From Pseudomonadota bacterium (GTDB lineage: Bacteria > Pseudomonadota > Alphaproteobacteria > Puniceispirillales > Marisalimonadaceae), in contig JAQBXK010000017.1 in the NCBI GenBank assembly GCA_027625145.1, positions 1 through 40,976 on the forward strand: a DNA stretch of 40,976 nucleotides, given 5' to 3'. Positions 1 to 40,976 of this stretch are shown here, piece after piece. The notes beneath the pieces were generated by a model, which was given only the letters and a program-made list of their open reading frames with translations, was not told where the DNA came from and made no database searches. Within the stretch, counting starts at the first letter, position 1. Each line of letters begins with the position of its first letter. A program made the translations under genes and the position numbers.

Positions 1-1
1 G

Positions 2-355
2 TGTTGGGTCCAAAATCAGCGGATTACTAAGGATGTGTATAACAATAAGCAATCCCAACTCATCAACAGAAGGCAGGCAATTAACCAGCAGTTAGAACAA
101 CACCATAAAGGAAACGAACAATTCAAAATAGCCTTAAGCTCTTTGATTTCCTTGGCTTCACACGCATATGATATATTTGCCAGTTCGACAAATGATGAAA
201 AACGCCAATTGCTAGGATATGTGTTTTCGAACTTGGAATTAGAAGGGTCAAAGCTAGTCTATGCCTTGCAAAAGCCCTTCAACCTGTTTGTTGATTTGAC
301 CACTTGTCAAGAATGGCTCCCCGGGACGGATTCGAACCGCCGGCCAGACGATTAA
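2..355 (+). CDS. C-terminal part of a site-specific (serine-type) recombinase, cut by the window edge
   Basis: The frame is open from base 2, so the gene begins outside the window; a GTG at 35 is probably internal. What is visible is a Gln/Asn-rich helical, coiled-coil-like segment, then a tail with LASHAYDIF, EKRQLLGYVFSNLEL and KPFNLFVDL. From memory this resembles the C-terminal end of serine recombinases of the resolvase/invertase superfamily (large recombinase type); catalytic residues would lie upstream and cannot be checked. The last residues (LPGTDSNRRPDD) are antisense tRNA-Asn sequence, so the reading frame ends inside the tRNA gene. Base composition is less AT-rich than the neighbouring genes, consistent with an acquired element. 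It probably belongs to an island or prophage integrated at tRNA-Asn. It could instead be a decayed remnant. Confidence 0.6.
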   Translation, partial: CWVQNQRITKDVYNNKQSQLINRRQAINQQLEQHHKGNEQFKIALSSLISLASHAYDIFASSTNDEKRQLLGYVFSNLELEGSKLVYALQKPFNLFVDLTTCQEWLPGTDSNRRPDD

Positions 356-388
356 CAGTCGTCTGCTCTACCGCTGAGCTACCGGGGA
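314..388 (-). tRNA. tRNA-Asn (anticodon GUU)
   Basis: The reverse complement folds as a complete cloverleaf. The acceptor arms TCCCCGG and CCGGGGA pair fully, the discriminator is G and CCA is encoded (314-316). The anticodon stem is GACGA/TCGTC around the loop CTGTTAA, giving anticodon GTT. The T arm contains TTCGAATC. It lies 62 bases downstream of selU on the same strand. Its 3' half faces, and is overlapped by, the recombinase reading frame, as expected for a tRNA used as an integration site. Confidence 0.96.
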
Positions 389-391
389 ATA

Positions 392-414
392 TTTATTGTT
401 TTTATCACAATAAA
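392..414. repeat. 8-bp A/T-rich hairpin between selU and tRNA-Asn
   Basis: TTTATTGT (392-399) and ACAATAAA (407-414) are perfect inverted arms around a 7-base loop. It sits between the selU stop and the 5' end of tRNA-Asn. It could be a weak terminator for selU or a processing site; with one G-C pair per arm it would be weak. Confidence 0.35.
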
Positions 415-450
415 TTATAGATGCAAGCTAAAGACTATTAAATTTAAATT

Positions 451-1494
451 TTATTTAGTTTTTATAATTGCCATAGCAATGTTCTTAATATCAGAAAGAT
501 CTAATGTATTAGCTTTAATTTCTTTTATTAACTTTCTATCATTTTTTTTGGTATTTGATGAATATGATGAATCATAATGGTTTTCTAAAAAATTTTTAGT
601 TAATTCATACCATTTTTTTTCATTAATCATTTTTTCCCAGTTTTTAATAATAAAATTATTTTTTTTATTTTTTAAACCTTTAATAATTGGGTTAATTAAG
701 GATGGATCATTACACATATAATTATAGTCATTAATAAGAAAGTTAGTTCTTGTATGGATACTTGCTTTTATCTCAAATCTTGGAGACAAAAGCATTTTAG
801 ACCATATTGATTTAGGTATATGAATGTTTCCAATTTTACTACTTTCTGCTTCTACATAAATGGTTTTTTTTAAGTTTATTTTTTTAATTTCATAATACAA
901 TAAACTTTCAAAATATTTTTGAGAAGGTTGTTTTAAATTAGGTATTATACCTAGTAATGATCCTTTATGATTAGCTAATCCTTCTAAATCTAATATTTGT
1001 CCTCCTTGATCTTTAATACTATGTAAAATTTTTGTTTTAGCAGATCCTGTCTTGCCGCTTATAAGTATTATGTTAAGTTTGGTTCCTATATAATCTATAT
1101 ATTTAATAACATCATTTCTATACTCCTTGTAACCACCTTGAAGCTGAGATGTTCTCCAACCAACTTCAGATAACACTATGCAAAAAGCTCTAGATCTTTG
1201 ACCTCCTCGCCAACAGTATACTAGTGGTTGCCAAGACCCGTCTTTTTCTATGAAATTATGCTCAATATGATGTGCAATATTTTTAGCAGATATAGAAGAA
1301 CCAATAATTTTAGCTTTAAAGCTACTTATTTTTTTATAGATTGTTCCAACTTTTTCTCTTTCTTCATTATTTAATACGGGGCAATTAATAGCGCCTACAA
1401 TGTGGTCTTCGTTAAATTCAACAGGAGCTCTAACATCAATAATAGTGTCAAATTTTTTGTTGTTCCATATTTTAGTAATTTTATGCTTTTTCAT
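451..1494 (-). CDS. selU: tRNA 2-selenouridine synthase (SelU/MnmH)
   Basis: Converts 2-thiouridine at wobble position 34 of tRNA-Lys, -Glu and -Gln to 2-selenouridine using selenophosphate, via a geranylated intermediate in the enterobacterial enzyme. The 347 residues are close to the family length (about 360). An N-terminal rhodanese domain shows DVRAPVEF (20-27) and the active-site loop YCWRGGQRS with Cys94. A C-terminal P-loop domain has the Walker A motif GKTGSAKT (147-154). It starts 4 bases after the selD stop on the same strand, so it is translated with the gene that supplies its substrate. No selA or selB is present in this window, so selenium may be used only for tRNA here. The assignment is firm. 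Confidence 0.95.
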   Translation of the reverse strand: MKKHKITKIWNNKKFDTIIDVRAPVEFNEDHIVGAINCPVLNNEEREKVGTIYKKISSFKAKIIGSSISAKNIAHHIEHNFIEKDGSWQPLVYCWRGGQRSRAFCIVLSEVGWRTSQLQGGYKEYRNDVIKYIDYIGTKLNIILISGKTGSAKTKILHSIKDQGGQILDLEGLANHKGSLLGIIPNLKQPSQKYFESLLYYEIKKINLKKTIYVEAESSKIGNIHIPKSIWSKMLLSPRFEIKASIHTRTNFLINDYNYMCNDPSLINPIIKGLKNKKNNFIIKNWEKMINEKKWYELTKNFLENHYDSSYSSNTKKNDRKLIKEIKANTLDLSDIKNIAMAIIKTK

Positions 1495-1498
1495 GACA

Positions 1499-3703
1499 TT
1501 ATATAAGTTTTATTTTGTTGTTAATATTATTTACATGCCCAATGATTGAGTAATTTATTTTGTTCTCTTTTAATAATTTAAATGTATTTTTTTTTGTTTT
1601 AGAGGAAATAATAAAAGCTAATCCACCCACTGTTTGAGGGTCATATATAATTTCATCAATTAATTTATTATCTCTTTCATAAATAATATTTTTATAAGCT
1701 GCATCATAATTAGCATTATATAAAGATGACCTAACACCTTTTTTTAATGCTAATGGAACTCCTTTATAAAAAGGTATATTATTGATATTTATTGTTAATC
1801 CATTAAGATTTTTATCTCGCTTAATTAAATTCAAAAGGTGGTTTGCTAAACCAAAGCCTGTTATGTCTGTCATTGCTAAAATTTCAAGATTATTAGATAA
1901 CATTCCAATTTTTTCGTTGCCTTCTGTCATTTGTTCAATGACATCTATCTGATAATGACTATCAATAAAATTATTATTTATTCCAGCAAAAATTAGCCCT
2001 GATCCTAATTTTCCGGTTAATATCAATAAATCTCCTTCATTTATTTTATTATGATTATATTTATTTTTAATTATTTTATTTTCTCCTGTAATAGAAAATC
2101 CTATTACAGGATCTTGATCATTGCCTATCATTGTATGTCCACCATTCAACAAACAATGATTTAGATTAAACACACTTTGTGCACCTAAAAGAACTTGATT
2201 TAAATCTCTTGAATTTATTTGAGGTGAACTTAATGGTAATTGAAGTATCATTTGAGCAGAAATTGGTTTTGATCTCACAGCGTAAATATCACTTAAAGAG
2301 TGATTTGCTGCAATTTTACCTAATAGAAAAGGGTCAGTTATAATTGCATTTATCATATCAATAGTTTGAAATAAATTTGGATAGCTTGGAATTGGAGAAG
2401 CATCATCAGAAGATATTATTAGTTTTTTTGGCAAAGATTTTTCAAGAGCACTAAATGATACTTTAGCTGCACAACCTCTACACTGCATTTGGATTTCTTC
2501 AAATTCTTTAATATCTATTTTAAAGCCAAATTTATTAGTAAATGATGCAATGGTTTTTTTAAATTTTAAAGCTAAAGGTATTTGTTCATATTGATTAAAT
2601 TTCCTAACAAAATTTTTATCGATAATTTTTTTTATAATAAAATTAAATTTAGATAAGTTTGAAAATCCATATTTTGTAGCAATAGCATTGCCATTTGATA
2701 ATCCTATTAAAGCTAAATAATTGTTTTTATGATTAAATAAATATTTAGGTTTATTAGCAATGTAGTTTCTAATACTTTTAGCAAGAGGTTTTCCAGATCT
2801 TACAGCATAAACTCCTGCTTTAGGTAAATTCATTTTATCAAATTCTGCAATGTCTCCAGAGGCAAAAATAAAATTATAATTCGTCTGAAAAGAACTGTTT
2901 ACAATTATAAATCCTTTTTCATTTAAGTTAATATCTGATTTTTTAAGCCATTCTGGTGCCATGGCATCAGTTGCTAATATACATTTGTCAACATTAAATG
3001 TTTTGTTGGTACTTGTAACAAAACAGTTTTTCTGTATTTCTATAACTCTCTCTTTATCAACAATTTCTATTTGAGCAATATTTAGTGCTTTCCTTGATTG
3101 TATTTGAGATTTTTTAGGAAATGTTTTAAGTAATCCATTATATCCAGTAACTATAATAATTTTTAAAGGATGGTTTTCATTTTTATAGCGATTTCTTAAA
3201 GCTAAAGCTAATTCAACGGCTGCTGCACCACCACCTATAAAAGCTATAGATTTAATTTCCTTCATTTTATTTAAGAAATTTGAACTCAACTTAGATATTG
3301 GTTTTACAGATAAAGAAAACTTTTTTGCACCTTTTATATTAGTATAATTACTTTTTATACCACAATTAATAGATAAGAAATCATATGATATTGAAGGTCT
3401 GTTTTTTAAATAAACTTCTTTGTTTTCCCCTGAAATATTTATAACTTCTGAATGTATAAATCTAATATTTAATTTCATTGAAAATTTAAAAAGATCTATA
3501 TGAGTCTGTCTCCAAGAATAAATACCTTCTATATATCCTGGTATCATTCCAGAATATGGAGCGTCTAACTCATTACTAATTAAAGTTATTCTAATACCCT
3601 GAATTGGTTTTTTAGCATAATTCATCATTAATATTAAATGAGAATGACCTCCACCAACTAAGATTAAGTCATTTTTAATTAATGTGTTTTCAGGCTTAAA
3701 CAT
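1499..3703 (-). CDS. selD: FAD/NAD(P)H oxidoreductase fused to selenide, water dikinase (SelD)
   Basis: The 734-residue protein has two parts. Residues 1-390 resemble NADH dehydrogenase-like FAD oxidoreductases, with an N-terminal dinucleotide motif VGGGHSH (16-22), a second one FIGGGAAAVE (155-164), and FASGDIAEF (280-288). Residues 400-734 are SelD, which makes selenophosphate from selenide and ATP. The SelD active site is GCAAK with Cys411 and Lys414. The codon is TGT, so it is the cysteine form rather than a selenocysteine form. DDASPIP, NGGHTMIGN and TDITGFGLANH are further SelD signatures. NDH-SelD fusions are known; the oxidoreductase part may feed reduced selenium to SelD, but that is inferred. 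The gene follows tRNA-Cys by 24 bases and precedes selU. No Shine-Dalgarno is evident before the ATG. Confidence 0.93.
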   Translation of the reverse strand: MFKPENTLIKNDLILVGGGHSHLILMMNYAKKPIQGIRITLISNELDAPYSGMIPGYIEGIYSWRQTHIDLFKFSMKLNIRFIHSEVINISGENKEVYLKNRPSISYDFLSINCGIKSNYTNIKGAKKFSLSVKPISKLSSNFLNKMKEIKSIAFIGGGAAAVELALALRNRYKNENHPLKIIIVTGYNGLLKTFPKKSQIQSRKALNIAQIEIVDKERVIEIQKNCFVTSTNKTFNVDKCILATDAMAPEWLKKSDINLNEKGFIIVNSSFQTNYNFIFASGDIAEFDKMNLPKAGVYAVRSGKPLAKSIRNYIANKPKYLFNHKNNYLALIGLSNGNAIATKYGFSNLSKFNFIIKKIIDKNFVRKFNQYEQIPLALKFKKTIASFTNKFGFKIDIKEFEEIQMQCRGCAAKVSFSALEKSLPKKLIISSDDASPIPSYPNLFQTIDMINAIITDPFLLGKIAANHSLSDIYAVRSKPISAQMILQLPLSSPQINSRDLNQVLLGAQSVFNLNHCLLNGGHTMIGNDQDPVIGFSITGENKIIKNKYNHNKINEGDLLILTGKLGSGLIFAGINNNFIDSHYQIDVIEQMTEGNEKIGMLSNNLEILAMTDITGFGLANHLLNLIKRDKNLNGLTININNIPFYKGVPLALKKGVRSSLYNANYDAAYKNIIYERDNKLIDEIIYDPQTVGGLAFIISSKTKKNTFKLLKENKINYSIIGHVNNINNKIKLI

Positions 3704-3710
3704 TTAATTC

Positions 3711-3716
3711 ATTATA
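3711..3716 (-). promoter_or_regulatory. Candidate -10 element directly upstream of selD
   Basis: A perfect TATAAT (reverse strand, 3716-3711) ends 7 bases before the selD ATG. If it is used, transcription would start at or next to the start codon and give a leaderless mRNA. No -35 hexamer is recognisable, since that region is tRNA-Cys sequence. Readthrough from the tRNA-Cys promoter is the alternative. Confidence 0.3.
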
Positions 3717-3727
3717 TCAAATTAAAA

Positions 3728-3801
3728 TGGAGGCCCGAAGCGGAATCGAACCGCTGTAAACGGCTTTGCAGGCCGTCGCATTACCACTCTGCCATCGGGC
3801 C
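3728..3801 (-). tRNA. tRNA-Cys (anticodon GCA)
   Basis: The reverse complement has acceptor arms GGCCCGA/TCGGGCC, discriminator U as expected for tRNA-Cys, and an encoded CCA (3728-3730). The anticodon loop CTGCAAA gives GCA. The T arm contains TTCGATTC. It is the first element of a minus-strand block followed by selD, selU and tRNA-Asn. Confidence 0.96.
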
Positions 3802-3977
3802 ATGTAAATGGTTGAATTTAACTCTATATCTATACATTCACTTACAAGCAAACAAAAAATCATGTTATATTTTTTTACATTAAATTTTAAAATATATTAA
3901 AATTATAATTTTGTAATGCATAATTTTTTATTTAAGTAATTATATTATACCTTAAATAGAATTTACTTTCTAAATTA

Positions 3978-4005
3978 TTTATAAATGTTATTTATGCATT
4001 ATATT
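3978..4005 (+). promoter_or_regulatory. Candidate promoter of tolC
   Basis: TTTATA (3978-3983) and TATATT (4000-4005) are 16 bases apart, followed by about 28 bases to the tolC ATG that contain GGAG (4024-4027). ATGCAT occurs at 3916-3921 and again at 3994-3999 in the same 232-base gap. In DNA this AT-rich, promoter-like hexamers arise often by chance. Confidence 0.3.
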
Positions 4006-4033
4006 AATTTATTTGTTCTAATTGGAGTTAAAT

Positions 4034-5422
4034 ATGAATTTATTTTTTATGATAAAAAAGAATGTAATTTTTTGTCTTTTCTTATTATTATCAGTTAATA
4101 TGTTTTCTTATTCTTATGCTAAAGATAACAATATTATATTTAAAAACTCTATTACAGAGACTTATAGAAACAGTTTAGAAATTAAAGCTGAAAAATATCG
4201 CCTGGCAGCTATAAATCATTCTTTAGGAGAAGCGTATTCATCTAAAGATTGGAATAGTTCCTATACTGCCAATCTAAATTCATCAAACAAACAATCTGAC
4301 TTTGAAGGTTCATATGTTAATGACGATGTATTAACATCTACATTATCTCTAAGTAAAAATTTATTTGATGGTGGAGAAGAATATGAAAAAACTTTGATTG
4401 CTAAAGATTATATAAAAATGCATATTCAAAAATTAAAAGTTGTAGAACAAAATGTAATTTTGAAAGGTGTTAGGGCTTACCTAGATGTTTATTCCAGTCA
4501 ATCAGTTGTAAAACTTAGAAGCATAAGTTTAGAAAGATTTAAAGGTCATGTTAAAGCTGCTAATTTAAAGCTTTCTGCAGGAACTGTAACGCCTACAGTT
4601 GTCGCTGAAGCCGAGGCAAGATTAGCTAAAGCGAAATATGAATTTATTCTAGCTGAAGGTAATGGTAAAAATGCTTTTTCATCTTTTAAAAGTATTACCA
4701 AAACAAAAAATATACCCTTTGATTTAAAGTTGCCAATAGTACATTTAATTATTCCAGAATCTGAAGAAAAAATAATTAAAATATCTAAATTGAAAAACCC
4801 TTCAATAATTATTTCTCAATTAATAAATTCAATTGCTAAGAAAAATATTGATTTAGATAAATCTGGAAATAGGCCAACGTTAAAACTAGAATTTCAATTA
4901 AAAGACAATCAGTCTTCAGTGATATCTACAACATCTGATTATCAAAGTTATGGTGCTAACATTACTTTTAGTTCACCACTCTTTTATAATAATTCTTCAA
5001 GGTCTTCATTAAAAAAGTTAGATAAATTATACATTGCTTCATCAATAGATTTATCAGAAAAATATAGAGAAATTGAATTAGAAGCTATATCTTTATTACA
5101 AAGTCATAAAACATCTATTGCCAAAACCGTAGCTTCTGAGAGTGAAAAGAAGTCTTCTTTTCTTGCTCTTAACGGTATTAAAAAAGAATCTGAATATGGT
5201 GTTCGCACCATTCTTGATGTATTAGATGCTGAAGTAGACTATTTAAATGCTTCTGCAAATCTTATTAAAAGTCAAGCTGATCAAATTTATAATTTGTATG
5301 CTATTAAATCAATTTTAGGTGACTTATCCATAAATGACTTTAATAACAATTACAAAGATGAAAACAAGTTGATAGAAAATAAATTGAAATTTAATGTAAT
5401 TGATACTGATATGCTTAAATAA
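4034..5422 (+). CDS. tolC: TolC-family outer-membrane efflux/secretion channel
   Basis: Outer-membrane channel partner for efflux pumps or type I secretion. I place the start at ATG 4034, six bases after GGAG (4024-4027), giving 462 residues; an upstream in-frame TTG overlaps that ribosome-binding site. Residues 1 to about 29 form a signal peptide (KKN, hydrophobic core, SYAKD). The rest is long helical sequence with the internal duplication typical of the family. Segments such as KLSAGTVTPTVVAEAEARLAKAKYEF and, in the second repeat, GVRTILDVLDAEVDYLNA match the conserved helix/turn regions. No inner-membrane pump or adaptor gene is adjacent, so the partner is unknown. valS follows after 28 bases. 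Confidence 0.88.
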   Translation: MNLFFMIKKNVIFCLFLLLSVNMFSYSYAKDNNIIFKNSITETYRNSLEIKAEKYRLAAINHSLGEAYSSKDWNSSYTANLNSSNKQSDFEGSYVNDDVLTSTLSLSKNLFDGGEEYEKTLIAKDYIKMHIQKLKVVEQNVILKGVRAYLDVYSSQSVVKLRSISLERFKGHVKAANLKLSAGTVTPTVVAEAEARLAKAKYEFILAEGNGKNAFSSFKSITKTKNIPFDLKLPIVHLIIPESEEKIIKISKLKNPSIIISQLINSIAKKNIDLDKSGNRPTLKLEFQLKDNQSSVISTTSDYQSYGANITFSSPLFYNNSSRSSLKKLDKLYIASSIDLSEKYREIELEAISLLQSHKTSIAKTVASESEKKSSFLALNGIKKESEYGVRTILDVLDAEVDYLNASANLIKSQADQIYNLYAIKSILGDLSINDFNNNYKDENKLIENKLKFNVIDTDMLK

Positions 5423-5430
5423 TCTTACAT

Positions 5431-5451
5431 ATGATGGAAATAAAAATATAA
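5431..5451 (+). other. Possible 6-codon leader ORF coupled to valS
   Basis: ATG at 5431 opens a short frame (MMEIKI) whose TAA stop at 5449-5451 overlaps the first base of the valS ATG as TAATG. This arrangement can couple translation. It contains no valine codons, so a valine attenuator is unlikely. A chance mini-ORF cannot be excluded. Confidence 0.25.
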
Positions 5452-8093
5452 TGATGGATAAAAGGTTTGATTCTCAATCTATAGAAAAAAAATGGTATAA
5501 GAAATGGTTGGATAGTGGCTCGTTTTCTTCCAATAATGAATCATCAAAATTACCATATACGATCATGATGCCTCCTCCAAATGTCACTGGATCATTACAT
5601 ATTGGGCATGCTTTAACTTTTACCATACAAGATATTTTGGTTAGGTTTCATAGAATGTTAGGGTATGATGTTCTTTGGCAACCGGGAACAGATCATGCAG
5701 GCATAGCAACTCAAATGGTAGTTGAGAGAGAATTAGCCAAAAAAGAAATTTCTCGACATACCCTTGGTAGAGAAAAGTTTATTGAAAAAGTTTGGGAATG
5801 GAAATCTAAGTCTGGTGGTGAAATTACTAAACAATTAAGAGCTTTAGGAGCTTCTCCTGATTGGGAAAAAGAACGTTTTACTATGGATGAAGGTTTATCG
5901 GAAGCAGTAAAATATGTGTTTGTTAAGTTATATAAAGAAGGTCTGATATATAGGGATAAAAGACTTGTTAACTGGGATCCAAAATTATTAACAGCCATCT
6001 CAGATTTAGAAGTTGAACAAAAAGAAGTTGAGGGTAATTTTTGGTATTTTAACTACCCCATTCAAGATAGTGATGAATATATTACCATAGCAACGACTAG
6101 ACCAGAAACTATTTTAGGAGATACTGCTGTTGCAGTTAATCCTGAAGATGCGAGATATTCACATTTAAAAGGAAGAAATGTTATTTTACCAATTTTAAAT
6201 AAACCTATCCCCATTATTTTTGATGAATATTCTGATCCCGAAAAAGGTTCAGGAGCAGTAAAGATAACGCCTGCACATGATTTTAATGATTTTGAAGTTG
6301 GGAAGCGTCATAATTTAGAAATGATAAATATTTTAAATCATGATGCTACAATTAATGAAAATGGTACTAAGGATTTTGAAGGACTTGATAGGTTTGAAGC
6401 AAGGAAAAAAATAATTGGAATTTTCAAAGCTTTGAATTTGTTTGTTAAAGAAGAGAAAATTATTCATACAGTTCCTCATGGTGACAGGTCAAATGTTATT
6501 GTTGAGCCGTGGTTAATGGATCAATGGTATCTTGATGCTGCGGTTTTAGCAAAACCAGCTATAGAAGCTGTAAAAAGTGGAAAAACAAAATTTATACCAA
6601 AAAATTGGGAAAAGACTTATTTTGAATGGATGAATAATATTCAACCTTGGTGTATTTCAAGACAACTTTGGTGGGGGCATAGAATACCTGCATGGTTTGG
6701 GCCGGATAACAAAATATTTGTAGAAACTAACCAACAAGAAGCAGAAATTTCTGCTAAGAAACATTATGGTAAAGATGTCTTGTTAACCCAAGATGAAGAT
6801 GTTTTAGATACCTGGTTTTCCTCTGCCTTATGGCCTTTTTCAACTCTTGGTTGGCCAGAAAAAACAAAGGATTTAGATAAATATTATCCTACAACTGTTC
6901 TTGTTACTGGTTTTGATATAATTTTTTTCTGGGTTGCGAGAATGATGATGATGGGCATCCATTTTATGGATGGTAAAATTCCATTTAAAGAAATTTACAT
7001 TCATGCTTTAGTTCGGGATGATAAAGGACAAAAAATGTCTAAATCAAAAGGAAATGTTTTAGATCCTTTAGATTTATCTGAAAAATATGGTGCAGATTCT
7101 CTTCGTTTTACCTTAACTGCAATGGCTGCTCAAGGTAGAGATATTAAATTATCTGAGGAAAGGATTGCTGGATATAGAAATTTTAGTACTAAAATATGGA
7201 ATGGATGTAAATTTTTAGAATTTAATGAATGCAAATTAGAATTAAAAACAAATATTACTGAAATTAAATTGCCTGTTAACAAGTGGATTATTGATTTATA
7301 TAATAAACTAAATCTTAAAGTTATGAATTCAATAAAAGAATATAAATTTAATGATGCTGCTGATGTTATTTATCAATTTATCTGGAAAGACTATTGTGAC
7401 TGGTATATTGAATTTATCAAACCAATTTTAAGTTCTAGAGATAATGAATCTTATTTAATAGAAACCAGATATGTTTCAATTAATGTAATGAAAAATGTTA
7501 TATTAATGCTTCATCCTATAATGCCTTATCTAACTGAGGAGATATTTGAAAAACTTTTTAAATCTACTAAATTAGTTATTTCTTCTTCTTGGCCTAATTT
7601 AATGTTTGAAAAAAAAGATCTATCAAATAATATAGATTTATCAATAAAATTAATATCAGAAATTAGATCTTTAAGAGTTGAAAAAAATATACCTTTAAAA
7701 TCTAAATTAGAATTAATTTTAAAAAACGTTTCTTTAGAAAAGAAAAAAAATATAATTGATAATTCTGATTTAATAACTAATTTAGCTAAATTAGAAAAAA
7801 TAACATTTTCAAATGATAATGATGTTTCAAATGATAAATTTATTATCAGTACAGTAGATGAAATTACTTTAATGATATCTGTTGAAGGTTCTATTGATGT
7901 TGATGGAGAAAGAAAAAGATTGAACAAAGAATTATCTAATATTAAAGATGAAATAGAAATTATTGGTAAGAGACTTGATAATCCCGAATTTGTTAATAAA
8001 GCTCCTCCAAAAGTTGTGAACGAAGTAAAAGAAAAACAAGGAATTTATAAAAAGAAAAAAGAAGAAATTGAAAAAGCTTTAATTAGTTTATAA
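5451..8093 (+). CDS. valS: Valyl-tRNA synthetase
   Basis: Class I synthetase that charges tRNA-Val with valine and edits mischarged threonine. From ATG 5451 the protein is 880 residues; a longer frame back to 5400 would overlap tolC and is less likely. Motifs are PPPNVTGSLHIGHAL with HIGH at 50-53, an editing domain with ATTRPETILGDTAVAVNP, the KMSKS loop (about 528-532), and a C-terminal coiled-coil arm of about 65 residues. This is the usual bacterial type. The start lacks a clear Shine-Dalgarno and overlaps the stop of a tiny leader frame. The IlvD-family gene follows 18 bases later on the same strand. Confidence 0.96.
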   Translation: MMDKRFDSQSIEKKWYKKWLDSGSFSSNNESSKLPYTIMMPPPNVTGSLHIGHALTFTIQDILVRFHRMLGYDVLWQPGTDHAGIATQMVVERELAKKEISRHTLGREKFIEKVWEWKSKSGGEITKQLRALGASPDWEKERFTMDEGLSEAVKYVFVKLYKEGLIYRDKRLVNWDPKLLTAISDLEVEQKEVEGNFWYFNYPIQDSDEYITIATTRPETILGDTAVAVNPEDARYSHLKGRNVILPILNKPIPIIFDEYSDPEKGSGAVKITPAHDFNDFEVGKRHNLEMINILNHDATINENGTKDFEGLDRFEARKKIIGIFKALNLFVKEEKIIHTVPHGDRSNVIVEPWLMDQWYLDAAVLAKPAIEAVKSGKTKFIPKNWEKTYFEWMNNIQPWCISRQLWWGHRIPAWFGPDNKIFVETNQQEAEISAKKHYGKDVLLTQDEDVLDTWFSSALWPFSTLGWPEKTKDLDKYYPTTVLVTGFDIIFFWVARMMMMGIHFMDGKIPFKEIYIHALVRDDKGQKMSKSKGNVLDPLDLSEKYGADSLRFTLTAMAAQGRDIKLSEERIAGYRNFSTKIWNGCKFLEFNECKLELKTNITEIKLPVNKWIIDLYNKLNLKVMNSIKEYKFNDAADVIYQFIWKDYCDWYIEFIKPILSSRDNESYLIETRYVSINVMKNVILMLHPIMPYLTEEIFEKLFKSTKLVISSSWPNLMFEKKDLSNNIDLSIKLISEIRSLRVEKNIPLKSKLELILKNVSLEKKKNIIDNSDLITNLAKLEKITFSNDNDVSNDKFIISTVDEITLMISVEGSIDVDGERKRLNKELSNIKDEIEIIGKRLDNPEFVNKAPPKVVNEVKEKQGIYKKKKEEIEKALISL

Positions 8094-8111
8094 AAAGAAA
8101 AGGTATCAAGT

Positions 8112-9962
8112 ATGAAAAATTCAAAAACAGTTTTAATAGATAAAAATCCTGGTAGAAATTCACAAGCATACGGAATCGCTAGAATTCTTAATACTGACCT
8201 TGACTTAATTCATGAACCATCAGTAGGTGTTGTCGGTAACAAAGGTGACTCACAATGTTACTTAGGCGTTGAAGAAAAAGTAAAAACTATACATGAAAAT
8301 CTTAGACTTCGTATTGGTCAAGCTCCTGGTGATATTAGAATGCGTTTAGTTCAACCCGAATACACAGTAGCTACTTCAGATGGAATAAGAAATGGTACTA
8401 GAGAAATGCGTTACTCACTTATTGGTAGAGAAGTGACAAACGATACTTTATGTCAACACCTTAGTGCATCTGGTCTTGAAGGCACAATAGCTGTTGTTGC
8501 ATGTGACAAGCCACCAGTTGGAACTTTGTCAGCCATTTTAGAACATAACCGACCAGCTATTATTATGTCTGATGGTCCTATAAGACCAGGGATAGATTCT
8601 ATTACTAATGAACCTCTTGATATTGTTTCAAGCTATCAAGTTGCAGGTAGTGATGATGAGGAATTTAAAAAAAGAATTGCTTGTGAAGCATGTCCAGGTT
8701 TTGGAAGTTGTGGTGGAATGTTTACATACAATACGATGCAAACATTTATAGCTGTTGTCGGAATGCAGCCCCTTCATATGGTTTCACCTGCTTCAGATGA
8801 CAAAAGAAGGTTAGAGATTTTTCCTAATCAACTAATTAGCTTTTTAGATAACATGATTAAAAAAGACATTAAGCCAAGGGATATAGTTACAAGAGACTCT
8901 ATTAGAAATGCTGTTATTGTTGCAATGTCGATTGGGGGTTCAACAAATGTTATGCTTCATGCACCTGAATTAGCAAGAGCTGCAGGATATAAAAGCTTTA
9001 ATGATGATATTATGAGCTCAGAGGAATTTAACTATTTATCAGAAAAAGTTGTTCCTGTTGTAGTTAATGCTAGACCATTTGGAAAATATTCCATGGTTGA
9101 TATTGATGAAAAAGGTGGAATACAAGTTTTTGTCAAAGATTTATTAGACTCCGGTTTATTAAACGGTAACACTTTAACGTGTACTGGTGAAACTTTAAAA
9201 GAACAAATTGATCGTCTTTCTCCTTCTATTCCAGATGGAGAAGTTGTTTTTTCAGTTAAAAATCCATATAAAAATACTGGTGGGTTAAGAGTTTTAGGTG
9301 GCAATCTATCTCCTGAAAACAGTTCTATTTTAAAATTAGCTGGAGTTGAAGGTGGTTTAGAAAATAATGTGTTTATTGGTAAAGCTAGAATTTTCGATGG
9401 CGAGCAAAAACTTCTTGATGCATTAGAAAATGAACCACAAAATTTTATGAACAAAGACATGATTGTCGTACGTTATGAAGGTCCTGTTGGAGGTCCAGGT
9501 ATGCCTGAAATGCTTGATTCAACTTCACGAATTACAACGTTATGTAGAGAAAGAAATATTATAGTAGGCCTTATGACAGATGGAAGGTTTTCAGGAGGCT
9601 CAGTTGGTCTTGTTATCGGTCACGTCGGTCCTGAGGCAGCTATTGGCGGCCCAATTGCTTTAATTGAAGATGGTGATGAAATAATTGTTGATCTTACTAA
9701 AAATGAAATAAACTGCACACAATTAATCAATAAAAACACTCTTAAATCAAGAAAGGCTCTATGGCAAAAAGCTATTGATGATAATAATGGTATCCATCCA
9801 TCAGTTGGTTTGGCTGACACTAGGTTATTAAACAGAATGCGAAGTTCAGCAGTTTCAGCTGTATTTGGAGCAGGCATGCATCCTAATAGAAAGTTATGGA
9901 TACCTGATCCTCGCGAAGCAGAAAAATCAGATTTTATTCCTAAGAATATTTATAAAAATTAA
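8112..9962 (+). CDS. Divergent IlvD/Edd-family dehydratase, substrate uncertain
   Basis: IlvD/Edd enzymes dehydrate dihydroxy-acids or sugar acids with an Fe-S cluster and Mg2+. The 616 residues keep the core: cluster cysteines Cys49 (GDSQCYLG), Cys131 (ACDK) and Cys200 (CPGFGSCGGMF), metal site TSDGI (Asp90), the lysine next to Cys131, and TDGRFSGGSVG with Ser494. The sequence around them differs from canonical dihydroxy-acid dehydratase: the N-terminal region does not read like standard IlvD, and CDK is followed by PPVGTLS rather than the usual PGMLMA. It may be the true branched-chain biosynthesis enzyme of this lineage, or a sugar-acid dehydratase. No other ilv or sugar-acid gene is nearby. 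The gene ends in a hairpin shared with xthA. Confidence 0.75.
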   Translation: MKNSKTVLIDKNPGRNSQAYGIARILNTDLDLIHEPSVGVVGNKGDSQCYLGVEEKVKTIHENLRLRIGQAPGDIRMRLVQPEYTVATSDGIRNGTREMRYSLIGREVTNDTLCQHLSASGLEGTIAVVACDKPPVGTLSAILEHNRPAIIMSDGPIRPGIDSITNEPLDIVSSYQVAGSDDEEFKKRIACEACPGFGSCGGMFTYNTMQTFIAVVGMQPLHMVSPASDDKRRLEIFPNQLISFLDNMIKKDIKPRDIVTRDSIRNAVIVAMSIGGSTNVMLHAPELARAAGYKSFNDDIMSSEEFNYLSEKVVPVVVNARPFGKYSMVDIDEKGGIQVFVKDLLDSGLLNGNTLTCTGETLKEQIDRLSPSIPDGEVVFSVKNPYKNTGGLRVLGGNLSPENSSILKLAGVEGGLENNVFIGKARIFDGEQKLLDALENEPQNFMNKDMIVVRYEGPVGGPGMPEMLDSTSRITTLCRERNIIVGLMTDGRFSGGSVGLVIGHVGPEAAIGGPIALIEDGDEIIVDLTKNEINCTQLINKNTLKSRKALWQKAIDDNNGIHPSVGLADTRLLNRMRSSAVSAVFGAGMHPNRKLWIPDPREAEKSDFIPKNIYKN

Positions 9963-9982
9963 TTTAGTTAATTTTTATAAAT
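9948..9982. terminator. Bidirectional A/T-only hairpin terminator between the dehydratase gene and xthA
   Basis: Fifteen perfectly paired bases (9948-9962 with 9968-9982) enclose a 5-base loop. The arms carry A5 and T5 runs, so both strands read as stem plus U-tract. It contains the stop codons of both convergent genes (TAA at 9960-9962, and TAA on the minus strand at 9964-9966). The perfect symmetry at a convergent junction makes a shared terminator likely, although the stem has no G-C pair. Confidence 0.65.
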
Positions 9983-10758
9983 TCTATCCATACGGGGGTA
10001 TGATCACTAGGTTTTGTTTTGCCTCTAATATTTTTATCAATACCAGCATCTAATAATAAATCTACTATTTCAGGAGATATTAATAAGAAATCTATTCTTA
10101 TTCCATTATCTTTTTGCCATGCCCCAGCTTGATAATCCCAGAAGCTATATTCTTGTTTATATGGATATTTAATACGAAATGAATCTAATAGACCTATATT
10201 AATTAATTCTTTCATTAAGTTTCGTGTTTTCTTTAAATATAATGCATCATCTAACCACTTCGATACATCATAACAGTCAATGCTATTTTGAATAACATTG
10301 AAATCTCCTCCTATAACTAAAGGTTCATTTCTATCATAAATAATTTTTGCATATTTTATGAGACGTTCCATCCAATTGATTTTATAATCATATTTTGGTC
10401 CCGGGGCAGGGTTGCCATTTGGTAAGTATAAACAAATTATATTAATATTTAAAATTTTAACATGCAAAAACCTAGCCTGCTCATCTTCTATGTCATCTTG
10501 ATCATAGAAAGGTAAAGTGCGAGTAATTTCATTTATTTTGAATTTGCTTGCAATTGCAACGCCGTTATAAGATTTCTGACCTGAAAATAATATATTGTAA
10601 TTTTTTAGTTTAAATTCATCTTGTGGAAATGTTTCGTCAACAGATTTAGTTTCCTGCATCAATAATATATCAGTATTTGATTCATCTAACCAATCTAATA
10701 CATTAGTTAGTCTCATTTTAATTGAGTTAACATTAAAGCTAGCAATTTTAATTGTCAT
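9964..10758 (-). CDS. xthA: Exodeoxyribonuclease III (AP endonuclease)
   Basis: DNA base-excision repair enzyme of the exonuclease III/endonuclease-exonuclease-phosphatase family; it nicks abasic sites and trims 3' blocks. The 264 residues match the family length. Visible catalytic elements are IASFNVNSIKMR near the N-terminus, LMQETKS with Glu36, GGDFNV (about 150), and PSDHTPVW with Asp252-His253 near the C-terminus. It lies 22 bases downstream of erpA on the same strand and is probably co-transcribed. It ends inside the hairpin shared with the convergent dehydratase gene. Confidence 0.96.
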   Translation of the reverse strand: MTIKIASFNVNSIKMRLTNVLDWLDESNTDILLMQETKSVDETFPQDEFKLKNYNILFSGQKSYNGVAIASKFKINEITRTLPFYDQDDIEDEQARFLHVKILNINIICLYLPNGNPAPGPKYDYKINWMERLIKYAKIIYDRNEPLVIGGDFNVIQNSIDCYDVSKWLDDALYLKKTRNLMKELINIGLLDSFRIKYPYKQEYSFWDYQAGAWQKDNGIRIDFLLISPEIVDLLLDAGIDKNIRGKTKPSDHTPVWIEFIKIN

Positions 10759-10780
10759 AAATAAATTCTAATTTTAAGAG

Positions 10781-11128
10781 TTAAATCGAGAAACTTGTTC
10801 CACAACCACAGTTTGCCGTTGCATTAGGGTTTTCAATTTTAAAATAAGAGCCTGACAATTCAGAAACAAATTCTAATGAACTTCCTTTTATGAAATCAAT
10901 CGATACTTTATCAATTAAGTATTTTACGTTATTTTGTTCAAAAACTAAATCATCATTATTAGGATTTTTTTCAAAAGAAAAATTATATTGAAAACCAGAA
11001 CACCCTCCGCCTAAAACTGATATCCTAAAGAATGAACCATCTTCATTCTTTAATAAAACTTTTATTCTTTCTGATGCATTATTAGATAACTTAAAATCTT
11101 CTCTATTAATTTCTATTACATTAACCAT
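10781..11128 (-). CDS. erpA: Iron-sulfur cluster insertion protein (ErpA/IscA family)
   Basis: A-type carrier that hands Fe-S clusters to apoproteins. The 115 residues include the three invariant cysteines: Cys43 in GGGCSGFQY, and Cys107 and Cys109 in CGCGTSF. These residues do not separate ErpA from IscA or SufA. The lone position next to xthA and dgt, away from isc or suf genes, and the usual alphaproteobacterial context favour ErpA. It is divergent from dgt across a 109-base spacer that holds a 6-bp inverted repeat (AACTGA/TCAGTT, 11157-11173). Confidence 0.9.
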   Translation of the reverse strand: MVNVIEINREDFKLSNNASERIKVLLKNEDGSFFRISVLGGGCSGFQYNFSFEKNPNNDDLVFEQNNVKYLIDKVSIDFIKGSSLEFVSELSGSYFKIENPNATANCGCGTSFSI

Positions 11129-11171
11129 GATTAATTACTTTCTATTTTCAATTTTTAACTGATTTATTCAG

Positions 11172-11201
11172 TTGGCACAATATTAAATATATATATATAT
11201 T
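11172..11201 (+). promoter_or_regulatory. Candidate promoter of the dgt-argS-scp-tat gene series
   Basis: TTGGCA (11172-11177) is followed after 18 bases by TATATT (11196-11201); an alternative TATAAT lies at 11204-11209. The segment overlaps the right arm of the inverted repeat AACTGA-N5-TCAGTT (11157-11173), which could be an operator. It lies in an alternating AT run, so the exact -10 is uncertain. Confidence 0.4.
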
Positions 11202-11237
11202 AATATAATTACATAATTAAATGATATAACGAGTTAA

Positions 11238-12440
11238 TTGTTGGATTTAACTTTGAAACAAAATGTTGAAAACCGTTATTTGAGTTCATTTGCTTGTCAT
11301 AGTCCTCAATCTAAAGGTAGATTATATAAAGATGATTTTCTTAATTTTCAAAGAACAGAGTTCCAGAGAGATAGAGATAGAATAATCCATTCTGATGCTT
11401 TTCGAAGATTAAAGCATAAAACACAAGTTTTTGTTTATCATGAAGGTGATCATTATAGAACTAGATTAACACATACTCTTGAAGTTGCTCAAATAGCAAG
11501 ATCTATAGCTAGGTCATTGAATGTCAATGAAGATTTAACAGAGACAATTGCATTAGCTCATGACCTAGGACATCCTCCTTTAGGACATACAGGGGAGGAT
11601 GTATTAAATAAACTCATGTTGGATTACGGTGGATTTGACCATAATGAGCAAACAATAAGAGTTATAACAAAATTAGAAAAAAAATATCATGAATTTGATG
11701 GATTAAATCTTACTTTTGAAACTTTAGAGGGTTTAGTCAAACATAATGGACCGTATATAAAAAATAAAAAAGTACCTATTACTATTCAAAAACTTAATGA
11801 TGATTTTCCTTTAAATTTATCTTTGTTCCCGTCTTGCGAAGCTCAAATAGCGAATATTGCAGATGATATTGCATATTTAACTCATGACTTTGACGATGGG
11901 CTTCGTGAAAAATTATTTAAATTAAATGATTTAAAAAATTTAAAGTTACCTGCATTAATAATTTCTAAGATAGAAAAAAAATATCCTGACATAAATAATA
12001 GAGTTTTAACTCATCAACTAATTAGATTATTAATAGCTCATTTTATAAATGATATAGTAACTAGTTCATTATTAATAATAAAAAATAATAAATTTAAATC
12101 AGTTGATGAAATCCGAAATTTTAATCAACCTATTATTGAAATGTCGGATTTATCATTAAAATATATGAAAGAAATAAGAGATTTTTTATTTAAGAATATG
12201 TATTTTAATAAAGATGTTTTAAAAAAGTTATCAATTGCATCTGAAATGATAGAAAAATTATTTATTTTATATTATCAAAATCCAAATTTACTGCCTTTGC
12301 AATGGAAACTTTTTAAGAATAAAAAAATAATAGATTGTTCTAAAAAAGTTAAAACTAGAGTGATTTCTGATTATATATCTGGTATGACAGATATTTTTTT
12401 AAAATTAGAATATAATAAATTTTTTAATGAGGATAATTAA
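11238..12440 (+). CDS. dgt: Deoxyguanosinetriphosphate triphosphohydrolase-like protein
   Basis: HD-superfamily enzyme that hydrolyses dNTPs to deoxynucleoside and triphosphate. The 400 residues fit the shorter dGTPase-like subfamily. Metal ligands are visible as RLTHTLEVAQIAR (His79), AHDLGHPPLGH (His108-Asp109) and ADDIAYLTHDFDDGL (aspartate near 208). The start must be non-ATG: TTG at 11238 or the adjacent TTG at 11241, with GAG at 11231-11233 favouring 11241 on spacing. No in-frame ATG exists until well into the conserved region. The order dgt-argS-SPOR-scpA is a recurrent alphaproteobacterial arrangement. argS begins 6 bases after the stop. Confidence 0.93.
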   Translation: MLDLTLKQNVENRYLSSFACHSPQSKGRLYKDDFLNFQRTEFQRDRDRIIHSDAFRRLKHKTQVFVYHEGDHYRTRLTHTLEVAQIARSIARSLNVNEDLTETIALAHDLGHPPLGHTGEDVLNKLMLDYGGFDHNEQTIRVITKLEKKYHEFDGLNLTFETLEGLVKHNGPYIKNKKVPITIQKLNDDFPLNLSLFPSCEAQIANIADDIAYLTHDFDDGLREKLFKLNDLKNLKLPALIISKIEKKYPDINNRVLTHQLIRLLIAHFINDIVTSSLLIIKNNKFKSVDEIRNFNQPIIEMSDLSLKYMKEIRDFLFKNMYFNKDVLKKLSIASEMIEKLFILYYQNPNLLPLQWKLFKNKKIIDCSKKVKTRVISDYISGMTDIFLKLEYNKFFNEDN

Positions 12441-12445
12441 GAGTA

Positions 12446-14182
12446 ATGAATATCTATAAAGACTATTTAAATTTTTTAAAAGATACTGTGCTCTTATTAA
12501 AGAAAAAACATAAATATGAATTTGATATTAATGATATTTTTTCTAAAATTACCTTAGAGCCTCCAAAAAATTTATCTCATGGAGATATGTCTACAAATAT
12601 TGCAATGTTACTAGCTCCAAAGTTTAAAAAAAAACCATTTGAAATTGCTGAAATATTTAAAGAACAAATTAATACATTTCCAGGAATTAAAAGTGTTTCA
12701 ATAGCAGGGCCTGGCTTTCTTAATATTATATTAGATCACTTAACATGGTCAAATTGCCTACACAAGATTCTACTAAATCCAGATGATTGGGATCAAGTTA
12801 ATATTGGAAAAGGCTCTAATGTCAATTTAGAATATATTTCAGCTAATCCTACAGGGCCTCTTCATGCTGGTCATGCTAGAGGAGCCGTATTTGGCGATGC
12901 GTTAGCATCTCTGTTAAGCAAAGTTGGATTTAATGTAACAAAAGAGTACTATATAAATGATGCAGGCAGTCAAATTGAAAAATTAGTTCAATCTTCCATT
13001 TTAAGATATCATGAATGCCTTGGAGATAAAATTACTGTTATTCCTAAAGGATTGTATCCTGGAGATTATTTAAAAGAAGTTGGTAATGCTCTTTTTATAA
13101 AATATAATAATAAATTAAAATCTTATGATAAAGACGAAATTTTCAAAATAGTTAGTGAATTATCTTTAAAAATTATGCTTGATAATATTAAAATTGATCT
13201 TTTGAAACTTGGTATAAAAATGGATGTTTATACAAGTGAACAGAAGATTGTTTCTAGTGACTTATTAAGTAATGTAATATCTATACTTGAAAGAAAAAAT
13301 CTTCTTTATAAAGGGGTCTTAGCTCCACCAAAAGGTATGAAAACTGAAGATTGGGAGACACGCGAACAGCTTTTGTTTAAATCTTCAAATTATGGAGATG
13401 ATGCTGATAGGGCTCTGCAAAAATCAGATGGATCTTGGACGTATTTTGCTACAGATATGGCTTATCATTTAGATAAAATTAATAGAACTAATGGTAATTT
13501 AATTAATGTTTTAGGAGCAGATCATACAGGCTATATTTCCAGGATAAATGCTGCTGTTAATGCGCTTTCTGATAGCAAAATTAGTATAGATACAAAAGTA
13601 TGTTCCCTAGTTAATCTTTTAGAAGATGGCAAGCCACTTAAAATGAGCAAAAGGGCTGGAACATTTGTAACTTTATCTGATATTATAGATGCAGTTGGTA
13701 AAGATGTATTGAGGTTTATTATGCTAACTAGAAGAAATGATCAATCACTTGATTTTGATTTCAAAAAAGTTAAAGAAAAATCAAAAGAAAATCCTGTCTT
13801 TTATGTTCAATATGCTTATGCAAGGTGTCATTCAATTTTTAAGGCTGCTGATACCGTTAAAGAGAATTTAAATCCCAATAATTTAAATCTGTTGAAAGCT
13901 GAAGAAGAATTAAACCTTATTAAATTTATTTCTTTATGGCCTAGGATATTAGAATTAGCTGCTAAACATCATGAACCACATAGGATTTGTTTTTATTTAA
14001 TTGAGTTAGCTAGTAATTTTCATGGTTTATGGAATAAGGGTAGTGACAAACCAGAATTAAAATTTATTGTTGAAGACAATCTTGATCTAACTAATGCAAG
14101 GTTATCTCTTGTTAAAGCTGTTGCTTTAACAATTAGTAAAGGGCTGAATATATTAAAAATTGAACCTATTAAAGAAATGTAA
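12446..14182 (+). CDS. argS: Arginyl-tRNA synthetase
   Basis: Class I synthetase, 578 residues, the normal length. The N-terminal Add1 domain (about 1-120) is followed by the HIGH-type motif as HAGH (140-143) in ANPTGPLHAGHARGA, and KMSKR (399-403). The C-terminal DALR anticodon-binding domain contains YVQYAYARCHSI and ends at the stop. Spacing of 6 bases on both sides places it in one transcription unit with dgt and the SPOR gene. Confidence 0.97.
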   Translation: MNIYKDYLNFLKDTVLLLKKKHKYEFDINDIFSKITLEPPKNLSHGDMSTNIAMLLAPKFKKKPFEIAEIFKEQINTFPGIKSVSIAGPGFLNIILDHLTWSNCLHKILLNPDDWDQVNIGKGSNVNLEYISANPTGPLHAGHARGAVFGDALASLLSKVGFNVTKEYYINDAGSQIEKLVQSSILRYHECLGDKITVIPKGLYPGDYLKEVGNALFIKYNNKLKSYDKDEIFKIVSELSLKIMLDNIKIDLLKLGIKMDVYTSEQKIVSSDLLSNVISILERKNLLYKGVLAPPKGMKTEDWETREQLLFKSSNYGDDADRALQKSDGSWTYFATDMAYHLDKINRTNGNLINVLGADHTGYISRINAAVNALSDSKISIDTKVCSLVNLLEDGKPLKMSKRAGTFVTLSDIIDAVGKDVLRFIMLTRRNDQSLDFDFKKVKEKSKENPVFYVQYAYARCHSIFKAADTVKENLNPNNLNLLKAEEELNLIKFISLWPRILELAAKHHEPHRICFYLIELASNFHGLWNKGSDKPELKFIVEDNLDLTNARLSLVKAVALTISKGLNILKIEPIKEM

Positions 14183-14188
14183 AAAATA

Positions 14189-14884
14189 ATGTTAAAATTT
14201 TTAAAAATAGCTTCTTTATTTTTTTTAGTTATAGTTATAATTTTTTCAATGGGTGTTTTTGCTTTTAAAATCATATTTGATACTCCAGTAAATGAAAATT
14301 TAGTTGTTTTAGGACCCGATGATATTGAAGTTTATTCCAAGCCAGAAAATGCTGGTGGATTTAATGTTACAAATTTAGATATAGATATATTAAACAATAA
14401 GTCAGCGTTAATTGCAGATGAAAAATTACGTCCACTACCTGTTAAACCTGAGTTATTACCAATAGATAATGTAGTTGAAGATAATAATAAATTAATTGAA
14501 GAAAAAAATATTAATTCTAGCATTAATGAAAAAAAATCTAAAAAAAATCTTAAAAAAAATCAAGATGAAGAGCTTTTAATTCCTGTTTTAAAGCCTTATA
14601 AAAACAATATTAACAGAAATTCTAATAATAAATTGTCCGGTCACTTTAGAGTCCAATTTGGTTCATTTAGAAATTTAAATAAAGCTGAAATTGCAATTGT
14701 AAACATGAAAAAAAAATATATTAATTTATTGACCAATATAAATTTAGAAATTTTTTCACATAAAAATAACGATGATTTAATTTATCATAGAGTATGGACT
14801 TTTCCTTTAAAGAAAACAATAGCCTTAAAATTATGTGATCAATTTAAATTAATCGATATAGTTTGTATTTTACAGCCCAAGTGA
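14189..14884 (+). CDS. SPOR-domain membrane protein
   Basis: A single N-terminal transmembrane helix (about residues 7-30) is followed by a low-complexity Asn/Lys/Glu-rich linker and a C-terminal SPOR domain (about 150-228) with FRVQFGSFRNLNKAEIAI. SPOR domains bind denuded septal peptidoglycan and target proteins to the division site. Most of the protein is predicted periplasmic. Position between argS and scpA matches the conserved alphaproteobacterial order, in which nagZ usually follows; here nagZ is absent and scpA begins 10 bases later. Confidence 0.85.
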   Translation: MLKFLKIASLFFLVIVIIFSMGVFAFKIIFDTPVNENLVVLGPDDIEVYSKPENAGGFNVTNLDIDILNNKSALIADEKLRPLPVKPELLPIDNVVEDNNKLIEEKNINSSINEKKSKKNLKKNQDEELLIPVLKPYKNNINRNSNNKLSGHFRVQFGSFRNLNKAEIAIVNMKKKYINLLTNINLEIFSHKNNDDLIYHRVWTFPLKKTIALKLCDQFKLIDIVCILQPK

Positions 14885-14894
14885 GATTTGTTTA

Positions 14895-15659
14895 ATGTCA
14901 AAAGAGAATGACTATAATTCTAACATTATAAATTCAAATATCTTTAACTTAAATTTAAATGGTTTTGAGGGGCCCATAGACTTGCTTCTAAATTTAGCAA
15001 GAGATCACAAAATTGATTTAACAAAACTATCAATTTTACCTTTAGCAGAACAATATTTATTATTTTTAGATACGGTTTTAAAAAAAGACATTGATATTGC
15101 TGCGGAATATCTTGTCATGGGAGCTTGGCTTGCTTTTTTAAAATCTAAATTGCTTTTGCCAACTGATAATTCTGATATCTCAGACGAATTAAATGACATG
15201 TCTGATTTGCTTGAGTTTCAACTAAAAAGATTAGAAGCAATGCAAACTGCTTCTAGATTATTATTGGATAGTTTTCAATTAGGTGTTCATTTTTTTAAAA
15301 GAGGTGATCCAGAAAATTTTAATATTAATCAAAAAATTGAATATAATATTAATTTGTTTGATCTAATAAGTGTTTACGGTCAAATTTTTTCTAAAGAAAG
15401 TAGTCAAATTTTAACTATTGCTTCTTCTAAACTATATTCTGTTGAAGAAGCTCTAGAAAGATTATCAAATCTTATTAAAACTTCTTCTGGTTGGAGAAAT
15501 CTTTTTGATTACCTTCCTGATAATATAAAAGATATGCTTGAACAAAGATCAGCCATAGCATCACATTTTGTTGCTTCTTTGGAACTTGTAAAAGAAGGTA
15601 AGTTAATTTTAAGGCAAGATGGCGATGATAATCAAATATACTTAAGTTTAAAAAGTTAA
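14895..15659 (+). CDS. scpA: Segregation and condensation protein A
   Basis: Kleisin subunit that bridges the SMC heads in the bacterial condensin complex. The 254 residues begin with a variable tail, then the conserved N-terminal helix region NGFEGPIDLLLNLARDHKIDLT that contacts the SMC neck, EYLVMGAWLAFLKSKLLLP, and a C-terminal winged-helix region with FVASLELVKEGKLILRQ. Its partner scpB follows after 61 bases containing two palindromes, a wider gap than is usual for this pair. Confidence 0.94.
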   Translation: MSKENDYNSNIINSNIFNLNLNGFEGPIDLLLNLARDHKIDLTKLSILPLAEQYLLFLDTVLKKDIDIAAEYLVMGAWLAFLKSKLLLPTDNSDISDELNDMSDLLEFQLKRLEAMQTASRLLLDSFQLGVHFFKRGDPENFNINQKIEYNINLFDLISVYGQIFSKESSQILTIASSKLYSVEEALERLSNLIKTSSGWRNLFDYLPDNIKDMLEQRSAIASHFVASLELVKEGKLILRQDGDDNQIYLSLKS

Positions 15660-15667
15660 TTTTGTAG

Positions 15668-15700
15668 ACTTTTAATATTAAAAGTTGATATAAATATCAA
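15668..15700. repeat. Two adjoining palindromes between scpA and scpB
   Basis: ACTTTTAATATTAAAAGT (15668-15685) is a perfect 18-base palindrome. TTGATAT-AA-ATATCAA (15685-15700) is a second inverted repeat with 7-bp arms that shares one base with it. Both lie in the 61-base spacer, before the AAAGG (15707-15711) that precedes scpB. They could be a protein-binding site, or RNA hairpins adjusting ScpA:ScpB output. Confidence 0.45.
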
Positions 15701-15720
15701 TAATTTAAAGGTTTTTTTCT

Positions 15721-16314
15721 ATGTCTCAATTAAAAGAAAATGATGATTACAATTTTAATTTTAATCAAAAACAGAATATTGTTGAAGCCATTATTTTTTC
15801 ATCATCTGAACCTATTTCTTTTAAAGCATTAGAAAAAATTATACCTGATAATGTACTGCTACTAGAAATTATTAATTCTTTAGAAAAGAAATATATTTCT
15901 AGCGGTATAAATTTATTTAAAATTAATAATACTTTTGCTTTTAGAACTTCCTTTGAAGTTGCTGAGTTTTTAAATATTGAAAAAATAACACCTAAACCTT
16001 TATCTAGAGCCGCTTCCGAAACTTTAGCAATCATTGCTTATCATCAACCAATAACTCGTTCTGAGATTGAAAATATTCGTGGTGTCTCTCTTAGTAAAGG
16101 TACCTTGGATTTATTATTTGAATTAACTTGGATAAAACCCGGTCATAGAAGATTAACTCCAGGAAGACCACTGACATGGATTACATCTAATAGTTTTTTA
16201 GACCATTTTGGTTTAAAGTCTATATCAGAACTACCTGGCATAGATGATTTAAAAAATTCTGGCCTTTTAGAAAAAGACAATATTTTATTTAATGATGCAG
16301 ATTATGAAGAATAA
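15721..16314 (+). CDS. scpB: Segregation and condensation protein B
   Basis: Winged-helix partner that dimerises and binds the ScpA kleisin in the SMC complex. The 197 residues show the family pattern: IVEAIIFSSSEPISFKALEKI near residue 18, RAASETLAIIAYHQPITRSEIENIRGVS (about 98-125), and GRPLTWITSNSFLDHFGLKS. The ATG at 15721 is preceded by AAAGG with a 9-base spacer. Acidic C-terminal tail. Confidence 0.94.
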   Translation: MSQLKENDDYNFNFNQKQNIVEAIIFSSSEPISFKALEKIIPDNVLLLEIINSLEKKYISSGINLFKINNTFAFRTSFEVAEFLNIEKITPKPLSRAASETLAIIAYHQPITRSEIENIRGVSLSKGTLDLLFELTWIKPGHRRLTPGRPLTWITSNSFLDHFGLKSISELPGIDDLKNSGLLEKDNILFNDADYEE

Positions 16315-16349
16315 AATAGGTATAATTACTTAGAAGTGGTGTTTTTTAT

Positions 16350-17426
16350 TTGCTTGAATTTATTAATGTTTCGCATAGTTTTGATAATAGTATAATTCTT
16401 CGTAATTTTTCTATGAAACTAATTAAAGGTGAAGTGGTATCACTTCTAGGACCATCTGGATGTGGAAAAACTACTTTATTAAGACTGGCTAGTGGCATTG
16501 AAAAAATTCAAAATGGTGAAATCAAATTAAATAATGAAATTGTTTCATCTTCAAAAGTTCACGTTAAACCTGAAAAAAGAAGAGTAGGATATGTCTTTCA
16601 AGATTCTGCACTTTTCCCACATTTAACAATTCTAGAAAATATATTTTTTGGATTGAGTAAATCTAAAATAGTTGAACAAACGAATAAGGTTAAAACTTTA
16701 ATGGATGAAATTGATATTTCAAATTTAAAAGACTTTTTCCCTCATCAATTATCAGGAGGACAACAACAACAAGTATCTCTTGTCAGATCAATAGCATCTA
16801 ATCCGCAATTAATTTTATTAGACGAGCCTTATTCTAATTTAGATTCAAGGTTAAGAGAAAAAATAAGAGATCAAATGCTTCATATACTAAGAGAATACAA
16901 TATATCTGCATTATTAGTTACTCATGATCCCGAAGAAGCTATGTTTATGTCTGATAAAATAGGAGTGTTAAATAATGGTTTTGTTGAGCAATTTGGAAGT
17001 CCTATAGATCTGTATCTAAGGCCTAAAACAGCTTTCGTGGCTGAATTTTTTGGAGAAATAAATATTTTTGAAGGTTTTGTTGAAAATGGATCTGTACAAA
17101 CTATTTTAGGTTCTTTTAATTGTTCCAAGAATTTAAATAATTCGAAAGTAAAAATTGTTATTAGGAATGAAGCAATTAAACTTTACTCTGAAGACAAAAA
17201 AATGCAAAAAAACCCTAATAAAGATAATCTTATTATCTCTCCAAATATTGGAACTGTTATGGAAACCAGATTATTAGCAGGATCTTCTCTTATTCATTTA
17301 TCTATGAATGTAAATGAAATGAATTTTCATTTACATGCGAGAATTCCGGGTCTTAATTTTTACAAAGTTAATGAAAAAGTTAAAGTTATTACAGATGTAA
17401 AACAAATTTTTGTTTTTAAACAATAA
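16350..17426 (+). CDS. Orphan ABC transporter ATP-binding protein (iron/polyamine type)
   Basis: Cytoplasmic ATPase of an importer in the FbpC/PotA/MalK-like class. The 358 residues contain Walker A GPSGCGKTT (34-42), a Q-loop glutamine (84), the signature LSGGQQQQVSLVR (134-146), Walker B LILLDEP with the D-loop, and the switch His192 (VTHDPEEAM). The last 110 residues look like a TOBE-type regulatory domain. The closest general resemblance is to Fe3+ transport ATPases. No permease or binding-protein gene is adjacent, so the substrate is unassigned. It starts at TTG 16350 without a clear Shine-Dalgarno and interrupts the usual scpB-tatA adjacency. Confidence 0.85.
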   Translation: MLEFINVSHSFDNSIILRNFSMKLIKGEVVSLLGPSGCGKTTLLRLASGIEKIQNGEIKLNNEIVSSSKVHVKPEKRRVGYVFQDSALFPHLTILENIFFGLSKSKIVEQTNKVKTLMDEIDISNLKDFFPHQLSGGQQQQVSLVRSIASNPQLILLDEPYSNLDSRLREKIRDQMLHILREYNISALLVTHDPEEAMFMSDKIGVLNNGFVEQFGSPIDLYLRPKTAFVAEFFGEINIFEGFVENGSVQTILGSFNCSKNLNNSKVKIVIRNEAIKLYSEDKKMQKNPNKDNLIISPNIGTVMETRLLAGSSLIHLSMNVNEMNFHLHARIPGLNFYKVNEKVKVITDVKQIFVFKQ

Positions 17427-17456
17427 AAATATTTATAAAATAAAAAAATTAAATGT

Positions 17457-17472
17457 TACATTTACTAATGTA
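17457..17472. repeat. 6-bp inverted repeat upstream of tatA
   Basis: TACATT (17457-17462) and AATGTA (17467-17472) flank a 4-base loop, 42 bases upstream of tatA. The only perfect AGGAGG seen in this window as a ribosome-binding site follows at 17502-17507. It could be an operator near a tat promoter; the evidence is only its symmetry. Confidence 0.25.
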
Positions 17473-17514
17473 TAGTTTATAAAGTTATTTATTCTTGTTT
17501 TAGGAGGTTATTTT

Positions 17515-17775
17515 ATGGGTGCTTTTAGTATATGGCATTGGGTTATTGTTTTAGTAGTTGTTCTTATTCTTTTTGGAGGTAAAGGTAAATTATCTGGTAT
17601 TATGGGTGATTTTGGAAAAGGTTTAAAGAATTTTAAAGATCAGGTCAAATCTAATAAAAAAACTGAAGAAACAGAATTAATTAATGAAGTTCCTGAGAAG
17701 AATGCTAAACCTAATAAAAAGAAAACTAGTGCAAAGTCTTCTCCAAAAAAGAAAACGACTAAGAATAAATCTTAA
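17515..17775 (+). CDS. tatA: Sec-independent protein translocase TatA
   Basis: Pore-forming subunit of the twin-arginine translocase in the inner membrane. The 86 residues have a short N-terminal transmembrane helix (about 6-21), the FG-containing hinge [22 protein letters not shown] and an amphipathic helix, then a Lys-rich tail. A perfect AGGAGG lies 7 bases before the ATG, stronger than neighbouring genes, in line with TatA being needed in excess over TatB and TatC. tatB and tatC follow. Confidence 0.95.
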
Positions 17776-17816
17776 TTTTTATATGTAATTCTTATATTTT
17801 AAATAGGAACCTTTAA

Positions 17817-18164
17817 ATGCTTGATATTGGTTGGCAAGAATTCATATTAGTAGCTTTTGTTTTGCTAATTGTAGTTGGCCCAAAAGATTTGCCAAAAGTG
17901 TTAAGGACGATTACTTCATTTATTAGAAAATTAAAGTCTATGGCTTCTGATTTTCATAGAGGAGTTGATGATTTAGCTAATGAATCAGAAATATCAAATC
18001 TAAGAAATCAGGTATCAACCTTAACTGATAATAAGTTAATTAGTTCTGAAATGGATGAATTTAAAGATCTGCAAAATCCTGATAAATTAGATGTTAAATC
18101 TTTGAAAGAGGATATTAATAATATAAAAAATATAAGTTTATCTAAAAATAATAAAGATACTTAA
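17817..18164 (+). CDS. tatB: Sec-independent protein translocase TatB
   Basis: Receptor-complex subunit of the Tat system. It begins LDIGWQEFILVAFVLLIVVGPKDLP, with the conserved glutamate (E8) and the GP hinge that distinguish TatB from TatA. The amphipathic helix and a charged C-terminal region complete 115 residues, somewhat short for a TatB. AGGAA precedes the ATG. It sits between tatA (41 bases) and tatC (23 bases). Confidence 0.93.
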   Translation: MLDIGWQEFILVAFVLLIVVGPKDLPKVLRTITSFIRKLKSMASDFHRGVDDLANESEISNLRNQVSTLTDNKLISSEMDEFKDLQNPDKLDVKSLKEDINNIKNISLSKNNKDT

Positions 18165-18187
18165 AAAGTTTAAAATTCGAGATTTTG

Positions 18188-18964
18188 ATGGCTAAAAATG
18201 AAAATAATGAACAACATATGACATTGTTAGATCATCTTATTGAACTTAGAAATAGGTTGTTAGTTTCTTTTATTGCTTTTTTAATATTATTTTTTTTATG
18301 TTTTATAAAATTTACTGATAATAATCAAAACCTTGCTGATATTGTATACATTTTTTTGCAAGCTCCTTTGGCTTCCCAAATTTTAGAAAAGGGAGGCAGA
18401 ATGATTTATACTGCTTTACATGAAGGTTTTTTTACTCAAGTAAAAGTAGCTTTCTTTATATCTATTTGTATTGCACTTCCATTTTTTTTGATTCAGATAT
18501 GGCGTTTTGTTGCTCCAGGACTATACCGAAATGAAAAAAAAGCATTTCTTCCATTTCTTTTAGCAACTCCTGTCTTATTTGTATTAGGAGCGTCTATGGT
18601 TTATTATTTAGTTATTCCATTAGCGTGGGACTTTTTTTTATCTTTTCAAGCTCCCGGTGTGGATGGTTCATTACCAATTGAATTAGAGCCTAGAATTTCT
18701 GAATATCTCGCTTTAATTATGAAACTTATTTTTGCTTTTGGATTATGTTTTGAATTGCCAGTAATTTTACTATTACTTGTTAAAGCAGGTATATTAACTT
18801 CTAATGATTTGGCAAATAAAAGAAAATATGCAATTTTGTCAGCTTTTATTGTTGCTGCAATTTTAACTCCTCCTGATGTTATTTCTCAAGTTTTATTAGC
18901 TTTGCCAATTATAGTTTTGTATGAAATATCAATATTATTATCAAAATTCATGAGTAAAAAGTAA
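18188..18964 (+). CDS. tatC: Sec-independent protein translocase TatC
   Basis: Polytopic core of the Tat receptor, which binds the twin-arginine signal. From ATG 18188 the protein is 258 residues with six predicted membrane helices. Conserved elements are the N-terminal MTLLDHLIELRNRLL, FWQ-like IQIWRFVAPGLYRNEKK in the first loop, FELP in the fourth helix region, and LTPPDVISQVLLALP near the C-terminus. A TTG three bases upstream is in frame but unnecessary. serS follows 18 bases later. Confidence 0.96.
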   Translation: MAKNENNEQHMTLLDHLIELRNRLLVSFIAFLILFFLCFIKFTDNNQNLADIVYIFLQAPLASQILEKGGRMIYTALHEGFFTQVKVAFFISICIALPFFLIQIWRFVAPGLYRNEKKAFLPFLLATPVLFVLGASMVYYLVIPLAWDFFLSFQAPGVDGSLPIELEPRISEYLALIMKLIFAFGLCFELPVILLLLVKAGILTSNDLANKRKYAILSAFIVAAILTPPDVISQVLLALPIIVLYEISILLSKFMSKK

Positions 18965-18982
18965 TTTTAAAAAGAGTTAAAA

Positions 18983-20269
18983 ATGCATAATATTAAGTTT
19001 ATAAGAGAGAACCCACAAGAATTTGATCAATTAATGTTTAGAAGAGGTTTAAAGTCAATATCTTTTAAAATAATTTCAATTGATACTTTAATTAGAAATG
19101 ATCAAACTCTAATTCAAAATATTCAAGAAAAAAGAAATATAGATTCTAAAAATATTGGTATGATGATTTCTCAAGGTAAGAATGCTTCTGAATTACAAAA
19201 AAATGTTTCAAGTCTTAAAATTCAATTAACAACATTAGATGAAAAAATTAAAAGTAATTTAGAAAAACTAAATTTAGTGATGAGTGAACTTCCAAACTTT
19301 CTTGATGAAGATGTTCCTGATGGTAATGATGAGAATGATAATTTATTAATAAAAGAATGGGGTGAAATTCCGGATTTTTCCTTCCTTCCTTTGGATCATG
19401 TTTCTATAGGAGAAAACCTTGGTCAAATGGATTTCAAAACTGGCGTTAAAATTTCAGGTTCGAGGTTTGTTCTTCTGAGAGGAACTCTTGCTCTTCTCGA
19501 ACGTGCTTTATCCTCTTATATGATTGATACTCACGTTAATAATTATAACTTTGAAGAAATTTCACCTCCACTTCTTGTTAGACAAGAAGCTTTGTTAGGC
19601 ACAGGGCAGCTTCCAAAATTTTCAGAAGATTTATTCTGTACAACTGACAATAGATGGTTAATTCCTACGGCTGAAGTTCCCTTAACAAACATTGTTAGTA
19701 ATGTAACATTAGAGAAAAAAGAATTACCATTAAGGTTTGTTGCAAATACACCATGCTTTAGATCTGAAGCTGGTGCAGCAGGTAGAGATACTCGAGGTAT
19801 GATAAGACAGCATCAGTTTTCTAAAGTTGAAATGGTTTCTATCACTAAACCTGAAAATTCTGCCGAAGAATTAAATAGATTAGTTAGTTGTGCTGAAAGT
19901 ATTCTTCAAAATCTTAAACTACCATATAGAATTATGAAACTATGTTCTGGAGATGTAGGTTTTTCTTCAAGAAAAACTTTTGATTTAGAAGTATGGCTCC
20001 CTGGCGAAAACAATGGAAAGGGAGCTTATAGAGAAATATCATCTTGTTCTAATTGTGGAGATTTTCAAGCTAGAAGAATGAATGCTAAATTTAAAGATAA
20101 AGAAACAAATAAAATTCATTTTCTTCATACATTAAATGGCTCAGGCTTAGCTATTGGAAGAACTATGATAGCTGTTTTAGAGAATTATCAACTAGAAGAT
20201 GGTTCCGTATTGATACCTGATGTTTTGATACCTTATATGAAAGGTCTTAAAAAAATTGAAATTTTGTAA
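18983..20269 (+). CDS. serS: Seryl-tRNA synthetase
   Basis: Class II synthetase, 428 residues. The N-terminal long coiled coil (about 30-105) that grips the tRNA-Ser variable arm is followed by the catalytic core with TAEVPLTN, motif 2 (FRSEAGAAGRDTRGMIRQHQF) and motif 3 (GSGLAIGRTMIAVLENYQ). Its TAA overlaps the surE ATG as TAATG, so the two are translationally linked. The tatC-serS-surE order is a conserved alphaproteobacterial feature. Confidence 0.97.
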   Translation: MHNIKFIRENPQEFDQLMFRRGLKSISFKIISIDTLIRNDQTLIQNIQEKRNIDSKNIGMMISQGKNASELQKNVSSLKIQLTTLDEKIKSNLEKLNLVMSELPNFLDEDVPDGNDENDNLLIKEWGEIPDFSFLPLDHVSIGENLGQMDFKTGVKISGSRFVLLRGTLALLERALSSYMIDTHVNNYNFEEISPPLLVRQEALLGTGQLPKFSEDLFCTTDNRWLIPTAEVPLTNIVSNVTLEKKELPLRFVANTPCFRSEAGAAGRDTRGMIRQHQFSKVEMVSITKPENSAEELNRLVSCAESILQNLKLPYRIMKLCSGDVGFSSRKTFDLEVWLPGENNGKGAYREISSCSNCGDFQARRMNAKFKDKETNKIHFLHTLNGSGLAIGRTMIAVLENYQLEDGSVLIPDVLIPYMKGLKKIEIL

Positions 20270-21039
20270 TGCTTACTAATATTAAAAAATTAGATAATAT
20301 ATTAATTACTAATGATGATGGTTTTGATTCGATTGGTATAAATTTATTAAAAAAAATTGCTATTAATTTTTCAGACAATGTTTTTGTTGTGGCACCTAAA
20401 GATAATCAATCTGCTAAAGGTCGATCTATAAGCCTTAATAAGAAAATTAAATTTAAAAAAAACAATGAATACGAATGGATTGTAGAGGGAACTCCAACAG
20501 ATTGTATTATTTTTGCTTTAAATCATATACTAAAAAATAATAAACCAGATCTTATTTTAAGCGGTATTAATGCAGGTGGAAATATTGGGGATGAAGTATC
20601 TTATTCTGGAACTGTTGCAGCATCTTGGGAAGGAGCTTTAAGGGGTATAAAGTCTATTGCTTTGAGTCAAGTAGCTGGAACAGACAGGCTTAAAAGCTAT
20701 GATTATGCAAAAAACTTTGGTTCACAAATCATAAATTATATAATTAATCTTGATGCTAATGAGAAAACAATGTTTTTTAATGTCAATTTTCCAAACTCTA
20801 TTAATTTTAATAGGAAAGATTTTTTATATACAAAATTATCTAATCAGAAACTTTCAGACGATATTTTTTTAGATAAAAATAATGAATATTTTGAAATTGG
20901 AAAAATGTTAATCAATAAAGATTTTAATCTTAATTCTGATTTACATGCTATAAAAAATAACAAAATTTCTATTACACCCTTAACTATAGATTTAACACAT
21001 TTTGATAATCTTAATTTTTTAATCAATAAAAATAAATAA
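20269..21039 (+). CDS. surE: 5'/3'-nucleotidase SurE
   Basis: Metal-dependent survival-protein phosphatase acting on nucleoside monophosphates. The N-terminal motif ILITNDDGFDSIGI carries the two metal-binding aspartates. VVAPKDNQSAKGRSIS and SGINAGGNIGDEVSYSGTVAA are the other family signatures. Length (256) is normal. It overlaps the serS stop by one base, and pcm starts 2 bases after its own stop. Confidence 0.95.
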   Translation: MLTNIKKLDNILITNDDGFDSIGINLLKKIAINFSDNVFVVAPKDNQSAKGRSISLNKKIKFKKNNEYEWIVEGTPTDCIIFALNHILKNNKPDLILSGINAGGNIGDEVSYSGTVAASWEGALRGIKSIALSQVAGTDRLKSYDYAKNFGSQIINYIINLDANEKTMFFNVNFPNSINFNRKDFLYTKLSNQKLSDDIFLDKNNEYFEIGKMLINKDFNLNSDLHAIKNNKISITPLTIDLTHFDNLNFLINKNK

Positions 21040-21041
21040 AA

Positions 21042-21686
21042 ATGCTATTAGAAAATCACATTCAAAAAGCTAATTTAATAATGGATCTCAGATCTATGGG
21101 AATTTCATGTAATAAAGTTTTGTCTGCTATAGAGGAAACTCCTAGAGAATTTTTTTTACCTTCTAATTTCCATTCTTACGCATATCAAAATAATCCTTTA
21201 CCAATAGGTTTTGAGCAAACCATAAGTCAGCCTTATATCGTTGCTTTAATGACTCAAGCGTTATCACTAAAAGGTAATGAAATTATTCTTGAAATTGGAA
21301 CTGGTTCTGGTTATCAAACATCAATCTTATCAATGCTTTCCCGAAGAGTTTACTCAATTGAAAGATTGAAACCTTTATTGGTAAATGCGCAACTTTGTTT
21401 TAAAAAATTAAAGTTAACAAACATTATATCTGAAGTCGGAGATGGTTTCTTGGGTTGGCCAAAACTAGCCCCTTTTGATCATATAATTATTACATGTGCG
21501 ATTGAAAACCTAGACTATAGAATATTAAATCAAATTAGAGTTAATGGAACATGCATAGCTCCAGTAGGACCGCCTGATAAAGAACAAAGACTTAAGAAAA
21601 TAACTATAAAGAACAATAGAAAAGATGATATATGGGAAGATCTAGGTAAAGTTAGCTTTGTTCCTTTAATAACTAATTATGATTGA
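21042..21686 (+). CDS. pcm: Protein-L-isoaspartate O-methyltransferase
   Basis: Repairs isoaspartyl residues in aged proteins with S-adenosylmethionine. The 214 residues show the N-terminal TPREFFLP, the substrate loop FEQTISQPYIVALMTQAL, and SAM-binding motif I ILEIGTGSGYQTSILS. The partnership with surE upstream and a NlpD-like gene downstream is the same order as surE-pcm-nlpD of enterobacteria. Confidence 0.95.
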   Translation: MLLENHIQKANLIMDLRSMGISCNKVLSAIEETPREFFLPSNFHSYAYQNNPLPIGFEQTISQPYIVALMTQALSLKGNEIILEIGTGSGYQTSILSMLSRRVYSIERLKPLLVNAQLCFKKLKLTNIISEVGDGFLGWPKLAPFDHIIITCAIENLDYRILNQIRVNGTCIAPVGPPDKEQRLKKITIKNNRKDDIWEDLGKVSFVPLITNYD

Positions 21687-21724
21687 ATTTATGTTATTTT
21701 TAAGTAAGAATATAATAAACTTTA

Positions 21725-22621
21725 TTGGTAATAATCTTGTATAAAATAATATTCATATTGATGTTTTTAATTTTAGGGGGCTGTTTTAAAAATCCTTTAA
21801 TTAAGGAGTACTCAACTATTATCCATGAAAAAAGTTTAAATAAAAAAAAATATGATATTCCTATGAATGGAATGATCTTTGTTAAAGAAAATCAAACTAT
21901 TTATTCTATAGCAAATGAATATAATGTTACACCCAATGATATTATAAATGATAATAATTTAATAAGACCTTATAAATTAAAAAACAAACAAATTTTATTT
22001 TTAAGAAATGATAATATTTATATTATAAAAGAGAATGATACATTAAATAGTTTATCAATTCAATTTGCTGTTAATAAATCTGACATTGTAACTGTAAACA
22101 AATTAAGAAAACCTTTTAAGTTGATTGCTGGGAATAAAATTAAAATTCCAAGGAAAAAAAATTATTCAATAATTGATGAAATTTTAAAGAAAAATGATCA
22201 TATAAGCCTTAAATCAAATAATAAAACTGTTTTTCTGCAATCAAATAGACCGAGTGGTACGCCTAAATTTATTTGGCCTGTTAAAGGCGAAGTAACTAAA
22301 AATTTTGGTACTTTTGGACTTGGTCTTCACTATGATGGCATTGATATTAGAACGAAAAGTACAATTCCTATTTATGCATCTTTAAGTGGAAAAGTTGTAT
22401 TTGTTGGATCTCAAATTCAAAAGTTTGGAAACTTAGTTTTGTTAAAACATTCAAATGGTTGGTTAACTGCATATTCCAACGTTGGAAACTTTAACGTAAA
22501 AGAAGGAGATGTTATATTAAAAGGTCATATTATAGCATATAGCTCTGAGAACAATAAAAGTTTTCATTTCCAAATTAGATACAAAAGAAATCCAGTTGAT
22601 CCATTAAAGTACTTAGATTAA
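21725..22621 (+). CDS. nlpD: NlpD-like LysM lipoprotein with degenerate LytM (M23) domain
   Basis: Predicted outer-membrane lipoprotein: a short hydrophobic leader ends in LILGGC, with Cys20 as the lipid site. Two LysM repeats follow (FVKENQTIYSIANEYNVTP and YIIKENDTLNSLSIQFAVN), then a C-terminal LytM domain (about 180-298) with RYKRNPVDPLKYL as in NlpD. The zinc-ligand histidine of HxGxD is Tyr203 (HYDGID), and the YAH catalytic histidine is Asn252; Asp207 and His281 remain. This pattern suggests a non-enzymatic activator of cell-wall amidases. The start is uncertain: TTG 21725 or TTG 21737, neither with a strong Shine-Dalgarno. It abuts the convergent DUF815 gene with no gap. Confidence 0.85.
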   Translation: MVIILYKIIFILMFLILGGCFKNPLIKEYSTIIHEKSLNKKKYDIPMNGMIFVKENQTIYSIANEYNVTPNDIINDNNLIRPYKLKNKQILFLRNDNIYIIKENDTLNSLSIQFAVNKSDIVTVNKLRKPFKLIAGNKIKIPRKKNYSIIDEILKKNDHISLKSNNKTVFLQSNRPSGTPKFIWPVKGEVTKNFGTFGLGLHYDGIDIRTKSTIPIYASLSGKVVFVGSQIQKFGNLVLLKHSNGWLTAYSNVGNFNVKEGDVILKGHIIAYSSENNKSFHFQIRYKRNPVDPLKYLD

Positions 22622-23485
22622 TTAAATAATTTGGGTTTTAGTTTTCCCTGCAATATCTTGAATAAACTGCCATGCAACCCTTCCTGAACGAGCACCTCTT
22701 GTTATAGACCATTCTAAAGCTTCAGCTTTTAATTTTTGTTTTTGAATAGGAATTTTATATTCATTAACATATGCAAGAACTATTTCTAAATAAATATCCT
22801 GAGATATATTATGAAAACCAATCCAAAGACCAAATCTATCAGATAATGAAACTTTTTCTTCAACAGATTCTGATGGATTTATAGCTGTTGATTTTTCATT
22901 CTCCATCATATCTCTTGGCATTAAATGACGTCTGTTAGATGTTGCATAAAAAATTACATTATTAGGCTTTCCTTCAATCCCACCATCTAATGCAGCCTTA
23001 AGGCTTTTATAGTTATTCTCTCCTGCATCAAAAGACAAATCATCACATAATAATATAAATTTGTACTTTGGATATTTAGATAATAAATACAATAATTCAG
23101 GCAAATCACCAATATCTTCTCTATGAATTTCGACTAACTTAAGACATTTAGAACTTGTTTCCTTAAGCACTTCAGCATGAACAGATTTAACCAAAGAAGA
23201 CTTTCCTGTACCTCTGGCTCCCCATAATAAAGCGTTGTTTGCAGGTAAATTATTTGAGAAATTATAAGTGTTTTCTAAAAGTATTTTTTTTTGTGGCATA
23301 ATGCCTTGAAGTAAATCAATAGGAATTCTATTAATATTATTAATGGGTCTAATCAAACCTGTTTTAGAATCATATATAAATCCGTCACCTTCATCTAAGT
23401 TATTTATTTTTTTTTCTGAAGGAGCTAATCTATCTAAAGCATCAGCTATTCTTATAAGAATGTCATTTGTGCTTTTATTATTCAT
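22622..23485 (-). CDS. DUF815-family AAA ATPase
   Basis: P-loop ATPase of the DUF815 family, common in Alphaproteobacteria but of unestablished function. The 287 residues contain Walker A WGARGTGKSS (88-97), Walker B FILLCDDLSFD (143-153), a sensor-like NNVIFYATSNRRHLMP, and the arginine-containing end SDRFGLWIGF. No membrane segment or signal. It is divergent from yajC across a 125-base region, and its stop directly adjoins the nlpD stop. Cytoplasmic ATPase is certain from the motifs; a cellular role cannot be given. Confidence 0.88.
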   Translation of the reverse strand: MNNKSTNDILIRIADALDRLAPSEKKINNLDEGDGFIYDSKTGLIRPINNINRIPIDLLQGIMPQKKILLENTYNFSNNLPANNALLWGARGTGKSSLVKSVHAEVLKETSSKCLKLVEIHREDIGDLPELLYLLSKYPKYKFILLCDDLSFDAGENNYKSLKAALDGGIEGKPNNVIFYATSNRRHLMPRDMMENEKSTAINPSESVEEKVSLSDRFGLWIGFHNISQDIYLEIVLAYVNEYKIPIQKQKLKAEALEWSITRGARSGRVAWQFIQDIAGKTKTQII

Positions 23486-23548
23486 GATAATAAACCTAAT
23501 AATTAGTAAAATTTGTAATATATATAATAAATAAAATTTATCTATGGT

Positions 23549-23574
23549 GTTTATAACTTTTTTTTTATATAAAC
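23549..23574. repeat. Operator-like inverted repeat between the DUF815 gene and yajC
   Basis: GTTTATA (23549-23555) and TATAAAC (23568-23574) are perfect 7-bp arms separated by 12 bases, mostly T. It lies in the divergent promoter region, 36 bases before the yajC start. It could be a regulator site or a coincidence of AT-rich sequence. Confidence 0.3.
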
Positions 23575-23610
23575 TAAAAATATATTTTTAATTTATTCTT
23601 GGAGAATTTT

Positions 23611-23970
23611 ATGATTTCAGATGCATTCGCTCAATCGGCAGCTGGTGGGGCTGGTGGATTTTCCATTCAAAGTCTTTTGCCTTTTGTTTTAATTTTCATT
23701 ATTTTTTATTTTCTTCTTATAAGACCTCAACAAAAAAGAGTTAAACAACACAAACTTTTGGTTGAAAATCTCAAACGTGGAAATAAAGTTTTAACAGCTG
23801 GTGGTATTTTTGGAGTAATATCTAAAGCTATAGAAGGTTCGGAAACTGTTAGTGTAGAGATATCTTCTGGTGTTATTGTTGATATTGCTAGGCAGATGAT
23901 ATCTGAAGTCAGAGGTGATGAAAAGCTCAAAAAAGTAGTTGAAAAAACAAAGCCTAAATCAAAAAAATAA
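23611..23970 (+). CDS. yajC: Preprotein translocase subunit YajC
   Basis: Small inner-membrane partner of SecDF. I choose ATG 23611, six bases after GGAG (23601-23604); the in-frame TTG at 23599 overlaps that site. The 120-codon frame gives one transmembrane helix (LLPFVLIFIIFYFLLI) followed by the hallmark RPQQKRVKQHK and GNKVLTAGGIFGVI. The N-terminus is a short Gly/Ala-rich periplasmic segment. secD follows after 35 bases. Confidence 0.94.
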   Translation: MISDAFAQSAAGGAGGFSIQSLLPFVLIFIIFYFLLIRPQQKRVKQHKLLVENLKRGNKVLTAGGIFGVISKAIEGSETVSVEISSGVIVDIARQMISEVRGDEKLKKVVEKTKPKSKK

Positions 23971-24005
23971 TTTAACTAATTATATTCAACTCTTAGCGTT
24001 TTTAT

Positions 24006-25568
24006 ATGAAAAAAATATCTAAAATTAAATTACTATTAGTTTTTATTATCGTAGTAATAGGTTTTGTTTATGCCTTACCTAATTTTATATCTAAATTAAG
24101 TAACTCTGATGCACCCAATTTTTTGCCAGGAAAAACTATCAATCTTGGGTTAGATTTAAAAGGTGGTTCTTATCTTTTACTTAAGGCTGATATGGATGTT
24201 GTTTTTATAGAAAAATTAGAAAATCTAATGAGTGATTTGAGAGTTTCTTTTAGAAAAAATAAAATTGCTTATAATAATTTAAAAATTTTTGATAATAGAA
24301 TTGTATTTAAAAAGAGAAATTTAGATGCAGATAAAGTTATAAGAGAGCTTGTACTTAAAACAAATAAAAATTTATTGATAACGAAAGAAAACAACTTATT
24401 TCAGATTGAATTTTCAAAAGCAGAAAAAGATAAAATTGTTAAATCTACTATGGCTCAAGCCATAGAAATTGTTAGAAGAAGAATAGATGAAACGGGAACT
24501 AATGAACCTTCCATTCAGCAACAAGGTGTTGACCGTATAATAGTTCAATTACCTGGATTGAAAGATCCAGGCCGAATTAAAAAGTTATTAGGTAAAACCG
24601 CTAAATTAACATTCCAACTGGCTCATCCTTCTATTGTTTCTGAAGAATTACAAGCTGGAGATAATCCTCCACCTGGTTATGCCTTATTAATGGATGATAA
24701 AATATCTGATCGTTTTTACATGATAAATAAAAAAGTAATGGTTTCAGGTGAAATGTTACAAGATGCAAGCACTAGTTTTGATAGGAATAATAGTCCATCA
24801 GTTTCTTTTCAATTGTCTCCTTTAGGTGGAAAAAAATTTGGAAGAGTTACAGGAAAAAATATTGGAAGAGAATTTGCTATAGTATTAGATGGTAAAGTTG
24901 TTAGTGCTCCCACAATACAATCTCAAATTTTTTCTAATGGTCAAATTACCGGTAATTTCACGTTAGAAGAAACTAATGATTTAGCCTTAGTATTAAGATC
25001 AGGTGCTTTGCCTGTGCCTATGACAATTTTAGAAGAACGTTCTGTGGGTCCTGGTTTGGGAAGCGATTCAATATCTTCAGGTAAAATGGCAAGTATTCTT
25101 GGTATAGTAGCAGTTATGATTTTTATGTTTATTTCATATGGAAGTTTTGGTATTTTTGCTAACATTGCATTGTTTTGTAATATAATCTTTATTGTTGCTC
25201 TTTTAAGTCTTTTTCAAGCTACCCTTACTCTTCCTGGTATTGCCGGCGTTGTTTTGACTATGGGAATGGCTGTCGATGCAAATGTATTGATTTTTGAACG
25301 TATTAAAGAAGAGTTTAAGTCAGGTAGAAAAATATTTGATGCGATTGAATCAGGATTTGAAAGAGCTGTATCAACAATTATTGATGCTAATTTGACTACA
25401 TTATTTGCTGCTATTGCATTGTTTTCTTTTGGCAGTGGCCCTGTAAAAGGTTTTTCTGTTACATTGATGATTGGGATTTTAACTTCAATGTTTACTGCTA
25501 TAATTATAACTAAATATCTTGTTTTGTTTTATGTGAAGAAAAAAGATATTAAAAAAATCTTTTATTAA
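24006..25568 (+). CDS. secD: Protein translocase subunit SecD
   Basis: Inner-membrane accessory protein that uses the proton gradient to pull preproteins out of SecYEG. The 520 residues have an N-terminal helix, LGLDLKGGSYLLLKAD, a large periplasmic domain with VRRRIDETGTNEPSIQQQG and VQLPGLKDPGRIKKLLG, and five C-terminal helices including GMAVDANVLIFERIKEE. Length is normal for Alphaproteobacteria, shorter than the enterobacterial protein. secF starts 10 bases after the stop. Confidence 0.97.
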   Translation: MKKISKIKLLLVFIIVVIGFVYALPNFISKLSNSDAPNFLPGKTINLGLDLKGGSYLLLKADMDVVFIEKLENLMSDLRVSFRKNKIAYNNLKIFDNRIVFKKRNLDADKVIRELVLKTNKNLLITKENNLFQIEFSKAEKDKIVKSTMAQAIEIVRRRIDETGTNEPSIQQQGVDRIIVQLPGLKDPGRIKKLLGKTAKLTFQLAHPSIVSEELQAGDNPPPGYALLMDDKISDRFYMINKKVMVSGEMLQDASTSFDRNNSPSVSFQLSPLGGKKFGRVTGKNIGREFAIVLDGKVVSAPTIQSQIFSNGQITGNFTLEETNDLALVLRSGALPVPMTILEERSVGPGLGSDSISSGKMASILGIVAVMIFMFISYGSFGIFANIALFCNIIFIVALLSLFQATLTLPGIAGVVLTMGMAVDANVLIFERIKEEFKSGRKIFDAIESGFERAVSTIIDANLTTLFAAIALFSFGSGPVKGFSVTLMIGILTSMFTAIIITKYLVLFYVKKKDIKKIFY

Positions 25569-25578
25569 GGTTGTTAAA

Positions 25579-26523
25579 ATGAAATATTTAAGATTGATTC
25601 CATCTGATACAAATTTTAACTTTTTAAAATTTAAAAAAATTGCATTTGTTTTTTCATCTTTAATAATTTTAGGTTCATTATTTAGTCTTTTATTTAATAG
25701 TTTAAATTATGGAATTGATTTTAAAGGGGGAATATTATTAGAGTTAAGAAGTAATAACGTTGCTTTATTTAATATTGATGATTTAAGAAATAAGGTTTCT
25801 TCATTAAATGCTGGAGAAACTTCTATTCAGAAATTTGGAAAAGAAACTGATTTTTTAGTAAGAATTCAAAAACAAGATGGTGATGAAAAACAACAAATTA
25901 AAGTTATAGAGAATTTAAAAAAACTTACAAAAGATAATTATTCTATTAGAAGGTCAGAGTTTGTTGGACCAGTTGTTGGTGAAGAATTAAAAATAGCAGG
26001 TTTGCTTGCTGTTTCTTTAGCAATGTTATCTATTATGTTTTATATATGGTTTAGGTTTGAATGGCAGTTTTCTATAGCTGCTATAATAGCTTTGACACAT
26101 GATGTTTTTTCTACTGTTGGTCTTTTTTCTTTACTTCAACTAGAGTTTAATTTAGCTACGATCGCTGCTATTTTAACAACAGCTGGCTATTCAATTAATG
26201 ATACTGTGGTTATTTTTGATCGTGTAAGAGAAAATTTAAGAAGATATAAGTCAAAAGATCATTATTTTATATATAATAAATCTATAAATGAAACATTATC
26301 TAGAACAGTAATGACATCTGTTACAACTTTAATTGCTTTATTTATCATTTTCTTTTTTGGTGGTGCTGTATTATCTGACTTTTCATTAGCCATGATTTGG
26401 GGAGTTTTTATTGGAACATTTTCTTCAATTTTTGTCGCTGTTTCTTTATTAACTTTTTTTAAAATACATAAAGGTGAAAAAATTAAGGATGAATCTATTG
26501 TTCCTGAATATGAAAGAGATTAA
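25579..26523 (+). CDS. secF: Protein translocase subunit SecF
   Basis: Partner of SecD. The 314 residues have an N-terminal helix, YGIDFKGGILLELR, a small periplasmic domain, VGPVVGEELKIAGLLAV, and the helix pair with TTAGYSINDTVVIFDRVREN. The last gene of the yajC-secD-secF unit, it converges on trmFO across 16 bases with no convincing hairpin. Confidence 0.97.
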   Translation: MKYLRLIPSDTNFNFLKFKKIAFVFSSLIILGSLFSLLFNSLNYGIDFKGGILLELRSNNVALFNIDDLRNKVSSLNAGETSIQKFGKETDFLVRIQKQDGDEKQQIKVIENLKKLTKDNYSIRRSEFVGPVVGEELKIAGLLAVSLAMLSIMFYIWFRFEWQFSIAAIIALTHDVFSTVGLFSLLQLEFNLATIAAILTTAGYSINDTVVIFDRVRENLRRYKSKDHYFIYNKSINETLSRTVMTSVTTLIALFIIFFFGGAVLSDFSLAMIWGVFIGTFSSIFVAVSLLTFFKIHKGEKIKDESIVPEYERD

Positions 26524-26539
26524 TTAAAAATTTTATTTA

Positions 26540-27913
26540 TTAGTTTATCTTTTCATTAATATTTTCTGAGTGCCAATCTTTAAAAGTTTTTAAAGCTCTA
26601 ATTGCTTGTAATTTTTTCTTTTCTCTTCCTTTTATATATTTTTTCTTTTTTTCACTTACTAATTCATCATGGTTTATATCTGGCATAAGTCCAAAATTTA
26701 TATTCATTGGTTGAAATGTTTCTGGATTAGCATTTAATGTTATGTGTTTTAATAATGATCCATGGGCAGATGTTTCAGGTGGCAAATTTAATTTCATGTT
26801 ATTAAAGTCAAATACAGCAACTAATCCAGAAATAAATCCTATAGCAGAAGATTCCACATATCCTTCAACTCCAGTAATTTGACCAGCAAAGATAATATTT
26901 GGTGATGACTTTAAACGTAAATAAGTGTCTAAAATTTTTGGAGAATTTATAAACGTGTTTCTATGAAGACCTCCAAGTCGAGCAAACTCAGATCTTTCTA
27001 AACCTGGAATTAATTTAAACACATCTTTTTGGGCGCCATGTTTCATTTTTGTTTGAAAGCCAACAATGTTATATAAAGATCCAGATAAATTGTCTTGTCT
27101 TAGTTGAACAATTGCGTAAGGTTCTTCTTTTTTATGAGGGTTAGTTAACCCAACTGGCTTCATAGGACCAAACCTTAATGTTTCAGGCCCTCTTCTAACA
27201 ATTTCTTCAATAGGCATGCATCCTTCAAAAAAAGGAGTTTTTTCAAATTCTTTAAATTCCATTTTTGGAGCGGCTATTATAGAATTAATAAATGTATAAT
27301 ACTCATCTTTTGATAAAGGACAGTTTATATAGTCATCTCCTTCACCTTTATCATATCGTGATTGTTTCCAAGCTATTTTCATGTTTATGCTATCTTTATA
27401 AACTATTGGTGCTATGGCATCATAAAAAGCCAAAGATTTTTCTTCAGTTTTATTTTTAATAAATTCGGTTAATTTATTTGAGGTTAGAGGTCCAGTAGCA
27501 ACTATAACTAATTCGTCATTAAATCTATCTAATGATTGAATTTCTTCATTTATTATAGTTATATTTTCATTTTTAGTGATTTCATTATGTACATTTTTTG
27601 CAAAGCCTTCTCTATCTACTGCCAAAGCTGATCCTGCAGGTACTTTATTTAGATCAGCAATTTTCATTATTAAAGAATCTGCTATTCTTAATTCTTCATG
27701 AAGAACACCAACAGCATTATATTCTTTATCATCAGATCTAAAAGAATTTGAACACACTAATTCAGCTAAAAAATTTGTTTTATGAGCTTCTGTTTGAACT
27801 TTTGGTCTCATTTCATATAAATGTACTTTTATTCCAAACTTTGATATTTGATAAGCAGCTTCACAGCCAGCTAAGCCACCACCAATTATATTGATCTTTT
27901 TTAAATTATTCAT
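26540..27913 (-). CDS. trmFO: Folate-dependent tRNA (uracil-54) methyltransferase TrmFO
   Basis: Makes m5U54 in the tRNA T-loop using methylene-tetrahydrofolate and FAD. The 457 residues begin with the FAD motif NIIGGGLAGCEAA and the family signature LAELVCSNSFRSDD. A second conserved block is GCMPIEEIVRRGPETLRFGPMKPVGL, and the C-terminal part has ITGVEGYVESSAIG and NINFGLMPDI. It lies one base downstream of uvrA on the same strand, so the two are probably one transcript. Confidence 0.96.
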   Translation of the reverse strand: MNNLKKINIIGGGLAGCEAAYQISKFGIKVHLYEMRPKVQTEAHKTNFLAELVCSNSFRSDDKEYNAVGVLHEELRIADSLIMKIADLNKVPAGSALAVDREGFAKNVHNEITKNENITIINEEIQSLDRFNDELVIVATGPLTSNKLTEFIKNKTEEKSLAFYDAIAPIVYKDSINMKIAWKQSRYDKGEGDDYINCPLSKDEYYTFINSIIAAPKMEFKEFEKTPFFEGCMPIEEIVRRGPETLRFGPMKPVGLTNPHKKEEPYAIVQLRQDNLSGSLYNIVGFQTKMKHGAQKDVFKLIPGLERSEFARLGGLHRNTFINSPKILDTYLRLKSSPNIIFAGQITGVEGYVESSAIGFISGLVAVFDFNNMKLNLPPETSAHGSLLKHITLNANPETFQPMNINFGLMPDINHDELVSEKKKKYIKGREKKKLQAIRALKTFKDWHSENINEKIN

Positions 27914-27914
27914 A

Positions 27915-30788
27915 TTATTGTTTGTTATTCAGTAATTTTTTTAAAAACATTCCAGTATAACTATTTTTAACTTTAGACACTTCTTCAGGTGTTCCTTGGC
28001 CGACTATAAATCCACCTTTGTCTCCACCTTCTGGGCCTAAATCTATCACATGATCTGCAGTTTTTATAACATCTAAGTTATGTTCAATTACAATCATTGT
28101 ATTTCCATTATCAACTAGTTCTTGTAAGACTTCTAACAATTTTTTAATGTCATGAAAATGTAAACCTGTAGTAGGTTCGTCAAGAATATAAATTGTCCTT
28201 CCAGTTCCTTTTCTAGACAATTCTTTTGCTAGTTTTATTCTTTGTGCCTCACCACCAGATAATGTTGTTGAACGTTGGCCAATTTTGATATAACCAAGAC
28301 CAACTCTTTCTAAAGTTTCTAATTTTTCATTTATTAACGGTACAGCTTTAAATAATTCAGCTCCTTCAGAAACAGTAAGATCTAGTAAGTCTGATATTGA
28401 TTTTTCTTTCCATTTTACTTCTAGTGTTTCTCTATTGTATCTTTTACCTTTACATTGGTCACATTTAACATAAACGTCTGGTAAAAAATGCATTTCAATT
28501 TTTATAACACCATCTCCTTGACATGTTTCACATCTTCCACCTTTTACATTGAAAGAAAAACGTCCAGGCAAATATCCTCTTGCTTTTGCTTCAGGTAGAC
28601 CTGCAAACCAATCTCTAATATGATTAAATGCACCTGTATATGTTGCAGGATTTGATCTTGGTGTTCTTCCTATAGGAGATTGATCAATATCTATTATTTT
28701 ATCAATCTGTGATATTCCACTTATTGATTTGTATGGGGCAGGGATAGCGCTATTACCATTTAATATTTTTGATAAGCTTTTTTGAAGAGTTTGAATTACT
28801 AATGTAGACTTTCCTCCTCCTGACACACCAGTTACGCATGTTAAAATTCCAAGAGGAAAGTCTACATCAATATTTTGAAGGTTATTTCCTGATGCACCTT
28901 TAATAGTAATTTTTTTATTAGGATTAATTTTTCTTCGGTTTTTAGGGATTGGTATATTTTTAATACCAGAAAGATAATTTCCAGTAATACTATCTTTATT
29001 ATTTTTAATTTCTAAAGGTGTTCCTTCAGCTATTACTTTCCCTCCATTAATCCCAGCACCTGGACCAATATCAATCACATGGTCAGCAATAAGTATAGCT
29101 TCTTCATCATGTTCAACAACTATAACTGTATTTCCTAAATCTCTTAGTTTTTGTAATGTATGAAGCAGTCTTTCATTATCTCTTTGATGTAACCCTATAC
29201 TCGGTTCATCTAAGACATACAACACACCAGATAAACCTGATCCAATTTGACTTGCTAGTCTTATTCTTTGACTTTCTCCACCTGAGAGAGTTCCACTATT
29301 TCTAGAAATAGATAAATAAGATAAGCCAACGCTTGTTAAGAATCCAAGTCTGTCATTTATCTCTTTTAAAACTTGTTTAGAAATTGCTAATTCTTGTTCA
29401 TTAAAAATTGAATTTAAATTTAAGAACCAATCTCTTGCATCTTCAATTGTTAACCTTGATACATCAGATATATCTTGTTTATTAATTTTAACAGATAAAG
29501 TTTCTAATTTAAGTCTTTTTCCATTACATTTAAAACAATCTTCATCTGATTGAAATTTACCTAATTCTTCTTTAACCCATTTACTTTCACTTTCTTTTAA
29601 TCTTCTAGAAAGACTTGGGACAATTCCTTCAAATGCTTTGTTAGATTTAAATACTCTTGTTCCATCATTATAAGTTATTTCTATTTTCTCTTCACCTGAG
29701 CCATATAATAATTTTTGTTTAATTTCATTTGAAATTTCAGAAAATTTAGTATCAATATCGAATTTATAATGTCTTCCTAAAGATTCTAAGGTTTGAATAT
29801 ATAATTTACTTGTATTTAATGACCAAGGCGCAATTGCTCCATCACGAAATGTCATGTTTTCGTCTGGTATTATTAATTTTTCATTAAATGCAACAGCATT
29901 GCCTAAGCCATCACAAGCATCACAAGCTCCTGCAGGATTGTTAAAAGAAAATATACGTGGTTCTATTTCATCAATTGTAAATCCACTTTCAGGACATGAA
30001 AAGTTTGATGAATAAATCTCTTTTATATTTGTATCTATATCTAATGTATATAAAAGGCCATCTGATAATTGGAGAGCTATTTCTATAGAATCCGCAAGTC
30101 TTTGAAGTAAGTCTTTGCTTTCTTCTTCGTTTCCTTTTTGTATAACTATTCTATCTACAACAACCTCAATGTCATGCTTTTTATATCTATCAAGAACAGG
30201 CAGTTCTTCAATGTCAAATAATTCATTATTAATTCTTAATCTTTGAAAGCCTTTTTTTCGTAATTCAATAAATTCTTTTCGATATTCACCTTTTCTTCCT
30301 CTTACAATAGGAGCTAATAAATATATTTTAGTTTTTTCTTCTTTTTTAAAAACTTTATCAACCATTTGACTAACTGTTTGACTTTCAATGGGAAGTCCTG
30401 TGAAAGGAGAATATGGTATTCCTACTCTTGCCCATAAGAGTCTCATATAGTCATAAATTTCTGTAACAGTTCCAACAGTAGACCTAGGGTTTTTATTGGT
30501 TGATTTTTGTTCAATAGAAATAGCTGGGGATAATCCTTCTATAGATTCCACATCAGGCTTCTGCATCATTTGTAAAAACTGTCTTGCGTATGCTGATAAA
30601 GATTCTACGTATCTTCTTTGTCCTTCTGCGTAAATAGTATCAAAAGCTAAAGAACTTTTTCCTGAGCCTGAGACACCTGTCATTACAATTAATTTATTTT
30701 TTGGAATGTCAATATCAATATTTTGTAAATTATGTTCTTTTGCACCACGAATTTTTAAGAAGTTATTAGTTTCAGTAGATGACATCAT
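27915..30788 (-). CDS. uvrA: Excinuclease ABC subunit A
   Basis: Damage-recognition ATPase of nucleotide excision repair. The 957 residues have two ABC modules: Walker [11 protein letters not shown] (N-terminal) and [10 protein letters not shown] (C-terminal), with signatures [12 protein letters not shown] and [12 protein letters not shown]. The C-terminal zinc finger is intact (CETCQG, CDQCKG). In the insertion-domain finger the first pair is CPESG, so only one of the usual two cysteines remains, a form I recall from other alphaproteobacterial UvrA proteins. It is divergent from ssb across 155 bases and precedes trmFO. Confidence 0.97.
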
Positions 30789-30943
30789 TTAATTTCAATC
30801 TTTATAAAAACTGTTGTTTAATTATACTTTTAGTTAACTTTGATACTTTAAATGTCAATCAAAAAGATTAAATTTTTGTTTTTTTTAATCAGATACTGTT
30901 CTATACATAGTTAATAGTTTTTATTTTATAAATGGAGTTTAAA
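30789..30943. promoter_or_regulatory. Divergent uvrA/ssb promoter region
   Basis: This spacer must drive uvrA-trmFO leftwards and ssb rightwards. It contains an inverted repeat GATTAAA (30866-30872) / TTTAATC (30884-30890). GTTC (30898-30901) followed by GTTA (30910-30913) resembles, but does not match, the alphaproteobacterial LexA box GTTC-N7-GTTC: the spacing is 8 and the last base differs. GGAG at 30934-30937 is the ssb ribosome-binding site. Confidence 0.35.
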
Positions 30944-31423
30944 ATGAGTGGTAGCGTTAACAAAGTTACTTTGGTTGGAAATTTAGGACGTGACCCTGAA
31001 ATTAGTGCTATGCAAAATGGTGACAAAGTCGTCAAACTTAGTATAGCAACTTCAGATAGATGGAAAGATAAGGTTACAGGTGAGCAAAGAGAGAGAACTG
31101 AATGGCATAGAGTAGTAATTTTCAATGATGCATTAGGAAGAATTGCTGAACAAATTTTAAAAAAAGGTAGTACTGTATATATTGAAGGTCAGCTTCAAAC
31201 ATCAAAGTACACCGATCAACAATCTGGCCAAGAAAAATACTCAACTCAAGTTGTTCTTCAAAGGTTTAAAGGTGAATTAACATTATTAAGCTCAAGAAAT
31301 GAAACTTCTATGAATAGTCAAAATGAAACTAATGCAATTGACCAAAATAATTTTGAGCAACCTAATCAAAATCAAGTTTCTAGTAACATTGCTAGTGACT
31401 TAGATGATGAAATACCTTTTTAA
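30944..31423 (+). CDS. ssb: Single-stranded DNA-binding protein
   Basis: Replication and repair protein. I choose ATG 30944 (MSGSVNKVTLVGNLGRDPE), six bases after GGAG; the ATG at 30932 overlaps that ribosome-binding site. The OB-fold covers about residues 1-110, with RTEWHRVVIF and VYIEGQLQTSKYTDQ. A Gln/Asn-rich linker leads to the acidic tip DLDDEIPF, which binds partner proteins. The uvrA/ssb-gyrA-coaD neighbourhood is conserved in Alphaproteobacteria. Confidence 0.96.
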   Translation: MSGSVNKVTLVGNLGRDPEISAMQNGDKVVKLSIATSDRWKDKVTGEQRERTEWHRVVIFNDALGRIAEQILKKGSTVYIEGQLQTSKYTDQQSGQEKYSTQVVLQRFKGELTLLSSRNETSMNSQNETNAIDQNNFEQPNQNQVSSNIASDLDDEIPF

Positions 31424-31448
31424 ATAAAAATTAGTTTAATATTAATAA

Positions 31449-31490
31449 TACATATTGTGATATGTAGTATAAAACTATACATTATATAGT
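31449..31490. repeat. Two tandem hairpins in the gyrA leader
   Basis: TACATAT-TGTG-ATATGTA (31449-31466) and ACTATA-CATTA-TATAGT (31474-31490) are perfect inverted repeats in the 114 bases between ssb and gyrA. The region between them offers an alternative pairing, GTATA with TATAC, so mutually exclusive folds are possible. They could end ssb transcription, or regulate gyrA. Confidence 0.4.
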
Positions 31491-31537
31491 GTTATATATA
31501 TTTTATCTGTTTGTAACTTTTTTGTTTGGAGTCTCTT

Positions 31538-34147
31538 TTGACAGAAGAAAATAATGATAAGCCTATTAATCATTCAATAATTTCCATTACTGATGAAATG
31601 AAAAAATCTTACTTAGATTATGCCATGAGTGTGATTGTTTCACGAGCTCTTCCTGATGTAAGAGACGGCCTTAAACCTGTCCATAGAAGAATACTTTATG
31701 CAATGATAGAAGGCGGATATGATTGGTCTAAAGCCTATAGAAAGTCAGCAAGAGTAGTTGGTGATGTTATGGGTAATTATCATCCTCATGGTGATACCGC
31801 TATATACGATGCTATGGTTAGAATGGCGCAAGATTTTTCTATGAGATTAATGCTAGTTGATGGTCAAGGTAACTTTGGTTCAGTAGATGGAGACCCTCCA
31901 GCTGCAATGCGATATACAGAGTCTCGTTTAGCTAAATCTTCTGAGAACTTGTTAAGAGATATAGATAAGGATACTGTTGATTTTATTCCTAATTATGATG
32001 AATCTCAGTCAGAGCCTTCAGTTTTACCTGCAGAATTCCCTAATATGTTAGTTAATGGAGCTAGTGGAATTGCAGTTGGTATGGCTACTAACATACCACC
32101 TCATAATCCGGGGGAAGTAATTCGTTCTTGTAAGGCTTTAATAGATAATCCTGATTTAAGTTTGGAAGAATTAATGGAAATTATTCCAGGGCCAGATTTT
32201 CCTACTTCAGCTTTAATAATGGGAAGGTCTGGTATAAGAGAAGCGTTTAGAACTGGAAGAGGTAGTGTAATTATGCGTTCAAGAGCTGAGATTGTTCAAA
32301 TGGGCAAAAACTCTGAACGTGAAATGATAGTTATTACAGAGATACCGTTTCAAGTAAATAAAGCTCTTGTTTTAGAAAGATTAGGTGAACTGGTAAGAGA
32401 TAAGACTATTGAAGGAATCTCTGATTTACGTGATGAATCTGACAGAAATGGTATGAGAATGGTCATAGAAATTAAAAGAGATTTTCAAGCAGATGTTGTT
32501 TTAAATCAACTTTGGCGTCATACAAGGTTACAAACTAGTTTTCCAGTGAATATGCTTGCTTTAGATAATGGAAGACCAAAGCAAATGGGGTTAATTGAAA
32601 TCCTAAAAGCATTTATTGAGTTTCGTTTTGAAATAGTAGTAAGAAGAACAAAATTTCTTCTTAATAAATCAAGAAATAGAGCTCATATCTTAGCTGGGTT
32701 AATGGTAGCAATTACTAGTATTGATGAAATTATAGACTTAATAAAATCTTCATCAGACCCTGAGTCTGCTCGTAAATTATTATGTTCAAAGTCATGGCCT
32801 GCAAAAGAAGTTGAGAGATTTATTAAGCTAATAGATGACCCTAATCACCTTATAGTAGATGATCATTATTTCTTCTCTGAAATTCAGGCCAAAGCTATTT
32901 TAGAACTTAGGCTTCAAAGACTTACTGGTATGGAAAGAAGTAAGTTAGAGAAAGAAACAAACGAGTTGTCAGAGTTAATTAATGAATATTTAATTATATT
33001 ATCTGATAAAACAAAACTTACAGATTTAATACAATCTGAACTCAGCGAAGTTTTAACAAGATTAGATGACCCTAGAAGAACTGAAATCAACGACAGTGCG
33101 GTTGATCAAGATGATGAAGATCTAATACAAAAAGAAGATATGGTTGTTACTGTTAGTCATAGGGGATATATTAAAAGAGTTTCTTTATCAACCTATCGTG
33201 CTCAAAGGAGAGGCGGTAAAGGTAGAGCTGGAATGAAGATGAGAGATGAAGATACAGTTACTTCATTGTTCGTAATAAACACTCATACTCCAATTTTGTT
33301 TTTTACTTCTTCTGGAGTTGTATACCAATTAAAATGCTATAAATTACCAGAATCTGCTCCCCAAGCTTTGGGTAAGCCTATGATAAACTTATTGCCTATT
33401 AATCAAGATGAAAAAATACATACAATAATGCCAATGCCTGAAAATGAGGATTCATGGAAAAATCTTCAAATTATATTTGCTACTAAAAATGGAAATATAA
33501 GACGTAATCAATTAAGTGATTTTACTAATATTAGACAAAATGGTAAAATTGCAATGAAGTTAAATGAAAATGATGAGCTTGTATCAGTTATTACATGTGG
33601 TGCTACAGATAACATTTTGTTAGCCACTAAACTTGGGAAAGCTATTAGATTTGACGTTAATGATGTTCGTGTTTTTGTAGGTAGAGATTCATCTGGTGTT
33701 AGAGGTATAAGATTAAAACCAAATGATTTTGTTGTTTCCATGTCATTAATACCTAATCTAGAAAAAAGATATATTTTGTCAGTTACTGAAAATGGTTTTG
33801 GCAAAAGAACTTCTATTGAAGACTACAGAATGACAAATAGAGGTGGACAAGGCGTTGCTAATATTGAGTGCTCAACCAGAAACGGACCTGTGGTTTCTTC
33901 TTATGTTGTATCCGAAGATGATCAAATAATGTTGGTAACCAACTCAGGGAAATTAATAAGAATACGTGTTAATGGTGGTGAAGGTAATACTATTAGGGTA
34001 GCAGGAAGAAATACCCAAGGAGTTAGGTTGTTTGATGTTGATGATGGCGAAAAAGTTGTTTCTGTTGCACTTTTAACAGACAATGATGAAGATGAAGATG
34101 AAGATGATGTTGATGATCAAATTATAGATGATAATCAAGAAAATTAA
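31538..34147 (+). CDS. gyrA: DNA gyrase subunit A
   Basis: Breakage-reunion subunit of gyrase. I place the start at TTG 31538, six bases after GGAG (31528-31531); the in-frame TTG at 31526 overlaps that site. Of about 870 residues, the N-terminal part has [28 protein letters not shown], the quinolone-pocket segment [17 protein letters not shown], and AAMRYTESR with the catalytic tyrosine. The C-terminal beta-pinwheel carries the GyrA box QRRGGKGR, which separates gyrase from topoisomerase IV. It ends in a long Asp/Glu tail. coaD follows 16 bases later. Confidence 0.97.
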
Positions 34148-34163
34148 TAATTAGAGATATTAT

Positions 34164-34667
34164 ATGAAAAGAATTGCCTTATATCCTGGTACATTTGATC
34201 CTATAACTAATGGTCACTTAGATATTATACATAGAGCAAGTTCTTTATGTGATTTATTAATTGTCGGAGTTGCTAAAAATATTGGAAAGTCACCTTTTTT
34301 TGATATTGAAGAAAGAAAACAGCTAATTGTAGATGCTTTAGACTTTAAACACTCAAATAGTGATAGAAAGCTGGGAATGATAGAAGTTAAAACTTTTGAT
34401 AGTTTGCTTATTAACTTTGCAAGATCAAATTCAGTGACTATGATTGTTAGAGGATTACGTGCTGTTTCAGATTTTGATTATGAGTTTCAAATGGCTGGAA
34501 TGAACGCAAGATTAGCTAGCGATATTGAAACTGTTTTTTTAACTTCTTCTGAAACCAATCAATTTGTTGCGTCACGTTTTGTCAAAGAAATTGCTTTGTT
34601 AGGTGGAGATATTAGTACATTTGTTCCTTTAAATGTAACTGAAGCAATTGAAAAAAAAATAAATTAA
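34164..34667 (+). CDS. coaD: Phosphopantetheine adenylyltransferase
   Basis: Penultimate step of coenzyme A synthesis. The 167 residues have the nucleotidyltransferase motif YPGTFDPITNGHLDII, MIVRGLRAVSDFDYE, and SRFVKEIALLGGDIS near the C-terminus. Downstream position to gyrA is usual in Alphaproteobacteria. Confidence 0.96.
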   Translation: MKRIALYPGTFDPITNGHLDIIHRASSLCDLLIVGVAKNIGKSPFFDIEERKQLIVDALDFKHSNSDRKLGMIEVKTFDSLLINFARSNSVTMIVRGLRAVSDFDYEFQMAGMNARLASDIETVFLTSSETNQFVASRFVKEIALLGGDISTFVPLNVTEAIEKKIN

Positions 34668-34737
34668 AAAAAATATTAAATAATGAACTTAAAACTTGAT
34701 TATAAGAGTATTTTCCAATAGTTTCATTTTTGTCTTA

Positions 34738-34813
34738 GGGCGCGTAGCTCAGTTGGTAGAGCAATTGACTTTTAATCAATGGGTCGTGGGTTCGAATCCC
34801 GCCGCGCTCACCA
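34738..34813 (+). tRNA. tRNA-Lys (anticodon UUU)
   Basis: The cloverleaf is complete: acceptor GGGCGCG/CGCGCTC (one G-T pair), discriminator A, encoded CCA at 34811-34813. The anticodon stem is ATTGA/TCAAT around loop CTTTTAA, giving TTT. The T arm contains TTCGAATC. By family knowledge, tRNA-Lys(UUU) is a substrate of SelU and of TrmFO, both encoded in this window. Confidence 0.97.
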
Positions 34814-34860
34814 CTTTTCTTTTATTTAATATTTTATGTTTTAAAAAAGTTAGTGGTGAG
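34807..34860. repeat. Inverted repeat pairing the tRNA-Lys 3' end with downstream sequence
   Basis: CTCACCACT (34807-34815), which includes the tRNA 3' end and CCA, is exactly complementary to AGTGGTGAG (34852-34860). ACTTTT and AAAAGT just inside can extend the pairing with a small bulge. It could terminate or delay 3' processing of the tRNA precursor. Confidence 0.4.
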
Positions 34861-35014
34861 ATTTGCCTTTAATATTAATTATTACATAATTGTTTTTTCT
34901 TTATATTATGATTTGTCTTTATTGCTTCTATTTTAGAAATAAATAATTTCCTATTTGTATATAATTAAAATTTATTTTATATTTTTATAAACAAGTATAT
35001 TTTAGGGGGATAAA

Positions 35015-36505
35015 ATGTCTTTTAAATTCAAAGAAAAATATGGAAACTACATAAATGGTAAATTTGTTGATCCTGTTGATGGTAAGTTTTTTGATAATAT
35101 AACGCCAATTAATGGAAAAGTTTTATGTAAAATTGCCCGATCAAATGAAGCTGATATTAATAAAGCATTAGACGCCGCTCATGCTGCAAAGGATTCATGG
35201 GGCAAAACAAGTGTTACAGAAAGATCTGTTATTCTTAATAAAATTGCTCAAGTAATAGAAGATAATTTGCCTATGTTAGCTGAAGCTGAAACTTGGGATA
35301 ATGGAAAAGGTATTAGAGAAACAACTGCTGCTGATCTGCCTCTTGGAATTGATCATTTCAGATATTTTGCTGGAGTAATTAGAGCTCAAGAAGGATCAGT
35401 TGCGGAGATTGACAATGATACTGTTTCCTATTTAATTCAAGAACCTCTTGGTGTAGTTGGGCAAATTATTCCTTGGAATTTTCCTCTTCTTATGGCTATT
35501 TGGAAATTAGCTCCAGCTTTAGCAACTGGTAACTGCGTTGTCTTAAAGCCGGCTGAGCAAACTCCAGCATCAATAATGGTGCTTATGGAATTAATTGGTC
35601 ACTTGTTGCCACCTGGTGTCTTAAATGTTGTCAATGGCTATGGTTTAGAAGCTGGAAAACCTCTTGCATCAAGTACAAGAATTGCAAAAATTGCTTTTAC
35701 TGGTGAAACAACTACCGGTAGAATGATTATGCAATACGCAAGTCAAAATTTAATTCCTAGTACATTAGAGCTTGGTGGAAAGTCTCCTAATATATTTTTT
35801 AAGGATGTTTGTGATGCTGATGATGAATTCTTTGATAAAGCAATTGAAGGCTTTGTAATGTTTGCGTTAAACCAGGGTGAAGTATGTACTTGCCCTAGTA
35901 GAGCTATTATTCATGAAGATATTTATGATAAATTTATGGAGCGTGCATTAAAGAGAACTGCTGCTATTATACAAGGTGATCCTTTAGACCCTAATACAAT
36001 GATTGGTGCAATGGCATCAAGTGAACAATATGAAAAAGTTAAATCATATCTAGATATAGGTAAAAAAGAAGGTGCAGAAGTTCTTATTGGCGGTGAAGTA
36101 GCTGAAATGCCTGGAGACTTGGCTGGTGGTTACTATATAAAGCCTACAATTTTTAAAGGTCATAATAAGATGAGAATCTTTCAAGAAGAGATTTTTGGTC
36201 CTGTTGTTTCGGTTTGCACTTTTAAAACTGATGAGGAAGCTTTAGAAATTGCAAATGATACTCTTTATGGCCTTGGTGCAGGTGTATGGAGCAGAAATGT
36301 AAATACATGCTATCGATTTGGACGTGCTATTAAAGCTGGAAGAGTATGGACAAATTGTTTTCACGCTTATCCTGCTCATGCAGCTTTCGGCGGATATAAA
36401 CAATCCGGTATAGGACGTGAGAATCATTTAATGATGTTAAATCATTACCAACAAACTAAAAACTTACTTGTTAGTTACAGTCCCAACAAATTAGGTTTTT
36501 TCTAA
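35015..36505 (+). CDS. aldB: NAD(P)+-dependent aldehyde dehydrogenase, AldB/ExaC type
   Basis: Oxidises short-chain aldehydes such as acetaldehyde to acids. The 496 residues have the cofactor/active-site motifs [16 protein letters not shown] (Glu252 general base) and [12 protein letters not shown] (Cys291 nucleophile). The spacing and the C-terminal [18 protein letters not shown] and [12 protein letters not shown] match AldB/ExaC, not the larger ALDH families, as I recall them. AGGGGGA precedes the ATG; a TATAAT lies at 34960-34965. It is followed by a terminator and then DUF779, a common partner of this enzyme. Confidence 0.92.
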
Positions 36506-36515
36506 TTAAATTATA

Positions 36516-36549
36516 ATGGTGTGTATTTGAAAATGCATACCATTTTTTT
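36516..36549 (+). terminator. Intrinsic terminator after the aldehyde dehydrogenase gene
   Basis: ATGGTGTGTATT (36516-36527) pairs with AATGCATACCAT (36532-36543), two G-T pairs, around the tetraloop TGAA, and is followed directly by T6. It is the only textbook stem-plus-U-tract terminator in the window. It lies 10 bases after the aldB stop and ends 14 bases before the DUF779 start. Confidence 0.8.
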
Positions 36550-36563
36550 ACAGGATTTTTGTT

Positions 36564-36896
36564 ATGCTAGATCAAGTTGAGGCAACTCCCGCTGCAATAA
36601 ATTTAATTAAAGAAATTCAAGATCAATACGGCCCTGTCATTTTCCATCAATCTGGTGGTTGTTGTGATGGATCTTCTCCAATGTGTTTTGCAAAAGGAGA
36701 GTTTTTGATAGCGGATCATGATGTTCAAATGGGTGAGATTGCTGGTGTACCATTTTATATTGGTGGGCTACAATTTGAGGCTTGGAAACATACAAAATTA
36801 ACTATTGATGTTGTGGATGGTCAAGGAGGGATGTTTTCACTTGATAACGGAAGAGGAAAACGATTTATTACTAGGTCTGATCTTTGTGCCGTTTAA
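36564..36896 (+). CDS. DUF779-family protein, aldehyde dehydrogenase partner
   Basis: A 110-residue protein of the DUF779 family, typically encoded next to AldB/ExaC-type aldehyde dehydrogenases. A cysteine-rich segment HQSGGCCDGSSPMC (about 29-42) is the most conserved part and could bind metal or take part in thiol chemistry. No function is established. CAGGA precedes the ATG. Translation depends on readthrough of the terminator directly upstream or on its own promoter, for which I see no clear candidate. Confidence 0.88.
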   Translation: MLDQVEATPAAINLIKEIQDQYGPVIFHQSGGCCDGSSPMCFAKGEFLIADHDVQMGEIAGVPFYIGGLQFEAWKHTKLTIDVVDGQGGMFSLDNGRGKRFITRSDLCAV

Positions 36897-37020
36897 TAAA
36901 ATTATGATTCCTTGTTATTTAAGCATTAAAATGGTTAAATAATAATGTTAATACATATAATAAATTATTAATAATATCATTTTAATTGTATATAATAATT
37001 TTAATTTATTGGTTTTTATT

Positions 37021-37383
37021 ATGGCTAGTATTCTATTTCATATTATTTCAGGTCCAAACAATACATCAAAAGCAATGTTAGGATTTTTATTAGCTAGAAC
37101 GGCTGTAGAAGAAGGACATAAAGTAGAAGTCTTTCTATCTGGTGATGGTGTTCAATTGGTTAGAGATGCCGTAATGAATAATTTAATTGGTTTAGGTACT
37201 GGAAGTCTAAAGGAACATATGGATGTTCTAAAAAAATCAGGAGTATGCTTATATGTTTCAACTATGTCTTGTGAAAACAGGGGTATAATGGATTCTGATT
37301 TAAAAGGTAAATTAATAAAAAAAGTACTTCCAAAGACTCTGTTAGATTTAGTTCTTTCAACCGATAAATCTCTTATATATTAA
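37021..37383 (+). CDS. DsrE/DsrF-like protein
   Basis: Small soluble protein (120 residues from ATG 37021) of the DsrE-like sulfur-relay fold. It shows HIISGPNNTSKAMLGFLLARTAVEEGHKVEVFLSGDGVQL and a Cys pair region, GVCLYVSTMSCENRG; in DsrE proteins a cysteine in this region can carry persulfide. No dsr or tus genes are adjacent, so a sulfur-transfer role is only possible. A TATAAT lies at 36991-36996. It converges on the SDR gene, 10 bases apart. Confidence 0.75.
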   Translation: MASILFHIISGPNNTSKAMLGFLLARTAVEEGHKVEVFLSGDGVQLVRDAVMNNLIGLGTGSLKEHMDVLKKSGVCLYVSTMSCENRGIMDSDLKGKLIKKVLPKTLLDLVLSTDKSLIY

Positions 37384-37393
37384 AAGATTGTTT

Positions 37394-38218
37394 TTACTGA
37401 CTCATAACAAATCCTCCATTAGGAGAAATAGTTTGACCTGTAATGAATTTGGCTTCATCTGAAGCTAAATACACTGCTGCCCAAGCAATATCTTCAGGTT
37501 GGCCAAATTTTTTCATTGGAGTTGCTGATTTAACTAATTCTTTAACTAGTCCAAGCCCGCTAGTCATGTCAGTGTCTATGTAGCCAGGAGCAATAGCATT
37601 AACCCTGATATTTCTGGAAGCCAACTCTCTTGCTGTTGCTCTTGTATATCCAAGAATAGCTGCCTTAGCTGCTGAATAATGAGGAGATGAAGGGCCTCCT
37701 GTTGTTCCTAAAACTGAACCCATGTTTATAATGCAACCTTGAGTTTGTTCATTCATAATTTTTAGGGCTTCTCTAGTACAAAAAAAAGTACCATTTAAAT
37801 GAATTGATATCATTTCATGCCATTCATTATCTGTCATGTTTACCGTCACATCAAAGTGGCTTGTGATCTTGTTGTTTTCAGAAATTTCTTTATTTTGAAG
37901 GTTATTTTTTTTAATTCTATCATCTAATAAATCTTGTCGATTTTCAAACCCATTAATACCTGCATTATTTACAAGTATATCAAGCTTATTAAACTTATTT
38001 TTAATTTCTAAAAAAACATCTTCCACATTTTTTGAATTTGAAACATCCATATAATATGCATGACCATCAATTTTTTTTACTGTTTCAGAAGCTTGATCAA
38101 TATTTTTGTCACAAATTATAATTTTAGCACCTTCATTGTAAAAATGTTTAGCTATAGAAGCTCCTAAGCCTTTTGCTCCGCCTGTAATTAAAGCAATTTT
38201 ATTATTTAAACGGTTCAT
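37394..38218 (-). CDS. Short-chain dehydrogenase/reductase (SDR), 3-oxoacyl-reductase-like
   Basis: NAD(P)-dependent classical SDR, 274 residues. The dinucleotide motif is TGGAKGLGAS (12-21), followed by VNNAG (83-87), catalytic Ser168 and YSAAK with Tyr181 and Lys185, and NAIAPGYIDTDM. About 30 extra polar residues follow NNAG compared with a typical member. The helix asparagine of the catalytic tetrad is His140 (IHLNGTF), a variant seen in other SDRs. It is divergent from the MaoC gene, so both may act on a shared hydroxyacyl substrate; that pairing is an inference. Confidence 0.88.
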   Translation of the reverse strand: MNRLNNKIALITGGAKGLGASIAKHFYNEGAKIIICDKNIDQASETVKKIDGHAYYMDVSNSKNVEDVFLEIKNKFNKLDILVNNAGINGFENRQDLLDDRIKKNNLQNKEISENNKITSHFDVTVNMTDNEWHEMISIHLNGTFFCTREALKIMNEQTQGCIINMGSVLGTTGGPSSPHYSAAKAAILGYTRATARELASRNIRVNAIAPGYIDTDMTSGLGLVKELVKSATPMKKFGQPEDIAWAAVYLASDEAKFITGQTISPNGGFVMSQ

Positions 38219-38301
38219 TATTGATTTCCAATATTGTTATTAATTAAATGTTTTTAAATTTCAGCACAATTTAAAAAAAAAATAAACTTTAATATCATTT
38301 C

Positions 38302-38330
38302 TTGCTATTTTAATAGTTGAAGAATATTTT
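38302..38330 (+). promoter_or_regulatory. Candidate promoter giving a leaderless MaoC mRNA
   Basis: TTGCTA (38302-38307) and TATTTT (38325-38330) are 17 bases apart, and the ATG follows only 6 bases after the -10. The transcript would begin at or beside the start codon. No Shine-Dalgarno is evident between them. Confidence 0.4.
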
Positions 38331-38336
38331 ATAAAT

Positions 38337-38801
38337 ATGAAAAAAAAAGAACAAACTAAATCTTCTAATAAATATTTTGAAGATTTTAATTTAAACGATA
38401 GCTATTTAATACCATCTAGGACGCAGACGAGTGGAATATTTTCTATGTTTCAGGCTGCTTCTGGTGACAATGATCCTATTCATTATGATATTGAATATTG
38501 TAAAAAACGAGGTCATCCAGATATGTTGGCTCATGGCATACAAGTTTTGATGCAAACAGCTGCTGGCGCTGGAACGTTTCCAAGTGAGGTTAAGGACAGT
38601 TTAATAGGTATGATTGAGATTTTTGGCAAAATGTTAAAACCAGTTTATAGAGAGGACACTCTATATCCTGAGTTAAGAATAACAAAGCTTACCTCACAAA
38701 AAACCACTGGTGTTATTGAAATGGAAGCTACAGTTCATAATCAGCACGATGTGCTGGTTTTTAAATGTTATCATAAGTATTTGATTAAAAAGAAACTTTA
38801 A
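38337..38801 (+). CDS. MaoC-like (hot-dog fold) hydratase/dehydratase
   Basis: The 154-residue protein has the R-hydratase signature ASGDNDPIHYD, with catalytic Asp44 and His49, and AHGIQVLMQTAAGAG, as in MaoC-family enoyl-acyl hydratases and dehydratases. The N-terminus KYFEDFNLNDSY is typical of the family. The substrate is not evident. It is divergent from an SDR gene across 118 bases, and the next gene's ATG follows its TAA without a gap, so the protease gene is co-translated. Start ATG 38337 lies directly after a candidate -10 element. Confidence 0.88.
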   Translation: MKKKEQTKSSNKYFEDFNLNDSYLIPSRTQTSGIFSMFQAASGDNDPIHYDIEYCKKRGHPDMLAHGIQVLMQTAAGAGTFPSEVKDSLIGMIEIFGKMLKPVYREDTLYPELRITKLTSQKTTGVIEMEATVHNQHDVLVFKCYHKYLIKKKL

Positions 38802-39941
38802 ATGCTTATTAAAAAGTTTAATAAATATTTATATCCACATGTTTTTATATCATTTATTTTTTATTTTTTGTCATTTTCTTATGCATTTTCATGTGTAGAA
38901 ATAAAAAAAATATGTGACATGTTAGATAAAGTTGTTGGTATTAAAACCCCAATGATGATTGCTAGTGGCACTATTATTGATGATAATTTTATTGTTACAA
39001 ATAGGCATGTTGTTGAAGATTATTCAGAAGTTATTATCCGATTTAACAATGGTGAAATTAAAAAAGCATTTCCAATTCCTCATAATTATCCTGTTGATCT
39101 TGTTTTATTAACTATTAAAAAAGATATTAAACCTGATGATAATTTAATCTTATCTATTTCTCAAAAAGAAAATATCTCTCCAACTGGAATGATAAGAGTA
39201 ATTGGGTTTGATCAAGGTAGAAAGTCGAATAGAATATATAAAAAGGATAAGATAATAGTTTATCCAATTTTTAGTGAGAGCATTCAATCTAGAATTCATA
39301 CTAAAGCCCAAAGCTTGCCAGGTAATAGTGGCGGAGCAGTCTTGGACGACATTGGTAATCTAATTGGCTTTTTAGCTTCTGGTGACGGTAATATCAATGA
39401 AGTTATACCTATACAGGCTTTAAAGGGTGTATTTAAAAACATAAGTTTAAAAAATGATGATGATTTTTATAATATTGGTAAATTCATAAGATTATGTGCA
39501 GATAACTTGGAAACTGCATTTCATATTCAAAGAAATCCAGACCTTATTTTAATTGATAATATTTATGATTATTGTTGGAAATCTAATAATAAACAGCTTA
39601 TTGATCAAGCTGGCCAAACTTTTGGAAGATTAGGTGATATAGAAAAGTCTATTAAATTCTTGGAAAGGTCAGTGAAATTAGACCCAATGAGTCCTAATTC
39701 ACTTCTGTCTCTGGCTATATCATACCATTTAGATAGGAAAATCAAAGAAGAGAAGCCAATAATTCTCAAACTTTTAAAAATCTTACCAGAAGATCCCCAA
39801 ATATTAAGGCTTGCAGTGCAAGTTGCTGGATTATCAAAAGATAAAAAAATGTCACTAAACGTTCTTAGCCTTATATCATTATATAATAAGGATGCTTTAC
39901 CTATGGCAGAAAAGTTTATAGAAAACGCTTTTAAAAATTAA
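38802..39941 (+). CDS. Exported trypsin-like (S1/HtrA-type) serine protease with TPR-like repeats
   Basis: The 379-residue protein has a signal peptide or N-terminal anchor (1 to about 31; hydrophobic core, then SYAFSC). A chymotrypsin-like domain has the full triad: His69 in TNRHVVED, Asp99 in YPVDLVLL, and Ser176 in LPGNSGGAVL. It lacks a PDZ domain. After about residue 215 the sequence is helical, with TPR-like helix pairs (FGRLGDIEKSIKFLERSVKLDP and following). An exported, probably periplasmic, protease is indicated. Its ATG directly follows the MaoC stop. It overlaps the convergent subtilase gene by 4 bases. Substrate unknown. Confidence 0.82.
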   Translation: MLIKKFNKYLYPHVFISFIFYFLSFSYAFSCVEIKKICDMLDKVVGIKTPMMIASGTIIDDNFIVTNRHVVEDYSEVIIRFNNGEIKKAFPIPHNYPVDLVLLTIKKDIKPDDNLILSISQKENISPTGMIRVIGFDQGRKSNRIYKKDKIIVYPIFSESIQSRIHTKAQSLPGNSGGAVLDDIGNLIGFLASGDGNINEVIPIQALKGVFKNISLKNDDDFYNIGKFIRLCADNLETAFHIQRNPDLILIDNIYDYCWKSNNKQLIDQAGQTFGRLGDIEKSIKFLERSVKLDPMSPNSLLSLAISYHLDRKIKEEKPIILKLLKILPEDPQILRLAVQVAGLSKDKKMSLNVLSLISLYNKDALPMAEKFIENAFKN

Positions 39942-40976
39942 TTAAATAAATAATTATCTAATGGATCAGGTATCCATCCATATTTAGTAACTTTTTTATT
40001 TGTTTTTATAGATCGTTTTTTTAATAATTTTAATATGTCTTCATTGCTACTACCTGGATTAGCAGTTATGAAGCGAGATATCATTGCTGTTAATCTAGGT
40101 GCTGCATAACTTGTTCCACCTGTAAAGGCTTTAACTCCTCTATGGTCTATGACTTCAACTCTTTCAGCAGGAAGCATAAAGTCTACTGATATATTACCAA
40201 AATTAGATCCTCTGCCAAGTCTTCCATTAAGGTCGGATGATGTTACAGTAATAATATTATCTAATTTAAAAGACGCTGGATATATTAGATTTTTATCTAT
40301 ATCAAAGCCATTGTTGCCAGCTGAAACTACAAAAATAATTTTATTGTTCTTCAAAGCAGCTGCTTGAAAGCATAGCCAGTCATTTATGTTAGATGATCCC
40401 ATAGATAAATTCACAATTCTAATTGAATTTTTAGCTATATGTTCAATAAGTTCTTTAAATTTACACATATTTAAAGCTGGAAATCTATATATAGCAATAG
40501 TTGATTTTGGTGCTTCTCTTGACAGTACACTAAAAACAGTTGTGCCATGGTGTCTGGGATAAAAAGGATTGTTTCTAGGGTCTTTATCAAATGGAAAAAT
40601 ATCGTTATCCCAAAAATCATAGCCTAATAATTTCTTGTTTTTAAAAGCAATACTTTTGTATAACTGGGGGAGAGTGTAATTAACACCTGTATCTATTAAG
40701 GCGATTATGTTTTTATTATTAGATGTTCCTTTAGGCAATTTAGGATTTAAGGTTTCTTTATAATCAATTGTATTTGTTTCAATGTTTTGTGATTGTATTT
40801 CAATAGCAATGTTATTTTCATTATAAATAATTTTTCGAATAGTTTTAAATTTACATTTCTTATCTGATCTAATTTCAAAGGTTGGCTTTTCTTGTTTATT
40901 AAAAAAAGTAAAAATTAACCTTTGTATTTCATTAAATTTATAAAACAAAATTATATTAATTTTAATTTTATTTTCT
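39938..40976 (-). CDS. Subtilisin-like serine protease (S8), possibly cut by the window edge
   Basis: The 336 residues counted from TTG 40948 include the full S8 triad: Asp86 (IALIDTGVN), His134 (HHGTTVFSV), Ser280 (GGTSYAAPR), with oxyanion Asn212 in SAGNNG. Upstream of the TTG the frame stays open to the window edge, so the true start may lie beyond it. The 80 residues before the Asp motif look like a short pro-region or linker. No signal peptide is visible in what remains, though it may be missing. The only neighbour is the convergent trypsin-like protease, which overlaps its 3' end by 4 bases. Confidence 0.82.
   Translation of the reverse strand, partial: ENKIKINIILFYKFNEIQRLIFTFFNKQEKPTFEIRSDKKCKFKTIRKIIYNENNIAIEIQSQNIETNTIDYKETLNPKLPKGTSNNKNIIALIDTGVNYTLPQLYKSIAFKNKKLLGYDFWDNDIFPFDKDPRNNPFYPRHHGTTVFSVLSREAPKSTIAIYRFPALNMCKFKELIEHIAKNSIRIVNLSMGSSNINDWLCFQAAALKNNKIIFVVSAGNNGFDIDKNLIYPASFKLDNIITVTSSDLNGRLGRGSNFGNISVDFMLPAERVEVIDHRGVKAFTGGTSYAAPRLTAMISRFITANPGSSNEDILKLLKKRSIKTNKKVTKYGWIPDPLDNYLFN

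Follow-up and report, generated by a model that had tools for sequence, protein, structure and literature searches.

The left end of the window, that is, of the whole 40,976-nucleotide stretch of DNA analysed here, very probably represents the recombinase-side end (attL) of an integrative element that carries a large serine recombinase (LSR) and resides at the 3' end of a tRNA-Asn gene, with the element end reaching from position 1 to approximately position 321. An open frame homologous to LSRs runs into the antisense strand of the tRNA gene, the site is empty in related genomes, and the same layout is found in many homologues of the recombinase. The LSR itself would have performed the integration, the crossover is provisionally placed at the very end of the tRNA by comparison of related elements, and the rest of the element probably lies beyond the contig. 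The window corresponds to one entire contig (C35) of a fragmented, metagenome-like genome of 2.27 Mb in 83 contigs.

A serine recombinase frame ends inside tRNA-Asn

The recombinase frame is open from the contig start and comprises 117 codons, and the 5' part of the gene lies beyond the contig start (Table 1). As the TAA stop overlaps the antisense of the anticodon, the last 13 codons (W105 to D117) together with the stop are located within tRNA-Asn. The tRNA gene was recognized by ARAGORN over its full length and by Rfam at 317-388 with 69.3 bits, and all of its 75 bases are identical across 18 relatives. The first 450 bases have a GC content of 0.39-0.41, compared with 0.19-0.33 for the segments that cover positions 451-1650.

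Table 1. Features at the left end of the window and the basis on which they were assigned.
Feature	Position	Strand	Basis
C-terminal 117 codons and stop of the LSR gene	2..355	+	Open frame and homology to LSRs
Probable common core: last 8 bases of the tRNA (3' end), also present in the C17 copy	314..321		DNA identity between window and C17 ends at 321
Intact tRNA-Asn(GTT) with encoded CCA; target gene (attB), restored at the junction	314..388	-	ARAGORN; Rfam
Stop codon TAA of the recombinase frame, from the tRNA anticodon loop	353..355	+	Sequence and frame
Host flank: intergenic DNA and selU-like gene (rhodanese domain)	389..1494	-	97.9% identity to G004 over 309-1852; selU by tRNA-Asn in relatives

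LSRs are characterized by a Resolvase catalytic domain with a nucleophilic serine, which is followed by Recombinase and Zn-ribbon domains. The window fragment alone returned nothing meaningful in Pfam, NCBIfam or PDB searches, but it shares 65% identity over 97 amino acids with residues 391-487 of the LSR at locus L100, which has Resolvase, Recombinase and Zn-ribbon domains, and 33% identity over 97% of the query with an LSR of Legionella adelaidensis (NZ_LR134433.1, WP_084758891.1). In the relatives L100, P0001 and L112, the families PF00239, PF07508 and PF13408 all score above the cut-off. The matches to L100 and to the Legionella enzyme identify the window frame as an LSR C-terminus; judged by this homology, the junction gene is a large serine recombinase and no tyrosine integrase, and the window carries its C-terminal 117 codons. 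In the tree, the sister of the window sequence is a second copy from this genome, on contig C17 (99/84), and L100 joins the pair next (100/98), inside the LSR group; the window row fills 21% of the columns, and its position thus rests on the C-terminus.

The first-pass annotation of this DNA had proposed that a recombinase C-terminus, in visibly less AT-rich DNA, runs into an antisense tRNA-Asn that supplies its last codons. The homology to L100 bears out the recombinase, the 13 codons and the stop within the tRNA confirm the borrowed ending, and the GC content of about 39% to the left of the tRNA, compared with 19-33% to its right, agrees with the difference in composition. The profile search that it had suggested as a check recognized the full-length homologues, which have all three domains, but not the fragment by itself.

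Antisense tRNA genes at the 3' ends of homologous recombinases

The LSR gene of L. adelaidensis also ends in an antisense tRNA-Asn, and that of L100 ends in a tRNA-Glu. Two phage records with the nearest LSRs show ends in tRNA-Leu and tRNA-Glu, and a broken LSR copy of Neochlamydia ends at a tRNA-Tyr. Neither genome_contigs nor viral_contigs yielded a confirmed relative when scanned with the two-sequence alignment A1. When three tRNA-ending LSRs were aligned and used to scan genome_contigs, at least 225 relatives were obtained, and the best 80 of 225 were kept; the query LSR itself ends in a tRNA, which may slightly favour such relatives in the ranking.

An antisense tRNA is present at the LSR 3' end in 59 of these 80 best homologues, and 14 isotypes are represented (Asn 18, Gln 14, followed by Glu, Leu, Pro, Ser, Arg, Asp, Ala, Tyr, Val, Trp, Phe and Lys). 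Within 250 nt of the LSR start, no tRNA was detected at any of the 80 loci, five of which have less than 250 nt there. The stop codon lies inside the tRNA in 49 of the 59 loci, beyond it in ten and before it in none; one of the 59, L107, meets an in-frame stop before it reaches the tRNA. In 49 of the 59, the frame crosses the antisense CCA in one common register and reads it as Trp, and the tRNA is located 54-212 nt past the homologous part in eight. The layout recurs in named genomes, some of them with contigs of more than 100 kb. A full antisense tRNA is missing from the other 21 homologues. Eight of these match a tRNA fragment with an E value of 1e-3 or better (L086, L089, L109, L113, L137, L138, L140 and L146), four have an LSR that runs off the contig (L087, L096, L122 and L130), and by that test nine show neither a tRNA fragment nor a contig end (L080, L081, L082, L084, L098, L121, L127, L157 and L158).

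The same tRNA test was applied as a control to 30 loci with the best PF07508 matches from 299 genomes of the phylum. Here, 24 loci have no tRNA at the 3' end and six end inside an antisense tRNA-Met(CAT); the LSRs of these six are approximately 20-29% identical to the Legionella LSR in short alignments and use another register. Thus, with 59 of 80 loci compared with 6 of 30, tRNA use is far commoner in the LSR group of the window, yet it is not confined to this group. The second group, which uses tRNA-Met(CAT), consists of L235, L239, L243, L248, L249 and L252, with tails such as GVGFEPTTFRL.

When the 14 isotypes and 'none' are placed as labels on a tree of 85 rows, 43 changes are needed, whereas the minimum is 14; over 200 shuffles of the labels, the mean was 54.4 and not one came down to 43. 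Thus, the tRNA targets are partly inherited and often changed.

The unoccupied site in relatives and the missing part of the element

The search of the family with the recombinase fragment covered 58 genomes, including the genome of the window, and detected no further recombinase among them; 18 relatives were matched via the tRNA itself. None of the 18 family genomes in which the locus was examined has an LSR at tRNA-Asn, and their DNA to the left of the tRNA is unrelated to LSRs. Weak matches in G038 (C3) and G032 (C7) were considered as recombinases and rejected, the frame lying between flagellar-type genes. G004, a congeneric genome, aligns with the window for 1544 bp, starting at position 309 and extending to the right (Table 1), and diverges to the left of the tRNA, where it has yqaA-like, uup-like (ABC-F) and cysK-like genes and no recombinase. 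The genes yqaA, uup and cysK lie beside the tRNA in all ten flank loci, which come from 10 of the 18 relatives with G004 included, and selU is on the other side of the tRNA in nine of them, while the tenth contig ends at the tRNA. In the genome of the window, cysK is found at the end of contig C16, and yqaA and uup were not found at the 40 of 433 candidate places that were scored. The comparison of the left flank in G004 and the other relatives with this genome therefore indicates that the insertion took place directly at the tRNA 3' end, and that the assembly lacks the far side of the element. Because no trace of it is present in the 18 relatives, the insertion is recent on their scale.

In the first-pass annotation, the junction had been read as the classic layout of an element in a tRNA 3' end, for which a second copy of the tRNA 3' half (approximately 37 bp) was expected on the left flank; the same recombinase beside tRNA-Asn in all relatives would have marked a fixed remnant instead. 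The boundary stands, as the site is empty in G004 and unoccupied in each of the 18 relatives, and this also speaks against a fixed remnant. The layout with a long repeat, which is familiar from tyrosine integrases, needs revision, since the enzyme is a serine recombinase. A search for a second tRNA-Asn 3' end found none in the assembly within 3 mismatches over 23 nt; the contig begins inside the recombinase gene, PF07508 has no match in the genome, and the catalytic part of this LSR, the island and its far end are absent from the assembly. The missing 37-bp repeat would not refute an integrated element, because the tRNA sequence common to near-identical elements is only 7-10 nt long, or 19 nt in one pair (see below).

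Two further features of the flanks were observed. Most relatives from other genera (among loci L013-L026) have a small frame between yqaA and the tRNA that ends directly at the tRNA 3' end (...SWEKLCK); it is absent from G004 and a few others. On the other side, window positions 1499-3703 (minus strand) encode a pyridine-nucleotide oxidoreductase fused to a selD-like AIRS protein, which adjoins the selU-like gene and is kept in relatives.

The recombinase copy on C17 is 78% identical to the window copy in protein and 84% in DNA, with a dN/dS of 0.17 between the two over 97 codons. The DNA match stops 8 bases into the antisense tRNA (W-L-P), and the C17 copy has no adjoining tRNA; the agreement at the tRNA-proximal bases could reflect conservation of W-L-P at the protein level. 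The C17 copy is a fragment without the part that precedes the shared stretch, and it sits within a different element at the 3' end of groEL. That element is distributed over C65:1-5357 (L069) and C17:1-845 (L010) and has a 430-amino-acid tyrosine integrase (PF00589, PF13356) at the groEL 3' end; the last groEL codons are repeated at its far end on C17, beside lysS, and the serine recombinase piece lies within it. At L010:1-154, on the same C17, a stretch of approximately 76-97 nt recurs, 86-100% identical, on further contigs of this genome and in the relatives G004, G039, G044 and G009, and several of the copies are near contig ends.

These data bear on the alternative that the window holds a decayed remnant, i.e., an old piece of an LSR element at the tRNA with nothing sizeable to its left. 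The C17 copy is such a piece, albeit inside a different element, and the genome has no PF07508 domain; still, we regard a remnant as unlikely, as the 117 codons are open and the lack of any trace in the 18 relatives points to a recent insertion on that scale. The dN/dS of the two copies also argues against decay, although it speaks for the lineage and not for the window copy, and, with a contig that ends inside the gene, the missing 5' part need not be a truncation.

A chimera of assembly or binning, in which recombinase and tRNA originate from different strains or organisms and were joined via the tRNA sequence, is quite improbable. The closely related LSR copy in another contig of the same genome argues against it, as does the recurrence of the layout in named genomes with long contigs, and if two strains had been joined, one of the two would still have to contain a genuine LSR-tRNA junction. 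It would be favoured by the fragmentation of this metagenome-like genome, by a contig that starts at the junction, by a tRNA that is identical over 75 nt in 18 relatives, and by the failure to find the expected yqaA and uup among the places scored even though cysK ends C16.

Extent of the shared core and a model for integration

The preferred reading, an LSR-borne element integrated at the tRNA 3' end, raises the question of where the crossover occurs. Six pairs of loci have 60 of 60 identical nucleotides before the tRNA, and the pair members are therefore near-identical elements. Their identity continues into the tRNA for 7 nt in L097/L098 and L136/L137, for 9 nt in L102/L103 and L128/L051, for 10 nt in L135/L050 and for 19 nt in L092/L089. 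Past the shared run, the members of a pair differ, with other host tRNAs, no tRNA (L098, L089) or a mutated fragment (L137). Runs of 30-77 nt are common to pairs that are less alike upstream or that lie in near-identical tRNAs, and these are uninformative on the crossover. Because the identity of the six pairs ends 7-10 nt into the tRNA (19 in one pair), the crossover probably occurs at the acceptor/CCA end, with no need for a long repeat. Of the tRNA, the element thus appears to contribute no more than the last 7-10 nt, and in the window we infer a crossover at the eight bases shared with the C17 copy (Table 1) or close by.

In the mechanism that we propose from these sequence comparisons, the LSR gene would read outward across the attachment site, so that in the integrated state the host tRNA would provide the last LSR codons and the stop. 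The element would carry the last 7-10 nt of the tRNA, comprising the CCA, the discriminator and the start of the acceptor stem, and a serine-type crossover would exchange these bases for identical bases of the host. The tRNA would stay whole because the element carries these nucleotides.

A displaced tRNA fragment was present in 2 of 12 tested homologue genomes or records (G066 and G076), and only G066 is simple. In this Daviesbacteria contig (locus L112), the LSR lies beside a full tRNA-Asn, and an 18-nt displaced repeat of the tRNA 3' end, oriented the same way, is found approximately 8 kb from the full gene. In the stretches compared from the other ten, no repeat of the tRNA-Asn 3' half was found near the LSR, and repeats of 7-10 nt are indistinguishable from chance. 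The far end of the attP-like sequence of L098 was sought in the L097 genome, where it matched on the recombinase side only.

In G076 (L204:5081-17158), a full tRNA-Asn is followed by 12 kb of another element, which has type III restriction-like and tyrosine-integrase-like genes, and then by a 51-nt tRNA fragment and the LSR. This arrangement probably represents two elements in tandem at one tRNA. A crossover by the LSR in the anticodon loop was considered from the 51-nt fragment, together with similar fragments of 45-47 nt at L140, L146 and, as seen by eye, L081, and was rejected: because the element with the tyrosine-integrase-like gene lies between the fragment and the full tRNA, the fragment may be the boundary of that other element.

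It is very unlikely that a tyrosine integrase made the insertion into the tRNA gene and that the LSR piece is its cargo. Such integrases are described as the usual users of tRNA genes (PMC4383910), an element of G076 at a comparable site carries a tyrosine-integrase-like gene, and the genome of the window has a tyrosine integrase at groEL; however, it is the LSR that adjoins the tRNA, 49 of 59 homologues do so in one register, and a shared core this short is more in keeping with a serine enzyme. Finally, the chance run of an unrelated open frame into an antisense tRNA, with which the absence of a Pfam match to the isolated fragment would agree, is refuted by the homology, i.e., by 65% identity over 97 amino acids to a full LSR and by the layout in 59 of 80 homologues.

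The tail encoded by the tRNA

Among the 49 LSRs with the same register, the tail supplied by the tRNA ranges from 3 to 66 amino acids, and WRE and WRERRGSNPRPHA are the tails of two LSRs that agree in their last 60 nt. The tRNA-coded tail as a conserved functional part was therefore rejected, and the tail is probably a by-product. Five copies that are located off a tRNA (C17, L082, L084, L121 and L127) share related tails such as WLPLLDIFRT; four of them have the native tail W-L-P-x-[LI]-D-x-x-R-T, and the fifth has a looser form. Because of these related tails, we retain a bold reading as a long shot: attP might lie inside the 3' end of the LSR gene, each integration might swap the native C-terminal codons for codons of the host tRNA and, if the two forms differ in activity, the exchange might serve the entire clade as a switch between an integrating and a resting state, a serine-family counterpart to the alteration cited for Mx8 IntP (see below).

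Comparison with known systems

The Islander study (PMC4383910, 2015) refers to tyrosine integrases as the only integrases known to target tRNA genes. Because serine enzymes were not known to target tRNA genes, surveys of tRNA-associated islands have been limited to tyrosine integrases (PMC4383910). Ghinet and colleagues (PMC3218068, 2011) describe serine-mediated integration into tRNA genes as rare; the examples they give are phiRSM1 (tRNA-Ser) and eight mycobacterial AICEs (tRNA-Leu). No description of an LSR clade with tRNA 3' ends as its default target was found in the literature searched, which mostly did not include subscription papers and preprints and thus provides no proof of absence.

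Like the window, the Mycobacterium AICEs have the serine recombinase of an integrative element in a tRNA gene, with eight related recombinases at one tRNA (tRNA-Leu), a likeness drawn from their description only (PMC3218068). The Ralstonia phage phiRSM1, as cited in PMC3218068, also has a serine recombinase at a tRNA 3' end; its enzyme is 'resolvase-like' by the title of the paper, and here too the comparison is by description only. The tyrosine integrase islands of the Islander study (PMC4383910) resemble the window in having an intact tRNA at one end with the integrase gene beside it, and a displaced tRNA fragment is expected at their other end. In contrast to these islands, the window group has a serine enzyme and a shared core of approximately 7-10 nt instead of a long tRNA fragment, and its crossover is placed at the extreme 3' end of the tRNA and not in the anticodon loop, the T loop or the T/acceptor junction, as given in PMC4383910. 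The integrase IntP of the Myxococcus phage Mx8, cited in PMC4383910, is similar to the window in that its gene extends across attP, so that integration alters the C-terminus; judged by its use in that study, IntP belongs to the tyrosine family and represents a single phage, whereas the enzyme of the window is a serine recombinase. The LSRs of Legionella (WP_084758891.1) and of the metagenome-assembled genome with L100 belong to the same group as the window, are whole genes and are annotated as 'recombinase family protein' or not annotated.

What is new here is the enzyme at the tRNA, a serine recombinase, together with the very short shared core, both of which are common to a broad group of homologues. 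If tRNA 3' ends are the default target of this LSR group, whose members come from Pseudomonadota, Patescibacteria and others, and if the isotype often changes, then surveys miss a class of islands; those that seek long repeats would also miss them, because the shared core has only approximately 7-10 nt. Compact serine integrases that accept conserved tRNA ends could serve for DNA insertion in bacteria that lack genetics.

Genes beside the recombinases

Upstream ORFs of at least 150 amino acids were taken at 56 of the 80 loci, up to approximately 2.4 kb from the LSR, and ten of the upstream ORFs tested with PADLOC were chosen for their length. Among the matches listed (25 of 77 families), at least 11 of the 56 upstream ORFs are defence-like by our judgement, comprising four type III restriction enzymes, GajB, HEC-05, PDC-S37, a type II and a type IV restriction enzyme, SoFic and AbiEi. 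Other upstream ORFs resemble replication, RecT or further recombinase genes. The nearest relative of the window LSR, L100, has a type III restriction enzyme beside the recombinase. Examples of the upstream ORFs are L100:321-2924, L104:718-2634 and L105:513-2996.
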